Below are positions 1 to 64,000 of a DNA stretch of 64,000 nucleotides, piece after piece; position 1 is the first letter of the stretch; the number at the start of each line of letters is the position of its first letter. Position numbers and translations under genes: made by a program. Location of the stretch: the NCBI GenBank assembly GCA_013152535.1, contig JAADGE010000001.1, forward strand, positions 188,007 through 252,006, given 5' to 3'. Under the pieces are notes generated by a model, which was not told the origin of the DNA, did no database searches, and saw only the letters and a program-made list of their open reading frames with translations. The stretch is from Chlorobiota bacterium. GTDB lineage: Bacteria; Bacteroidota; Bacteroidia; Bacteroidales; JAADGE01.

Positions 1-1511
1 TCGTCCATTTTAGAACCGGTATCAATTAATGCTGTTGCAATAATTGTAAGGGAACCGCCGTCTTCAATATTTCGTGCTGCACCGAAAAAACGTTTAGGTT
101 TATGCAAAGCACTTGCTTCAACACCACCGGAAAGTACTTTCCCCGATGATGGTGAAACAGTATTATAAGCACGTGCCAAACGCGTTATAGAATCTAATAA
201 TATTACCACATCATGACCCGACTCAACCAATCGTTTTGCTTTTTGAATAACCATTTCAGAAACTCTTACGTGTCTGTCGGCAGGTTCGTCAAAAGTTGAA
301 GCAACAACTTCCGCATTTACACTGCGTTCCATATCCGTAACCTCTTCCGGACGTTCATCTATTAATAAAATAATCATATAAACTTCAGGATGATTGGCTG
401 CTATGGCATTTGCAATATCTTTAAGGAGAACTGTTTTTCCTGTTTTAGGTTGTGCCACAATTAAACCTCTTTGTCCTTTCCCTATCGGTGAAAATAAATC
501 AATAATTCGTGTTGCCGTTGTTGACGCTTTATCTGTAATATTAAATTTTTCTTCAGGAAATAAAGGCGTAAGATGTTCAAAATGAATTCGATCTCTTATT
601 TCTTCCGGTTTTCTTCCGTTAATTGCGTCAATTTTAATTAAAGGAAAATATTTTTCGCTGTCTTTAGGCGGTCTGATTTGTCCTTTTACCGTATCACCGG
701 TCTTTAAACCGAATAGTTTAATTTGCGATTGAGAAACATAAATATCATCAGGCGAGTTAAAATAGTTATAATCCGATGACCTTAAAAAGCCATATCCGTC
801 GGGCATTATTTCCAGTACACCTACACTTTGGATTATTGCATTAAATTCAAATTTTGAATTAAATCCCTTACTCTTTTCGTATGAATAATCTTCATTTTTT
901 CTTCCGGAATGAGAATTTGAATGTTCGTTTTGATTATTATGAGCTCTTTTATCAAACGTTTTACTTTTATTATCATTTATACCGTCTGTTCTGCTTTTAT
1001 TTTTACTAAACGGTTTACGATCACGGTTTTTAGGATTTTGATTTACAGGACGATCCGGTTTTTTATCTTCCTTTAAATCAGTATCCTTTTTCTTATTCTC
1101 CGCAGTATATTTTTTCGGACTCTCCGGAGCATGTTTCTTCGTTTTCTCTGAAATATGTTGTTTCGAATCTTCGGATTTTATTTTGTCAGAAACAGGATTG
1201 TTGGCTTTTTGCAGTTTTTCCGGCTTCCCGACTTTTCGTGTTTCTTTATTTTCAGAAATAACTTTTTTTTCAGGAACAGGTTTTTTATTCCGAGTTTGAT
1301 TTCCTTTAGTTTTAATTTTATTAACAGGATTTGATTTTACAAGATTAGATTTTGCAGAATTTGATTTTGCACCTTTTATAGCTGCCTGATCTAATATTTC
1401 ATATATTAAATCTTGTTTTTTAAATTTTTCAACTCGTTTTATATCAAGTTCTTTTGCAATATCTCGCAAATCTAATACCTTCATCTTCTGAAGTTCCAGA
1501 ATATCATACAT
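1..1511 (-). CDS. rho: Transcription termination factor Rho (3' part cut by window edge)
   Basis: Rho is the hexameric RNA-dependent ATPase that terminates transcription. The reading frame starts at the ATG at 1511-1509 and runs off the left edge after about 503 codons, so the C-terminus is missing. Residues 1-45 form a Rho_N domain ([16 protein letters not shown]). Residues of about 46-215 are a low-complexity insertion rich in Lys, Asn, Pro and Arg, as is usual in Bacteroidota Rho. A cold-shock-like RNA-binding domain follows ([15 protein letters not shown]), then the ATPase with Walker [12 protein letters not shown] near residue 350 and Walker [17 protein letters not shown] near 435. A possible -7 box TAATTTTG lies at 1613-1620, but I see no good -33 partner. 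The identification is secure. Confidence 0.96.
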
Positions 1512-1859
1512 GTATTTTTAAATTTAGTTTAATAATTTTGAAGATTTTAAAATAGTATATTTAACAGTAGAATACTGTATATTTTTTTATCATAAATAGA
1601 TAGTTATCGAAGCAAAATTATATATAAGATTTTTATTATTGAGATGAGATCCTAATTGATCGTTATATTTTGATAATGCAAGTGTAAGAATAAAGTTTTA
1701 AATAAAAAAATATTCTGCATTTTTAATTCAATATGACACAAAAAAAGTATAAACCGGTTCATTTTATCTAATATTCTGTTTTTATGTATTAAAAATAAAC
1801 ATATATAAGTTTGATTATTTTTTTTTAATTTTGTTATTTTTATAAAATAATCATAGTTA
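1512..1859. other. AT-rich divergent intergenic region
   Basis: This stretch separates the divergent rho and CPBP-like genes. It is very AT-rich and has no reading frame of note. It should hold both promoters. A TAnnTTTG-type box for rho is at 1613-1620 on the minus strand, and another (TAATTTTG) is at 1826-1833 on the plus strand. Neither has a convincing -33 element at the usual distance. Confidence 0.5.
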
Positions 1860-2801
1860 GTGAAAGAGATTATTATTGAAATAAGAGATTTTTTAAAGTC
1901 CGATTTTAATATTTACGCATACGGTTATACCTTTTTTTTCTTAATTGCAGCAGTATTTTTTAATTACAAATACGATTTTGAAGACAGCTTTATTAATAGT
2001 TTTTACGGCAAACCAATTAGTTTCCTGATATATTTTTTATATTACATTACACCTTATTTATTAATTCTGATTCCTGTTTTATTAATTAAAAAAAAACACT
2101 ATTTATTAAAACAATCGGAATTTTGGATAAAAAGTATTATTTTTTTCGGCATTTTCGGTATTATGATTGCTTTTTGGCAAGTCAGGTATCTTTTTGATTT
2201 CTCAAAACTAACTTATTCCGAAAAAAATTATGTTTATAACCTTACATTTAATTTAAAACGTATCATCCCGTTCCTTATTGTTTTTTTCGCTGTTAAATCA
2301 ATTTATGATAAAGATTTAAACCATTTGTACGGGTTAAGATATAAAGGAATGAATTACCGACCTTTTTTTTTAATGCTTCTGTTAATGATTCCGTTAATTG
2401 CAATTGCATCATACCAACCAGATTTTCAAAGAACATATCCCCAATATAAATTTTATAATTATAAAGGTGTATTCGGATTAAGTCCTGTCCAAAGTGAAGG
2501 TATTTTCGAGCTTGCTTACGGATTAGATTTTGTAAGTGTTGAACTGATGTACAGAGGTGCCTTAATAATAGGAATGGCACGATTACTCGGAAAAGAAGCC
2601 GTATTGCCGATGGCAGGTGCTTATGTAATATTACATTTCGGGAAACCGGCGGGAGAAGCTGTAAGTTCATTTTTCGGCGGAATGATTCTCGGAATTCATG
2701 CATTAGCTAAAAAAAATATTTTAGGAGGTATAATTATACACACAGGAATTGCATATTTTATGGAAATTGCTGCTATATTGCAGCATTATTACAGCCATTA
2801 A
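1860..2801 (+). CDS. CPBP-family-like intramembrane protein
   Basis: This 313-residue protein has about eight hydrophobic segments, including clusters near residues 22-40, 52-78, 90-108, 135-150 and 170-185. The C-terminal third resembles the CPBP (Abi/CAAX protease-like) domain: VELMYRG near residue 225 corresponds to the EExxxR motif, ILHFGKP near 260 to the second histidine motif, and HTGIAYFME near 295 to the third. The first glutamate of motif 1 is replaced by valine, so proteolytic activity is doubtful. The start is GTG at 1860. The stop at 2801 is 10 bases before trmD, so the two are probably co-transcribed. Substrate and function are unknown. Confidence 0.72.
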
Positions 2802-2811
2802 ATTAATAAAA

Positions 2812-3504
2812 ATGAGAATTGATATTATCACGGTATTACCGGAATTATTAAAAAGTCCGTTTGATTATTCAATAATTAAAAGAGCTCAAAATAAAGGAAT
2901 TGCTGAAGTTCATATCCATAATTTAAGAGATTTTTGTGAAGATAAGCACAGAAGAGTCGATGATTATTCATTCGGAGGTGATGCCGGTATGGTAATTAAA
3001 ATAAAACCTGTTGATAATGCAATTACATTTCTGAAATCTCAGAGAGATTATGATGAAATAATTTATACTTCTCCCGACGGCGAATCATACACACAAAAAG
3101 AAGCAAATTTATTATCGCTTAAAAAAAATATCATCATTTTGTGCGGACATTATAAAGGTATAGACCAAAGAATCAGAGATACTTATATTACTAAAGAAAT
3201 TTCAATCGGAGATTATGTGTTGACAGGCGGTGAATTAGCCGCTGCAATAATTGCTGACAGTATCATTCGCCTGTTACCGGGTGCAATTTCCGATGAAACA
3301 TCGGCTTTAACAGACTCTTTTCAAGATAAATTATTAGCGCCTCCGGTATATACTCGCCCTTCTGATTATAAAGGTTTGAAAGTTCCTGATGTTTTACGAT
3401 CAGGGAATTTTAAAGAAATTGAAAAGTGGAAAATCAATCAATCGTTAGAACGAACAAAAAGATTACGTCCTGATTTGTATGATGATTTAATGAATCAAGA
3501 ATAA
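2812..3504 (+). CDS. trmD: tRNA (guanine-37-N1)-methyltransferase
   Basis: TrmD transfers a methyl group from SAM to N1 of G37 in tRNAs that read CNN codons, which prevents +1 frameshifting. The protein of 230 residues opens with the family signature [13 protein letters not shown]. It has the trefoil-knot SAM site ([14 protein letters not shown] near residue 130) and the C-terminal [10 protein letters not shown] segment. I start at the ATG at 2812 rather than at an in-frame ATG inside the upstream gene, because this start matches the family N-terminus. The gene follows the CPBP-like gene by 10 bases and precedes a MerR regulator. Confidence 0.96.
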
Positions 3505-3536
3505 TTTAAGATTACCGGATATTTTTCATAAATTTG
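3505..3536 (+). promoter_or_regulatory. Candidate Bacteroidota-type promoter for the MerR gene
   Basis: The -7 box TAAATTTG at 3529-3536 matches TAnnTTTG exactly. A weak -33 box (TTTA, 3505-3508) lies 20 bases upstream, just after the trmD stop. The MerR start codon follows at 3554. Confidence 0.42.
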
Positions 3537-3553
3537 TAAAAGATTTAATTTTA

Positions 3554-3883
3554 ATGGATACAAAAAAAGAAAATAAACTTTATTATTCAATCGGAGAAGT
3601 TGCAAAAATGTTTGATGTAAATGTTTCTTTAATTCGATATTGGGAAAATCAATTCAGTATTTTAAAACCAAAAAAAAATAAAAAGGGAAATCGTCTTTTT
3701 ACACCAAAAGATATTGATAATCTTCATCTTATTTTCCATTTGGTAAAAGAAAAAAAGTTAACATTAGAAGGAGCTAAACTTAAATTAAAAGAAAACAGAG
3801 AAAATACAGTTCAAACTTTTGAAGTTATAAAACGACTGCAAAATATAAAATCAACACTTCTTGAAATTCGAGATTCGATTTAA
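3554..3883 (+). CDS. MerR-family transcriptional regulator
   Basis: This 109-residue protein is a DNA-binding regulator of the MerR superfamily. The N-terminus YSIGEVAKMFDVNVSLIRYW (residues 11-30) is the winged helix-turn-helix, followed by the wing (KGNRLFTPKDIDNL) and a helical dimerisation region. No C-terminal ligand domain or metal-binding cysteines follow, so the inducer cannot be predicted. Short MerR proteins of this kind are common next to housekeeping genes in Bacteroidota. It converges on the NamZ gene with only 15 bases between stops. Confidence 0.88.
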   Translation: MDTKKENKLYYSIGEVAKMFDVNVSLIRYWENQFSILKPKKNKKGNRLFTPKDIDNLHLIFHLVKEKKLTLEGAKLKLKENRENTVQTFEVIKRLQNIKSTLLEIRDSI

Positions 3884-3898
3884 ATGAAGAACAAACTG

Positions 3899-5179
3899 TT
3901 AAAAATCCAGATACAGTAAATATTTTTTACGCATATTCTTATAAGAATCCAGATCTTTTTGCCACGTTTTTCGAATAGCTTCTTCCGACATTCCGGAGGT
4001 AATTTGATTATAGAGTTCAGAATTTCCGGCAAGCAAATTAAACCACTTCTTACGAGTTATGAATTTAGATTTATCGGGAAATTTATTATAAAAATCAATG
4101 AGATATTTCAAAGAAAATTTAACATCTTTTGTATTTCTCAAATCAACACCGTAGCATCTTATGCCTTCTTGTACCGGATTCATTTGCATACCGGGAATAT
4201 CTTCGGGGATAAAAGAAAATTCTCCGAACGATTTATTCGGAAAACCAATTACCTGAAACGGAAATTTTGTCCCTCTGCCGATACTCACTTCCGTTGCTTC
4301 AAAAAAGCATAATGAAGGATACAATAATACAGATTGATAATTTGGTAAATTCGGCGAGGGTTTTACGGCAAGATGCCAAAAATCCGAATGTTTATAGTTT
4401 TTTATTTTGACTACCGTTAAATCACACTTCATATGATTTTTTAACCATCCTTCACCGTTAATCATCAAAGCGAGTTCACCCGTTGTTAAGCCGTAAACAA
4501 CCGGAATCGGAAACATCCCGACAAATGATTTATATTCTGATTTTAAAACCGGGCCGTCAACATAAAATCCCAAGGGATTGGGTCTGTCAAGTATAATTAA
4601 CTTCTTATGATTTTCGGCACATGCTTCCATCATCAAATACATACTGCTGATATAGGTATAAAATCGCACACCGACATCTTGTATATCAAATAATACAAAG
4701 TCAATATTTTCAAGTTGTGCTGCTGTCGGCTTTCTGTTTTTTCCGTACATTGCAACAATAGGAACACCTGTTTTCTTATCCGTTTTACCCGAATATTCCT
4801 TTCCTCTGTCAATATTCCCTCTAAATCCGTGTTCAAGTGCAAAAATTTTAACAACATTAATATTTTGAGAAATTAAAAAATCAAGCAAATGCACAGAATC
4901 AATCATGGACGTTTGATTTGAAACAATTGCAATTCGTTTGTTTTTAATTAAAGGAAAATATTCATTGAATTGTTTATCACCCGTTTCAATACTTATTTTC
5001 TTTTGCGGAGTATTTTGTTTAACGGTATCGGATATACTAATTTCAGGTACATTTTTAATTGTATCACTACAATAATTATCAGAAATAATTGTATGATTGA
5101 TTCTGTAACTGCAAGAGAATAAAAACAGGCTGATAAATAAACTTATACAAGCAGTTTTTAAAAAATTATTAAAAAACAT
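3899..5179 (-). CDS. namZ: NamZ-type exo-beta-N-acetylmuramidase (DUF1343, GH171), lipoprotein
   Basis: Family members hydrolyse terminal N-acetylmuramic acid from peptidoglycan fragments. The 426-residue protein begins with a lipoprotein signal ending in a lipobox (LFLFSC, Cys near residue 23), so it should be anchored in the outer or inner membrane facing the periplasm. The DUF1343 core runs from about residue 70 to the end. Recognisable blocks are RIAIVSNQTS, FALEHGFRG, FVLFDIQDVGVRFYTY, LDRPNPLG and SIGRGTKFPFQVIG. The length is normal for the family. It is followed on the minus strand by no close gene and lies 12 bases downstream of the cyclase gene, so both may share a transcript. Confidence 0.88.
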   Translation of the reverse strand: MFFNNFLKTACISLFISLFLFSCSYRINHTIISDNYCSDTIKNVPEISISDTVKQNTPQKKISIETGDKQFNEYFPLIKNKRIAIVSNQTSMIDSVHLLDFLISQNINVVKIFALEHGFRGNIDRGKEYSGKTDKKTGVPIVAMYGKNRKPTAAQLENIDFVLFDIQDVGVRFYTYISSMYLMMEACAENHKKLIILDRPNPLGFYVDGPVLKSEYKSFVGMFPIPVVYGLTTGELALMINGEGWLKNHMKCDLTVVKIKNYKHSDFWHLAVKPSPNLPNYQSVLLYPSLCFFEATEVSIGRGTKFPFQVIGFPNKSFGEFSFIPEDIPGMQMNPVQEGIRCYGVDLRNTKDVKFSLKYLIDFYNKFPDKSKFITRKKWFNLLAGNSELYNQITSGMSEEAIRKTWQKDLDSYKNMRKKYLLYLDF

Positions 5180-5191
5180 AAAAAAGAATAA

Positions 5192-6376
5192 TTAAAATTC
5201 GGCAAGTAATTCCTGAAATTTCTCATTAGGTTTGGCGGGATCATTATTTTCACGATATTTGCTTTTTAAACCTTCAACAAAATACATATCAATTTCACCT
5301 TTATTTTTTGCAGGTATTTTACCTCTGTACGTACAAATAAAATAATCCTTTACGTATTGGTATGTTTCTCCCGAGATATTTATTTTTCCCGGTTCTCCGG
5401 CAGTTTCTAATCGACTTGCCGTATTAACAGCATCGCCCCAAATATCGTAAGCAAATTTTTTTGAACCGATAACTCCGGCAACAACCTTTCCTGTATGAAT
5501 TCCCAATCTCAATTCCCAAACTGTGTAACCTTTCGCTTTTCTGAGTGTATTATATTCTTTCATAAATCGCTGGATTTCCATCGCAGCCAAAACAATATCA
5601 ATAGGATTACTTTTATTTCTGAGCGGAAGTCCGCCTACACACATATAAGCATCTCCGATTGTTTTGATTTTTTCAATGAAATGATTTTCGGTAATTTCAT
5701 CAAATTTTCTGAAATAAACACCAAGTTCTTTAATAATATCCTCAGGTTCAAGTATTGAAGAAATCTTTGTAAAATCTTTAAAATCGGTAAACATAATTGT
5801 TACCATTCGATATTTTTTTGCGTTTACCTGTCCTTTATTTTTAAGTTGTTCAGCAATTTCGTATGGCAAAATATTTTGCAACAGTTCATCGGTTTTATTT
5901 TTTTCAATTTCTAATTGTTCATTCTTTTTCTCTAATTCGGTAGTTTTTGAAGCCAAATCTTCAGCTTGTCCGGTTATTCCTTCAATTAATTTAAATAAAG
6001 CCAGTAACGATTTTACCCTAACCGTAAGTTCCAATTTATCAAAAGGTATTTTCAAAAAATCACCGGCACCGAACATCACAGCTCTTTCAATATCTTTGTT
6101 GCTGCTTGACATTACTAATACCGGTATCTGCATTGACAATTCAAATTCTCTTAAATCCATTAATAAATCCAGACCTTTTGTATCTTCTCCGTAATCAATA
6201 TCCAGCAAAATAATATCAGGTTTTTGATCTTCAATAATATCAAAAACTTCACCGGATATTTTGGTTGCAGCAATAAAATAAGATTGAGCTTCAGCTTTAA
6301 AACTGTTTTTAATAATATTAATTATTTTTTTATTATCAGAAACAGTAAGAATTATATATTCAGAAAGATTAATCAT
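5192..6376 (-). CDS. Response regulator with class III adenylate/guanylate cyclase output
   Basis: The protein of 394 residues has a receiver domain (residues 6-125) with phosphoacceptor Asp59 in IILLDIDYG and conserved Lys109 in FLKIPF. A coiled coil (about 138-165) links it to a class III nucleotide cyclase catalytic domain (about 190-375). The two metal-binding aspartates are in MFTDFKDFT and GDAYMCVGG. The IWGDAVNTASRLE block carries the aspartate that favours ATP and the transition-state Asn and Arg, so adenylate cyclase activity is likely. No partner kinase is adjacent. It is divergent from prfB and probably leads the namZ transcript. Confidence 0.9.
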   Translation of the reverse strand: MINLSEYIILTVSDNKKIINIIKNSFKAEAQSYFIAATKISGEVFDIIEDQKPDIILLDIDYGEDTKGLDLLMDLREFELSMQIPVLVMSSSNKDIERAVMFGAGDFLKIPFDKLELTVRVKSLLALFKLIEGITGQAEDLASKTTELEKKNEQLEIEKNKTDELLQNILPYEIAEQLKNKGQVNAKKYRMVTIMFTDFKDFTKISSILEPEDIIKELGVYFRKFDEITENHFIEKIKTIGDAYMCVGGLPLRNKSNPIDIVLAAMEIQRFMKEYNTLRKAKGYTVWELRLGIHTGKVVAGVIGSKKFAYDIWGDAVNTASRLETAGEPGKINISGETYQYVKDYFICTYRGKIPAKNKGEIDMYFVEGLKSKYRENNDPAKPNEKFQELLAEF

Positions 6377-6443
6377 TTAATTAAATTTCAAAAACTTTAA
6401 TTATACAATACAAAAATTTTGCCCTAAATATAAGGTTTTAGAA

Positions 6444-6473
6444 TTGATTATAAAAATTCAATTTATATATTTG
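6444..6473 (+). promoter_or_regulatory. Promoter of prfB (Bacteroidota consensus)
   Basis: TTG at 6444-6446 and TATATTTG at 6466-6473 are separated by exactly 19 bases. They match the Bacteroidota primary sigma consensus. Transcription should start near 6480, about 27 bases before the prfB ATG. Confidence 0.65.
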
Positions 6474-6506
6474 TCGTTTTAATTGATAAAGTTAAACATT
6501 CAATAT

Positions 6507-7596
6507 ATGACGAATAAAGAAAAAGCCGAAGAAATCTACAAACGCAGAGATGCGTTAAGGGGGTATCTTTGACATTGATGAAAAGAAAAAAATTCTGTCT
6601 GAAAAGGAAAAAATAACTCAAAAAACGGATTTTTGGAATGACTCAAAAAAAGCAGAAAAAAAATTAAAAGAAATTTCACGAATAAAATCTTGGATTACAG
6701 ATTTTCAAAAAGTTGTTTCTGCAACGGAAGATTTAGAAGTTATTTTTGATTTTTTTGAAAGCGGCGATGCTCAAGAATCCGAACTTGATAATACGTATAA
6801 TAAAGCACTTGAATTAATTGAAGAGTTAGAATTCAGAAATATGCTTCGAAATGATGAAGATATTTTAAATGCAATTTTAAAAATTAATCCCGGTGCCGGC
6901 GGAACCGAAAGTACCGATTGGGCAGAAATGCTTATGAGAATGTATATTCGCTGGGGTGAACGTAATAATTATAAAGTAAAACAACTTTATTATCAAGCCG
7001 GTGATGAAGCAGGAATTAAAAGTGTTACATTAGAATTTGAAGGTGAATATGCATACGGCTATTTGCGAAGTGAAAACGGTGTCCATAGATTAGTGAGATT
7101 ATCACCTTTCGATTCAAGTAACCGAAGACATACGTCTTTTGCATCAGTTTTTGTTTCTCCCGCTATTGATGATTCTATCGAAATTAAGATAAATCCGGGC
7201 GATATTACTTGGGAAACATTCCGTTCCGGAGGTGCCGGCGGACAAGGTGTTAATAAATTAGAAACCGGTGTAAGAGTTCGGCACAAACCAACAGGAATTG
7301 CTGTTGAAAACACCGAATCTCGTTCTCAATTAACCAATAAAGAAAATGCTTTACGTATTTTAAAATCGCATCTGTATGAAATTGAATTACGAAAAAGGCA
7401 AGAAAAACAAGCTGAAATAGAAGGAAATAAACTAAAAATTGAATGGGGTTCGCAAATACGAAATTATGTTATGCACCCCTACAAATTAGTAAAAGATAAC
7501 AGAACAGGATATGAAACTTCCGATGTAAACGGAGTTATGGACGGTGATTTAAACCCGTTTATAAAATCTTATTTAATGCAATTCGGCGGTAAATAA
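6507..7596 (+). CDS. prfB: Peptide chain release factor 2, with +1 programmed frameshift
   Basis: RF2 recognises UGA and UAA stops and triggers peptide release. Translation starts at ATG 6507 and reads 21 codons to CTT (6567-6569). It then meets an in-frame TGA at 6570-6572 and must slip +1 to GAC at 6571. The second frame is open to 7596, giving 362 residues, the normal RF2 length. The tripeptide anticodon SPF (RLSPFDSSNRR) and the catalytic GGQ (GGAGGQGVNK) are both present. The frame therefore must not be read as starting at the internal ATG at 6841. The methyltransferase gene follows after 9 bases. Confidence 0.97.
6558..6573 (+). promoter_or_regulatory. RF2 autoregulatory +1 frameshift site
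   Basis: The sequence AGGGGGTATCTTTGAC is identical to the classic prfB recoding site. AGGGGG (6558-6563) is the internal Shine-Dalgarno-like stimulator, CTT (6567) is the slippery codon and TGA (6570) is the stop that RF2 itself reads. When RF2 is scarce the ribosome slips and more RF2 is made. Confidence 0.97.
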
Positions 7597-7605
7597 AATT
7601 TAACT

Positions 7606-8223
7606 ATGTCAATAATTCATTATTTTTCAAAAGATCCGGATAAAAGAGCCCGGTTTATTTTTAATTTTATAGCACCCTATTATGCAAAATTTGATAAATC
7701 CCTGCAAGAAGGTTTTGAAGCATCTGTGAAAGAACTTGATAAAGAAATTATTATTGCCGGAAAAACAGTTTTGGATATAGGAACAGGAACCGGTGCTTGG
7801 GGAGCGGCAATTAATAAACTCGGACCTTCTGAAATTGAAGGTGTTGATTTTTCCGAGAAAATGATAAAACAAGCAAAAAAAAATCATCCCGAAATTAATT
7901 TTCATCATACAAATGCTGAAGATTTATCGGAATTTAAAGAAAATTCTTTCGATGTTGTTACGGCATCATTTGTTATGCACGGTGTTAAAAAAGATAAAAG
8001 ACAAAATTTATTGAATGAAATGAAGCGAGTTTCCCGAAAATATGTTGTTTTGCATGATTTTATCGGTAAAACACCCTTTTCAATTAAAATATTGGAATTT
8101 TTGGAACGTAGTGATTACAAGAATTTTAAAAAATACTTTTGTGATGAATTAAAAGAAAATTTTTCCTCTACAAAGAAAATTCCCGCTCGATACGGTTCGG
8201 GTTTATACATTGCCGAAAAATAA
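7606..8223 (+). CDS. Class I SAM-dependent methyltransferase
   Basis: This 205-residue protein has a Rossmann-type methyltransferase core. SAM-binding motif I is VLDIGTGTGAWGAA (about residues 54-67), followed by the acidic loop EGVDFSEKM and motif IV FDVVTASFVMHGV. It looks like the Methyltransf_11/UbiE group, and the substrate cannot be told from sequence. The stop overlaps the region just upstream of the ArsC-like gene, so prfB, this gene, the ArsC-like gene and the DUF4924-like gene probably form one transcript. Confidence 0.85.
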   Translation: MSIIHYFSKDPDKRARFIFNFIAPYYAKFDKSLQEGFEASVKELDKEIIIAGKTVLDIGTGTGAWGAAINKLGPSEIEGVDFSEKMIKQAKKNHPEINFHHTNAEDLSEFKENSFDVVTASFVMHGVKKDKRQNLLNEMKRVSRKYVVLHDFIGKTPFSIKILEFLERSDYKNFKKYFCDELKENFSSTKKIPARYGSGLYIAEK

Positions 8224-8239
8224 AAAATCCAAATTAATT

Positions 8240-8584
8240 ATGATAAAAATATACCATAATCCGAGATGTAAAAAAAGCCGTGCCGGCTTACAATATTTAC
8301 AAGAAAAAAATATTGAATTTACAATTGTTCAATATCTGAAAGACAAACCTTTTACGGAAAAATCGTTAAAAAATGTTTTAAAAAAGATGAATGTTAAGCC
8401 AAATGATATGATTCGAATTCAAGAAAAAGAATACAAATTAAATTACAAAGGAAAAACTTTTTCGGATGATGAACGGATAAAAATAATGGTTGAAAATCCG
8501 AAGTTTATCAATCGTCCGATTGTTGAAACAGATGACGCAGCTGTTTGGGGAGATCCGCCGGCAAATATTGACAATATACTTTAA
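8240..8584 (+). CDS. ArsC/Spx-family thioredoxin-fold protein
   Basis: This 114-residue protein belongs to the arsenate reductase (glutaredoxin-dependent) / Spx family. It starts IKIYHNPRCKKSRAGLQYL, with the single active-site Cys near residue 9 followed by KKS rather than a CxxC pair. It continues with the typical ENPKFINRPIV segment near residue 85. The ATG at 8240 is preferred to an earlier in-frame ATG inside the preceding gene because it fits the family N-terminus. No ars genes are nearby, so a role in arsenate reduction is unproven. A general thiol or regulatory role is equally likely. Confidence 0.82.
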   Translation: MIKIYHNPRCKKSRAGLQYLQEKNIEFTIVQYLKDKPFTEKSLKNVLKKMNVKPNDMIRIQEKEYKLNYKGKTFSDDERIKIMVENPKFINRPIVETDDAAVWGDPPANIDNIL

Positions 8585-8596
8585 ACGACGAATTAT

Positions 8597-9145
8597 ATGC
8601 TGATTTCAAGTGAATTAAAACAAACAAATATTGCCGAATATATTTTGTATATGTGGCAAACAGAAGATATTCTCAGAGCTTTTGATTTCGATATTAATAA
8701 AATTAAGTCAGAAATTATTGAAAAATATAATGTCGATAACGATACAAAAGAGAATATCACATCGTGGTATAAAAGTATGATACAAATGTCTGAATTAGAA
8801 AATATTAAAAAATCAGGTCATTTGCAAATTATCAGAAATATTGTTACGGATTTGAATGATTTGCATCTTTGGCTGCTCAACCATCCTTCAGAAACTCAAT
8901 ATAAACAATATTTTGATATGGCATTGCCTCATATCAAAGCATTGGAAGAAAAAATGACGGGAACCGCCGAGAATGATATTGATGTTTGTCTGCACGGATT
9001 ATATGCCGTTATGCTTTTAAAAATGCAAAAAAAAGAAATCAGCAGTGATACAAATGCTGCTGTTGAAACATTCAGACAATTAATTGCTTCAGCAGCCGCA
9101 AAATATAAAGACAGAGAAGAACATCCCGAAAAATATTATGATTAG
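8597..9145 (+). CDS. Conserved helical protein, probably DUF4924
   Basis: This 182-residue protein is predicted to be almost entirely alpha-helical, with no signal peptide and no membrane segment. The N-terminal pattern (NIAEYILYMWQTEDILRAF) and the later LHLWLLNHPSETQYKQYF resemble the Bacteroidota-specific DUF4924 family from memory, which I cannot verify here. Its function is unknown. It is the last gene of the prfB cluster, 12 bases after the ArsC-like gene, and is convergent with the SanA-like gene. Confidence 0.7.
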   Translation: MLISSELKQTNIAEYILYMWQTEDILRAFDFDINKIKSEIIEKYNVDNDTKENITSWYKSMIQMSELENIKKSGHLQIIRNIVTDLNDLHLWLLNHPSETQYKQYFDMALPHIKALEEKMTGTAENDIDVCLHGLYAVMLLKMQKKEISSDTNAAVETFRQLIASAAAKYKDREEHPEKYYD

Positions 9146-9213
9146 GTTCTGCTTCTAATTCATTAAGAGTATTAACTTTAATTCGGAATTGCAGTTTACT
9201 GAAATCAAGAATA

Positions 9214-9858
9214 TTAATCTAAGTGAATTTTTTCGCCCAAAAATTTAGGTTTAGTTTTCAAAATATAAATATCAAGAAGAGCTTTCACGCGAGCAAACAA
9301 CTCTCGAAATCTTATTTTCGTTCCGTTTATTCCCGTAACTTCTTTCGCATTGTACGCAACAGCATTAATACCGAAATGTTTTGCAATAAATACAGCTCTC
9401 AAATTATGAAATCGTTGTGATATTATAGTAATACTGTTTTGTCCGAACACTTCTTTACTTCTTACAACCGAATCAAAAGTTCTGAAACCGGCATAATCGG
9501 CAAAAATTTTATTTTCGGGAATTCCTTTTTTTATCAAATCTTTCTTCATGATTTTCGGTTCATTATAGTTTTTTCGTCTGTTATCACCGCTTGCGATAAT
9601 ATATTTTATTTTTCCCGAAAAATACAATTTTGCAGCAGCATCAATTCTGTTCTTATAAAATAAATTTTGTTTTCCGCCTTTTAAATATTTTGAAGTTCCG
9701 AGAAGTAACCCGACTTTATTTTCGGGAATTTTTTCTATATCACTGTAACACAATCTTCTGTTTGTTTTGAAAATATTTTCGCTAATTATGAATATAAAAA
9801 GTACCGACAAAATACTTATAGAAATAATAACTTTGATTTTATGAACCGTTTTTTTCAA
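9214..9858 (-). CDS. SanA-like membrane-anchored DUF218 protein
   Basis: This 214-residue protein has one N-terminal membrane segment (about residues 9-26) and then a DUF218 domain. GLLLGTSKYLKGGKQN, IIASGDNRRKNYNEP and ISQRFHNLRAVFIAKHFGI are the diagnostic blocks shared with E. coli SanA, which affects envelope permeability to vancomycin. The start codon is TTG at 9858. No ATG precedes it in frame after the nearest stop. It is separated from hypB by a hairpin. Its molecular activity is not established. Confidence 0.82.
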   Translation of the reverse strand: MKKTVHKIKVIISISILSVLFIFIISENIFKTNRRLCYSDIEKIPENKVGLLLGTSKYLKGGKQNLFYKNRIDAAAKLYFSGKIKYIIASGDNRRKNYNEPKIMKKDLIKKGIPENKIFADYAGFRTFDSVVRSKEVFGQNSITIISQRFHNLRAVFIAKHFGINAVAYNAKEVTGINGTKIRFRELFARVKALLDIYILKTKPKFLGEKIHLD

Positions 9859-9870
9859 CTTTCGGATTAT

Positions 9871-9905
9871 TAAAAAATAAAGACGTTCAATGAACGCCTT
9901 TTTTA
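9871..9905 (-). terminator. Possible terminator between hypB and the SanA-like gene
   Basis: A short stem CGTTCA/TGAACG (9884-9896) is followed on the minus strand by a T-rich run and on the plus strand by TTTTTTATT. It may terminate hypAB transcription. The loop is very small if all pairs form, so efficiency is uncertain. Confidence 0.45.
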
Positions 9906-9987
9906 TTAAAATATTTTCTTTAAAACTCTAAAAATCTTTTTAAGTTCTACGATTTTTTACTTTCAACTTTTTGAATTTCATACTTTA

Positions 9988-10779
9988 TCAACTTTCAGAA
10001 CTTTCTGATAATAAATCATACCATTTTTGCATTCCTTTTCCGGTTGTTGCCGAAATTTCGATAAATTTTAAGTGATGATTAACACAAAGAGCATAATTTT
10101 TTGCTGCTTCAAGGTCATAAGTCAAATACGGCAGCAGATCAATTTTATTAATAATACAAATATCTGCTTTTTCAAACATTGTCGGATATTTTACAGGCTT
10201 ATCTTCACCTTCGGTAACACTCATCACTACAACACGTTTGGCTTCTCCCAAATCAAATAATGAAGGACAAACCAAATTTCCTACATTCTCAATAAATACC
10301 AAAGAATGTTCCTTTATATTTAACTTTTTTACGGCTTTATTTATCATATCAGCATCCAAATGACAACCGTTTCCGGTATTTACCTGAATTACCGGAGCAC
10401 CTGCATTTCCTATACGTTCGGCATCGTTAAATGTTTGTTGATCGCCTTCAATAATATATAATTGCATTTTATCTTTCAGGTCTTTAATCGTACGTTCGAG
10501 TAAAGTTGTTTTTCCTGAACCGGGCGAACTCATCATATTGATTGCAAAAATATTTTTTGCCTCAAAGTATCCTCTGTTTCGTTCTGCCAAAAGATTATTC
10601 TGTGAAAGAATATCAATCTCTAAATCAATATGATGCGAATGATTATGAGGATGTTCGTGAGGATGATCATGAGAATGTTCATGATGATGATGTTCCGGTT
10701 CAATTGTTTCGGTTTTCTCTCCGAAAACAGTCATTATTATTTTATTTTCATTGCCTTCGCAACCACAAGTTGTACACAT
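9988..10779 (-). CDS. hypB: Hydrogenase nickel incorporation GTPase HypB
   Basis: HypB is the GTPase that works with HypA to deliver nickel to [NiFe]-hydrogenase and in some species to urease. The 263-residue protein starts MCTTCGCEG, which gives the N-terminal high-affinity CxxCGC nickel site. A His-rich stretch at about residues 26-50 probably stores nickel. The GTPase domain follows with P-loop SSPGSGKTTLLE, a metal-site Cys-His (GCHLDAD), and the G4 motif NKIDLL. It lies 54 bases downstream of hypA in the same direction. No hydrogenase structural gene is in the window. Confidence 0.96.
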   Translation of the reverse strand: MCTTCGCEGNENKIIMTVFGEKTETIEPEHHHHEHSHDHPHEHPHNHSHHIDLEIDILSQNNLLAERNRGYFEAKNIFAINMMSSPGSGKTTLLERTIKDLKDKMQLYIIEGDQQTFNDAERIGNAGAPVIQVNTGNGCHLDADMINKAVKKLNIKEHSLVFIENVGNLVCPSLFDLGEAKRVVVMSVTEGEDKPVKYPTMFEKADICIINKIDLLPYLTYDLEAAKNYALCVNHHLKFIEISATTGKGMQKWYDLLSESSES

Positions 10780-10833
10780 AATTTATTAATTTTTATTTAT
10801 TAACTATATCATTATCCGGTCAATAACTACACA

Positions 10834-11175
10834 TTAATCAACTGATATTGACTTTACTTTCATTTCTTTTCCTTGAATAATATGAGTTCTGTATGAATTA
10901 CATTTCGGACATAAATTATATACATTATCAGTTTTATATTCAAAAGAACAGTCCTCACATTTTGATTTTGCGTAAATAATATTAATCTTTATTTCGGCAT
11001 TTTTCAACATAGTTTGCGGCTTAACACTTTCAAAAGCAAAATTCAACGCATTTAATTCAATTCCGGAAACGGTTCCGATGTCTAATTCAAGTTCCGAAAT
11101 TTTTTCGGCATGTGCTTTTTTTGCCTCATTTTCAGCAATATCAATGATACTCACCACTATTGACATCTCATGCAT
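10834..11175 (-). CDS. hypA: Hydrogenase/urease nickel chaperone HypA
   Basis: This 113-residue protein begins MHEMSIVVSII. The initial Met-His-Glu is the nickel ligand set of HypA, which decides the start at 11175 over an ATG ten codons earlier. Two CxxC pairs (CEDC near residue 74 and CPKC near 90) form the structural zinc site. HypA hands nickel to the hydrogenase large subunit together with HypB, encoded next. The rest of the hyp and hydrogenase genes must lie elsewhere on the genome. Confidence 0.95.
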   Translation of the reverse strand: MHEMSIVVSIIDIAENEAKKAHAEKISELELDIGTVSGIELNALNFAFESVKPQTMLKNAEIKINIIYAKSKCEDCSFEYKTDNVYNLCPKCNSYRTHIIQGKEMKVKSISVD

Positions 11176-11489
11176 TTTCCGTAATTTTTCACAACAAAGG
11201 TGCAACTGAAAAAAAATACAAACAATGATATATGTCAGTATCCGGATATTTTTTATATTTTATTGAAGTGTAACAGATAAACACTTCAAAACAGCCTGTT
11301 AATTAAAGCTTCAGATTGTCTTGGCAGCAAAATAGTATCAAAAAAACTTTATTGCTTATCTTTTATAGGAAAACCCAATCTTTCCTGAATATTACTTTTG
11401 TTGAGATTATCAATAATAACAAAAATAATATTTTAATGAAAATTACAATAAATTTTAAAATAATTATTTCAAATAAAAACTTAGTTTTT
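11176..11489. other. Intergenic region without recognised features
   Basis: This is AT-rich sequence between hypA (minus) and the end of the ATPase gene (minus). A short plus-strand frame here has no recognisable features, and I regard it as chance. I see no clear terminator or promoter consensus. Confidence 0.5.
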
Positions 11490-12833
11490 TTATTCCTTTA
11501 TCAACATATCAATATAATATTCAATGCGATTAATAAGATAAAAAGGTAAATTTAACAATTTGTATTCTGTTCCGTGAACTGTTTTTTCATTATCAATACT
11601 TAATTTTCCCGAGTAAACACGAACAGCATATTTGTGAGGTGATCTGTATATAAATTCATGCAAAGAACGTAACCTTCCTGTTTTTCCTTTCTTTACTTCA
11701 ATCGGGAACAGTTTATTTTTATATGAATATACAAAATCTACTTCAGAATTTGTATCTTTTTTCTCGCGAGACCAAAAATTTAATTTATGTAAAGGGGAAT
11801 TATTAAGTGCCAAAAGTTCTTGACCGACAATATGTTCAAGGATAAGCCCTTCTTGAATATCAGAAAGTTGGTTTGTTCCGAAAATTTCTTCTCGCAAACC
11901 TGCAAAATAATTTAACAAACCGGTGTCTAAAACCTGCAATCGAGGTGATTTCTTATAATTAATATTTATCGGCAATTCAGTATTCGTTACCGGATAAATT
12001 AATTGTAAAATCATTGCTTTTTCTATTGTGCGAAATGCTTCACCTACTTCTCGAGAACGATAATTTGAATCTCCGAAGTTTTGAAATTTTATTCGATGCC
12101 CTGCTTTTGAAAATGATTTCTCAATTGTATGACTTATTATTTGTGCCATTGTATTATTTCTTGCATATTTTTCAACATCATCTAAATATGCAGTTAATAA
12201 ACTATCATATATTTTTTCAATCACTTTCAAATCCCTATTCGCACTGTATGATTGAACAACTTCCGGCATTCCGCCGATGAATGTATATTTATGAAACAGC
12301 AATAACAGTTTATCATGTCCGTATTCCGGAAATTTTTCTTTTTTCAAAAGTTCAAGACTTTGTAACTCATTAACAGCTTCTAAAAATTCCGTAAAAGATA
12401 CAGGGTGTAACTTTAAATATTCAACTCTTCCTACCGGAAAATTTATCTTTTTATCTATTAAAGTTTCAAGTAAAGAACCTGCAGAAATAACAAAAAGCTC
12501 AGGTGCATCTTCATAAAAATATCGCAAAAATGCAACCGCTTCGGAAGAATTTTGAATTTCATCAATAAAAATTAATGTTTTTCCCTTTTTTCTGGTTTTA
12601 TCCTTAACATAAAATATTGCCTCTAAAAGACTGTCAACAGAAACAATATCTTTAAATAATTTTAGTTCTTGCGGTTTTTCAAGGTTTAGGTATAAATAAT
12701 TATCAAATTGTTTTGCGAAAATATTAACCAAAGTTGTTTTTCCTACCTGCCTTGCACCTCTTAAAACCAAAGGCTTACGATTTTGGCTTTGCGACCATTC
12801 AATAAGTTTATTTAATGCATTTCTTCTGAACAT
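11490..12833 (-). CDS. AAA ATPase with DUF4143 (AAA_14 family)
   Basis: This 447-residue protein belongs to the large AAA_14/DUF4143 family, scattered and often horizontally moved in Bacteroidota. Walker A is LRGARQVGKTTLV (about residues 23-35), Walker B LIFIDEIQNSSEA (about 88-100) and a sensor region is VISAGSLLE. The C-terminal DUF4143 part has a PD-(D/E)xK-like end, EVDFVYSYKNKLFPIEVKKG. The biological role of the family is poorly known. It is divergent from cas6 and has three direct repeats in its promoter region, so it seems to be separately regulated and not part of the cas operon. Confidence 0.88.
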   Translation of the reverse strand: MFRRNALNKLIEWSQSQNRKPLVLRGARQVGKTTLVNIFAKQFDNYLYLNLEKPQELKLFKDIVSVDSLLEAIFYVKDKTRKKGKTLIFIDEIQNSSEAVAFLRYFYEDAPELFVISAGSLLETLIDKKINFPVGRVEYLKLHPVSFTEFLEAVNELQSLELLKKEKFPEYGHDKLLLLFHKYTFIGGMPEVVQSYSANRDLKVIEKIYDSLLTAYLDDVEKYARNNTMAQIISHTIEKSFSKAGHRIKFQNFGDSNYRSREVGEAFRTIEKAMILQLIYPVTNTELPININYKKSPRLQVLDTGLLNYFAGLREEIFGTNQLSDIQEGLILEHIVGQELLALNNSPLHKLNFWSREKKDTNSEVDFVYSYKNKLFPIEVKKGKTGRLRSLHEFIYRSPHKYAVRVYSGKLSIDNEKTVHGTEYKLLNLPFYLINRIEYYIDMLIKE

Positions 12834-12851
12834 TTTAAATAAATTTTACTG

Positions 12852-12886
12852 CAAATATAACTAATTTTCAATTAATTTGTAACAAA
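12852..12886 (-). promoter_or_regulatory. Promoter of the AAA/DUF4143 gene
   Basis: On the minus strand TATATTTG (12859-12852) matches the -7 consensus. A TTTG is found 23 bases upstream (12886-12883), inside the first of the three 33-base-spaced repeats. The start codon is 19 bases downstream of the -7 box. Confidence 0.5.
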
Positions 12887-12964
12887 GCGATACTTATTTT
12901 TATATTATTATGTAATAAAGTGATACTTATTAATGGCATTTTTTGTAATGAAGAGATATTTATT
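12879..12964. repeat. Three direct 20-base repeats with exact 33-base period
   Basis: Copies start at 12879, 12912 and 12945. They read GTAACAAAGCGATACTTATT, GTAATAAAGTGATACTTATT and GTAATGAAGAGATATTTATT, sharing 15-18 bases pairwise. The 33-base spacing is about three helical turns, so bound proteins would lie on one face of DNA. The first copy overlaps the -33 region of the ATPase promoter. The array sits between the divergent ATPase and cas6 genes and looks like a multi-site operator. Confidence 0.8.
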
Positions 12965-13032
12965 TCGTTTTATAAAAAATCATTAATATTTTTTGAATTA
13001 TCTGATTTTTTTATTAATTTTAAAGAAAAAAA

Positions 13033-13812
13033 ATGAGATTAAAATTAAACTTATCCGTATTAAGCAAACATGCTGAAATACCTGTTAATTATCAATACGA
13101 ACTTTCATCTTGGATTTATAAAACTCTCAATTTCGGAAATCCTGAATTTTCGGATTGGTTGCATTCAGAAGGTTATTTAAACGAAAACAAACAATTTAAA
13201 CTTTTTACTTTCTCTCGTTTACTGATTCCTAAATACAAAATAAACGGTAACAGATTAAAAATTCTTTCTGATGAAATTTCGCTTATTGTTTCTTTTTTAC
13301 CGGATAAAGCAATTGAAACATTTGTTACAGGCATATTTAAACATCAAAAATTCGGAATCGGAGACAAACAAAGTCGTGCTGTTTTTACCATAAAATCTGT
13401 GGAACGAACACCAGAACCTGAATTCTCAAATAAAATGAAATATTCTTGCCTTTCACCTGTTTTTATCGATAAAATTATTGACGGCAAAACACATAAAAAA
13501 CATTTATCACCTGCCGATGACAGTTTTGAGGAATTATTCTCAAATAATTTAATATCAAAGTTGCTTGCAAACGATAGATTTTCAGAACTAAATCCCGGGA
13601 AAGTAAGGATTATCATTAACGGAAAAGGTAAAAAAAACGGTGTTTTAATAAAAGCCGGAACACCCCAAGAAACACATCTTATTGCCTATATGTTCGATTT
13701 TGAATTACAAGCTCCTGTTGAATTGCAACGCATCGGCTATTATGCCGGTTTCGGCAGGTTAAACTCGCAGGGTTTCGGGTGTTGTAAAATAATTCAGAAC
13801 GACCCCGGTTAG
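13033..13812 (+). CDS. cas6: CRISPR pre-crRNA endoribonuclease Cas6
   Basis: Cas6 cuts the pre-crRNA in each repeat and leaves an 8-nt 5' tag. For this array that tag would be AUUGAAAC. The 259-residue protein has a first RAMP fold opening with MRLKLNLSV and NYQYELSSWIYKTL (about residues 19-32). It ends with the glycine-rich loop GYYAGFGRLNSQGFGCC (about 235-251), the hallmark of Cas6. His13 or another N-terminal histidine may be catalytic. The gene starts the cas locus and is followed 41 bases later by the WYL regulator. Confidence 0.93.
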   Translation: MRLKLNLSVLSKHAEIPVNYQYELSSWIYKTLNFGNPEFSDWLHSEGYLNENKQFKLFTFSRLLIPKYKINGNRLKILSDEISLIVSFLPDKAIETFVTGIFKHQKFGIGDKQSRAVFTIKSVERTPEPEFSNKMKYSCLSPVFIDKIIDGKTHKKHLSPADDSFEELFSNNLISKLLANDRFSELNPGKVRIIINGKGKKNGVLIKAGTPQETHLIAYMFDFELQAPVELQRIGYYAGFGRLNSQGFGCCKIIQNDPG

Positions 13813-13853
13813 ATTTCTGCTTTGAAACTAATAAACCGATATAATAAAATACT

Positions 13854-14768
13854 ATGGCAGAAGCATCGCAAAGAAAATTAAGACAAATGTTGGCTTTGCT
13901 GACTATGCTTAACAGCAAATTCGGAAGAAGCAAAAAATCTCTTGCCGTACATTTTGATTGTTCCGTTAAAACAATCGGGCGATATATCAACACTTTCAAA
14001 GATGTGGGTTTTGTAATTGATAAAAATGACGATTTATTGAAAATTAACAAAGAAGAATCGGAATACAAAGATTTAAGCGAACTTCTGCATTTTTCGGAAG
14101 ATGAATCTTTAATTCTTACAAATGCCATAAAGTCCATTGATGCGACAAACGAACTGAAAGAACAACTGAAAAAAAAGCTTTATTCGATTTATAATTTTGA
14201 CCGTGTGGCAACGCCTGTTGTTAAAAAACATAACAAAAGAGTGGTTCAAAAATTAATAAAAGCAATATCGGATAAAAAACAAGTGAAACTGATAAAATAC
14301 CGCTCGGCAAACAGCCAAAATATTTCCGACAGAGTTACGGAACCTTTCGATTTTACGCAAAATTACACTTCTGTTTGGGCTTATGAACCCGAATCGGGTA
14401 TTTGTAAGACTTTTAAAATAAACCGAATTACAAATATTGAAATTCTAAATCAAAAACAAGCATTTCCCGAAAATCATAAAAAAAGCAATCTCGATGTTTT
14501 CAGAATGAACGGCAATGAAAAAATCCCTATAAAACTACGATTAAGCATAAAAGCTTACAATCTTTTAATTGAAGAATATCCGCGTGCAGAAATCTTTACA
14601 AAAAAAGCAAAAAACAATCACTATATTTTTGAAACCGAAGTAACAAGTCTTTTCGGAATAAGACGTTTTATTCTCGGACTGCCCGCCGATATTGAAATCA
14701 TTCAACCGCAAAAGCTTAAAGATTATATTGTTTCGGAAATGAAGAAGGGAATTGAGAGGTTCGGATAA
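13854..14768 (+). CDS. WYL-domain transcriptional regulator of the CRISPR locus
   Basis: The 304-residue protein has an N-terminal winged helix-turn-helix (about residues 10-65, SLAVHFDCSVKTIGRYINTF). A WYL domain spans about 135-210 (VKLIKYRSANS...), and a C-terminal WCX-like region follows. WYL regulators are frequent in cas loci and can respond to nucleic-acid ligands. It is placed between cas6 and the divergent promoter that drives the effector operon. A terminator-like hairpin follows the gene, so cas6 and this regulator form their own transcript. Its operator is not known. The direct repeat described at 14955 and 15067 is an alternative candidate site for it. Confidence 0.88.
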   Translation: MAEASQRKLRQMLALLTMLNSKFGRSKKSLAVHFDCSVKTIGRYINTFKDVGFVIDKNDDLLKINKEESEYKDLSELLHFSEDESLILTNAIKSIDATNELKEQLKKKLYSIYNFDRVATPVVKKHNKRVVQKLIKAISDKKQVKLIKYRSANSQNISDRVTEPFDFTQNYTSVWAYEPESGICKTFKINRITNIEILNQKQAFPENHKKSNLDVFRMNGNEKIPIKLRLSIKAYNLLIEEYPRAEIFTKKAKNNHYIFETEVTSLFGIRRFILGLPADIEIIQPQKLKDYIVSEMKKGIERFG

Positions 14769-14820
14769 ATGTAAAAATACGAAAATTCGGGGATAAAATA
14801 ATATTAAAAAAAAATCACAC

Positions 14821-14840
14821 AGGACAGCAGTTGTCTTTTT
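14821..14840 (+). terminator. Terminator-like hairpin after cas6-WYL
   Basis: AGGACA (14821-14826) pairs with TGTCTT (14832-14837), including one G-T pair, around the loop GCAGT. A T-run follows to 14840. It would end the cas6-WYL transcript before the crRNA-like gene. Confidence 0.5.
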
Positions 14841-14913
14841 GAGGTTGTAAATTTGTAGGAAATTTGAAAATAATTTGAGATATGATACATGAAATAGAAC
14901 AATTTAGTAGATT

Positions 14914-14937
14914 AAAAAAAGCCTCTTTAAAAGAGGC
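14914..14937 (-). terminator. Rho-independent terminator of the crRNA-like RNA
   Basis: On the minus strand the stem GCCTCTT/AAGAGGC (7 perfect pairs, 14937-14931 with 14927-14921) is followed by seven T residues (14920-14914). The stem begins exactly where the second repeat-like segment loses its homology to the array repeat. The plus strand has no T-run here, so the direction is clear. Confidence 0.85.
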
Positions 14938-14962
14938 AATTCCAAAATGGTACGATTAATTT
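14933..14962 (-). repeat. Degenerate CRISPR repeat copy (distal)
   Basis: The core 14937-14959 matches the array repeat on the opposite strand at 22 of 23 positions. The only change is at 14952. The three bases at the 3' side (minus sense) that would form the end of the tag are replaced by the terminator stem. Confidence 0.9.
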
Positions 14963-14975
14963 AATCTAATTAACT

Positions 14976-15005
14976 TTTTCAATTCCAAAATGGTTCGATT
15001 TATTA
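14976..15005 (-). repeat. Degenerate CRISPR repeat copy (proximal)
   Basis: Positions 14977-15000 match the array repeat at 23 of 24 bases (difference at 14995). The 5' end in minus sense (15001-15005) is diverged. The last tag base is A instead of C, the same change as in the terminal repeat of the array. Confidence 0.9.
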
Positions 15006-15010
15006 AAATA

Positions 15011-15018
15011 CAAAATTA
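15011..15018 (-). promoter_or_regulatory. -7 box of the crRNA-like RNA gene
   Basis: TAATTTTG on the minus strand fits TAnnTTTG. It would place the transcription start at about 15004-15006, at the very beginning of the first repeat copy. Only a weak T-rich -33 element is seen near 15035-15040. Confidence 0.6.
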
Positions 15019-15066
15019 GTCAAATAATATGAAATAAAATAATATATATATAAAATAGTAAATTAT

Positions 15067-15090
15067 ATTAATTTAATCTACTTAACTTGG
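15067..15090 (-). promoter_or_regulatory. Predicted Cascade target (operator) of the crRNA-like RNA
   Basis: 15067-15088 is identical to 14955-14976, the guide segment of the crRNA-like RNA, at 21 of 22 positions (difference at 15081). In guide sense the triplet just upstream of the protospacer is CCA (15090-15088), a plausible type I-B PAM. The RNA gene itself lacks this triplet at the same place. The site covers the -33 box of the cas8-operon promoter, so bound Cascade should block it. Confidence 0.82.
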
Positions 15091-15117
15091 TTATTTAAAT
15101 TATTTTTTATATGTTTG
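15087..15117 (+). promoter_or_regulatory. Promoter of the orf71-cas8-cas7-cas5-cas3 operon
   Basis: TTG at 15087-15089 and TATGTTTG at 15110-15117 are separated by 20 bases, matching the Bacteroidota consensus. Transcription should start near 15122, about 18 bases before the first ATG. The -33 box lies inside the predicted Cascade target. Confidence 0.72.
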
Positions 15118-15139
15118 TAGAATAATTTATAAAAAAGTA

Positions 15140-15355
15140 ATGATGGAAAAAGTAATTTATGTAGATTTTGAGAATTTTAAAACAAAGAAACAAGTTGAAT
15201 TTCAAATAAATAAAAGAATTAAAGACCTTAAAAAAATGAATTTTTCAAATACTGAAATCTATAAGATTATTTTTGATGATAATAATTTTAGAACTAATTT
15301 TTTAGAAAATATTAATTTTTATCAATTAAAAGAAAAATATAAGGTGCTTTTATAA
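15140..15355 (+). CDS. Small protein of unknown function, first gene of the effector operon
   Basis: This 71-residue protein is the first frame after the operon promoter and ends 18 bases before cas8. It is charged and probably helical in its middle (QINKRIKDLKKMNFSNTEIY), with no cysteine, signal peptide or membrane segment. The helix pattern with NTEIYKIIF faintly recalls a small DNA-binding fold, but I cannot assign a family. Two adjacent ATGs (15140 and 15143) could start it. Its place between an autoregulated promoter and cas8 suggests a Cas accessory or regulatory protein, or a leader that tunes cas8 translation. Confidence 0.6.
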   Translation: MMEKVIYVDFENFKTKKQVEFQINKRIKDLKKMNFSNTEIYKIIFDDNNFRTNFLENINFYQLKEKYKVLL

Positions 15356-15358
15356 TAA

Positions 15359-16777
<1,419 letters not shown>

Positions 16778-16789
16778 AATATCAAGAAA

Positions 16790-17884
16790 ATGAAAAATTT
16801 AAAAACACAAGGATTTGTCTTATTAGACGTAGATGTTGTTGCATTAAATAATGCAGGAAAAAGTAATTCAACAAAATTTGACAATGCTGTTGCCACAAAG
16901 AAAATTTTCAAAAACGGAAAATCGTATGTTTATGTTTCCGGACAGGCATGGCGGTATTGGTGGAGAGATTCTTTGCAAAGAAACTTAGGATGGGAGGTAT
17001 CACTGATTACACGAGATAAAAAGATTGCTTTCACAAATGCAAATCCAATTAAGTTTCCCGATGATGATGTTTTCGGATACATGAAAGCCGCAAAAGATGT
17101 TATCCGTGACATAGACGGAAATCCTGTTTTGGATTCAAAGGGTAAAGAGAAAACAGAAAATGTAACCGTAACTCGAATTTCGCCTCTGAAAAATACAGCT
17201 ATTGTTTCTGTCGCATCGGTAAGACCTGAGGAGAATTGGTCGAGCATGGCAAGGCAAGAGGGCGATTCTGTTCCATACGGAAAAGAGGAATATAGTGCCA
17301 TTATGAAAGGCATGTTTAGTTTGGATTTGGCACAAGTAGGCACGTTTTCAAATTATAACAAAACAGGTTATGTTAATCTTTCAGAAAAACTGCAAGCAGA
17401 AGCATTAGAAAACGGATTAGTTACAGAAGTTGAAGATAACTTTATAAAAGATGCGAAAGGAAATCCGCACAAATTAGCTCGTTTGGATAAAGGAATTAGA
17501 GTAAAACGAGCAACTGATACCATAAAAGCTCTAAAAAACATTTCCGGCGGAGCTATGCAAACCAGCAATATGGCAGATGTTACGCCAAAATTTATAATTC
17601 TTGCAACAACAAAAACCGGAAATCATCCATTCTCACATATTGCAAGCAATTCCGGTGCTTATGATGAAGTTGCAGAAATAAATATTGATGCAATACGAGA
17701 AATTCTAAATGATTACAAAGATGATTTTGAAGGCAAAATTTATATAGGGAAACGAGCCGGTTTTATGGATGAAAAAAATGATGAATTATCAAAATTAGTA
17801 AAAGAATTTGAAAATATTGAATTAATGACAGTTAATACTGCAATTGATAAATACTGTGAGCAATTAGAAACCCAAATGGATTAA
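16790..17884 (+). CDS. cas7: Type I-B Cascade backbone subunit Cas7 (Cst2/DevR family)
   Basis: Cas7 forms the helical backbone that holds the crRNA spacer. The 364-residue protein opens with KTQGFVLLDVDVVALNNAG, the RRM-type first strand of the Cst2/DevR family. It continues with SYVYVSGQAWRYWWRDSL (about residues 44-61), a conserved block of the family. Near residue 250, NISGGAMQTSNMADVTPKF corresponds to the thumb region. It lies 2 bases upstream of cas5 and 12 bases after cas8, so the effector subunits are translated from one message. Confidence 0.9.
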   Translation: MKNLKTQGFVLLDVDVVALNNAGKSNSTKFDNAVATKKIFKNGKSYVYVSGQAWRYWWRDSLQRNLGWEVSLITRDKKIAFTNANPIKFPDDDVFGYMKAAKDVIRDIDGNPVLDSKGKEKTENVTVTRISPLKNTAIVSVASVRPEENWSSMARQEGDSVPYGKEEYSAIMKGMFSLDLAQVGTFSNYNKTGYVNLSEKLQAEALENGLVTEVEDNFIKDAKGNPHKLARLDKGIRVKRATDTIKALKNISGGAMQTSNMADVTPKFIILATTKTGNHPFSHIASNSGAYDEVAEINIDAIREILNDYKDDFEGKIYIGKRAGFMDEKNDELSKLVKEFENIELMTVNTAIDKYCEQLETQMD

Positions 17885-17886
17885 TT

Positions 17887-18558
17887 ATGAAAACATACCG
17901 TATAAAAATATCATCATGGACGGCAAGTTTTCGGTATCCGAATTTAATTTCAGGATTTCAGCCGACACTTGACGTTCCGCCGATTAGCACGGTATTGGGT
18001 TTACTGAATGCCGCTGCCGGCAAATATATTGAGCACTCACAACTTAAAATTGCTTATTACTTTGAATATGGCGCAAAAGCCGTTGATTTAGAAACAATTT
18101 ATCAGATTGGCATAGTAAAAGGCAAAAAAGCCCCGTCAAATTCAGTGAAATCAAATGTAATAAACAGAGAGTTTTTATTTGACTGCCGTCTTTATATTTA
18201 TCTGGAAGATAGAGAATTAGTTGAATTTCTGAAAAATCCGTATTATTCATTGATACTGGGAAGAAGCGGAGATTTGGCAACAGTAGAAAATATAGAAGAG
18301 CTTGAACTAACTGAAAATTCGATGCCTGAAAATATAAAAGGACAGATAATTCCGTTTGCAGGAAATTTTCTTGCCGGAGAAATTCAAGCATTGCCTAAAT
18401 ATTTTACAAATTCAATACCAAGAAATAATATCGGCACAGAACCGTATTCCGTAATTTCTCATAATTTAAAAAATACGGAAACAAGCTCTTTAAAAACATA
18501 TACCGATATTATTGATGACAAAGAAGTTGATATTTATTTTCATGAATTAGAGTTTTGA
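17887..18558 (+). CDS. cas5: Type I-B Cascade subunit Cas5 (Cas5t)
   Basis: Cas5 caps the 5' tag of the crRNA and contacts Cas8. The 223-residue protein begins with the diagnostic Cas5 N-terminus: TYRIKISSWTASFRYPNLIS, then QPTLDVPPISTVLGLLNAAA (about residues 26-45), which is the PP-containing helix typical of Cas5t. The length is normal. It follows cas7 by 2 bases and precedes cas3 by 4 bases. The crRNA-like regulatory RNA would use the same subunit through its nearly identical tag. Confidence 0.92.
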   Translation: MKTYRIKISSWTASFRYPNLISGFQPTLDVPPISTVLGLLNAAAGKYIEHSQLKIAYYFEYGAKAVDLETIYQIGIVKGKKAPSNSVKSNVINREFLFDCRLYIYLEDRELVEFLKNPYYSLILGRSGDLATVENIEELELTENSMPENIKGQIIPFAGNFLAGEIQALPKYFTNSIPRNNIGTEPYSVISHNLKNTETSSLKTYTDIIDDKEVDIYFHELEF

Positions 18559-18562
18559 ATTG

Positions 18563-20803
18563 ATGATACTTGCAAAATCAAATCCAAAATCCACATTGCA
18601 GGAACATATTAATGACGCATTGCAAATTGCAAATGTTTTGAAACAATCTTTTACAAATATTACGTCATTAATTCCGGAAGAAGAATTTTGGGAATTGTTA
18701 CGAATAAGTATTATTTTTCATGATTTAGGAAAATCACACAATGAGTTTCAGAAAATACTGCAAGGACAAACAAATAATTCGTGGAATTCCCAACGTCACG
18801 AATTATTTTCACTACCGTTTGTAAAAGCATTAAATATCAAAAATAAAGATTTGATATACAATGTAGTTGCAGGTCATCATAAAGATTACGAGAAATTAAT
18901 TGAAAAACTAAACGAATATGGAGAAGACGATGATTTTGATTTAGACGGAATAGAAGAAATTTTAACTTTTGAAAAAGCTTTTAAACAAAACATACCTGTT
19001 AAAGATGTTACTTCAATTTTGAGCGAGTATGAAATTCAAATTTCAGAACCAATTATCCATAATCCGAAAAGAATATTACAGCAGTTCAAACAAAAATCTT
19101 TTACAGATTATTCCGAGTTAATCAAACTGCTGTTACTTGCCGGAGCTTTTAAGCAATGCGACCACTTGGCATCGGCAGGTATTCGAGAAATTAAGCATTT
19201 AGAAATTTCAGATTTTCAATATCTTTATGAAACAGACTACGATTTTTACACTCATCAGCAAAAATCATCTAAAATTATAGGAAATGCAATACTTACAGCC
19301 CCAACCGGTTCAGGTAAAACAGAAAGTTCTTTGCTCTGGCTTCAAAATCAGTTGAAAAAAACAGGAAACGGACGTGTTTTTTATATTTTGCCTTTCACAG
19401 CATCAATAAATGCAATGTATGAAAGGTTGAACAATGACATTCCTGAAAAAGTAGGTTTGGTTCACGGAAAATTATCAGCCTTTATTGAAAATAAATTTAA
19501 AGATGACGATTTAATTGATGAACAAAAGAAAAAAGAAATCAAAGACCAATTTAAAAATCTTATAACACCTTTAAAAGTTGTTACGCCGTTTCAGTTGCTT
19601 AAAAATATTTTTGCTTTACGTGGTTTTGAAAAAGGAATTTTTGAATGGGCAGGCGGATATTTTATTTTTGATGAAATTCATGCCTATAATCCTTCCGTTT
19701 TCGCCCAAATAATTGTGCTTTTGGAATTTACAACAAAATATCTTAATGTAAAAGCATTTATTATGACTGCCACTTTACCAAAATTTATTAGAAATGAATT
19801 GGAAAATGCCATAGGTGATTTTGAAACAGTAAAAGCTGATAATGCATTATACGAGAATTTCAAACGTCATAGAATTATTGTTAAAAATGGTAAATTAAAT
19901 GAAAATTTACAATTAATTCAGAATGCTTTATCCGAGGAAAAGAAAGTATTGTTAGTTTGCAATACAGTAAAACAAGCACAAAATATTTATAAATCATTGG
20001 AAAGCAAAAATAAAGTATTGTTGCACAGTTCGTTTAATGCTTTTGACAGAAACAAAAAAGAAAAGCTTGTTTTTAATGAAAATACAAAATTATTAGTCGG
20101 AACACAGGCGATAGAAGTCAGTTTAGACATTGATTATGATATTATTTTTACAGAACCCGCACCGCTTGATGCTCTTATTCAGCGTTTTGGACGAGTAAAC
20201 AGGAAAAGAAAAAAAAGCATTAGTGATTGTATTGTTTTTGAGGGAAGAAATAAATCAGACAAATTTATCTATAAAAACAAAGGTGTAATTGATAGAACAA
20301 TTCAAATTTTAAAAGAAAAAGAACAAATAAATTCCGGAAAAATTAATGAAGCTGAACTTCAAGAAATGATAGATTTTGTTTATCCGGAATGGGATAAAAC
20401 GGATAAAGATGAATTTGATTTGATTTATAATTTGCTTGATAATTTTATTAAAAAAGAATTAAAACCTTTTATTTATAATTCAAAACAAGAAGAAGATTTT
20501 TACAACCAATTTGATGGTGTTAAAGTGTTGCCTATTAAATTTTCAGATGTTTATCAAAAATATTTACAAGAAAACAAATTTGTAAAAGCAGAAAGCTTAA
20601 AAGTTCAGATTAGTGAGAAACGATTTCATTTATTAAATTATAAAAATGGTATTGAAAAAGAGAGAACTGTTTTTGAAAGTATTAGAACTGAAAAAATATT
20701 AGAACAGCAGTTTTTTACAATTTCAAAAAAATATGACTCTGAATTAGGCTTGTTAATAGATGAAGATGAGGATGTTTTTTTTGATAATAATCAATATATT
20801 TAA
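18563..20803 (+). CDS. cas3: CRISPR-associated helicase-nuclease Cas3
   Basis: Cas3 is recruited by Cascade, nicks the displaced strand with its HD domain and degrades DNA while translocating. The protein of 746 residues starts MILAKSNPKS. I prefer this ATG to the TTG one codon earlier, because the decayed copy at 21908 starts at the same place. HD motifs are His15, His53-Asp54 (IIFHDLGKSH) and HH in VAGHHKDYE. Helicase motifs are APTGSGKTESS (I, near 247), FDEIHAYNP (II), MTATLP (III) and QRFGRVNRK (VI). All key residues appear intact, so the system is probably active. Confidence 0.95.
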   Translation: MILAKSNPKSTLQEHINDALQIANVLKQSFTNITSLIPEEEFWELLRISIIFHDLGKSHNEFQKILQGQTNNSWNSQRHELFSLPFVKALNIKNKDLIYNVVAGHHKDYEKLIEKLNEYGEDDDFDLDGIEEILTFEKAFKQNIPVKDVTSILSEYEIQISEPIIHNPKRILQQFKQKSFTDYSELIKLLLLAGAFKQCDHLASAGIREIKHLEISDFQYLYETDYDFYTHQQKSSKIIGNAILTAPTGSGKTESSLLWLQNQLKKTGNGRVFYILPFTASINAMYERLNNDIPEKVGLVHGKLSAFIENKFKDDDLIDEQKKKEIKDQFKNLITPLKVVTPFQLLKNIFALRGFEKGIFEWAGGYFIFDEIHAYNPSVFAQIIVLLEFTTKYLNVKAFIMTATLPKFIRNELENAIGDFETVKADNALYENFKRHRIIVKNGKLNENLQLIQNALSEEKKVLLVCNTVKQAQNIYKSLESKNKVLLHSSFNAFDRNKKEKLVFNENTKLLVGTQAIEVSLDIDYDIIFTEPAPLDALIQRFGRVNRKRKKSISDCIVFEGRNKSDKFIYKNKGVIDRTIQILKEKEQINSGKINEAELQEMIDFVYPEWDKTDKDEFDLIYNLLDNFIKKELKPFIYNSKQEEDFYNQFDGVKVLPIKFSDVYQKYLQENKFVKAESLKVQISEKRFHLLNYKNGIEKERTVFESIRTEKILEQQFFTISKKYDSELGLLIDEDEDVFFDNNQYI

Positions 20804-20829
20804 TTACATATTTTATTATTGAAGAAGAA

Positions 20830-20982
20830 ATGGAAAGTGTTGATACTTTTGTTACGCTTCCGGCAGCAGCTTACATTATTACAAAGTCAGAAAAAGCTGA
20901 TGCTTTGGAAAATGCAGAGAAGAAATTGATTGAATTGATGCAAGACTTTGATTATGAACATCAATTAACAAAAAATAATTAA
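20830..20982 (+). CDS. Small hypothetical frame after cas3
   Basis: This 50-residue frame begins MESVDTFVTLPAAAYIITK and has an acidic helical end. It lies 26 bases after the cas3 stop, and codon use looks like its neighbours. It could be a real small protein or the remnant of a longer gene. I recognise no family. Confidence 0.35.
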   Translation: MESVDTFVTLPAAAYIITKSEKADALENAEKKLIELMQDFDYEHQLTKNN

Positions 20983-21120
20983 TTTTCATATTTGCCTTTT
21001 GTTGCAATATAATTGCTGTATTGTCAAATATGCAGCTACAAAAGGTAAACTTTTTTATTTATACATACAGCCAAAAGTATAGATATTGGATTATGGATAA
21101 CAATTAACAAAAATAATATC

Positions 21121-21306
21121 GCACCTACGGTGCTTTTGATTATATTCGTTCTGTTTTTACCATAATTGTGCATCTGCGATGCAAAGAACCATAAGTTCGT
21201 AATTACGGTAAAAATATGGTAAGAAAACAATCCGGCAAACACAGAGCCACAGGCTCAATATTATGGTAAAAAAATAACAATAAAACAATAAAAGAGCCGT
21301 AGGCTC
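21121..21306. repeat. REP-like hairpin cluster upstream of the transposase
   Basis: Four 13-base palindromes with 5-base stems and 3-base loops lie at 21121-21133, 21170-21182, 21244-21256 and 21294-21306. Stems come in two types, GCAYC and GAGCC. They are the likely recognition hairpins of the adjacent HUH transposase. Confidence 0.75.
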
Positions 21307-21328
21307 GGTAATAATTCAATTGATAATT

Positions 21329-21793
21329 ATGGCAAATACATATACGCAAATGAATGTCCATGCGGTTTTTGCAGTAAAAGGCAGACAAAATTTATTGACA
21401 GATAATTTCAGAAAAGAATTGTTCAGGTATATATCCGGAATATTGAAAAATAACAAACAATTCTCGTTAGCCGTAAATGGTTATAAAGACCATGTGCATA
21501 TTTTCTTTGAGTTACATCCTACTACTTCTTTATCTGATATTATCAGAATAGTAAAAACAAATTCTTCAAAATGGATAAACGAAAATAATTTTACCAAAGG
21601 AAAATTTAATTGGCAAAAAGGTTACGGAGCCTTTTCTTATTCAAAATCTCAAAGAAACAATGTAATAAAATACATTATGCAACAAGAAAAACATCATCAA
21701 AAACAAACATTTCGAGAAGAATATTTTGAATTGCTTGAAAAATTTGAAATACAATTTGACAGTAAATATATTTTTGAATTTTATAATAAATAA
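21329..21793 (+). CDS. IS200-family HUH transposase (TnpA / REP-associated)
   Basis: The 154-residue protein starts MANTYTQMNVHAVFAVKG, the usual opening of Bacteroidota IS200-like transposases. The HUH metal motif is His55-Val-His57 (KDHVHIFFEL). The nucleophilic tyrosine is Tyr115 in NVIKYIMQQEKHH. The enzyme cuts and joins single-stranded DNA at hairpins. All catalytic residues and the usual length are present, so it looks functional. No TnpB partner is present. The start at 21329 is chosen because it matches the family, rather than a TTG three codons upstream. Confidence 0.92.
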   Translation: MANTYTQMNVHAVFAVKGRQNLLTDNFRKELFRYISGILKNNKQFSLAVNGYKDHVHIFFELHPTTSLSDIIRIVKTNSSKWINENNFTKGKFNWQKGYGAFSYSKSQRNNVIKYIMQQEKHHQKQTFREEYFELLEKFEIQFDSKYIFEFYNK

Positions 21794-21797
21794 TACC

Positions 21798-21858
21798 GCA
21801 CCTACGGTGCTTTTGGTAATCTAATTTAATTTTTACCATAATCTTGCATCTATGATGC
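21798..21858. repeat. REP-like hairpin pair downstream of the transposase
   Basis: GCACC-TAC-GGTGC (21798-21810) is identical to the first upstream hairpin. GCATC-TAT-GATGC (21846-21858) pairs with the 21170 hairpin apart from the loop. Together with the intervening TTTTTACCATAAT they form a direct repeat of the left end. Confidence 0.75.
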
Positions 21859-21907
21859 TTTTTATCGAAAAAAAACAATGACATATATTTATCGTAATAC
21901 AGCAACA

Positions 21908-22270
21908 ATGAAAATATTTGCTAAATCAAATCCCGAAGCAATACTTCAAGAACATATTAACGACACATTATTAATCGCAGATGTTTTAAGAAAATCATTT
22001 ACAAATATTGTGTCATCAGTTGATGCAGAAAATTTTCGGACGCTTCTGCGAACAAGTGTAATTTTTCGTGATTTGGGAAAATCACACAGCGAATTTCAAA
22101 AATACGAACTTAAACAAATGTATTCTGCTGATTTTAAAGACAATGTAGTTGCAAGCAAGGCTTTTTTCAAAAATTCAAAAAAAGTATTTATGCAATATCT
22201 GAAATTTTCGAACAAAAAAGAATATTGTAATACAAACAGTATTCAGAACTTTCTAATATCAATAAATTAG
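21908..22270 (+). pseudogene. Decayed cas3 HD-domain fragment
   Basis: The first 68 codons are clearly paralogous to the N-terminus of the complete cas3: KSNP, LQEHIND, FTNI, DLGKSH and EFQK align without gaps of note, and about two thirds of residues are identical. The catalytic His-Asp pair is changed to Arg54-Asp55 (VIFRDLGKSH), which should kill nuclease activity. After residue 68 the similarity is lost, and the helicase is absent. It lies just beyond the IS200-like element. It may be left from an older cas3 gene replaced or duplicated in this locus. Confidence 0.8.
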
Positions 22271-22299
22271 TTGAGATACTCAAAACAATTTACAATAAC

Positions 22300-24003
22300 A
22301 TGAACATAAATAATTTCAAAAATAAAATTAACCCCGTAATATTTGAAAGAGGCGAAAATTATTATTTCGATAATGCAGTTGTTGATTTGCAAGGCACGGA
22401 AAACGGGCAATGGTTTGCTCTTGTTGAAGGCAGCTATGCTGATGATTATGAGGTTGATATAAAGATTAATTCCGACGGCGAAATTCAGAAGTACTATTGC
22501 AATTGTCCGTATGACGGAGCAATCTGCAAGCATGTTGTTGCCGTATTGCTGAAAATTAAAGATGAAAAACAAATTACGGGAACCGAAGTAAAAAATAAAA
22601 AAGAAGCATGGAAAGAAATTGCGGATAATGTACCCGAAAACGAACTTCGTGAATTTATTAAAAAATATGCCGCAAAAAATTCTGACTTCCGTAATGATTT
22701 AACCGTACGTTTTTCGGAATACAGCAATTCAGATACCGGCGACATATACCGTCATACAGTGCAAAATATATTTTTCTCGGCAGGAGGCAAATACGGTTTT
22801 ATAGATTATAATCATATCTATACTGCTATGAGACAAATAGACAGTTTATTATATAATGCAGAAGATTTAATTAAAGAAAAAAAACATAAAGAAGCCTTTC
22901 GGATTGTTTCCGCAATTGCTCCGGAGTGTATTAATAATATAGAAAATATTGATGATTCAAACGGTGAGTGCGGAGGAGCAATATATCGTTCGTTTGAACT
23001 TGTTTCAAAAATACTTAAATTATCAGATGACGAAACATTTAAAAATGAAGTATTTGAATGGATTTTTGAACAAGCACAAAATAAGAACTATAACGATTAC
23101 GGATGCGGAGATGAACTTGAACCTTTGCTGATTGAAGCATGTGATAACCGGCATAAAATTAACATTGTCCATGAATTTATTGATAAAAAATTAAAACAGA
23201 CAGAAAGCAGAGATGATTGGTCAGGGAATTATCAAAAAACAAAATATCTGAAACATAAAGTAAAATTATACAACATATCCGACGAAACAAAAAAAGCCGA
23301 TAAAATTATATATGATAATATTAACCTTACCGATTTCAGAAAAATAATTGTTGACAGGAAAATTAATGACAAAAACTATAAAGAAGCCGTAAATCTTATT
23401 GAAGAAGGGATTAAAATTGCAACAAAAGATAATCTTTCCGGAATTACAATACAATGGAAAGAAACATTATTGAAAATTTATCAAGAACTAAAAGATATAA
23501 AAAATATAAAAAAATATGCCGAAGAATTGTTTTTCAGCGGTTGGAACGATATGTCCTATTATAAAATTCTTAAAGAAATTTGGAAACCGGAAGATAAAGA
23601 AATTGAAAAACTACTGAAAAAAAATCCGAAACAAGGAAACTATTATTATTCACTTCCTGTTTCTGTTGCAAATATTTACATCGAAGAAAAGATGTGGGAC
23701 AGGCTTTTTGAATTAGTCAAACAAAATCCGAGAATAAATACATTACTGACGTACACACAATATTTGAAAGAATTATATCCTTCTGAATTGATAAAATTGT
23801 TCAAGACTGCAATTGAAAAATTTGCAGATAAAAATACAGGTCGCTCTGCCTACAAAGATATAGTAGATTATTTATATAAAATGTCAGAAATTAAAGATGC
23901 AAAAGATGAAGCAAAGAACATAATGCACGGATTATTAGATAAATATAAAAACAGACCGGCAATGAAAGATGAATTTATGAAATCGTCATTTTATAAAAAA
24001 TAA
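22300..24003 (+). CDS. SWIM zinc-finger protein in the cas locus
   Basis: This 567-residue protein has a SWIM zinc finger near residues 50-80: CNCPYDGAICKHVVAVLL gives the CxCx(n)CxH pattern. SWIM domains bind DNA or proteins. The remainder (about 90-567) is helical with TPR-like features and no catalytic motif that I recognise. No signal peptide or membrane segment is present. It lies between the cas3 relic and cas4, 12 bases upstream of cas4 in the same direction, so it is very likely co-expressed with the adaptation genes. It is not a standard Cas protein. Confidence 0.8.
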   Translation: MNINNFKNKINPVIFERGENYYFDNAVVDLQGTENGQWFALVEGSYADDYEVDIKINSDGEIQKYYCNCPYDGAICKHVVAVLLKIKDEKQITGTEVKNKKEAWKEIADNVPENELREFIKKYAAKNSDFRNDLTVRFSEYSNSDTGDIYRHTVQNIFFSAGGKYGFIDYNHIYTAMRQIDSLLYNAEDLIKEKKHKEAFRIVSAIAPECINNIENIDDSNGECGGAIYRSFELVSKILKLSDDETFKNEVFEWIFEQAQNKNYNDYGCGDELEPLLIEACDNRHKINIVHEFIDKKLKQTESRDDWSGNYQKTKYLKHKVKLYNISDETKKADKIIYDNINLTDFRKIIVDRKINDKNYKEAVNLIEEGIKIATKDNLSGITIQWKETLLKIYQELKDIKNIKKYAEELFFSGWNDMSYYKILKEIWKPEDKEIEKLLKKNPKQGNYYYSLPVSVANIYIEEKMWDRLFELVKQNPRINTLLTYTQYLKELYPSELIKLFKTAIEKFADKNTGRSAYKDIVDYLYKMSEIKDAKDEAKNIMHGLLDKYKNRPAMKDEFMKSSFYKK

Positions 24004-24015
24004 TAAATTGTATAA

Positions 24016-24522
24016 ATGCAACTAACCGGAACCCATATAAACTATTACTTCATCTGCTCTCGAAAATTGTGGCTCTTTACAAACGGTATCCACATGGAAC
24101 ATACTTCCGATTTGGTTTCCGAAGGCAAACTGATACACGAAACGACATATCCGCAAAGGAGCGAAAAATATGAGGAAGTACAAATAGGCGGAATAAAAGT
24201 AGATTTTTATGATACGAGAAACAAAGTCATCCATGAAATCAAAAAATCCGATAAAATTGAAGCTGCTCACGAGTGGCAATTAAAATATTACATTTATGTT
24301 TTTGAAAAAGCAGGTATTAAAGGAGTCTCAGGGATTTTAGAATATCCGAAACTCAGAAAAAAAGAGGAAATTCTTCTTTCCGACATAGACAGAGAGCAAA
24401 TTTTAGAAATTGAAAAAGAAATTGAAGAAATTACCGGCTCTGAAACTTGTCCCGATGTAATTAATTCTAAAATTTGTAAACGATGCAGTTATTATGATTT
24501 TTGTTATGCGGATGAAGATTGA
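24016..24522 (+). CDS. cas4: CRISPR adaptation nuclease Cas4
   Basis: Cas4 is a RecB-like 4Fe-4S exonuclease that trims prespacers and helps to select the PAM. The 168-residue protein has the first cluster ligand Cys14 (FICSRKLW) and the C-terminal ligands Cys154, Cys157 and Cys163 (KICKRCSYYDFC). The nuclease residues are His41, Asp63 and the ExK motif Glu74-Lys76 (HEIKKSDK). All are intact. The gene ends in the first unit of a GATTGA-type repeat tract, which separates it from cas1 together with a four-helix-bundle gene. Confidence 0.95.
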   Translation: MQLTGTHINYYFICSRKLWLFTNGIHMEHTSDLVSEGKLIHETTYPQRSEKYEEVQIGGIKVDFYDTRNKVIHEIKKSDKIEAAHEWQLKYYIYVFEKAGIKGVSGILEYPKLRKKEEILLSDIDREQILEIEKEIEEITGSETCPDVINSKICKRCSYYDFCYADED

Positions 24523-24638
24523 AGCAGATTGATTGAGATTGAAGGAGATTGAATAAGATTTATGGAGATTGAAAAAGATTGAAGCAGATTGAAGGAGATA
24601 GATTGAGATTGAAAGAGATTGAACAAATTGATTGAATT
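24517..24638. repeat. Degenerate GATTGA repeat tract, left arm of an inverted repeat
   Basis: About eleven imperfect units of the form GATTGAnn or GATTGAAGnA run from the last codons of cas4 to just before the four-helix-bundle gene. The segment 24545-24560 (GAGATTGAATAAGATT) is exactly complementary to 25052-25067 downstream of that gene, so the two tracts can fold together. Confidence 0.85.
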
Positions 24639-24651
24639 AAATTTATCGAAA

Positions 24652-25017
24652 ATGAAGAATAATGATTGGATAAATTATAAAATTGAAATAAGGGAAAGAT
24701 TACGAAAGTTTGCTTTGCAAATTTTGCAAATTTCTGAAATGCTTGATAAAACAACACGGGCAAAAGTTATTAATTATCAGATTACAAAATCCGGAACTTC
24801 AATGTATGCAAATTACAGAGCCGCATTAAGAGGACGTTCAAAAGCCGAATTTTTCAGTAAACTCTCAATTACCGTTGAAGAAGCAGATGAAACCGAAATG
24901 TGGATTGATATGTTAATAAGTTCAAAAATTTTGACAAGCGATTTTATTCGTAAATTACATACAGAAAGCATTGAACTTGTTAAAATACTTGCAAATATGA
25001 GAAAAAATATTTCCTGA
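24652..25017 (+). CDS. Four-helix-bundle protein (TIGR02436 / S23 IVP family)
   Basis: This 121-residue all-helical protein belongs to the four-helix-bundle family first seen in 23S rRNA intervening sequences. Markers are RLRKFALQILQISEML, SGTSMYANYRAALRGRS (about residues 53-69) and FFSKLSITVEEADETEMW (about 73-90). The ATG at 24652 suits the family better than a TTG eleven codons earlier. Its molecular role is unknown. It is bracketed by GATTGA and TCAATC repeat tracts, which look like the ends of a mobile cassette that has entered between cas4 and cas1. Confidence 0.88.
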   Translation: MKNNDWINYKIEIRERLRKFALQILQISEMLDKTTRAKVINYQITKSGTSMYANYRAALRGRSKAEFFSKLSITVEEADETEMWIDMLISSKILTSDFIRKLHTESIELVKILANMRKNIS

Positions 25018-25020
25018 TGT

Positions 25021-25094
25021 TTGAAAGAGATTGAATTGAGATTTTTTTTTCAATCTTATTCAATCTCTTTCAATCTTTCACAATCTCAATCAGT
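25021..25094. repeat. Right arm of the GATTGA inverted repeat, with local hairpin
   Basis: TTGAAAGAGATTGAAT (25021-25036) is perfectly complementary to 25058-25073 across a 21-base T-rich loop. Further TCAATC-type units continue to about 25094. The tract can therefore form a local 16-bp stem or pair with the left arm before the four-helix-bundle gene. Confidence 0.85.
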
Positions 25095-25103
25095 CTGAAA
25101 AAA

Positions 25104-26108
25104 ATGAAAAAAACTTACTACTTATTCAATCCCGGAAGATTATCAAGAAAAGATAACACTTTAAAATTCATTCCGAAAGATGAAAACGGAGTTGAACAGA
25201 AGCCTCGTTATCTGCCTGTCGAACAAGTAGAACAATTGTACGCTTTCGGTTCGTTTGATGCAAATTCGGCACTCTATAATTTCTTGGGCAAAAACGATAT
25301 AGCCGTTCATTTTTTCGATTATTACGAAAATTACACAGGTTCTTTTATGCCGCGTGACGGATTATTGTCAGGAAAAATGATTATGGCACAATCAAAAGCA
25401 TTTCTGAACAAAAAACATCGTTTAAAAATTGCAGGCTTACTTATTGAAGGTGCAAGTTACAATATGCTTAAAAACTTGAAGTATTATAATAACAGAGGCA
25501 AAGATTTATCATTACACATAAAACAAATTGAAAATCTGCAATCACAAATTCCGAAACTTAATGACGTTCCGGAATTAATGGGAACAGAAGGTAATATCAG
25601 AAAAACTTACTATGACGGATTTGAAGCAATTATAAAAGATTTTTCAATGGGAGGCAGAAGTATGCAACCTCCGAAAAACGAAGTTAACTCATTAATTTCA
25701 TTCGGTAATATGATGGCATATTCCGAAACATTAAGAGCCATACATAAAACACAATTGAACCCGACAATCAGTTATTTGCACAGTCCCGGTGACCGAAGAT
25801 ATTCTTTGGCACTTGATATTTCAGAGATTTTTAAACCCGTAATTGTTGACCGTGTCATATTTAAAGTACTGAATAAAGGCATCTTAAAGCAAAAAGACTT
25901 TGATGTGCAGCTTAACCGAGTTATTCTGAAAACATCTGCAAAAAAGAAATTTATTGAAGCATTTCAAAACAGACTGGAAGAAACAATTCAACACAGAATT
26001 TTGAAAAGAAAAGTAAGTTACAAGCACCTTATAAAATTAGAATGTTATAAATTGCAAAAAGATTTATTAAAAATTCAAGAATATAAACCTTTTAAAATCT
26101 GGTGGTAA
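25104..26108 (+). CDS. cas1: CRISPR integrase Cas1 (type I-B)
   Basis: Cas1 with Cas2 inserts new spacers at the leader end of the array. The 334-residue protein has the metal-binding catalytic residues Glu162 ([11 protein letters not shown]), His226 ([12 protein letters not shown]) and the acidic pair in [11 protein letters not shown] (Asp238, Glu241). The domain order is the normal N-terminal beta domain and C-terminal helical domain, and the length is typical. It lies 1 base upstream of cas2 and 86 bases after the four-helix-bundle gene. It should be functional. Confidence 0.96.
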
Positions 26109-26109
26109 T

Positions 26110-26373
26110 ATGTATGTGATAGCTGTATATGATATCGGACAAAAAAGAGTCGGGAAGATGCTTAAACTTATGCGACAATACCTTAATTGGATACAAAATT
26201 CCGTTTTTGAAGGAGAAATAACTGAAGTAAAGTTAAGCGAATTAAAAGAAAGAGCAAAAAATATAATGAAAGCAGAAAACGACAGTTTGATTTTATTTAA
26301 AACAAGGCAAGAAAAATGGCTTGAAAAAGAAATTATCGGGAAAGAATTAAGCAAACTTGACACTTTTTTATAG
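26110..26373 (+). CDS. cas2: CRISPR adaptation protein Cas2
   Basis: The 87-residue protein has the ferredoxin-like Cas2 fold and starts MYVIAVYDIGQKRVGKML, with the conserved Asp8 after the first strand. The sequence WIQNSVFEGEIT is the usual second-strand block of the family. Cas2 dimerises and bridges two Cas1 dimers in the integrase complex. The gene follows cas1 with a one-base gap and is the last cas gene before the leader. Confidence 0.95.
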   Translation: MYVIAVYDIGQKRVGKMLKLMRQYLNWIQNSVFEGEITEVKLSELKERAKNIMKAENDSLILFKTRQEKWLEKEIIGKELSKLDTFL

Positions 26374-26589
26374 TTGTCGAATATTATAAAATGAGCTTTA
26401 TTTTGTATTGAAAAGTATTATAAAAAAGAAAAAAGTTCTTTGACGTATTGAAAATAAAAGCATTGCAATAGTTGTCGAAGGTAAGGCGTTTTTATATCAT
26501 TGCCGAATGACGACATTTAAGATTGATTTTTAATGAAAAATATTTTGAAATCATTGAAAATCAGTTTATTTTTGTGTCGTCATTTACGG
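26374..26589 (+). promoter_or_regulatory. CRISPR leader
   Basis: This 216-base AT-rich region lies between cas2 and the first repeat. It contains the array promoter (26544-26574) and the short direct repeat GTTGTCGAA (about 26374 and 26470), which may be part of the integration signal. I see no copy of the crRNA-like target here, so the array should escape that repression. Confidence 0.8.
26544..26574 (+). promoter_or_regulatory. Promoter of the CRISPR array
   Basis: TTTG at 26544-26547 and TATTTTTG at 26567-26574 are separated by exactly 19 bases, a full match to the Bacteroidota consensus. Transcription should start near 26580, about 10 bases before the first repeat. Confidence 0.75.
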
Positions 26590-29500
26590 CTTTTAATCGC
26601 ACCATTTTGGAATTGAAACATAAAATTTCCGATCATATAACATTTGCAGAGGCAATCTTTTAATCGCACCATTTTGGAATTGAAACTTCTAACAAATGAA
26701 TCCCATAAATTAAATGTTTTATCTCTTTTAATCGCACCATTTTGGAATTGAAACAGCGTTTTGCCGTTGAGCTGTAATAACTTTCTGTTCTTTTAATCGC
26801 ACCATTTTGGAATTGAAACATATTTCTCAGGACGGATTAATATTCTATTTTTTAAACCTTTTAATCGCACCATTTTGGAATTGAAACTTTGCATTATTAG
26901 ATTAGCTTGTTGCCTGCCGTTTCTTTTAATCGCACCATTTTGGAATTGAAACTTGTGATATGGATTATATTAGAAATTTTGAGAAGTTCTTTTAATCGCA
27001 CCATTTTGGAATTGAAACACAAGCACAACAATTTATTAGTAGAAAAATAATGCTCTTTTAATCGCACCATTTTGGAATTGAAACAAATTTGCAACAGGCG
27101 GAATAGTTGGTGGATACGGCTTTTAATCGCACCATTTTGGAATTGAAACGCCGTTAACACTATGTATAGCAAATTAAGCGGTGTACTTTTAATCGCACCA
27201 TTTTGGAATTGAAACTGCATTAACCGCCGTTTTAAAGGAATACACCGGCACTTTTAATCGCACCATTTTGGAATTGAAACTCAGGATTATGGTTTGTAAA
27301 ACTTTTGAGTAAAGTATCTTTTAATCGCACCATTTTGGAATTGAAACACGAATTAGACACATCGTCATCCGGATCAGGATTAACTTTTAATCGCACCATT
27401 TTGGAATTGAAACTAGAGAAGTACCCTCTCTTTTAAATCCGAACTGTACCTTTTAATCGCACCATTTTGGAATTGAAACTTAATAAGCCCTGTTTTTACT
27501 TCAAGTCTTGCAATCTTTTAATCGCACCATTTTGGAATTGAAACATTTGTTCATCAAAGTCTACTGTCATTTGTTCATAGCTTTTAATCGCACCATTTTG
27601 GAATTGAAACAAACATATCATTTTATTTTGTTTTATGAATAGCTTTACTTTTAATCGCACCATTTTGGAATTGAAACAGTTGAAACTGTCTAATTTTGTC
27701 CGTTACCGGATTTCTTTTAATCGCACCATTTTGGAATTGAAACACATTAGCAGATTGCCAAGATGCAAGATTATAATCAACTTTTAATCGCACCATTTTG
27801 GAATTGAAACGTGCAATTAAGGAACTCAACCGGCATAAATCAAGACTTTTAATCGCACCATTTTGGAATTGAAACGTGCAATTCAGGAACTCAACCGGCA
27901 TAAATCAAGAAAACTTTTAATCGCACCATTTTGGAATTGAAACTGGATAAAAAAAATGTGGATAAACGCGAATTTAGACCTTTTAATCGCACCATTTTGG
28001 AATTGAAACCCGGAAGAATGGTCTTTATTCCAAAATCTGTAAGTCTTTTAATCGCACCATTTTGGAATTGAAACGCGACCGATTCCGAAAACATCATTAA
28101 GACGTTCAATTACTTTTAATCGCACCATTTTGGAATTGAAACTTTGTTTTGAATTTCCTAAGTTAATATACATCTCTACTTTTAATCGCACCATTTTGGA
28201 ATTGAAACTAATTAAAGATGAAAGGGTCTCGATTTCTGTTTGTCTTTTAATCGCACCATTTTGGAATTGAAACTTTGCATTACTAAATTAGCTTGTTGCC
28301 TGCCGTTTCTTTTAATCGCACCATTTTGGAATTGAAACAATTACAGAGATATTGTAATTGATGCAATTTTTGACGCCTTTTAATCGCACCATTTTGGAAT
28401 TGAAACTTCGTATAACGTACTTCCATTGATTAATGAAGAAGACTTTTAATCGCACCATTTTGGAATTGAAACATAGATAGCGTTTCAATATTTCCTTTTG
28501 AGTAGTTACCTTTTAATCGCACCATTTTGGAATTGAAACTTGTTCTTCGCTGCCTTCACTGTCTATTTCTATATGACCTTTTAATCGCACCATTTTGGAA
28601 TTGAAACTATTTCTTTTTTAACATTTGTTGATTTTGACCAGTCTTTTAATCGCACCATTTTGGAATTGAAACAGTTTTAGAAGCACTTATTGAAATAATA
28701 TTTGAATACTTTTAATCGCACCATTTTGGAATTGAAACACGTAATTGGCGTATCATATCTTATCCGGCGAAATAACTTTTAATCGCACCATTTTGGAATA
28801 TTGAAACGCGTAATTGGTGTGTTGTATCTTATACGTCGGAATAATCTTTTAATCGCACCATTTTGGAATTGAAACTTGCTACGCAAACGGCTCTGCGTGC
28901 AGGCACTCACTTTTAATCGCACCATTTTGGAATTGAAACCCATATCCTATATATGATGTTTCGTAATCGGTAAGATACTTTTAATCGCACCATTTTGGAA
29001 TTGAAACTACTCAGCATTACCGACAATTCGCATATTAGCTTTCTTTTAATCGCACCATTTTGGAATTGAAACAAGTTTAGAAATATCTATAGGCTTCATT
29101 TCACTAATCTTTTAATCGCACCATTTTGGAATTGAAACCTGTGTGCTGCGTTCTTATATATTTGATAAGAAAGTCTTTTAATCGCACCATTTTGGAATTG
29201 AAACACGTAATTGGCGTATCATATCTTATCCGGCGAAATAACTTTTAATCGCACCATTTTGGAATTGAAACGAAGCTGGCAGGCTTTCTTAGAAAGCGAT
29301 ATTGTTCTTTTAATCGCACCATTTTGGAATTGAAACAGCGGTAGAGTCTGGAATATTAAGAAAGGTGGTAATCTTTTAATCGCACCATTTTGGAATTGAA
29401 ACATCGGTTTAATAATTATAGGTGTTGCAGCTTTAATTGTCTTTTAATCGCACCATTTTGGAATTGAAACTCGGTTGAACAGATAATATTCCGTAAAAAG

Positions 29501-32500
29501 GATGAATACTTTTAATCGCACCATTTTGGAATTGAAACTATGCCAAAGAAGATTATGTTGGCGAAATTGATTTCTTTTAATCGCACCATTTTGGAATTGA
29601 AACAATTAACAACTGCCCGGGAAAAAGATGCTTACATGCACTTTTAATCGCACCATTTTGGAATTGAAACTCGCGAATTATGTGTATCAGCCAACAAATC
29701 AGTCTTCTTTTAATCGCACCATTTTGGAATTGAAACCTTGTTGCATAAGTAATTCATTCCCTTTTGTTGAATCTTTTAATCGCACCATTTTGGAATTGAA
29801 ACCATGATTTTTTGAGCAAATAAATTTATTATCAATGACTTTTAATCGCACCATTTTGGAATTGAAACGTGCTAAAGAATTATTTAAGACATATAAATTA
29901 ACACCCTTTTAATCGCACCATTTTGGAATTGAAACACGAATAAAGATAGTATCTTATCATTGAGCAGATATCCTTTTAATCGCACCATTTTGGAATTGAA
30001 ACATTAAGATAATTATCAGTTTCCAAATTTCTATTTTCTTTTAATCGCACCATTTTGGAATTGAAACGAAGATTATCATTTTTTAATGAAAATTAAAGAC
30101 AACTTTTAATCGCACCATTTTGGAATTGAAACGTGCTGGTGCCGGACTAACTATTTCTGCGTGTTATGTCTTTTAATCGCACCATTTTGGAATTGAAACT
30201 ATTCAGCATTACCGACAATTCGCATATTAGCTTTTACTTTTAATCGCACCATTTTGGAATTGAAACTTCGCGAATGGGAAAACATACGCGGTTCGAGCGT
30301 TCTTTTAATCGCACCATTTTGGAATTGAAACACAGTTGTATCACTACCAGTTTTATCTTCCGTAAACTTTTAATCGCACCATTTTGGAATTGAAACGTAA
30401 AATCAAAATTAAAGATGAATTCTGATTTTTTATTCTTTTAATCGCACCATTTTGGAATTGAAACTTCCTTTAAAATCAATTAAAGACTTACCAAAATCAC
30501 TTTTAATCGCACCATTTTGGAATTGAAACAAAATGGAATGTTGATCAATACATCTGGAAGGCAGCTTTTAATCGCACCATTTTGGAATTGAAACAAAGAT
30601 TGTTTTAAACGAAGAAAACGCATAGCCTTCTTTTAATCGCACCATTTTGGAATTGAAACATTTGATAAGTGCCTGTATTTTTTGAAATCCTATTCTTTTA
30701 ATCGCACCATTTTGGAATTGAAACGAAAGTGGCGAAGGAACGCAAATAGCAAGCATAGACTTTTAATCGCACCATTTTGGAATTGAAACTTAATAAGGCA
30801 AAGGCACGAGATAATATGAACGTATCTTTTAATCGCACCATTTTGGAATTGAAACAAAACAATAAGTTATACAACAGTAACATCAACTTTTCTTTTAATC
30901 GCACCATTTTGGAATTGAAACTATTGTGAAAGTGGTAAAATAAAATTAATAAAAGGCTTTTAATCGCACCATTTTGGAATTGAAACAATATTATATGCTG
31001 TTTGTTCGAGTGTCGGTCCTTTCTTTTAATCGCACCATTTTGGAATTGAAACATACATCAAAGCGAATGAATATTGCTCTCGGAAAACTTTTAATCGCAC
31101 CATTTTGGAATTGAAACAGTATTACAGCTGCTGATAATTCGATTGTGGGTTTTACTTTTAATCGCACCATTTTGGAATTGAAACATAATAATTATAATAT
31201 TGATCTGTTTTGGTGTTTCCTTTTAATCGCACCATTTTGGAATTGAAACAAAAATCACAACCGGAAACGACAAAACCGGATAGGCTTTTAATCGCACCAT
31301 TTTGGAATTGAAACTCGGATATTTCATATTATAATACAAATACACCTGCCTTTTAATCGCACCATTTTGGAATTGAAACAAAAAAGCTAAGAGAGCCGTT
31401 ACTCCCGTTTTTAACTTTTAATCGCACCATTTTGGAATTGAAACATGGAGAACGTTACAAAACGAAACCTGAGAAGTGCCCTTTTAATCGCACCATTTTG
31501 GAATTGAAACATGTTGCCGTAAAAGGAAGCGAAGAAATTGAAATTTATACTTTTAATCGCACCATTTTGGAATTGAAACCAGGAACAAAGCTCACAAGTA
31601 TTAATAAGCAAAATTGCTTTTAATCGCACCATTTTGGAATTGAAACATAATAAGCGGAAAGGACAGAAATAAAAAGACCTGCGCTTTTAATCGCACCATT
31701 TTGGAATTGAAACGCCGATAAACGAATGGGATATCCAAAATCTAATTGATGACTTTTAATCGCACCATTTTGGAATTGAAACTTTTTTGACCAAAAGCCC
31801 CAAACTTCATCAATGCTGTCTTTTAATCGCACCATTTTGGAATTGAAACTTCGGTATCTCGGCGGTTTATCGGATTAAAAAGTTTTCTTTTAATCGCACC
31901 ATTTTGGAATTGAAACCTTATAAAAGCAAAAAAACAAGAACCCGAAAAACCGCTTTTAATCGCACCATTTTGGAATTGAAACGCTTGTTTTGCAACTTCT
32001 TCCGGAGAAACACCGCTTTCTTTTAATCGCACCATTTTGGAATTGAAACAAACAAAAAACAATTGTTCCGGAGAAACAAAAATTACCCTTTTAATCGCAC
32101 CATTTTGGAATTGAAACAAAGAAGCGGCTTTCAGCAAAGGATCTTTTGCATAACTTTTAATCGCACCATTTTGGAATTGAAACGCAAGTCCTTTTATAAA
32201 AGTTGCGAATACTTTGGGTTCTTTTAATCGCACCATTTTGGAATTGAAACTACAAAAACGAGAGATTTTAACAACCTCGGAGGGATCTCTTTTAATCGCA
32301 CCATTTTGGAATTGAAACCGAAATAAAATCACGAATGATATACATTATTTCTTATCTTTTAATCGCACCATTTTGGAATTGAAACAATTTACAAGAAGAA
32401 ACGAAGTAATTAATAAATATCTTTTAATCGCACCATTTTGGAATGAAACAATTTACAAGAAGAAACGAAGTAATTAATAAATATCTTTTAATCGCACCAT

Positions 32501-34498
32501 TTTGGAATTGAAACTGATATCGAAGATGCCGAAGAAATTAAATCTATTATCTTTTAATCGCACCATTTTGGAATTGAAACATATTTTTTTTCCTGATTCT
32601 GATTTCTGTCTTCAGCTTTTAATCGCACCATTTTGGAATTGAAACCAGAAATTGCCGCAATACAATCGGAACCGATACCGCAACTTTTAATCGCACCATT
32701 TTGGAATTGAAACAACGCCAAGGAGAAGTTGACGGAATTTCTCATAAAATCTTTTAATCGCACCATTTTGGAATTGAAACAAGTAAGAAAAGCTTTTTAT
32801 CGAGGTTATCTGAAGACCTTTTAATCGCACCATTTTGGAATTGAAACTTACGTCATCGGTGTACGCCCGCCTAAATCTTGGGCTTTTAATCGCACCATTT
32901 TGGAATTGAAACTCAGGAATAACCCGTGTGCAATACAACTCAATTGCTCTTTTAATCGCACCATTTTGGAATTGAAACAAGAACTTTGAAGAGTGACACC
33001 ACATTGCCGTAAACCTTTTAATCGCACCATTTTGGAATTGAAACAGCTGAAACTGTCTAATTTTGTCCGTTACCGGATTCTTTTAATCGCACCATTTTGG
33101 AATTGAAACGATCGTTAATATTAAACTCGGTTTCAAATGCTTTGCGCTTTTAATCGCACCATTTTGGAATTGAAACTTAACAGTACCGAGCATTTCGCGG
33201 CTGGCAAATTTATCTTTTAATCGCACCATTTTGGAATTGAAACAAAGTGTTAATGAATCGTAGTCATCATCTGAACTGTCTTTTAATCGCACCATTTTGG
33301 AATTGAAACTCAGTTTCATTAGTCAAAGACAATGATCCTTCGTGTCTCTTTTAATCGCACCATTTTGGAATTGAAACAATAAATAAGCAGGCAAACGTCT
33401 TGATGCTAATTCCTTCTTTTAATCGCACCATTTTGGAATTGAAACACACAGTATGGGAGTCATAAGATTAAAGGTAAAGGCGCTTTTAATCGCACCATTT
33501 TGGAATTGAAACAAAAATATAATTAGTTACTTTAAATTTTTAGATTATCTTTTAATCGCACCATTTTGGAATTGAAACTAACTATATTCGCAAGCATATA
33601 CTAAATCATTAATACTTTTAATCGCACCATTTTGGAATTGAAACAAAGATTGCTTTAAGCGAATATAACGCATTGCTTTCTTTTAATCGCACCATTTTGG
33701 AATTGAAACAAGAGCTTTGTAAAGTTACCCCTGTTTGGCGTAATCTTTTAATCGCACCATTTTGGAATTGAAACAAGAATCAGCTTGTTTATGACCGCCG
33801 ATTCCGCTTTCTCTTTTAATCGCACCATTTTGGAATTGAAACTGTTATAAGGATTCAGGGCGACAGTCCGTAAAGTTTACTTTTAATCGCACCATTTTGG
33901 AATTGAAACGCAAAAACGGGAGTATTTACATACACCACGCCGGAACTTTTAATCGCACCATTTTGGAATTGAAACTAATAAACAGAAGTCTTCGGAGAAT
34001 TGCTCACAAACTTTTAATCGCACCATTTTGGAATTGAAACAATTAAAAGTGCCTTTGCCTTTAAAATCAATCAAACTTTTAATCGCACCATTTTGGAATT
34101 GAAACCAAGGTGAGATTATTGCAGCTACTTTTATAGGTTCTTTTAATCGCACCATTTTGGAATTGAAACAAGAACTTTGTAAAGTTACCCCTGTTTGGCG
34201 TAATCTTTTAATCGCACCATTTTGGAATTGAAACTGCGAATTATCACCGGTAAACGTAAACGGAACTTTTCTTTTAATCGCACCATTTTGGAATTGAAAC
34301 ATTTGTCATAATCTTGTATATCAGAAATGTCAAAAGCTTTTAATCGCACCATTTTGGAATTGAAACAACTCTTTTAGGTTCCTTTCTCGACAGCTTACGC
34401 CGCTTTTAATCGCACCATTTTGGAATTGAAACGCGTTTATAACACTTAAACCGTTTTTTTGCTTTAAACTTTTAATCGCACCATTTTGGAATTGAAAA
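26590..34498 (+). CRISPR. Type I-B CRISPR array, 120 repeats and 119 spacers
   Basis: I counted 120 copies of a 30-base repeat that begins CTTTTAATCGCACC and ends GGAATTGAAAC. The mean period is 66 bases and spacers are about 34-39 bases. Orientation is plus: the leader and cas2 are to the left, the 3' tag would be ATTGAAAC, and the last repeat is degenerate at its end (34498). Nearly all other copies are identical. Exceptions are repeat 34 (28776-28807, two inserted bases) and repeat 89 (32421-32449, one deleted base). Several spacers are duplicated or are close variants of one another. The open frames that run through the array on either strand are products of the repeat and are not genes. 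Confidence 0.99.
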
Positions 34499-34705
34499 AC
34501 GCTTATCAATATAAGACATTTCCGTTTTCTGTTTAAATAACATTCAATTTAAATTAAGGAAATTAAGGCTTTTCCTTCATTATTCAATTTTTTCTTTCTG
34601 TTAAAAACGACTTTAAAAGATATTTTACTTATATTATTTTTTTTGTATCAAAAATATTACGTAATACTAAAAATTATTGGCTAACCTTAAATTTATTAAA
34701 AAAGA
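34499..34705. other. Region after the CRISPR array
   Basis: AT-rich sequence without a gene. It starts with about 30 bases that may be a decayed trailer and includes a weak inverted repeat around CCTTAATTT/AAATTAAGG. I see no further repeat copy. Confidence 0.5.
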
Positions 34706-34739
34706 AAAAGCCCGATTTTATGAAAAATCGGGCTTTTTT
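34706..34739 (-). terminator. Strong bidirectional hairpin terminator
   Basis: The stem AAAAGCCCGATTTT / AAAATCGGGCTTTT closes a small loop and is followed by T-runs on both strands. It would stop read-through of the array and of the tRNA-Lys transcript. Confidence 0.85.
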
Positions 34740-34771
34740 AAAAAAGATGGGACAATCTTTAAATTTAATAG

Positions 34772-34844
34772 TGACCCCTCTGCGGCTCGAACGCAGGACC
34801 CACGCCTTAAAAGGGCGTTGCTCTACCAGCTGAGCTAAGAGGTC
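34772..34844 (-). tRNA. tRNA-Lys (TTT anticodon)
   Basis: A full cloverleaf of 73 nt can be drawn on the minus strand. The acceptor stem GACCTCT/AGGGGTC, D-arm AGCTCAGCTGGTAGAGC, anticodon loop CTTTTAA between ACGCC and GGCGT, and T-arm CTGCG-TTCGAGC-CGCAG are all present. The anticodon TTT reads lysine codons. The CCA end is not encoded. It lies between the array terminator and ppa. Confidence 0.98.
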
Positions 34845-34927
34845 GTTCACTTTTTGTTTAAAAGCGGATGCAAAGGTAAAAGCAAAAAATTAATTTCCAA
34901 AAAAATATTCATTTTTTTTTAAATAAT

Positions 34928-35593
34928 TTACCTTTCAAATAATAAATTTTCAATAAAATTTCTGTAATCCTTTACAGAACGTTTAATTACGTCAAAAGCT
35001 TCTTTTTTATTGTATGTATGTGTAATTTCGCAACGATACCCTTCAATACCCGGCATATCTTTATAGGTCAAAAAATAATGTTTTAATCTGTCAATAACCG
35101 CATCCGGGCAATCTGTAATATCTTTATAATCACCATAAACAGCATCACCTTTTAATACAGCAATAATTTTATCATCGGCTTCGTTACCGTCAATCATTCT
35201 AAAACCGCCAATAGGTCTTGCCTGCACTAAAATATCACCGTGCGTTATTTCTTTTTCTGTCAGAATACAAATGTCCAAAGGATCGCCGTCACCGATTATT
35301 TCCGGTCGGTTTAATTTTTTTCTGCTTACATCCGCTAAATTATCTCCGCAATATGTTTGCGGAATAAATCCGTACAAGGAAGGTAAAATACTCGAAAATT
35401 TTTGAGGTCTGTCAATAGTTAAGTACCCGCTGGCTTTATCAACTTCGTATTTTACGGTATCCGTAGGAACCATTTCAACAAAGCAGGTTAAAATTTCAGG
35501 TGCTTCATCTCCCGGTTCAATTCCATGCCAAGGATGCGATTTATAACGTAATCCCATCAATTTTCCAATCGGGTCAAGGTTTTTTTTATTCAT
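34928..35593 (-). CDS. ppa: Family I inorganic pyrophosphatase
   Basis: The enzyme hydrolyses pyrophosphate to two phosphates and drives biosynthesis forward. The protein of 221 residues has the signature DGDPLDICIL (near residue 110), with the metal-binding aspartates, and the further active-site blocks YGFIPQTYCGD and KGDAVYGDYKDI. The start at 35593 (MNKKNLDPIGK) is preferred to an ATG nine codons upstream. It is a soluble type I enzyme, somewhat longer than the E. coli protein, as is usual in Bacteroidota. It precedes tRNA-Lys on the same strand. Confidence 0.94.
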   Translation of the reverse strand: MNKKNLDPIGKLMGLRYKSHPWHGIEPGDEAPEILTCFVEMVPTDTVKYEVDKASGYLTIDRPQKFSSILPSLYGFIPQTYCGDNLADVSRKKLNRPEIIGDGDPLDICILTEKEITHGDILVQARPIGGFRMIDGNEADDKIIAVLKGDAVYGDYKDITDCPDAVIDRLKHYFLTYKDMPGIEGYRCEITHTYNKKEAFDVIKRSVKDYRNFIENLLFER

Positions 35594-35657
35594 TTTGTAA
35601 ATGTGTATATTTAAATGCAAAAGTAATTAATTTATTAACGAATTAAGATTGAAACAG

Positions 35658-37517
35658 TTAAATTTTCTCACTTAATTCCAACCACCGCATTTCTTTTTCA
35701 TCAATAATTGCAATAAGCTCAGGTAATCTTTGTGATTTTTCGTTTAATTCATCTGCTGTATAATTTCCCGATTGCAAATATGTTTCAACATCTTTTTTTT
35801 CAGCAGTTAATATTTCAAGTTCTTTTTCAAGTTCTTCAAATTCTCGTTTTTCTTTATATGTAAGTTTTCCGGTATCTTGTTTTTTAATATTTTTTTTCTT
35901 AGTTGTTGAAGCAGTTGATTTATTTATTTCAGATTTTTTTTCGGAAATATGACGAGAATAATCTGAATAATTTCCGGGGAATTTCTTTATTTTTCCGTTT
36001 CCTTCAAAAACAAAAAGCATATCGGCAACAGCATCAATAAAAAACCTGTCGTGCGAAACAAAAAGAACCGTACCCGTAAATTTTAATAAATAATCTTCAA
36101 GAACAGCCAATGTCATAATATCCAAATCATTAGTCGGTTCATCAAGTATTAAAAAATTTGGATTTCGCATTAAAATACTCAATAAATACAGGCGTCTTTT
36201 TTCACCGCCGCTCAATTGCGATAAGCGGTTATAGTGCATTGAACGCGGAAACAGGAAATATTCCGCAAATTGAGCTGCCGTCATTTCTCTGTTTTTACCT
36301 AAAGACACAATTTCAGCGATACTCTTAATATAATCAATCAAACGAATGTCTTCAGTTGTGTTAATTGCCGTTTGCTCAAAATATCCGATTGAAACTGTTG
36401 CTCCCTGTTCAATTCTTCCGCTGTCAAGAGGAATTTTATCGGTTATTAAATTTAACAATGTACTTTTTCCGATTCCGTTATTACCGAATATTGCAATTCT
36501 TTCACCCTTCGAAAATTTATAAGAGAAATCATCGATTAATATTCTGTCATCAAACTTTTTACTGATATTATAAATATCTATCAATTTGTTCCCTAATCGT
36601 TTTCCTTCAATTTCAATATCAAACGACTTATCATCAATTTTTTTTCCAGCTTTTTCTTTCAGTTTATAGAAATTATCAATTCTTGACTTTGCCTTAGTTG
36701 CTCTTGCCTGCGGCTGCCTGTTCATCCATTTTGTTTCGGTTCTTAACAGGTTTTTAGCTTTATCAATTTGAGCCGTTATATTCTCAACCCGTTCCTTTCT
36801 TTTTTTCAGAAAGAATTCATAATTTCCCGAATATTTATAAACATTTCCGTCTTCAAGCTCTATAATAACATTACAAACACGATCTAAAAAATAACGATCG
36901 TGAGTTACAAGCAGTAAAGTTAAAGATGATTTTGCAATATAATCCTCCAACCATTCAATCATCTCAAAATCAAGATGATTAGTAGGTTCATCAAGAATTA
37001 AAAAGTCGGGTTTATTGAGAATTGCAACAGCAAGAGCCAATCGTTTTTTCTGTCCGCCGGATAAAAGTTCCGTCGATTTATCAAATTCGGATAATTTAAG
37101 TTTCGTTAAAACAGTTTTAACTTCCCTTTCAAAATCCCATGCATTTAATCTGTCAATTTCATCGGTTGCTTTTTGTATTAATTCGGCATTGTCTGTTTGT
37201 ATTGCTCTTTCATATTTTTTTACCGCAAGTGCAACTTTATCCGACGAATTTAAAACTTGTTCAATAAGGGTTCTGTGAGTTTCAAATTTCGGTTCTTGTT
37301 CTAAAAATCCTATAGTAATATTATTAGATAAACTGAAAGTGCCGGTATCTGCAATATCTTTTCCTGTCAAAATATTCAGCAAACTTGTTTTTCCGGTACC
37401 GTTTTTTGCTATAAACGCTATTTTTTCTTTATCATTAATTACAAAAGAAATATCTTCAAATAGGGTTTTATTACCGTATGCTTTTGAGAGTTTATCAACT
37501 TTTAATATTTCGGACAT
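35658..37517 (-). CDS. ABC-F family ATPase (Uup/EttA type)
   Basis: ABC-F proteins act on ribosomes and are not transporters. The 619-residue protein has two ATP-binding domains without membrane segments. The first has IAKNGTGKTSLLNIL and signature LSGGQKKRLALA, and the second has FGNNGIGKSTLLNLI and LSGGEKRRLYLL. Both have Walker B LILDEPTNHLD-type motifs. The linker (about residues 235-300) is the helical arm that reaches to the tRNA sites. A C-terminal coiled coil (from about 540) is typical of Uup. I start at ATG 37517; a GTG precedes it by one codon. It is divergent from ptb. Confidence 0.92.
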   Translation of the reverse strand: MSEILKVDKLSKAYGNKTLFEDISFVINDKEKIAFIAKNGTGKTSLLNILTGKDIADTGTFSLSNNITIGFLEQEPKFETHRTLIEQVLNSSDKVALAVKKYERAIQTDNAELIQKATDEIDRLNAWDFEREVKTVLTKLKLSEFDKSTELLSGGQKKRLALAVAILNKPDFLILDEPTNHLDFEMIEWLEDYIAKSSLTLLLVTHDRYFLDRVCNVIIELEDGNVYKYSGNYEFFLKKRKERVENITAQIDKAKNLLRTETKWMNRQPQARATKAKSRIDNFYKLKEKAGKKIDDKSFDIEIEGKRLGNKLIDIYNISKKFDDRILIDDFSYKFSKGERIAIFGNNGIGKSTLLNLITDKIPLDSGRIEQGATVSIGYFEQTAINTTEDIRLIDYIKSIAEIVSLGKNREMTAAQFAEYFLFPRSMHYNRLSQLSGGEKRRLYLLSILMRNPNFLILDEPTNDLDIMTLAVLEDYLLKFTGTVLFVSHDRFFIDAVADMLFVFEGNGKIKKFPGNYSDYSRHISEKKSEINKSTASTTKKKNIKKQDTGKLTYKEKREFEELEKELEILTAEKKDVETYLQSGNYTADELNEKSQRLPELIAIIDEKEMRWLELSEKI

Positions 37518-37701
37518 CACAAATCAAATTAAAATTCTCGCAAAAATAACATTTCTGATTTATAACATATCATTTATATGAAGACTGAGCATAATTTACA
37601 CCGTAAAATTCATTTTTTTTTCGTAAAATTGTATTTTAATTTAAAATTTGAAATCATCAAAATACTTGATATATTTTTAAAACCGTCAAATAAAAAACCG
37701 A

Positions 37702-38601
37702 ATGAAAATGCTGACAAAAATATCTGATTTATATTCATTAAATAAAAATAAGAAAACATTAGAACGACTTGTTTTAGCATCTGCCGCCGACGAACATTCT
37801 TTGGAAGCAGTTTTTGAAGCTCGTAATAAAAACATTATTGAACCGATTTTAGTCGGAGATAAAAATAAAATTTTAAAAATTGCCGAAGAGAAGAACCTGA
37901 ATATTTACAATACTGAAATCATTGATATAAAGGATAATAAGGCAGCCGTTATTGAAAGTGTTAAAATAATAAAAAAAGGGAAAGGTGATATTCTTATGAA
38001 AGGATACACTTCTACTGCAACACTTTTAAAAGCTGTTTTAAATGATAAATACGGTTTGAAAAATTCGCCCTTATTGTCGCATTTTGCTTTATTTGAACTC
38101 CCGAATTATCATAAACTTGTAGGAATTACTGATGTTGCTATGAATATTGCACCTTCATTGAAAGAAAAAACCGGCATTATTTCAAATGCCGTAAAATATA
38201 TGCACAAAATCGGATACAAAAAGCCGAAAGTCGCCGTAATCGCTGCCGTAGAATTGGTAAACGAAAATATGCAGGCAACAATTGATGCTGCAATACTTTC
38301 AAAAATGGAACAAAGAAACCAAATACCGGATTGTATTATTGACGGACCTTTGGCTTTTGACAATGCAATGAGTAAAAAAAGTGCAGAACATAAAGGTATT
38401 ATTTCGGAAGTTGCCGGAGATGCCGATTTATTGGTAATGCCGAATATTGAAGCCGGAAATGTTTTATATAAATCATTAGCTTTCAGCGGAGCAAAACTTG
38501 CTGCCGTAATTTTGGGAACATTGGTTCCTGTTGTGCTGACATCACGTTCCGATTCGGAAGAAACAAAATTGAACAGTATCATTTTAGCTGCTGTGTCGTA
38601 A
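37702..38601 (+). CDS. ptb: Phosphate butyryltransferase / phosphotransacetylase family
   Basis: The 299-residue protein belongs to the phosphate acetyl/butyryl transferase family, which exchanges the CoA of an acyl-CoA for phosphate. Recognisable blocks are LVLASAADEHSLEAV (about residues 22-36), LMKGYTSTATLLKAVL (near 98), and MPNIEAGNVLYKSLAF (near 250). The Ptb form is suggested by size and by the leucine-dehydrogenase-like gene that follows, since ptb-buk-ldh clusters degrade branched amino acids in Gram-positive bacteria. No butyrate kinase gene is adjacent, however. The substrate is therefore open. Confidence 0.86.
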   Translation: MKMLTKISDLYSLNKNKKTLERLVLASAADEHSLEAVFEARNKNIIEPILVGDKNKILKIAEEKNLNIYNTEIIDIKDNKAAVIESVKIIKKGKGDILMKGYTSTATLLKAVLNDKYGLKNSPLLSHFALFELPNYHKLVGITDVAMNIAPSLKEKTGIISNAVKYMHKIGYKKPKVAVIAAVELVNENMQATIDAAILSKMEQRNQIPDCIIDGPLAFDNAMSKKSAEHKGIISEVAGDADLLVMPNIEAGNVLYKSLAFSGAKLAAVILGTLVPVVLTSRSDSEETKLNSIILAAVS

Positions 38602-38672
38602 AACTGTTAAAGTAAAAAGACCTGTCAGGCTACATACCTCTAAGATTTGAATAAAAATAAAAAATAAAAATT

Positions 38673-39737
38673 ATGAGCATATTTGAACATATGAGAAAAA
38701 ACAACAGTCGCGAACTGCTTTTTTTTGAAGAACAATCTTTAAAACTTCAAGCCATAATTGCTGTTGACAGTATTGTTTTAGGACCTGCCAATGCTTCGGC
38801 AAAATTATTTCACTATTCCGATGAAGATGATGCCATTGCCGATGCTTTAGATATTGCTTATTATAATTCTATGCGGGCTGCATTACTTAAAAGGAGTATG
38901 GGCGGAGCTTCTATTATTTTATGCGGTAAGCCGGAAGAAGTAAAATCCGAAATGTATTTCAGGGCATTGGGAGTTTTCTTAAATCGTTGGAACGGGAACC
39001 TTTTTATGTCTATAAGTAAAGGTGTGTCATATAAAGACTTAAAGCATGTAAGAAAGGAGTCAAAATATATTCTCGGTATGGAAAAAACACACGGCGGTTT
39101 AGGGCAAATATATGTAAACAGAGCCAAAGGAATGATAAAAGGGTTGAAAGCCATTGCAAAATTCAAACTTAAATCAGGAAGTTTAAAGGGACTTAAAATT
39201 GTTGTCCAAGGCATAGGAGATTTGGGTTCTCAACTTGTGAAACAACTTATTGAAGAAGGTGCAAATATTACAATTACGGATAAAATCTACGACAGAATTA
39301 AAGCTGTTCAAGATAATGTAAGAGATATTAAAATTGAAAAACCGGAAAAGATTTATGATGTTAAATGCGATATCTTTTGTTCGTGTGCTGCCGAAAAAAT
39401 GATTAGTAAAAATGATTTGTCAAAAATAAAAGCTAAAATATTAACCGGCGGAACAAACCAACCGTTAAAAAATCTTAAAGATGTTGAAATATTAAAACAA
39501 AATAACGTTCTTTACGTTCCGGGATATATAATAAACGGAGGAGATATTATTCAAATGACGAATGAAATAGAAGGGTACAAAACCGATAAAGTTGAAAATG
39601 AATTAGAAGATATTTATCATAATACCCTGAAATTACTGGAAGAATCAGAAACCGGCGGAACCTTTTTATGCAAACTTGCCGTTAATAAAGCAGAAGAATA
39701 TGTTACTAATGTTTCGGCAATAAAATTATTAAGATAA
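38673..39737 (+). CDS. Leucine/phenylalanine dehydrogenase-like protein lacking catalytic lysines
   Basis: The 354-residue protein aligns over its whole length with Glu/Leu/Phe/Val dehydrogenases. The Rossmann domain is intact (VVQGIGDLGSQL near residue 189, then TITDK), and the FHYSDEDDAIADAL segment matches the family. In Bacillus leucine dehydrogenase numbering, however, Lys68 is Arg68, Lys80 is Ser80 (SMGGASIIL in place of LGGGK) and Asp115 is Ser115. It should therefore not deaminate amino acids in the usual way. It may bind a nucleotide and act as a regulator or a different enzyme. It lies 71 bases after ptb. Confidence 0.8.
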   Translation: MSIFEHMRKNNSRELLFFEEQSLKLQAIIAVDSIVLGPANASAKLFHYSDEDDAIADALDIAYYNSMRAALLKRSMGGASIILCGKPEEVKSEMYFRALGVFLNRWNGNLFMSISKGVSYKDLKHVRKESKYILGMEKTHGGLGQIYVNRAKGMIKGLKAIAKFKLKSGSLKGLKIVVQGIGDLGSQLVKQLIEEGANITITDKIYDRIKAVQDNVRDIKIEKPEKIYDVKCDIFCSCAAEKMISKNDLSKIKAKILTGGTNQPLKNLKDVEILKQNNVLYVPGYIINGGDIIQMTNEIEGYKTDKVENELEDIYHNTLKLLEESETGGTFLCKLAVNKAEEYVTNVSAIKLLR

Positions 39738-39746
39738 GAACTGACT

Positions 39747-41657
39747 GTGAACCGTAAGATACTGAGATTATATAAATTATTTTTACTGATTATTTTTGTC
39801 TGGTTAAGCAAATATACTTATGCACAACACGATGCTGATTCGCTGACAAATATTTTACTCACTCAAAATCTGAAAGATAATTTTACGCCGAAAGAAATAC
39901 CGTTTAATGACAGTATTTTAGATTTTTTTCATATTGCTGAACCGCTGTTAAAAAATGATATCCTTAATGCCGATTTAGGGAATATCGGATCTGCAAGTAT
40001 TTCTGAAGATTTTTTTAAAAGAGATGATTTTTATAAAAGAGATTTTCTGTTTAATTCATTTTTTAATAACTATATAAAAAATTCAGAAAATGTTATCTAT
40101 TTTAATACCCGAAGACCCTATACATCAATAATGCATACCACAAGTTCTAAAGTCAGAGATCTTCAAACTATTGATTTTATACATACTCAGAATGTAAACC
40201 CCAATTTAAACTTCGGTATTCAATATAATTTCATTTCTTCAACCGGTCAATATTTAGACCAATCAAACGGATTAAATTCAGTAGGAATTACAAGTAATTA
40301 TAAAAAAAATAAATATTCTGTTTTTGCTTCATTTGTTACCGATAAATTCAAATTGCAAAACAGCGGCGGATATATCGACACTATAGGTTTTGACCAGACT
40401 GTTCCCGAGCATTTTCTGTTAAATTCGGGAACTATACTTTCAAATAAAGAATTATCAATTACTCAAAAATACAGTATCGGAAAATATAAAAACCTCGCAT
40501 ATAAAGATACGATTATAAAAGTTCTTGAACCGAAAGTGAGCTTTTCGCATAATATTCAATTATCTGCAAGATATTTTTTATATAAGGATCAAGAAAAATC
40601 GGCAAATACCTTTTATATTCACAACTATTACCTGAATAATTTCAGTTATGATTCTGTTGCCGTTAAATCATTATCAAACAAATTTCGTTTCGGAAGTGAA
40701 GAAATTTTTGAAAAGCAACACAAACTCGGGTTTTCATTTGTTCTGCATAATAATGTGTATAAAATTTATAATTTTAAAGATTATATAACTCTTCAAAATA
40801 CGACTGTTTTTTTAGAAAACCAAGTTATCGGAAATTTCTACACTTTATTTAATAAAGGATTAAACATCAATGTATCAGGAAATTACTATTTTACCGGGTA
40901 TCGAAAAGATGATTATCGAATAAAAACCGCAGTTTTAAAAGATCTTTTTCAAAATAAGTTGAAATCATCAGTTCTTTTAAAACTTACTTATTCAAATATG
41001 AAAGCCGATTACTTTCAAAATACATATTATTCCAACCATTTTATTTGGGAAAATAATTTTAATTCTATACAAAGAGCAGATGCAACATTCAAATTTACAA
41101 TGAAATATCAAAAATTGAATTTCCAATTTAAATCGGCTTATATTAAAAATTATATATATAACGACATTTCTGCCTCACCGGTTCAGTTCGATTCAAGTAT
41201 TCAAGTGTTTTCCGCTTATGCTGAAAAACGTTTTAATTTAAAAAGATTTATCTTTGAAAATAAAGTAATTTGGCAGCATTCTTCAGATGACAACATAATC
41301 AGTTTACCGCAATTAGCTGTATATCAGTCAACTTATTTTATAATGCATTATCAAAAAGCTCTTCTCGTACATGCCGGCTTTGAGGTATATTATTCAACAA
41401 AATACAAATCATACAGTTATAATCCCTCAACAGGACAATTTTATTTTGAAAATAATGATAAAAAATTTGCCGGAAATTATCCGTATATAACGATATTTGC
41501 CAATTTAAAAATTAAACATAATGTCCTTCTGTTTTTCAAATTAATGAATATAAGTTCCGCTGTTATTAAAACTGACATTCTTCCATATTATGTAAATCAT
41601 TATCCTTTGCAAACATTAATGTTTAAATTCGGAGTAAAATGGACTTTCAGAAATTAA
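39747..41657 (+). CDS. Putative outer-membrane porin (Porin_10)
   Basis: The 636-residue protein has an N-terminal signal (about residues 8-25, ending YAQ) and then long amphipathic strands rich in Tyr, Asn and Phe that end in an aromatic (WTFRN), as expected for a beta barrel. VIYFNTRRPYTSIMHTTS (near 115) and the later GIQYNFISSTGQYLDQSNG resemble the Bacteroidota Porin_10 family. The start codon is GTG at 39747. It lies 9 bases after the dehydrogenase-like gene and its stop overlaps the nth stop by 4 bases on the opposite strand. The transported solute is unknown. Confidence 0.8.
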   Translation: MNRKILRLYKLFLLIIFVWLSKYTYAQHDADSLTNILLTQNLKDNFTPKEIPFNDSILDFFHIAEPLLKNDILNADLGNIGSASISEDFFKRDDFYKRDFLFNSFFNNYIKNSENVIYFNTRRPYTSIMHTTSSKVRDLQTIDFIHTQNVNPNLNFGIQYNFISSTGQYLDQSNGLNSVGITSNYKKNKYSVFASFVTDKFKLQNSGGYIDTIGFDQTVPEHFLLNSGTILSNKELSITQKYSIGKYKNLAYKDTIIKVLEPKVSFSHNIQLSARYFLYKDQEKSANTFYIHNYYLNNFSYDSVAVKSLSNKFRFGSEEIFEKQHKLGFSFVLHNNVYKIYNFKDYITLQNTTVFLENQVIGNFYTLFNKGLNINVSGNYYFTGYRKDDYRIKTAVLKDLFQNKLKSSVLLKLTYSNMKADYFQNTYYSNHFIWENNFNSIQRADATFKFTMKYQKLNFQFKSAYIKNYIYNDISASPVQFDSSIQVFSAYAEKRFNLKRFIFENKVIWQHSSDDNIISLPQLAVYQSTYFIMHYQKALLVHAGFEVYYSTKYKSYSYNPSTGQFYFENNDKKFAGNYPYITIFANLKIKHNVLLFFKLMNISSAVIKTDILPYYVNHYPLQTLMFKFGVKWTFRN

Positions 41658-42298
41658 TTTTTTAAAGTTTTTTGATAATATTTGCACCATTCGGTAAGTC
41701 CGCATTTCTCACATTTTGGTTTTCGTGCAAGACACACATATCTGCCGTGCAGAATAAGCCAATGATGAGCTACAGATAACAATTCTTCATTTATATTTTT
41801 TACAAGTTGTTGCTCAGCCGCTAACGGGGTTTTGGCATTTACGGTTAATCCCAAACGTTCCGAAACTCTGAAAACATGTGTATCAACAGCCATAGCAGGC
41901 TTATTATAAACAACCGATGCGATAACATTTGCTGTTTTTCTGCCGACACCCGGAAGTTTTTGCAGCTCTGTAACATCAGAAGGCACAACATTTTGGAATT
42001 CTTCCGTAAGCATCTTTGCCATACTCGTAAGATGCTTTGCCTTATTATTAGGATAGGAACATGATTTTATATAATCAAAGACTTCTGATACTTCAGCTTT
42101 TGCCAAATAATGTGCATCCGGAAAACGTTCAAAAAAATCTACTGTTATTACATTTACTCTCTTATCGGTACACTGTGCCGAAAGTATTACAGCCACAAGA
42201 AGTTCGTACGGACTGTTATAATTCAATTCAGTTTCCGCCACAGGCATATTTTCCTGAAACCAATGTATTATTTCAGTATATCTTTCTTTTTTAGTCAT
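41654..42298 (-). CDS. nth: Endonuclease III
   Basis: Endonuclease III removes oxidised pyrimidines and cuts the abasic site. The 214-residue protein has the helix-hairpin-helix LQKLPGVGRKTANVI (about residues 110-124), with the catalytic lysine in it, and the catalytic aspartate in AVDTHVFRVSERLGL. Four cysteines at the end (C-x6-C-x2-C-x5-C in CLARKPKCEKCGLTEWC) hold the 4Fe-4S cluster. The length is normal. Its 3' end overlaps the porin 3' end by 4 bases. Confidence 0.96.
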   Translation of the reverse strand: MTKKERYTEIIHWFQENMPVAETELNYNSPYELLVAVILSAQCTDKRVNVITVDFFERFPDAHYLAKAEVSEVFDYIKSCSYPNNKAKHLTSMAKMLTEEFQNVVPSDVTELQKLPGVGRKTANVIASVVYNKPAMAVDTHVFRVSERLGLTVNAKTPLAAEQQLVKNINEELLSVAHHWLILHGRYVCLARKPKCEKCGLTEWCKYYQKTLKN

Positions 42299-42360
42299 AA
42301 TAAAAAATGCCGAATTTAAATATCCGAAAATGTAATTATTTTTTCAAAAACACATCTTTT

Positions 42361-43068
42361 TTATTTGTTGGTAAAATAAAAACCGATTGTTATTGAATGA
42401 TTAATGTATTTCATTTTAGGAGCAATTTCTCCGGCAGATTCAATATCAGAAACAAGCTGCGACGGAACCATATTTCTTAAACCGAAACTTAAATTATAAG
42501 CAATTTGTACATGACTGTAGCCAAAACCGAGAGAAGTATTTATACCGAAATCAATAGGTTCAAAATCATCACTTGATAATTTTCCGAATTTCATTTCAGA
42601 TGAAAATGTTATTGTTCCGGTTGTATCAGCAGCAGCAGCTTCTTCGGCAACAATATCTTTCTTTATACCTTTATATGATGCTGCAACATAAGGTCCTGCT
42701 GATGCAAATACATAAGCCTCCCCTCTTTTACTGAAAAAATATTTATATTTTAATTCCAAAGGAATATAGGCATTATGAATAAGATAACGAACACTGTCAT
42801 TATCAGCAGAAAATCCGCGACTTATAGCCTGAAGACCAAATTGAAAATATAGTTGCTTTTCAATAATTATATTTTCAAAATTAAATCCGCCGTAATATTC
42901 CGGCAAAAATGTCATTTCCTTATTTATTTCTTTATTATAAGCTGCGTCATCCGTAATCATTCTCATATCACTAATCCCGCCGCCGACAAAAATACCGATA
43001 TTATTTTGAGAATTTATAAAACCTGCTGTAATAAATATAAAACCTGAGAGGATAAAATATTTCTTCAT
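42361..43068 (-). CDS. Outer-membrane beta-barrel protein (PorT-like size)
   Basis: This 235-residue protein begins with a signal peptide (MKKYFILSGFIFITAGFINS). It continues as short beta strands with glycine turns, such as NIGIFVGGGISDMRM and FASAGPYVAASYKG, ending with SITIGFYFTNK. This is the usual look of small 8-stranded barrels of the outer-membrane-protein beta-barrel (PF13568) group in Bacteroidota. I cannot say more about its function. It is not tightly coupled to its neighbours. Confidence 0.72.
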   Translation of the reverse strand: MKKYFILSGFIFITAGFINSQNNIGIFVGGGISDMRMITDDAAYNKEINKEMTFLPEYYGGFNFENIIIEKQLYFQFGLQAISRGFSADNDSVRYLIHNAYIPLELKYKYFFSKRGEAYVFASAGPYVAASYKGIKKDIVAEEAAAADTTGTITFSSEMKFGKLSSDDFEPIDFGINTSLGFGYSHVQIAYNLSFGLRNMVPSQLVSDIESAGEIAPKMKYINHSITIGFYFTNK

Positions 43069-43148
43069 TTAATTATCTTTAAATTAAACATTAAATTATT
43101 GCCTCTGTAAAAATAATAAAAAGTTATAATCTTTAAGAATCAGTTTTC

Positions 43149-44363
43149 TTAAACAAGCTGTTTTTTTGATAAAAGACCTAATTCAAGTGCTAAATTAACA
43201 ATTTTCTCTGCTCTTTTTACAATCGGAGGATCAATCATTTTTGTTCCGATTGAAATCACACCCAATCCTTTTTCTTCGGCTTCTTTGAAAGCTCTGACAA
43301 TTTTTATCGCTTTTTCAATTTCAGCATTATCCGGAGCAAAACTCTCGTGAACAATAGTAATTTGTCTCGGATGAATACAGCCGATTCCTTCAAAACCGAG
43401 CATTTTGCTTTCTTTTAAGGTAGTTATTAATCCTTCTTCATCACCTACATCGGAAAAAACAGAATCAATAGGTTGTATTCCGGCTGCTTTGCAGGCATTA
43501 ACCATTCGCATTCGAGCATATAAAGATTCTTTCCCTTCTTTTGTTCTTTTCACACCTAAATCTGCAGTAAAATCTTCTAATCCGATTGCCATTGCAGCCA
43601 CATTATCGGAAGCTTTTGCAATTTTAAAAGCATTTTCAATGCCGAGAGAACTTTCAATAATAGGCATATAATAAATCGGATAGGCAAAACCGTATTCTTT
43701 TCGTAATTTTTCAACTTCTGAATCAACTTGTTTTATTTGCTCAGCGGTTTCGCATTTAGGAATTAAAATCATATTAACATAATGCGGTGCAACATATCTA
43801 ATATCATCTATACCGGCAGGAAGTTGATTAATTCTCACCATTCTTTCGACACCGTAAAAATCAACATTACGCAGTGCATTCCTGACAATAAACCGTGCTT
43901 CATGTTTTTTTGACGGAGCAACAGAATCTTCCAAATCTAAAATAATTCCGTTTGGTTTATGAACACCTGCATTCAACATCATTTTCGGACTGTTTCCCGG
44001 CAAATAAAGTCGTGAAAAACGAAATTGATCTTTTTTACTTGCATATTTATTCTGTTCAAGAATATCAAATAAAAATTCCTTATCAGTTTTTATCACTTTT
44101 TTAATTACAGCTTCAAGTCTTGCTGCAACAGTAAAATCTAATGCTCCGGTATCAATAATTGTTAAATAAGCATGCTTAATACCGAAAAAAGTTAAAACTT
44201 CTTTACTGAGGTTGTTAATTGATTCTCCGTATAAAGATGCAACTTTACTTTTTAAATCAATAATCAAACCTCCGGAATTTTTAATTTCTAATGAAACAAA
44301 ACAATCCGAACGAGATTTAGGATTATTATCTCCGGCAGTGAATACTTTATTTTCAGCCATCAT
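43149..44363 (-). CDS. CitD-CitE-like fusion: acyl carrier domain plus HpcH/HpaI aldolase
   Basis: The protein of 404 residues has an N-terminal segment (about 1-85) that resembles citrate lyase acyl carrier protein CitD. It contains SRSDCFVSLEIKNSGG with the Ser that can carry the prosthetic group. A CitE-type TIM barrel follows (about 118-400), with LYLPGNSPKMMLNAG, NGIILDLEDSVAP and the metal-binding Glu/Asp in AIGLEDFTADLG. I start at 44363, six bases past the tpiA stop. It could cleave a citramalyl- or malyl-type thioester. No citF or citC is adjacent. It is probably co-transcribed with tpiA. Confidence 0.82.
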   Translation of the reverse strand: MMAENKVFTAGDNNPKSRSDCFVSLEIKNSGGLIIDLKSKVASLYGESINNLSKEVLTFFGIKHAYLTIIDTGALDFTVAARLEAVIKKVIKTDKEFLFDILEQNKYASKKDQFRFSRLYLPGNSPKMMLNAGVHKPNGIILDLEDSVAPSKKHEARFIVRNALRNVDFYGVERMVRINQLPAGIDDIRYVAPHYVNMILIPKCETAEQIKQVDSEVEKLRKEYGFAYPIYYMPIIESSLGIENAFKIAKASDNVAAMAIGLEDFTADLGVKRTKEGKESLYARMRMVNACKAAGIQPIDSVFSDVGDEEGLITTLKESKMLGFEGIGCIHPRQITIVHESFAPDNAEIEKAIKIVRAFKEAEEKGLGVISIGTKMIDPPIVKRAEKIVNLALELGLLSKKQLV

Positions 44364-44368
44364 AATTA

Positions 44369-45133
44369 TTACTGACAAATTGCTTTAACAATATCTACAA
44401 AACTTACTTTAAGCGCTGCACCTCCGATTAAACCGCCGTCAACATCCGGCATAGAAAAAATATCTTGTGCATTTGCAGGTTTCACGCTTCCTCCGTAAAG
44501 TATAGTTAAATTATCCGAAATATTTTTTCCGTATTTCCGAAAAACAATATCTCTGATAAAAGCATGCATTTCCTGGGCTTGTTCTTTTGAAGCAGTAACT
44601 CCGGTTCCGATTGCCCAAACAGGTTCGTATGCTATCACAATTCTTGTAAAATCATCGTCCGAAAGATGAAATAATCCTTCAGAAATTTGATTTTTTACAA
44701 TATTAAAATGATTTCCGGATTCTCTTTCCTCTAATTTTTCACCGCAACAAAAAATAGGTGTCATATGATTTTTTAAAACTTGTTCTGTTTTTTTAACAAG
44801 AATATCCGAAGTTTCGTGGTAATAAGCACGCCTTTCAGAATGTCCTACAATAACAAAAGAGCAACCTGCCGATTTCAACATTTTTGCCGAAACTTCACCG
44901 GTAAATGCACCTTCACTCTCGGCTGCACAATTCTGTGCGGCAATATGTATTTTATTTCTGTCGGTTACTTGTTCAATAAACGTAAGATGCGTAAACGGAG
45001 GTGCTATTATTACCTGAACATCCGACGGTAAATTGACGTTCTTCAACTCTTTATTAATATCTGAAGCCAAAGCAACGCCGTCTTTAATCCCTGTATTCAT
45101 TTTCCAGTTTCCTGAAACAATTTTTTTTCTCAT
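44369..45133 (-). CDS. tpiA: Triosephosphate isomerase
   Basis: TpiA interconverts dihydroxyacetone phosphate and glyceraldehyde 3-phosphate in glycolysis. The 254-residue protein has the active-site lysine in SGNWKMN (near residue 10), the catalytic His in FVIVGHSERR (near 97), the catalytic Glu in AYEPVWAIGTG (near 170) and the phosphate-binding ILYGGSVKP. All are intact. The start codon lies 5 bases after the BT_3928-like gene, and the CitDE-like gene overlaps or follows closely. Confidence 0.97.
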   Translation of the reverse strand: MRKKIVSGNWKMNTGIKDGVALASDINKELKNVNLPSDVQVIIAPPFTHLTFIEQVTDRNKIHIAAQNCAAESEGAFTGEVSAKMLKSAGCSFVIVGHSERRAYYHETSDILVKKTEQVLKNHMTPIFCCGEKLEERESGNHFNIVKNQISEGLFHLSDDDFTRIVIAYEPVWAIGTGVTASKEQAQEMHAFIRDIVFRKYGKNISDNLTILYGGSVKPANAQDIFSMPDVDGGLIGGAALKVSFVDIVKAICQ

Positions 45134-45137
45134 AACA

Positions 45138-46274
45138 TTATTGATTAAGGTTTTTTATTTCTTTAATATTCGGAATATTATAATAGTGGAATTTTTTCAG
45201 CACTTTTGCATCTTTCAAAACAACAAAACCGGGATTAGAGCGAATGAATGTTTTCAGCATTTTTTTATCTCCGGTTAAAATTTGAACATAAGGCGGTAAA
45301 CTGTTTTTGTATTGGTTAATTATTGAAGATTGGGATGAAGTAAAGCAATAAAAGTGATAATGATTATAATCCGTGTAAAAAGCTATATCATTTAATTCTT
45401 TCTTATAATTTTGTAATCTTTTAATCCCTTTTTTAAAATCAGGCATAATAAGAATACAACTTATTCTTTTATCGTTAAGAATACTTTCGGTAATGTCTCT
45501 GCCTCGTAAATCCGATAAGAAAAAATCATGAATCGGCGGTTCGTAACCTTTTTTTATCAATTTTGTTATCGTGGTATCATAAGCCCAGTTCAAGGTATCT
45601 TGGTATGGAATTGTATTAATATCGAATGCCTTCTTTTTTCCGGTTTTAAGATTTTTATAGTAAAGAACCGTTTCATAAATATCTTTCGGAGCATCTGCAG
45701 GAAAGCTGATTGATTTTTTTATATTTGTTCCTTCTTTAAAAGGTCTGAAATCAATAATCGGGAGATTATAAAAATTGTAAAATTGAAAACCAAAAGCAAA
45801 AAGAATAAAGACAGCGAACAGAATTTTCGGTTTCTTATTTTTAAAATCACTTCCGTATTTTTTTCTGTAAAAGAAAATAATAAGAATAAACAAAAGCAAC
45901 AGCACATTTTTACCGAAAGTTTGCCAATTTGTGAGTTTAACGGCATCACCGAAACAACCGCAATCCGTTACGGGATTTGCAATTGCAAGCCAAAGAGTTA
46001 AGGGTGTGAAAACCAATAAGAAAAACAATCCGATCCAATTTGCAAATTTTGTAAATACATTAAACAATAACATCAAACCGACAGTTAATTCCGCAGCATT
46101 CAGCAAAAATGAAAAAATTAAAGCATACGGCATTAAAAATGCCAATCCCATAGCTTCAAAGTAGTCGCTGAATTTAATTTGAGTACCTACCGGATCGACT
46201 GCTTTTACAAATCCTGAAAAGGTAAAGACCAAACCGGTTAAAATTCTGCTGAAATGATATAATCCTTTTTTCAT
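45138..46274 (-). CDS. DoxX/MauE-type membrane protein (BT_3928-like)
   Basis: The 378-residue protein has four membrane segments in the first 150 residues. They are typical of DoxX/MauE: ILTGLVFTFSGFVKAVDP, then the AELTVGLMLLF helix and PVTDCGCFGDAVKLTNW. The CGC motif may be redox active. A long C-terminal domain (about 190-378) looks periplasmic and faintly thioredoxin-like. Bacteroidota have a family of this design next to tpiA (BT_3928), from memory. It is the first gene of the operon with tpiA and the CitDE fusion. Confidence 0.75.
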   Translation of the reverse strand: MKKGLYHFSRILTGLVFTFSGFVKAVDPVGTQIKFSDYFEAMGLAFLMPYALIFSFLLNAAELTVGLMLLFNVFTKFANWIGLFFLLVFTPLTLWLAIANPVTDCGCFGDAVKLTNWQTFGKNVLLLLFILIIFFYRKKYGSDFKNKKPKILFAVFILFAFGFQFYNFYNLPIIDFRPFKEGTNIKKSISFPADAPKDIYETVLYYKNLKTGKKKAFDINTIPYQDTLNWAYDTTITKLIKKGYEPPIHDFFLSDLRGRDITESILNDKRISCILIMPDFKKGIKRLQNYKKELNDIAFYTDYNHYHFYCFTSSQSSIINQYKNSLPPYVQILTGDKKMLKTFIRSNPGFVVLKDAKVLKKFHYYNIPNIKEIKNLNQ

Positions 46275-46447
46275 GTAATTAATTTTTACAATTTTAATAT
46301 TGAGTTCACTCTAAAAAGTCTGAAAGTTACGAATGCACAAACATAAAAAAATATTAAAGTGTTATAAATAAATTTATTTCGCCTTATCAATTTAACCCAT
46401 TTTTACGAAAGCGTTGTTTTAAGAGCATATTAACTATTCCGAGATTA

Positions 46448-46990
46448 TTATTTTTCAATAAGCATTTTTATTAATGCAAAAACTGCATAATTAATCATAT
46501 CATAATAGTTTGCATCCACATTTTCAGAAATCAGAGTTTTGCCGTCATTATTCTCAATTTCTTTTGTACGAAAAATTTTCATTAAAATTAAATCGGTAAA
46601 AGAACTGATTCGCATACTGCGCCAGGCTTCATCATAATCATGATTTTTATTCATCATCAGTTCTTTTGCTTTTCTGAAATATTTCAAATATAGGTTTTCG
46701 GCTTTTTCGTGTTCTAAATCAACATTCTCAGAAATTCCGAGTTCAAGCTGAATTAATGCAATGAGTGCATAGTTTATAATCCCGATAAATTCGGGAACAA
46801 TACCTTCATCAACTTTCTGTATTTTTTTTGTTTCCAGACTCCTGATACGTTGAGCCTTAATGAATATTTGATCGGTTAATGAAGATGTTCTCAAAATACG
46901 CCAAGCCGTTCCGTAATCTTTCATCTTTTTTATGAAAATATCTTTACATATTGCAATTATTTCTTCGTATTCTAAATTTGTATCAGGCAT
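46448..46990 (-). CDS. DUF1599 protein with two internal repeats
   Basis: The protein of 180 residues has two copies of the DUF1599 motif: KMKDYGTAWRILRTSSLTDQ (about residues 18-37) and KNHDYDEAWRSMRISSFTDL (about 112-131). Both are followed by IINYALIAL-type helices. The family is Bacteroidota-specific and its function is not known. The start at 46990 is chosen because the longer upstream frame would overlap the ClC gene and has no family similarity. It lies 55 bases downstream of the ClC gene on the same strand. Confidence 0.85.
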   Translation of the reverse strand: MPDTNLEYEEIIAICKDIFIKKMKDYGTAWRILRTSSLTDQIFIKAQRIRSLETKKIQKVDEGIVPEFIGIINYALIALIQLELGISENVDLEHEKAENLYLKYFRKAKELMMNKNHDYDEAWRSMRISSFTDLILMKIFRTKEIENNDGKTLISENVDANYYDMINYAVFALIKMLIEK

Positions 46991-47045
46991 TTTTTTTTCA
47001 AAATTAAAAATTTTACAGTATATAGAATAAATTACCGATATTTTT

Positions 47046-48857
47046 TTAATCATCAGAGAATTTACGAATAATTCTTCTGTATGAAGAGAAAACATTTGCT
47101 CGCGAAACAAAACCGACATACTTTGTACCGTCAAGAACAACTACATTAAACAAACCGCTGGATTGAATTTTTTTTGCAACTTCCGCCATTGTATCCTGGA
47201 TATTGACAATAACCGTCGGTTTATACATTATCTGACTTGCAAAAACGTGTTCATATTTTTCTTTATCAAATATAATATTTTTAAAATTCTGTAAAGTAAT
47301 AAGACCCAAAAAATTATTATCATCATCAACAACCGGAAAAATATTACGTTCGGATTTAATAAAGGCATCTTTTATTTGTTTCAGATTATAGTTTGGTTTT
47401 AATTTTACAAAATTATTTTCAATCAAATTTTTGATTTTCATCATTTTCAAAATATTCTTATCTTTATGATGAGTCATTAATTCTCCTCTTCGAGCCAATT
47501 GAATAGTGTAAACAGAATTTTTATGAAAGATACGAACGGTGGCAAAAGAGATAGTTGCTACAACCATTAAAGGAACAAATAATCCGTAACCGCCGGTTAA
47601 ATCACCAATAAGGAATATGGCAGTTAAAGGGGCATGCAACACACCGGCAATCATACCTGCCATTGCTACCAAAGCAAAATCTTCATGAGATAAAGTTCCC
47701 AATCCGAGAGAACCGATAATTAATGTAAAAAACAAGCCGATATTTGCACCGGTAAATAATGTAGGAGCAAAAATTCCGCCTATACCGCCACTTCCGAATG
47801 TAATGGAAGTTGCAACAACTTTAAATAATATAATGACTAAAAACAGAATATAAATTACAATTTGATTAGCGTTATAACTTTGAAACAGCGTGTTTTTAAA
47901 TAAATAATCAAAATTTCCGTGTAACGCAGAATTTGTTACGTCATAACCTTCTCCGTAGAAAAAAGGGAAAAAATAAATTAAAAAACCCAAACTAAAACCG
48001 CCGATTAATAATTTATACCAAGGGTTCTTTATCTTAGAAAAGAATTTTTCAATAACAACATATACTTTAGTAAAATAGGCAGCAATCAATCCGGTAAGAA
48101 CTCCGAGAACAAGGTAATAAGGTAAATCACTCATTACAAACGAATCATGCATCTGAAAAGGATAAATTGCTCCGAAACCCAACAAAAAATAAGCAGTAAT
48201 TGCTCCCGTAACCGATGCAATTAAAATCGGGACTACCGAATACATCGTTAAATCAATCATAATTACTTCCAAGGCAAATACGACACCTGCCAAAGGGGCT
48301 TTAAAAATGGCAGACATTGCACCGGCAGATGCTGCACCGAGTAATAAAATACGGTTTTTATAATTCAGATGAAAAAAACGACCTAATGTTGAGCCGTATG
48401 CTGCACCTGTCGCAACTGTAGGACCTTCCAATCCGACAGATCCGCCGAAACCGACCGTAAATGCACTGGTTATTATCGATGAAAATAAATTGTGCATTTT
48501 CATAAATCCGTGAGTTTGTGATATCGAATATAAAACACTCGGAATACCGTGTTCAACTTTACGTTTAATAATATATTTTATAAATATAAGAGTCAGAAAA
48601 ACCCCAATAGTCGGAAAAACAATGTATAAAATATTGCGTGTATCCTCAAAAAAGCCTCCTTTTAAAGTCAGCTCAATAAATCGAACAGATCTTTTAATAA
48701 TAAATGCTACAATTCCGGCAAGTACACCCACAATCGCAGATAGAATAAACAGAAACTGCATATCAGACAAATGCCTTAATCTCCATTTAAACAATTTAAA
48801 TGTATAAAGGTGCATAAAACGCCTGAATTTCTTCTTATTAGTTAATTTAAAAGACAT
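47046..48857 (-). CDS. ClC chloride channel/antiporter with CBS domains
   Basis: The 603-residue protein has the ClC core of about ten membrane segments. GSVGLEGPT is the GxEGP motif with the gating glutamate, and FGSGGIGGIFAPTLF is the GGxFxP filter. Two CBS domains follow (about 470-595), for example IFPVVDDDNNFLGLITLQNF and FNVVVLDGTKYVGFVSR, which may bind adenine nucleotides. The presence of the gating glutamate leaves channel and H+/Cl- exchanger both possible. I start at 48857 (MSFKLTNKK), since the upstream residues look non-coding. Confidence 0.92.
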   Translation of the reverse strand: MSFKLTNKKKFRRFMHLYTFKLFKWRLRHLSDMQFLFILSAIVGVLAGIVAFIIKRSVRFIELTLKGGFFEDTRNILYIVFPTIGVFLTLIFIKYIIKRKVEHGIPSVLYSISQTHGFMKMHNLFSSIITSAFTVGFGGSVGLEGPTVATGAAYGSTLGRFFHLNYKNRILLLGAASAGAMSAIFKAPLAGVVFALEVIMIDLTMYSVVPILIASVTGAITAYFLLGFGAIYPFQMHDSFVMSDLPYYLVLGVLTGLIAAYFTKVYVVIEKFFSKIKNPWYKLLIGGFSLGFLIYFFPFFYGEGYDVTNSALHGNFDYLFKNTLFQSYNANQIVIYILFLVIILFKVVATSITFGSGGIGGIFAPTLFTGANIGLFFTLIIGSLGLGTLSHEDFALVAMAGMIAGVLHAPLTAIFLIGDLTGGYGLFVPLMVVATISFATVRIFHKNSVYTIQLARRGELMTHHKDKNILKMMKIKNLIENNFVKLKPNYNLKQIKDAFIKSERNIFPVVDDDNNFLGLITLQNFKNIIFDKEKYEHVFASQIMYKPTVIVNIQDTMAEVAKKIQSSGLFNVVVLDGTKYVGFVSRANVFSSYRRIIRKFSDD

Positions 48858-48957
48858 AAGTATTAAAATAAAAATGGCTGCAAATGTATTACCATAAACC
48901 GGACTTTCAAACAATTTACAAGATTTTATTTACGGCAGTAAAAAAAACAAATTAAAC

Positions 48958-50781
48958 TTACGAGAACAACTTTTTTACTAAATCTTTCCGCTTCATTTTC
49001 AACAGTTTATCTTTAATTTTTTGACGATACTCTTTTTTATACCAAAAGAAAAACATACGTTGTGCCAATTTTTGTTCTTTGCTGTGCGGGGTATAAATTT
49101 TTTCAAGTGTGTACGGATGAAATCCTGAATAATAAATAACCGCAGCAACCGTCATCGGTGTAGGTGTCATATCCTGAACTTGTTCCAATTTAAAATTCAA
49201 CTTTTTTGTTTTTGCTGCAAGTTCCGCCATATCCGAATCTTTGCTGCCGGGATGACTTGAAATAAAATACGGGATAATTTGCTGATTTAAACCTTCCTTC
49301 TCGTTCAGAATATCAAAATATTTTTTGAACTTATAAAATAAATCAAAAGACGGTTTACGCATAATTTTCAACACATTATCTTCGGTATGTTCAGGAGCAA
49401 CTTTCAGCCTGCCGGAAACATGATACCTTATCAGCTCTTTAGCGTACGCATCTTTATCACCGTTTATCTTTCCGTTTTTGTCGAAAAGTAAATCATAACG
49501 AATACCGCTGCCGATGAAAGCATGTTTCACTTTGTGATGATTCCGTGTTTTTTTATATATCGCGGTAAGTGCCGAATGATTTGCATTCAAATTAAAACAA
49601 ATTTCAGGATAAATACACGACGGGCGTTTGCATTTTTCACAAATTGACAAATCTTCGCCCTGCATTTTATACATATTTGCCGAAGGTCCGCCAATATCAC
49701 TTATTGTCCCTCTGAAATCAGGCATATTCGCAACTTCATCAACTTCTTTCAATATTGATTTTTCGGAACGACTGATAACAAATTTCCCCTGATGTGCCGA
49801 AATAGTACAAAAACTGCAACCTCCAAAACATCCGCGATGCATATTAATCGAAAATTTAATCATTTCGTAAGCCGGAATATTGCCTTTATTTTTATATTTC
49901 GGATGCGGTAAGCGAGTATAAGGCAAATCGTAAAAACTGTCAATCTCTTTTTCCGTTGTTATGGAATGCGGCGGATTTACAACAACATATTTATTTCCGG
50001 TTTTTTGCACTAAAATATCTGCTTTTCTTAAATTGGACTGAATTTCAATTTGTTTAAAATTCTGAGCAAACTTCTTTTTATCTCTTAAACATTCTTCATA
50101 AGAAAATAAAGAAATTATTTTATGTTTTCCTTTTTTATTAACAGGCAAATTATCAGATAAATAAACAGTTTGCGGAATGTTTTTCATCGAAGAAATCGGT
50201 ACACCTTTATCAGCCAAACGAGCTATTTCAACAATTGATTTTTCACCGCTGCCGTAAACCAATAAATCAGCTCCGCTCTCAGCCGAAATTCCGGATTTTA
50301 AAGTATCCGACCAATAATCATAATGGGTCAGTCGTCGTAATGATGCCTCGATACCTCCGAGGATAACAGGTGTATCGGGAAACAGCTTTTTTAAAATTTT
50401 CGTATAAACAGTTGCAGCATAATCGGGTCTGAAACCCGACTTTCCTCCGGGAGTGTAGGCATCGTCAGACCGCAATCGTTTATTTGCCGTGTAATGATTA
50501 ACCATACTGTCCATATTTCCGGCGGTAACACCGAAAAACAAGCGCGGTTTACCCAACTTCTTAAAATCCCGTAAATCATCTTGCCAATTCGGTTGCGGAA
50601 CAATTGCCACTCGTAAGCCGATATTTTCCAATACTCTTCCGATAACGGCAGCACCGAATGCCGGATGATCGACATAGGCATCGCCTGAAAACAGTATAAC
50701 ATCGGGCGTATCCCAATCGAAAATTTTAAGTTCTTTTCGGGTTGTAGGTAACCAGTCGGTTATTTTATATTCTTGTTTCAA
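48958..50781 (-). CDS. YgiQ-family radical SAM protein
   Basis: The 607-residue protein belongs to the UPF0313/YgiQ group of radical SAM enzymes. The N-terminal half has DWLPTTRKELKIFDWD and SGDAYVDHPAFGAAVIGRV. The cluster motif is RGCFGGCSFCTIS (CxxxCxxC, near residue 320), followed by PDFRGTISDIGGPSANMY. The substrate of the family is not settled. The start is TTG at 50781, the only start compatible with the family N-terminus. The C-terminus is lysine-rich. Confidence 0.92.
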   Translation of the reverse strand: MKQEYKITDWLPTTRKELKIFDWDTPDVILFSGDAYVDHPAFGAAVIGRVLENIGLRVAIVPQPNWQDDLRDFKKLGKPRLFFGVTAGNMDSMVNHYTANKRLRSDDAYTPGGKSGFRPDYAATVYTKILKKLFPDTPVILGGIEASLRRLTHYDYWSDTLKSGISAESGADLLVYGSGEKSIVEIARLADKGVPISSMKNIPQTVYLSDNLPVNKKGKHKIISLFSYEECLRDKKKFAQNFKQIEIQSNLRKADILVQKTGNKYVVVNPPHSITTEKEIDSFYDLPYTRLPHPKYKNKGNIPAYEMIKFSINMHRGCFGGCSFCTISAHQGKFVISRSEKSILKEVDEVANMPDFRGTISDIGGPSANMYKMQGEDLSICEKCKRPSCIYPEICFNLNANHSALTAIYKKTRNHHKVKHAFIGSGIRYDLLFDKNGKINGDKDAYAKELIRYHVSGRLKVAPEHTEDNVLKIMRKPSFDLFYKFKKYFDILNEKEGLNQQIIPYFISSHPGSKDSDMAELAAKTKKLNFKLEQVQDMTPTPMTVAAVIYYSGFHPYTLEKIYTPHSKEQKLAQRMFFFWYKKEYRQKIKDKLLKMKRKDLVKKLFS

Positions 50782-50815
50782 AGAAGAAATTAATTTCCGA
50801 CAAAGATATTATTAT

Positions 50816-51019
50816 TTACGACTTTTTCTTACCCGTCCATTTCAGACCGCTGTATATCAAAGCAGCACCTGCAATAAAAAAGATGAAATTATTAATTACG
50901 ATATCAGAAGTGATTTCATCATTTTTAAAAATTGTATAAAATCCGGCAAGGAAAATTAAAATTCCGCCGAGCAGCATAAACATTCTGTATATTTTTTGTT
51001 TTATTGTTATTTTTGTCAT
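50816..51019 (-). CDS. Small two-helix membrane protein
   Basis: This 67-residue protein has two hydrophobic helices (about 12-28 and 43-59) and a basic C-terminus (KWTGKKKS). There is no recognised family. The spacing of 34 bases upstream of the YgiQ gene on the same strand suggests co-transcription. Confidence 0.65.
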   Translation of the reverse strand: MTKITIKQKIYRMFMLLGGILIFLAGFYTIFKNDEITSDIVINNFIFFIAGAALIYSGLKWTGKKKS

Positions 51020-51413
51020 TTGATTGAATTATTAAAAACTTCGGGAATTAAGTTGTAAAAGTAAATATTTAAACTATTCTCAATCTAAGCCATTAAAAAA
51101 TCCTTTTTACAAAGATAATCTAAATATCAAATAAATATAGAATTAAGTTCGGTGGTTTTTTCACTAACTGCTGACGTATTGGATTTTGGGCATTGAGTAT
51201 TTCAAAACACTTTGCTTTCAATTTGTGATTCTTTTTCGTTACTTGTATAAACTTCAAATTAACTGTATTAACCAATGATTGATACATTTTTTGTTTTTTC
51301 ATACTTTATATTTTTGTCAGCGACGGCAAAGAATATACTTATTGAGAAGTTTTGGTTTGTGCTATTAGGTTTTCAAGCAATTCAAGTAATGTGTACAGCT
51401 TTTATGGTTGGCA
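51020..51413. other. Intergenic region without supported gene
   Basis: Nearly 400 bases between the small membrane protein and the PagL-like gene. A 60-codon minus-strand frame (51120-51302) is present but shows no family features and begins and ends in AT-rich sequence. I see no hairpin of note. The 3' end (about 51310-51410) is less AT-rich and may be remains of an older gene. Confidence 0.45.
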
Positions 51414-52601
51414 CTATTTCCGTTTTATTCTATAACCGATATTCCATTCAATAAAATCGGAAATATGAAAATTATAATCTCTGAGTGTTATTCCTACAAA
51501 ATAATTATCAGTAAAATGGTATTTAATTCCTATTTTTTGATAAAAAACAGGTGTTTGATTTTTCATTTTTTTACGATAAAGATAAAATGCAGGTTGTAAA
51601 ACTATTGATATTTTATGAATTACCAACTCATAGGAAGGGTAAATACTTATTTGAATTTTATCACTTAACGGTCCGTCAATAATTTCCAAATCATTATTAT
51701 CAACAGCCGCTTGTGCATTTACCGAACCGTTATAAGAAATTGACATTCCAATTCCGATTTTTGATTTATAACTGACTTGGCGGTTATAAGTTGTTGAAAT
51801 ACCAAATACGGGGAAATATAATCCTTCATACTTTTCAAGAATATCAATGTTAACCGAATCAAAAATTACGTTTTTAGTACCGCCAAAAACTAAAAACAGC
51901 AATTCATTCTCCGGAATATATTTTGAAATCTCTTGTTTAATAAAAACCGGACGATCAGCAAGATTATAGGTCAAACTTATTTTCGGGGCAATTGTATTTA
52001 ATCCGAAATTTGGTTTTTTGAGTGCCCCGTTCGAGAAATGTGACAAAGAAAAACCTGCTTCAGCATTAATTCGTTTTGTTAAATAATATTGCAAAGTCAA
52101 TCCCGCATCTATAAAAAAAGATTGTCCTGCTCCGATAGCAATATTGTATTTATTAGTAATCGGATTAAAAGATTTCCAATTAAAAGAAGCCCCAAAACCG
52201 ATTTCATAATTAAGACTTAGCTTATTCCATCTTTTAAAATCTGCTTTAAAGAATCCGTAAAAAGAAAAAGGTGTTCCAATCTCTTCGGGATTGTGAAAAT
52301 CAAAAAAAAAGAAACCCACGCCATAAACCGGATAGTTATATAATTGTTCCCATTCATTTTTACCGGTCGTTTGCTTTAACAGTTTTATTGAAAATGATTG
52401 AAAAATATCTATTGTATCCCTTTCAGCATTACGTCCTCTTATAAAGTCATTTGTAGGAAAAACATAGCCATTTTGATACATTCCTGCTACAGCTAAATTT
52501 TCAAAACTATTTTTTTTAACAACTGTTGAATCATTTTGTGCCGAAACAAAAAGAGGTATAACTACTGTCAACAAGAATATGTAAATAATTCTTACCATCA
52601 T
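51414..52601 (-). CDS. Outer-membrane acyloxyacyl hydrolase (PagL-like lipid A deacylase)
   Basis: The 395-residue protein has a signal peptide (about 1-21) and beta-barrel strands ending in YRIKRK. The region around residue 195 reads SLSHFSNGALKKPNFGLN, which carries the His-x-Ser catalytic pair of PagL, followed by an NxG turn. PagL removes a 3-O-acyl chain from lipid A. The C-terminal half is longer than in typical PagL, so a related activity is possible. Its start overlaps the stop of the RND gene by four bases, so it is the last gene of the efflux operon. Confidence 0.75.
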   Translation of the reverse strand: MMVRIIYIFLLTVVIPLFVSAQNDSTVVKKNSFENLAVAGMYQNGYVFPTNDFIRGRNAERDTIDIFQSFSIKLLKQTTGKNEWEQLYNYPVYGVGFFFFDFHNPEEIGTPFSFYGFFKADFKRWNKLSLNYEIGFGASFNWKSFNPITNKYNIAIGAGQSFFIDAGLTLQYYLTKRINAEAGFSLSHFSNGALKKPNFGLNTIAPKISLTYNLADRPVFIKQEISKYIPENELLFLVFGGTKNVIFDSVNIDILEKYEGLYFPVFGISTTYNRQVSYKSKIGIGMSISYNGSVNAQAAVDNNDLEIIDGPLSDKIQISIYPSYELVIHKISIVLQPAFYLYRKKMKNQTPVFYQKIGIKYHFTDNYFVGITLRDYNFHISDFIEWNIGYRIKRK

Positions 52602-55600
52602 TTGTTTTGATTATGAACTAATTTTAATAATGAAGGTAAAACAATCAGCAGCAAAGGCAAGGCAATAATAAATCCGCCGATAACTGCAATAGCAAGAGGT
52701 TGATGCATTTGTGCCCCTGTGCCGATACCGAGAGCTAACGGAGACAATGCTACTACAGCAGATAAAACAGTCATTAAGCCGGGACGCAAACGTGCAGAAA
52801 CAGCAACGGACAACGCTTTTGTTGTTGTTTTATCTTTTGCCTCAAACAGAAATTTGTGAATAGTAAAAATTGAATTTTCTCCAATAATTCCAATAATCAT
52901 AATCATTCCTGTATAACTTCCGACATTTAACGGTGTATTGGTTAAAAATAGTGCTGACACGCTCCCTGCAATTCCCAATATGCTGATTAACAATACTGTT
53001 AATGAAATCTTTAAACTCCTGAACATAAATAATGCAATGGTTAGTACCAACATAGCACCCATTATTAAAATGATAAGTAATTCTTTAAATGACTTTTGTT
53101 GTTCAGCATAAGAACCTCCATATTCAATTTGGTATGACGGCGGTAAATGTATTTTACCAAGTTTCTGCCTTATGTCTTTCATTACGCTCCCTAAATCTCT
53201 ATTATTCAAGCGGGCGGTAACAACACCAATCGTTTGCAAATTTTCACGCTTTATTTCTGCTACACCGGATTTAATAGAATAATCAGCAAAAAAGGATAAT
53301 GGTAAATAGTTTCCTGTATTCGTACTTATTTTAATTTGTTCCAATTTTTCAATTGGTGTTCGGTAGTTTTCAGGGTGAATTACACGGATATTTGTCAATT
53401 GTTCTTTTTCAAGGACAACACCTGCTACGGTTCCTTCCAAATAAGTTTGTATCTGACTTTGAAGATTAGACGAAGTTATTCCATATTGCTTTAAAACAGC
53501 TTCTTTAGGATGAATACTTAGCATTGGTCCTGCAATAACAATTCCGTCAAACACATCAGCAGTTCCTTTTACTTGTTCTACTTTTTCTGCTGCCTTTTTT
53601 GATAATTCTTTTAATTTTTCGTAGTCAGTACCAAATATTTTAATTGAAACAGGTTGTACACTGCTCATTAAATCACCCAGCATATCAGTGATTACCTGAC
53701 CAAAATCAACCGTTAAAGCCGGTACGGAAACTTCTGCACGTTTTCGGATAATGTCTGCAACCTGTTCGGTTGTTTTATGTCTTTTTTTATGCAATTCAAT
53801 TAGATAATCACCCTTATTAGGTTCGGTAATAAAAAATCCCATTTCTGTACCTGTTCTGCGTGAATAAGCTTTTACTTCGGGTATATTATCCAATATATTA
53901 TCCACTTTATTGAGCATTTTATTTGTTTCATCAAGAGATGTTCCCGGAGGACTGTTATAATCTAATACAATTGAGCCTTCATCCATATGCGGCAAAAAAC
54001 CTGTTTTTAACTTGGGCAAAATCATTATTATCCCAACTATTAAAAAACCGATAATAATAAAACTGATATAGGGCTTTTGTGTGAAAAAACTCACCCATCT
54101 GTATTCCTTCTGATGACGAGCTTTAATATTTTTCTGTTTACTGTTATTATTTGAAAAAAGTAAATAGATCACAGGTGTCCCTATCCACGTAATAAAAAAT
54201 GAAACACTAAGGATAAGAATCATTGTTTCCGTTAAAACCTTAAAATATGCTCCGGCAACTCCCGTCATCAATATAAAAGGAATAAATATTACTATAGTAC
54301 TCAAAGATGAACTTACCATTGCGGGAAACAAAAATTTAATTGCTTTTCCTATTAGATTTTTCGGAACTTCGTCAGGATGTTCTTCGTGTGTCCGATGGAT
54401 TTGTTCTACAACAATAACGGCATCATCAATGATTAATCCTACGGAAGCGGCAATAGCACCGATTGTCATAATATTTAAGTCAAAACCGAGTGCTTTCATC
54501 AATATAAAGGTAAGTCCCAATGTAATCGGTATAGTGATTAAAAGCACACTGCTTGCTTTTATCGACCGAAGGAAAAGTATTACCACAATAATAGCAAGAG
54601 CTAAACCAATCCAAAGAACATCAATAATACTTTTCAGGCTGTCGCCTACAAAAGAAGCCTGATTGTAATATTGCTTGAGTTGAACACCTTTCGGCAAAAT
54701 TTTATTCAATTCATTTATTTTTTGACTTACTTTATCGGCTACATCAATTAAATTGCTGCCGGGTTGTTTTAACACAGCAATCAGCGGAACATTTTTTCCG
54801 TCAGCTTTAATTTTTACAAATTCGGTTTTTTCAGAAATACGTACTTGAGCTATATCTTTTATTTCGATTTTTCTTTTTGCATCATCAAATATCACCAAAT
54901 TTTCCAAGGCTTTTTTGTTCTTGACAGTTGCATCGGTAACAGTTAAATAGAGTCTTTTATAATCGACAGTATATCCGTTAGATCGAATAAAACCGGTCTG
55001 TTTAACGGCATTGATTATGTCTTGCGGCTTCAGTTTTAAAAGGCTTAGTTTATTTTGATTTAAAAGGATTTGATATTCTTTTGTCTTTCCTCCTATAACT
55101 TCAACAGCAGCAACACCTTCTATTCTTGATAAATATGGCTTTACAATATATTCGCCAATCATTTTCAGTTCCACTTGGCCCTTTACATCCGACTGCAAAG
55201 AATATCCCATTACAGGAAGAATAGACGGGTTCATTTTTTCTACTGTAATTTGGGTATTGGGCGGTAAATCATTTTTTATTTGTGCAATGCAGGATTCCAC
55301 TCGCTGTTTATCAATATTTATATCAGAACCCCAAACCATAAAAGCCGAGATTTCACAACTTCCCATACCGGTTGTGCTGCGAATCAGCTTTAAATTTTCT
55401 ACTCTTTTTATTGCATTTTCCAATGGTTTTGTTACCGTTACCATCATTTTATCAACTGGTTGCTGTCCATTATCTGCAATAATCTTTATTTTCGGAAAAG
55501 TTATATTAGGAAACAGCGAAGTATTTAGATTTTTATACGAATAGGCACCGCCAATTATTATCAACAATAGAATTATGGCTATCGGACTTTTATATTTTAC

Positions 55601-55615
55601 AAATATCTTTTCCAT
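52598..55615 (-). CDS. RND efflux pump inner-membrane transporter
   Basis: The 1005-residue protein has the RND plan: an N-terminal membrane helix, a large periplasmic domain, six helices including the proton-relay segment ASVGLIIDDAVIVVEQIHR (near residue 395), then a second repeat with a similar layout. The paired acidic residues of this segment are retained. The N-terminus LNTSLFPNITFPKIKIIAD resembles the HAE1 and heavy-metal groups. Substrate cannot be predicted. The pump is encoded after its adaptor and outer-membrane channel genes, which argues for a tripartite exporter. Confidence 0.93.
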   Translation of the reverse strand: MEKIFVKYKSPIAIILLLIIIGGAYSYKNLNTSLFPNITFPKIKIIADNGQQPVDKMMVTVTKPLENAIKRVENLKLIRSTTGMGSCEISAFMVWGSDINIDKQRVESCIAQIKNDLPPNTQITVEKMNPSILPVMGYSLQSDVKGQVELKMIGEYIVKPYLSRIEGVAAVEVIGGKTKEYQILLNQNKLSLLKLKPQDIINAVKQTGFIRSNGYTVDYKRLYLTVTDATVKNKKALENLVIFDDAKRKIEIKDIAQVRISEKTEFVKIKADGKNVPLIAVLKQPGSNLIDVADKVSQKINELNKILPKGVQLKQYYNQASFVGDSLKSIIDVLWIGLALAIIVVILFLRSIKASSVLLITIPITLGLTFILMKALGFDLNIMTIGAIAASVGLIIDDAVIVVEQIHRTHEEHPDEVPKNLIGKAIKFLFPAMVSSSLSTIVIFIPFILMTGVAGAYFKVLTETMILILSVSFFITWIGTPVIYLLFSNNNSKQKNIKARHQKEYRWVSFFTQKPYISFIIIGFLIVGIIMILPKLKTGFLPHMDEGSIVLDYNSPPGTSLDETNKMLNKVDNILDNIPEVKAYSRRTGTEMGFFITEPNKGDYLIELHKKRHKTTEQVADIIRKRAEVSVPALTVDFGQVITDMLGDLMSSVQPVSIKIFGTDYEKLKELSKKAAEKVEQVKGTADVFDGIVIAGPMLSIHPKEAVLKQYGITSSNLQSQIQTYLEGTVAGVVLEKEQLTNIRVIHPENYRTPIEKLEQIKISTNTGNYLPLSFFADYSIKSGVAEIKRENLQTIGVVTARLNNRDLGSVMKDIRQKLGKIHLPPSYQIEYGGSYAEQQKSFKELLIILIMGAMLVLTIALFMFRSLKISLTVLLISILGIAGSVSALFLTNTPLNVGSYTGMIMIIGIIGENSIFTIHKFLFEAKDKTTTKALSVAVSARLRPGLMTVLSAVVALSPLALGIGTGAQMHQPLAIAVIGGFIIALPLLLIVLPSLLKLVHNQNK

Positions 55616-55616
55616 A

Positions 55617-56504
55617 CTATTTTACAATTTTCACCAATGAACTGTCAGGTAAACCATAACCATCTGTAATTATCAAATCATTTGCTTCCAAGTTTCCTGA
55701 TAATATCTCTATTAGGCTATCGTTTACTATTCCTTTTGTTATAGGCGTTTTAACGGCAATACTGTCATTAACAATTTTCATCACCCAAAAATTGCTTTGC
55801 TTCTCATTAGTCAGAACAGCTTGTTTGTCAAGTAATACAGAATTATCGTGTTTACTTAGAATAAATTCTATCAAGAGATTTAAATTTTCAGGTAATTGTT
55901 TACCACCGAGCGGTTTCAATAATACTGTTTGAGTTTGGTCTGTTTCGTTTATCATTGGTAATATTTTGGAAATAACAGCTCTCATCAGCGAATTATCGGG
56001 TAATATTATTTTATAATTAATTCCCCTTTTTAACAGTTTATTGTATTTATAAGGCACATTCATTTGAATCATTACATCTTTATTCTCAACAACAGAACAG
56101 AGCAGTTCTCCTTCGCTAACATAAGTACCTTCCTGATTGATTAATAAACTTACTATCGTACCGTTTGATGAAGCAAATACTTTTATGTTGCCAACTGTGC
56201 TTTTTAATGCTTTACTTTCTTTGGTTTGCAGTTCAAACAACAAATCATTTTTTTTAACAAAATCTCCGAAATGAACATTTATCGTTTTTACATAAGCTGA
56301 AATCGGTGCCGCTATATTGTTTTTTTTAAGATAGACGGTTTTTCCGTTTAGGATTACTTTTTTTTCAATGCTCCCTTGTTTAACACTTGTGGTTTTTACC
56401 GATATCAGAGATATTTGCTCTTTTTGGTCTGTATTTTTCTCTTTGCAGGAGAACAACATTAATTGCATTAAAACAACGATAATAAAAAAACTTATATTTT
56501 TCAT
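55617..56504 (-). CDS. RND periplasmic adaptor lipoprotein (HlyD family)
   Basis: The 295-residue protein is the membrane fusion subunit that joins the RND pump to the TolC channel. It starts with a lipoprotein signal ending LMLFSC (Cys20). It has the biotinyl-lipoyl-like parts VILNGKTVYLKKNNIAAPIS and FGDFVKKNDLLFELQT (about residues 55-100), and a beta-barrel segment. It lacks an extended helical hairpin, so it is at the short end of the family. It sits 1 base upstream of the RND gene and 10 bases after the TolC gene. Confidence 0.9.
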   Translation of the reverse strand: MKNISFFIIVVLMQLMLFSCKEKNTDQKEQISLISVKTTSVKQGSIEKKVILNGKTVYLKKNNIAAPISAYVKTINVHFGDFVKKNDLLFELQTKESKALKSTVGNIKVFASSNGTIVSLLINQEGTYVSEGELLCSVVENKDVMIQMNVPYKYNKLLKRGINYKIILPDNSLMRAVISKILPMINETDQTQTVLLKPLGGKQLPENLNLLIEFILSKHDNSVLLDKQAVLTNEKQSNFWVMKIVNDSIAVKTPITKGIVNDSLIEILSGNLEANDLIITDGYGLPDSSLVKIVK

Positions 56505-56514
56505 AAATACATTT

Positions 56515-57798
56515 TTAATAATTCCAATAATTATAAGAGTTAATTAAGGTTTGTCTCTCCGTTTCTATTAATATCATATCTTGTTTTTTAACGGCAAATT
56601 CGTTCAATATTTTTTTTAAATCCATTACAGAAATTTGTCCGGAAGAAAGTTCTTTTTTATAGGTGTCAATGAGAACTTTATATTGATTGATTTGTTCTTC
56701 AAGAATCTTTTCTTTTTGTTCGAGTAATATAATCTGCTTGAGTATTTTGTTCTTTTGAATATGTTGTTGAGTAATGAAATTCTTTTTTTTAAAATCAAGA
56801 GTATTGAGGTTTATATTTGTTTTCTGTTGTTGAAGTTCTCGCTGACGGCCGTCAAAGATTGTCCAACTAAAGGATACTCCCGTGCTAAATCCAAGCCGGT
56901 TTAATGTTGGTAAATAAGTTGCATTTAAGCCTGCATCGGCAAACAAAAACAGTTGTGGCTTATATTTTTGTTCATAAATTTTTAAGTCAGCCGAATAATT
57001 CATACTGTCAAGTTTATATGTTGTAATAAACTTAGAATATGCAAAAATATCCGGTTTTAAAACAAAATCGGTTTCCTTAATATCAACTGTGGCTGTGTCA
57101 TTAATTCCGCAAATAAGATTCAATCCGTAAAGATTGTTTTCATAATCTGAACGAAATGTTTTATATTCAATTTCATAATCTTTACAGGTTATTTGCAAAA
57201 GCATCAAATCGGTTTGTTTGTAAATGGCATTATCAACCAATTTTTGCATTATATCTATTTGTTTTTTAACTTGATTTAATATCGACAAACTATTTTTTGC
57301 TTGTTTTTTTGATTTCATACAAAGTATATACTGATACCCAACAAGTTGTTCTAATTGATGAACAGTTATTTCAATGTTATTTTGGTTTATTTTTTTTGAT
57401 ATGTCAGCTTTGTTTGAGAAGGATTGAAATTCGGATTTTTTGAAAAGTGGTTGTTTTATTAAAATCCCTGCGAGATATTGCCCTCCGTCTGTCGAAGCCA
57501 AGTCGTATCCCGTATAGTTTACCGCACCTTTTGAAATCCATTCAAATTGTTTGGCATTGTTGTCGCGCGAAACTATAGGAGCAAACAAAACGCTGCCTGA
57601 AAGACTTATTTCAGGTATTGAAAGAACACGTTTTATTTGTTTTAAATCAAGTTCAGCAATCTTAATATCATTTTTACTTTTATTTATTAACGGACTGTTA
57701 TGTTTTGCCTCATTTATAAAATACTGTAAAGTATTTTGAGAATATGATTTTTGCCAAAATCCTGCAACCAATAAAAGAAGTAGTATTATATTTCTCAT
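56515..57798 (-). CDS. TolC-family outer-membrane channel protein
   Basis: The 427-residue protein has a signal peptide (MRNIILLLLLVAGFWQKSYS) and two long helical repeats of the outer-membrane efflux protein family, with AEHNSPLINKSKNDIKIAEL-like heptads at about residues 32-50 and LQQQKTNINLNTLDFKKK near 320. In family members these form the trimeric barrel and periplasmic tunnel. It is the first gene after the terminator at 57824, so the efflux genes seem to have their own promoter between the terminator and 57798. Confidence 0.9.
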   Translation of the reverse strand: MRNIILLLLLVAGFWQKSYSQNTLQYFINEAKHNSPLINKSKNDIKIAELDLKQIKRVLSIPEISLSGSVLFAPIVSRDNNAKQFEWISKGAVNYTGYDLASTDGGQYLAGILIKQPLFKKSEFQSFSNKADISKKINQNNIEITVHQLEQLVGYQYILCMKSKKQAKNSLSILNQVKKQIDIMQKLVDNAIYKQTDLMLLQITCKDYEIEYKTFRSDYENNLYGLNLICGINDTATVDIKETDFVLKPDIFAYSKFITTYKLDSMNYSADLKIYEQKYKPQLFLFADAGLNATYLPTLNRLGFSTGVSFSWTIFDGRQRELQQQKTNINLNTLDFKKKNFITQQHIQKNKILKQIILLEQKEKILEEQINQYKVLIDTYKKELSSGQISVMDLKKILNEFAVKKQDMILIETERQTLINSYNYWNY

Positions 57799-57823
57799 TA
57801 TTTCTTATAAATTGAGTTATATT

Positions 57824-57855
57824 AAAAGGTCGGACTTATTAAATCCGGCCTTTTT
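57824..57855 (-). terminator. Hairpin terminator between the PepSY-like gene and the efflux genes
   Basis: GGTCGGA (57828-57834) pairs with TCCGGCC (57844-57850), with one G-T pair, and is flanked by A- and T-runs on both sides. It should end the regulatory-gene transcript on the minus strand. Confidence 0.75.
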
Positions 57856-57871
57856 ACTGAAAATTGTTTGT

Positions 57872-58333
57872 TTAATCATTGTCATCTTCGTCATTTTCTT
57901 TTTTCAATTCTTTTTTCACGACTTTACCGGTTGGTGAAACAGCAACTTCCATTTCGGTTTTTTCTTTTCTCAATTCAAATTCATACACTTTTCCTTCAAC
58001 AGTTTCAGAAATTTCTGCTTCTTTAATTTTATATCCTGAAAATTCATTGTCAATTGTATTTTTTACATTTGTCGGAATTTCTGATTTTCTGATTTCGCTT
58101 TCTGTTTCTTTCCAAATTCCGTCAACAGTAAAATTTGCCGAATACTCTTTACCGTTCATTTTAAATTCAGCTTCCCATTCTGTTTTTCCTTCTTTATCCC
58201 ATTTTATTTTTGCAGCATCCGGGAATTTTTGTGAGAATGCAGTTTTTACTTTTGTCGGAACATTTTTGTTTTGTCCGCAAGCCGAAAAACTAAAAACAGC
58301 CAAAATCATTGAAATAAAAAATAAATTTTTCAT
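57872..58333 (-). CDS. PepSY-like putative lipoprotein (DUF2874)
   Basis: This 153-residue protein has a lipoprotein signal ending FSACGQ. It contains two PepSY-like segments: VKTAFSQKFPDAAKIKWDKE (about 28-47) and a second related segment near residue 85-110. The end is strongly acidic. Small periplasmic proteins of this family are commonly found beside OmpR-type two-component systems in Bacteroidota, where they may modulate the sensor. It lies 72 bases downstream of the sensor kinase on the same strand. Confidence 0.8.
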   Translation of the reverse strand: MKNLFFISMILAVFSFSACGQNKNVPTKVKTAFSQKFPDAAKIKWDKEGKTEWEAEFKMNGKEYSANFTVDGIWKETESEIRKSEIPTNVKNTIDNEFSGYKIKEAEISETVEGKVYEFELRKEKTEMEVAVSPTGKVVKKELKKENDEDDND

Positions 58334-58404
58334 TGTATTAAATTTTTAGTGAATATTAATTTCACTGCAAAGTTGCAATACGATTTTGAAGAAAGTTTGA
58401 ATTT

Positions 58405-59670
58405 TTAGAAATGTACTGAAAAGAAATGGAGATTATTGGAAAAATTATATGAAACAGTCCAATTGTTTACATCAGCAATTTTTTTCACAATTGCCAAGCC
58501 TAAACCGGTACCTTGTCCGGAAGAGTTCGATTTTGAGAAGCGATGAAAGAGTTTTTCTTCCGACAACCGTTTAACTTTTCCGGTGTTTGCTACGGTAAGT
58601 ATTTTTTCTGAAAGAGAGATGTATATTTCACCGGTTGATATATTATGCCGAACAGCATTTAAAAATAAATTATTAACCAAAATTTCTGTTAATCCGATAT
58701 CTGCATTTACAGCAAAATCATTTTGAAGATTTATTTTGACCATAATACTCTTTTGCTCAGCTTGTTCGATAAAAAAATCCAGTTGTTTTTCAATAAGTTT
58801 TTTTATAGAAAATGATTCAATTTTTTCAAATTGATTATTATCAATTTTGGAGAGTAATAATAAATTTTTATTCAGCCTTTTTAATTGACTCACAGTATGA
58901 TTAAGTGAAGCTAATATAACTGACTGTTCTTCAGTAATATCTGAACCTTGAATAAGAGTGTCAATTTTTGCCTGAAAAACAGCAATTGGTGTTTGTAATT
59001 CATGAGCTGCATTCTCTACAAATTCACGTTGATTTTGGTAAATTTTGATGTTTTTTTCAATCAGTTTTAAAATACTGTTATTTAATCGGTTAAATTCTGT
59101 AATCTTAGTTTCGGATAATTGCGGAAATTCATTTTTATCAATTTCAAAATTTTCTATTTGTTGAAGTGTTGTATAAAAAGGTTTCCATAGGCTGAGAGAA
59201 AGTTTTTTATTGATAAAAAACAGACCTGACAGAAGTAAAAAAATTATTACAATAAACAGTAAAGCAATACTTATCATTAGATCTTCTGATTCTAACATAT
59301 TAACTCTGGCAGAAAATGTATAAGGTTTTCCTTCAATTATTACAGGTGAATTTAATTCTCGATAAGGTTCATTTTCTTGTTCTTTTATATTAAAATATGA
59401 TGTGTTAAATATTGAATCATCGGTTAATCCTTTTGTTTTAATAATTTTAATGTCATTATTGAATTTATTCCAAACCGGTATATCTGTTTCTTTTAACGTT
59501 AAGATATATTTTTTTAAAAATTCTGTTTTGTAAGTTATTAAAGTTTCATCTGTATCTTTAACATATAATTTTTCGGTAATGATATAAAATAAAGGTGCAA
59601 CAACAATAAATACTGCTACAGAAAAAATAAGATAAACTCGTTGAGTTTTATATAATAGTTTCCTAGTCAT
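58405..59670 (-). CDS. Sensor histidine kinase of the efflux-linked two-component system
   Basis: The 421-residue protein has two membrane segments (about residues 11-30 and 131-152) around a periplasmic sensor. The H-box is ENAAHELQTPIAVFQA (His near 218), the N-box is LVNNLFLNAVRHN and the G-box is SSGQGTGLGLAIVKK. All kinase motifs are present. The stimulus is not known. Its start overlaps the response regulator stop by 8 bases, so translation is coupled. It is likely to control the neighbouring RND operon. Confidence 0.93.
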   Translation of the reverse strand: MTRKLLYKTQRVYLIFSVAVFIVVAPLFYIITEKLYVKDTDETLITYKTEFLKKYILTLKETDIPVWNKFNNDIKIIKTKGLTDDSIFNTSYFNIKEQENEPYRELNSPVIIEGKPYTFSARVNMLESEDLMISIALLFIVIIFLLLSGLFFINKKLSLSLWKPFYTTLQQIENFEIDKNEFPQLSETKITEFNRLNNSILKLIEKNIKIYQNQREFVENAAHELQTPIAVFQAKIDTLIQGSDITEEQSVILASLNHTVSQLKRLNKNLLLLSKIDNNQFEKIESFSIKKLIEKQLDFFIEQAEQKSIMVKINLQNDFAVNADIGLTEILVNNLFLNAVRHNISTGEIYISLSEKILTVANTGKVKRLSEEKLFHRFSKSNSSGQGTGLGLAIVKKIADVNNWTVSYNFSNNLHFFSVHF

Positions 59671-60340
59671 TTTCCCATTTATAACCTAAGCCGTAAATTG
59701 CTTTAATATATTCTTTGCAATCTGCATTTCTTAATTTTTTTTTCAGATTTTTGATATGTGCATACACAAAATCGTGATTATCCATCATATCTGCCATATC
59801 GCCTGAAAGATGTTCTGCTATGGCACTTTTTGAAAGTACTCTGCCTTTATTTCCGATAAGATACAACAATAAATCAATTTCTTTTTTTGTAAGTTCAATA
59901 CTTTTATTATTAATCTTTACAACTTTTGAAAGTAAGTCAATTTCTATTTCATTAAAAATAATTTTATTGTTTCCGTTAAATTGTTTCCGTCTGATTAATG
60001 CCTGAATTCTGACTAATAATTCAGATAAATGAAATGGTTTTGTCAGGTAGTCATCTGCACCCAAGTTAAATCCTTCAATTCGCGTTTCTAAAGTCTCTTT
60101 TGCAGAAATAATAATAACACCGTCTGTTTTATTTTGTCTTTTTAATTCTTTTAATATTTCAAAACCGTTGCCGTCAGGTAACATTAAATCCAACAGAATA
60201 GTGTCATATTCATAGAGTGAAATTTTGTCGATTGCTGCTGATAAGTTGTTTACCCATTCACACACAAATTCATTTTTATTCAAATAATTTTGAATGCTTT
60301 CAGCTAATTCTTTTTCGTCTTCAATGAGTAATAATTTCAT
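59663..60340 (-). CDS. OmpR-family response regulator
   Basis: The 225-residue protein has a receiver domain (about 1-115) with the acidic pocket LLIEDEKE, phosphoacceptor Asp in ILLDLMLPDGNGFEIL (near residue 52) and Lys in YLTKPFHLSELL. A winged-helix OmpR DNA-binding domain follows (about 128-222), ending KAIYGLGYKW. It is the partner of the sensor kinase encoded next. Two 11-base-spaced direct repeats just upstream may be its autoregulatory site. Confidence 0.95.
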   Translation of the reverse strand: MKLLLIEDEKELAESIQNYLNKNEFVCEWVNNLSAAIDKISLYEYDTILLDLMLPDGNGFEILKELKRQNKTDGVIIISAKETLETRIEGFNLGADDYLTKPFHLSELLVRIQALIRRKQFNGNNKIIFNEIEIDLLSKVVKINNKSIELTKKEIDLLLYLIGNKGRVLSKSAIAEHLSGDMADMMDNHDFVYAHIKNLKKKLRNADCKEYIKAIYGLGYKWEND

Positions 60341-60360
60341 TTTGCAAATATACTTTTCAA

Positions 60361-60382
60361 TTTTGAATATATTTTGAATATA
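60361..60382. promoter_or_regulatory. Possible OmpR-type operator upstream of the response regulator
   Basis: Two copies of TTTTGAATATA start at 60361 and 60372, exactly one helical turn apart, as in OmpR-family binding sites. They lie just upstream of a -7-like CAAATATA (plus strand, 60345-60352) and the response regulator start. Confidence 0.45.
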
Positions 60383-60447
60383 TTGAAATTAGGTCTCCGG
60401 AAAAGACAGTATCACGATTAATATACGGCAGAGGCTTTGAGTTTTAT

Positions 60448-60520
60448 TTTATTCCGTAATTTGTCCCTGTGTAATTCAGAATTTTTTAAATATAAAGTTT
60501 AAAATTCATTACGGAATAAA
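60448..60520. repeat. Perfect 13-base inverted repeat in an intergenic region
   Basis: TTTATTCCGTAAT (60448-60460) is exactly complementary to ATTACGGAATAAA (60508-60520) across a 47-base spacer. It follows the end of the Bat operon. It may be a long-loop terminator or the ends of a very small insertion. Confidence 0.6.
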
Positions 60521-60541
60521 TTATTAAGAATTAAGATTTTT

Positions 60542-61303
60542 TTACAATATCATTAAATATTTTTGTTTTATCCACGCTTTTCTGCCGTCGGTTAGTGTAA
60601 TTTCGCACCAATTTCCGTTTTTGTTTTCAATTTTTACTTTATATCCTTCATAAACTTTAAATAAATTGGCGGCACCGTCGTCGGGGGAACTTTTTGCAAT
60701 AATTTCTTTGCTGATTACAACCCCTGTGTTATGCGCATTTATCTGATACATTTGATATTGCATAAAGATAAAGCTTATTAGTGAAAAGAAAAAAATAAAC
60801 GATGCAAATAATAAACGCAGCTTTTTTCCTTTGGAATTTTTGGCAATAAAATATAAATACATAAGACCTAAAAATACAATAAAAAGAATCAAACTCCATA
60901 ATCCCCAGAAACCGGAAGATTTCATAAATGTAATTTGCTGAAAAATTCTTACCGGAAAAATTTTCGGAACTTCGGGCGGTAGATTTTTTACACGTAATTT
61001 TGTTAATTCAAGGTTGTAATTCACATCGACATCATTCGGACTCAGCATTTTTGCTTTTTCGTAATAATAAATTGCCTTACCGATTTTATTCAAACGATAA
61101 TATGTATTTGCCGTATTATAAAACAATTCGGGAGAAATAAAACCTTCTGAAATGGTTTGTTCGTAGAGCTTTGCAGCTTCTTTAAATTTATTTTGTGAAT
61201 ATAAAGCATTTGCTTGACTAAATGTTTGATTTACAGTATTATTATCGGCAAACATGCTGACACTCAACAAAAGAAGCAAGCTGATATATGTAATTTTTCT
61301 CAT
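60542..61303 (-). CDS. batE: BatE-like TPR and SH3 domain membrane protein
   Basis: The 253-residue protein has a signal (about 1-20), two TPR units (about 30-95, such as LFYNTANTYYRLNKIGKAIYY), two membrane helices (about 130-150 and 160-185) and a C-terminal SH3-like domain ending DGRKAWIKQKYLMIL. This is the plan of BatE, from the Bacteroides aerotolerance operon. I start at 61303 to match the signal peptide; the longer frame would overlap batD. It lies 4 bases after batD and is the end of the operon. Confidence 0.87.
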   Translation of the reverse strand: MRKITYISLLLLLSVSMFADNNTVNQTFSQANALYSQNKFKEAAKLYEQTISEGFISPELFYNTANTYYRLNKIGKAIYYYEKAKMLSPNDVDVNYNLELTKLRVKNLPPEVPKIFPVRIFQQITFMKSSGFWGLWSLILFIVFLGLMYLYFIAKNSKGKKLRLLFASFIFFFSLISFIFMQYQMYQINAHNTGVVISKEIIAKSSPDDGAANLFKVYEGYKVKIENKNGNWCEITLTDGRKAWIKQKYLMIL

Positions 61304-61307
61304 TTTA

Positions 61308-63152
61308 TTAAAGTTTATGTTCCAGTTCATTAATAATGCGTGCTGCTTCATTATAAATATCATTCATTTCTTTTCCCTCGGAAGCAGTTGAATATTGTGC
61401 ATAACCGCATTCGTCAACAAGAGATAATAAGCTGTCAATTAAATTTTTATCAATATTTTTTGTTCTCAAAATTTGTTCAACAGTATCTGTTGTTAAAGAG
61501 TCGGCATTAACGGACATTTTATCTTTTAAATAGCCCCAAATACTGTCTGAAATCTCACGATAAAATTCATTTTCATTTCCTGCTTTCATAAATTCAGCTG
61601 CTCTTTTCAATCTTTTTTGAGAAATCTTCCCTGCTTTTTTCTTTCTTACAGCTGAAACATCCGCATTTATTTTAATATATTTTTTTCTGAAATAAATAAT
61701 AAAAACAAACAGAAGTGCTAAAACCAAATATACCAACCGGAAAAAAACGGAACCGACAAAACCGGAACCGACCTTTTTCAGTTTACTTTTTTCTTTAATA
61801 TAACGAATATCTTTATTTGAAACGACATTTTCGTTACTGTTATCAGAGTTATACGTTGCCCCTTTAGCTACGTGAAAATCAATAGGTTTAGTAGTAACCG
61901 TTTTATATTTCCCGTATTTCGAGTTAAAATATACAAAATCAACCGAAGGAATTTGATAGTTACCTTCTTTTTCCGCCGTTATTATAAAATTAAAAATCCT
62001 GTCTCCGTTTTCTCCGTTTTTATCGTATTTATCATTTAATTCGGTTTCAGGTTTGAAATGTTTCAGATTTTCAGGCAAATCAAGTTTTAAATCTGTGAGC
62101 ATATACAAATTACCGGTTCCCGATACGGTTATTTTTAAATCAGCACTTTCATCGGTTTTAATAGTATGCGTATCAATTTCAGCTTTTACGAAAACATCTT
62201 TACCCGTAAAACCCGAAAAATTTTGCGGTACAGGTTCAGGTAAAGGTTTAACAATAATAATTTGTTTTTGTGTTTTTAAACGTTTGTTAATCAGCTTATA
62301 ATTATCAACAATATTTCCGAAAAAGTCTCTTGCTTTTCCGTTTTTTTTCTTTATTTGCAAAGAAATTTCGTACGGATTTATTGTGTATTTCCCCGGTTTA
62401 ACGGCAAAAAGTAATGTTTGTTTTAATAATGCAACGCTGTATTTTTTTCCGTTTATCAGTTCGTTACGAAATTTTATTTGTCGCGGTTCCTGTAATTTTT
62501 TAGTCCAAAATCCGGAATAATCGGGAAACTTAATTTCTGAAATATTTTGAAAATCGGTTCGGGTATAAATCTTTGTTGTTGCCGTTATAAATTCACCGTT
62601 ATAAACAGACGTTTTGCTCAAATCGGTTCTTATAAAAATATCTTCTTTTGTATGTATTTTTTTCTTTCCGGTATTTGAAACTTTATTTTCATTTTCCGTT
62701 TTTGATTCACTTCCTGTTATTTTTATTTGCAGAGAATTTGATTTATATGTTTCTCCGTCAACAACAACTTCCGCCGGCTTAATTGTATAGGTTCCGGGTT
62801 TTGAACACGAAATATTATAAGTGTATGAATTTGTATAAGCTTTAGAACTTTTTCCGTTTATTATTTGAAATGAAGAAAAAGAAGAAGTCATTGGTCCGGA
62901 AATGACATCAAAATCGCTTAAATCCGGCGGTGTAAAATCTTCGGCTTCCTGATTAACTTCAAATTTTACTTGGAATATTTCTCCGACTTCAACAATTTTT
63001 TCTGAACTCGCATTAAAGTAAACGTTTTTTTTCTCCTTTGAAGAAATCTTAGTTTCTTCATTTTTTTTGCTTTGTTCCGAACTTTGCTGTTCATTGCTGC
63101 ATTGAGTAAAAAACATTAATAATACAGAAACAAATATAAATATATTTTTCAT
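61308..63152 (-). CDS. batD: BatD protein (Bat aerotolerance operon)
   Basis: The 614-residue protein has a lipoprotein-type N-terminus (FFTQCSN), a run of beta-sandwich BatD domains to about residue 420, then one membrane helix (about 452-474) and a helical cytoplasmic tail. FEVNQEAEDFTPPDLSDF and SYTYNISCSKPGTYTIKP are the family's N-terminal signatures. Bat proteins help some Bacteroides survive oxygen; the mechanism is unclear. It is followed by batE and preceded by a short BatD-like gene, all on the minus strand. Confidence 0.88.
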   Translation of the reverse strand: MKNIFIFVSVLLMFFTQCSNEQQSSEQSKKNEETKISSKEKKNVYFNASSEKIVEVGEIFQVKFEVNQEAEDFTPPDLSDFDVISGPMTSSFSSFQIINGKSSKAYTNSYTYNISCSKPGTYTIKPAEVVVDGETYKSNSLQIKITGSESKTENENKVSNTGKKKIHTKEDIFIRTDLSKTSVYNGEFITATTKIYTRTDFQNISEIKFPDYSGFWTKKLQEPRQIKFRNELINGKKYSVALLKQTLLFAVKPGKYTINPYEISLQIKKKNGKARDFFGNIVDNYKLINKRLKTQKQIIIVKPLPEPVPQNFSGFTGKDVFVKAEIDTHTIKTDESADLKITVSGTGNLYMLTDLKLDLPENLKHFKPETELNDKYDKNGENGDRIFNFIITAEKEGNYQIPSVDFVYFNSKYGKYKTVTTKPIDFHVAKGATYNSDNSNENVVSNKDIRYIKEKSKLKKVGSGFVGSVFFRLVYLVLALLFVFIIYFRKKYIKINADVSAVRKKKAGKISQKRLKRAAEFMKAGNENEFYREISDSIWGYLKDKMSVNADSLTTDTVEQILRTKNIDKNLIDSLLSLVDECGYAQYSTASEGKEMNDIYNEAARIINELEHKL

Positions 63153-63200
63153 ATTTAACTAATAATAAGCAGTTTAACTCATTTAAAATTATAAGTTATT

Positions 63201-63644
63201 TTATAGCTTCGATGTTCCTTGAATATCTTTTACTTCGTTTTGATGCGGATCATGATATTCGGCATCAATAACAATTATATTTTTATTATCCGAATAATAA
63301 TATTTCCCGTGAATTTTCACCTCTGCAACCGGAACGTTTTGTTTTCCGGAAATTTTTGCTTTTATAAAATAGATGTAAGTAACTGAAACTGTTTTTTCAA
63401 TTTTTCCGTTTGACATATTAATACTTTGCTGCATTGAAGAGGAAGGTCCGGAAATAATTTCAAAACTTTCATTATTTTTCAAACTGAAATCATCAAAGTT
63501 TTTATTTACGGTATATTCAACTTTAAACGGCTCCCCTTTCATAACCGCATCTTTTGAAACTTCGGTCTTAAACTCAACTTGAGCTTGCAAAGAAAAGCCT
63601 ATACTTAATAATAATAAAATCATTAAATTTTTCATAACCTTCAT
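63201..63644 (-). CDS. Short BatD-like protein (N-terminal domain only)
   Basis: This 147-residue protein has a signal peptide (FSLQAQ end near residue 22) and one domain like the first domain of BatD: VEYTVNKNFDDFSLKNNESF, SGPSSSMQQSINMSNGK and KISGKQNVPVAEV align with the N-terminal part of the next gene's product. It lacks the remaining domains, the membrane helix and the tail. It is probably a stand-alone paralogue in the Bat operon rather than a broken gene, since the frame is clean. An ATG at 63635 is an alternative start. Confidence 0.75.
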   Translation of the reverse strand: MKVMKNLMILLLLSIGFSLQAQVEFKTEVSKDAVMKGEPFKVEYTVNKNFDDFSLKNNESFEIISGPSSSMQQSINMSNGKIEKTVSVTYIYFIKAKISGKQNVPVAEVKIHGKYYYSDNKNIIVIDAEYHDPHQNEVKDIQGTSKL

Positions 63645-63699
63645 TTTAAAAATATTATTAGATACTGAAAATAATATTACCTATTGCCTTTCAACTTTC

Positions 63700-64000
63700 T
63701 TACCAATCTTTATCAACCTTAACTTTTTTTGCTTTTGCTTGTTTCAGATTAACCTTTTTTACAGTCTTTTTCTCTTGTTCTTTAATATATTGTAATAATC
63801 GCATAGCGTCTTTGTCTGACATTATTACTGCTTTTGGCATAGCATCCGGGTCAATGCTGTCGGGAATTCCGTCATTATCCGAATCTGTGTCTCTGTAATC
63901 AGGTATTCCGTCTTTATCAGTATCTTTAGGGTGTTTCGGGTCTTTACCGGCTTCATAAGCATCCGGGATTCCGTCATTATCCGAATCTGTATCTTTATAA
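63700..64000 (-). CDS. Thrombospondin type-3 repeat protein (5' part outside the window)
   Basis: Only the last 100 residues are visible. Two or three repeats of the type [11 protein letters not shown] bind calcium in thrombospondin type-3 domains. They are followed by a Lys-rich helical tail ([18 protein letters not shown]...) with the stop at 63700-63702. Such repeats usually join an OmpA or VWA domain. It lies upstream of the BatD-like genes on the same strand and may be part of the Bat operon. Confidence 0.8.

Follow-up and report, generated by a model that had tools for sequence, protein, structure and literature searches.

A divergent crRNA-like gene with two degenerate repeats in a Bacteroidota type I-B cas locus probably guides repression of its own cas operon

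Introduction

What is a solitary pair of degenerate CRISPR repeats doing between the cas6-WYL genes and the cas8 operon of a type I-B (Cst) locus in a Bacteroidales bacterium, on the strand opposite to that of the array? An earlier note, made from the letters of the 64,000-nucleotide stretch analysed here (the window), had described the pair as a stand-alone crRNA-like gene with a start and an end of its own. Here we show that this unit contains a guide that matches the promoter of the cas8 operon at 20 of 21 positions, and because of this match the RNA likely steers the CRISPR complex to lower its own production. The target (15087-15067) is absent from the earlier note and is the decisive fact. 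On sequence evidence we give a probability of roughly 0.83 to the reading that the unit encodes an RNA of the CreR type, by which Cascade is directed to the cas operon and represses it.

Results

The host locus

The locus holds a type I-B (Cst) set, comprising Cas8b1/Cst1, Cas7/Cst2, Cas5b, Cas3, Cas6b and Cas4-Cas1-Cas2. Cas8b1/Cst1 and Cas7/Cst2 are identified by NCBIfam. The evidence supports the earlier proposal that a Cst-type I-B locus of the Bacteroidota contains a crRNA mimic similar to CreA and CreR. The coordinates of the features are given in Table 1. Repeats of the array are spaced 64-69 nt apart, two gaps excepted, in agreement with the previous estimate of about 66, and the final repeat (34469) ends in GAAAA, as does psiR1. 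The array (26590-34498) is very long and contains repeated or near-identical spacers (27780/27845, 28709/29175 and 26858/28244) as well as damaged repeats at 28776 and 32421. A TATTTTTG box (26567-26574) located 23 bp ahead of the first repeat resembles the box of the stand-alone unit. A SWIM zinc-finger protein gene (22300-24003) lies within the cas locus between cas3 and cas4. A 130-aa ORF (21878-22270) duplicates the N-terminal part of cas3 (18560-20803; 74% identity over 194 nt) and adjoins a 157-aa ORF (21320-21793) that looks like an IS200/IS605-type transposase and is flanked by 40-bp direct repeats (21104, 21781). Downstream of cas4 we observed a 10-bp tandem repeat (GATTGAAG.A) in about 9 copies (24511-24636).

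Table 1. Positions in the window of the two-repeat unit, its target and the surrounding cas genes
Feature	Position	Strand	Basis or remark
cas6b and WYL regulator	13033-14768	+	upstream
Intrinsic terminator (stem of 7 bp, 3-nt loop, T7 tail)	14914-14937	-	
psiR2, degenerate repeat 2	14933-14962	-	23/30 against array repeat
Predicted mature 43-nt RNA (8-nt tag + 13 + 22)	14941-14983	-	inferred from repeat register, if Cas6 cuts as in the array
21-nt guide, last 8 nt within degenerate 5' end of psiR2	14955-14975	-	20/21 match to cas8 promoter, mismatch at position 7
psiS, 13-nt spacer-like segment, first part of guide	14963-14975	-	
psiR1, degenerate repeat 1, last 8 nt AUUGAAAA = 5' tag	14976-15005	-	24/30 against array repeat
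Bacteroidota -7 box (TAnnTTTG) TAATTTTG of the crRNA-like gene	15011-15018	-	consensus from PMC7366714
Protospacer in cas8-operon promoter	15067-15087	-	
PAM CCA (CCN)	15088-15090	-	CCN inferred for B. fragilis I-B (PMC9367070)
Target promoter: TTG (-33) 15087-15089, 20-bp spacing, TATGTTTG (-7) 15110-15117	15087-15117	+	
orf71, small orphan protein gene (71 aa), first in operon	15140-15355	+	codon statistics
cas8b1/cst1	15374-16777	+	NCBIfam
cas7 (cst2), cas5b, cas3, remainder of effector operon	16790-20803	+	
CRISPR array, about 120 repeats CTTTTAATCGCACCATTTTGGAATTGAAAC, 117 exact	26590-34498	+	

A two-repeat unit with its own promoter box and terminator

The unit occupies the minus strand from 15005 to 14914 and reads, in order, TAATTTTG, TATTT, TAATAAATCGAACCATTTTGGAATTGAAAA (psiR1), AGTTAATTAGATT (psiS) and AAATTAATCGTACCATTTTGGAATTGCCTC (psiR2), with a terminator of GCCTCTTTTAAAGAGGC and TTTTTTT that begins inside repeat 2. 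Both repeat copies described before were recovered, at 15005-14976 and 14962-14933, with the same 24 and 23 identities, the same start-to-start distance of 43 and the same 13-nt gap. When the intergenic region of 605 nt was shuffled 1000 times (first order), a single repeat matched at 22/30 at best, so that two such copies are far beyond chance. In the whole genome the repeat core has 119 forward matches, which belong to the array, and 2 reverse matches; the copies of the unit are the only ones outside the array genome-wide, and also the only reverse copies in the window.

The promoter-type box that had been noticed ahead of the first copy was found 5 bases from it (15018-15011), and from its position transcription is expected to start at about the first base of psiR1. 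No clear -33 box was found for this promoter, with no TTG at the right distance upstream. The terminator that had been described is likewise present (one site of this type found against 0.1 expected), but its stem begins inside the last 5 bases of the second copy rather than after it. Rfam returned no match at the position of the unit, and the RNA fold showed nothing unusual besides the terminator.

The two copies are eroded in different places. psiR1 keeps 7 of the 8 tag bases, and the reading of its tag as AUUGAAAA against AUUGAAAC was correct, whereas in psiR2 the tag is eroded to 5/8 while the first 22 nt, the handle, retain 18/22. The retained parts are thus those that would end up in the mature RNA, namely the 8-nt tag of psiR1 and the 22-nt handle of psiR2, which together with psiS give a predicted length of 43 nt compared to about 66 nt for the crRNAs of the array.

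The guide matches the promoter of the cas8 operon

The match runs from guide base 1 to base 21 on the same strand, 92 bp away. Identity begins at the boundary of tag and PAM, where the unit has AAA and the target CCA, and ends where the core of the Cas6 handle begins; because its own DNA carries AAA instead of CCN, the unit would not target itself. Across the 3.3-Mb genome, this is the only site besides the unit that agrees with the first 20 bases of the guide at two or fewer mismatches. An agreement of 19/20 was reached in none of 5000 dinucleotide shuffles and none of 20000 first-order shuffles, and CCN together with at least 17/20 occurred in one of 20000 first-order shuffles. As further controls, the best of 114 array spacers reached 15/20 and the best of 2000 AT-rich pseudo-guides 18/20.

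The main caveat to a CreR-type reading is the seed mismatch at position 7. In the CreA of H. hubeiense, repression is lost when any one of positions 1-5 and 7-11 is changed, although pairing there extends over only about 10 nt (PMC8501985). Here 9 of these 10 positions are paired, and the rule of strict pairing comes from haloarchaeal CreA.

CCA at the target fits CCN, which is the PAM reported for the related I-B system of Bacteroides fragilis and a candidate PAM for the present system. The repeat of the B. fragilis system, GTATTAATTGTACCTTATGGAATTGAAAT in the same reading direction (PMC9367070), belongs to the same family as the repeat of this array. Its protospacers, given in the opposite orientation, have G at downstream positions 2 and 3 (PMC9367070), which in our own reading of the reversed orientation corresponds to CCN on the 5' side. 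Searches for phage protospacers of the array spacers gave weak matches only (E 0.2-0.7), and those for two related arrays gave no match.

The target promoter is predicted to drive orf71 and the effector genes

Promoters of Bacteroidota have the consensus TAnnTTTG at -7 and TTTG near -33 (PMC7366714). Within the gap between cas6-WYL and cas8, TATGTTTG is the only box paired with a TTG at that distance, and the PAM and guide base 1 overlap the TTG of this -33 element. The operon predicted downstream from sequence consists of orf71, cas8b1/cst1, cas7/cst2, cas5b and cas3. We found no terminator in the 18-bp gap between orf71 and cas8, and the target promoter is therefore predicted to drive the effector genes as well.

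Codon statistics preferred the frame of orf71 over all others, and an ORF of equal length arose in none of 3000 shuffles. The protein is predicted to be all-helical. Nothing in Pfam, PADLOC or NCBIfam matched it above cut-off, it carries no KilA-N or toxin domain, and the search for homologues returned weak, scattered matches only. A single-sequence model (pLDDT 76) had no match in the PDB, poor viral matches only and no significant fold match, and the gene is absent from all related loci examined. The product of orf71 may act as a regulator or as a toxin, or it may merely be a bystander, and only a toxin would shift the unit towards CreTA/CrePA.

Related loci

We additionally compared 17 related Cas8 loci from genome collections. 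In many of these cas6 directly abuts cas8, so that there is no room for the unit at that place, and most have no unit anywhere in the stretch examined. In one relative (G571; L028, about 5656-5748) two degenerate repeats in the same orientation lie in the cas6-cas8 gap, with a -7-like box of their own, TACTTTTG; a search of that genome with the guide found no target at two or fewer mismatches. A second relative (G743), with a Cas8 that is 71% identical, carries a degenerate two-repeat unit just downstream of cas3 (L022, 8332-8429). Positions 2-19 of its guide match one site in the 5.1-Mb genome at two or fewer mismatches; this site has two and lies in the gap of 79 bp that precedes cas6. This match, with base 1 mismatched and flanked by CTT instead of a CCN PAM, was weak at first scoring and was rated higher after the genome-wide search. 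In both relatives the tag is better kept in psiR1 than in psiR2 (6/8 compared to 2/8 in G571 and 7/8 compared to 3/8 in G743).

The earlier note had made its reading depend on conservation of the paired remnants at this position, which holds weakly: G571 has a pair in the same place, but that of G743 lies elsewhere in the locus and the rest of the 17 loci have none. Such poor conservation is expected of a quickly turning-over element, and equally of a relic. The units of G571 and G743 suggest recurrent origin and turnover, and do not prove function. Among 393 genomes of the order, other short repeat pairs with repeat-like flanks turned out to be ordinary arrays with short spacers, and we found no relatives of Cas8 in plasmids and viral contigs.

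Discussion

A model of autorepression

The repeats, guide, target, promoter boxes and terminator can all be read in the DNA, as can a CCA in keeping with the PAM reported for a relative, and from these we infer how the unit might act. Its own promoter would drive leftward transcription that stops at its own terminator, and Cas6 would cut both degenerate repeats to release the 43-nt crRNA-like RNA. Loaded into Cascade, this RNA would guide the complex to the divergent promoter at 15087-15117, where binding at the CCA PAM and the 20/21 match would cover the -33 element and repress orf71-cas8-cas7-cas5-cas3. With 21 nt available before guide and target diverge, the match is probably too short for cleavage by Cas3, and the expected outcome is therefore repression rather than self-killing. 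The analogy is with the I-B system of H. hispanica, in which strong repression is seen with guides of 21-24 nt but interference and priming are lost (PMC10989794). When Cascade is tied up by array crRNAs or anti-CRISPRs, repression would be lifted and more effector made, closing a putative feedback loop.

A more elaborate version of this model, which we consider unlikely, is a compact CreR variant in which the guide is fused into repeat 2, a shortened Cascade carrying the 43-nt RNA binds without recruiting Cas3, and the promoter also gates a small toxin, orf71. If true, one RNA would set Cas levels and make the cell dependent on Cascade.

Alternative explanations

In a CreTA/CrePA-like addiction module, the RNA would be an antitoxin that mainly silences orf71, and loss or inhibition of Cascade would set this small toxin free. 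The position and nature of orf71 are compatible with this, as its codon statistics mark it as a genuine coding gene, and it is an orphan found in none of the related loci, directly downstream of the target promoter and in the cas6-cas8 gap where creTA sits in H. hispanica. The lack of a KilA-N or toxin domain and of a detectable terminator in the 18-bp gap, which leaves the effector genes under the same promoter, nevertheless make such a module unlikely. We regard it as very unlikely that the unit is a non-functional relic, consisting of two decayed array repeats and a spacer that resembles the promoter by chance; the repeats are indeed degenerate and the unit is missing in most relatives, but the match of 20/21 beside a candidate PAM has no equal elsewhere in the genome and exceeds every control, a promoter box and terminator are present, and precisely the RNA-handle parts have been retained.

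The 22 bp shared by unit and promoter are AT-rich, about 90 bp apart and next to a WYL gene, and might thus reflect local duplication of a promoter segment, or two binding sites of a regulatory protein, for example the WYL protein. The shared block spans from the tag/PAM boundary to the core of the Cas6 handle, on the strand that a guide requires, and this explanation is accordingly even less credible than a relic. Least probable of all is a Racr-like RNA anti-CRISPR decoy from a mobile element that titrates Cas proteins: solitary repeat-like RNAs of this kind are known from phages (PMC10651486), whereas this unit is embedded in the cas genes of the host, flanked by cas6-WYL and cas8, and its guide specifically matches a cas promoter.

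Comparison with known systems

On a CreR-type reading, the Bacteroidota would join the groups in which an RNA guides autorepression of cas genes, and the guide, target and PAM are directly testable. As relatives differ in the place and guide of their units and most have none, fast rise and turnover are suggested. With a spacer of only 13 nt, such units are likely to escape array finders, and other I-B loci may therefore hold more of them.

The unit resembles CreA of CreTA, a type VIII toxin-antitoxin system (PMC8501985, PMC9458426), in its two degenerate repeats, in the putative PAM beside the target, in the asymmetry by which psiR1 keeps the tag and psiR2 the handle (PMC9458426), and in its position in the cas6-cas8 gap, as in H. 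hispanica. Mature CreA RNAs carry handles of 8 nt and 22 nt (PMC8501985). Unlike CreA, the unit has no recognised toxin RNA, its target promoter is predicted to drive cas8 onward, and its match extends over about 20 nt instead of about 10-11 nt, with position 7 mismatched. In CrePA (PMC12737573) a crRNA-like RNA represses a small protein gene, as proposed here, but the protein toxin under the target promoter is of the KilA-N type, whereas orf71 has no KilA-N domain and shares one operon with cas8. The tracr-L autorepression of Cas9 (PMC8730458, PMC8616872) similarly uses a short-match guide RNA to direct the effector to its own cas promoter, although tracr-L belongs to type II and is derived from tracrRNA.

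CreR (Liu et al. 2023 Cell Host Microbe, cited in PMC12948488; reviews PMC13131331, PMC12737573) is reported for I-B, I-E and V-A. It is a mini-CRISPR RNA resembling a crRNA, partly complementary to the promoter of its own cas genes, and it guides the effector to autorepress them. The unit is, in the same way, a crRNA-like gene with two repeat-like elements outside the array and near cas genes. It differs in its Bacteroidota host with Cas8b1/Cst1, in a psiS of 13 nt and a guide that extends 8 nt into psiR2, and in that the gene is divergent, has a promoter and a terminator to itself, and targets an operon headed by an orphan ORF. CreR fits the unit better than CreA does, since the target promoter is predicted to drive the cas8 operon, no terminator having been detected ahead of cas8. 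Taken together, and judged against PMC12948488 and the two reviews, the unit appears to be a known kind of regulatory RNA in what may be a new group, the Bacteroidota, in an unusually compact form.
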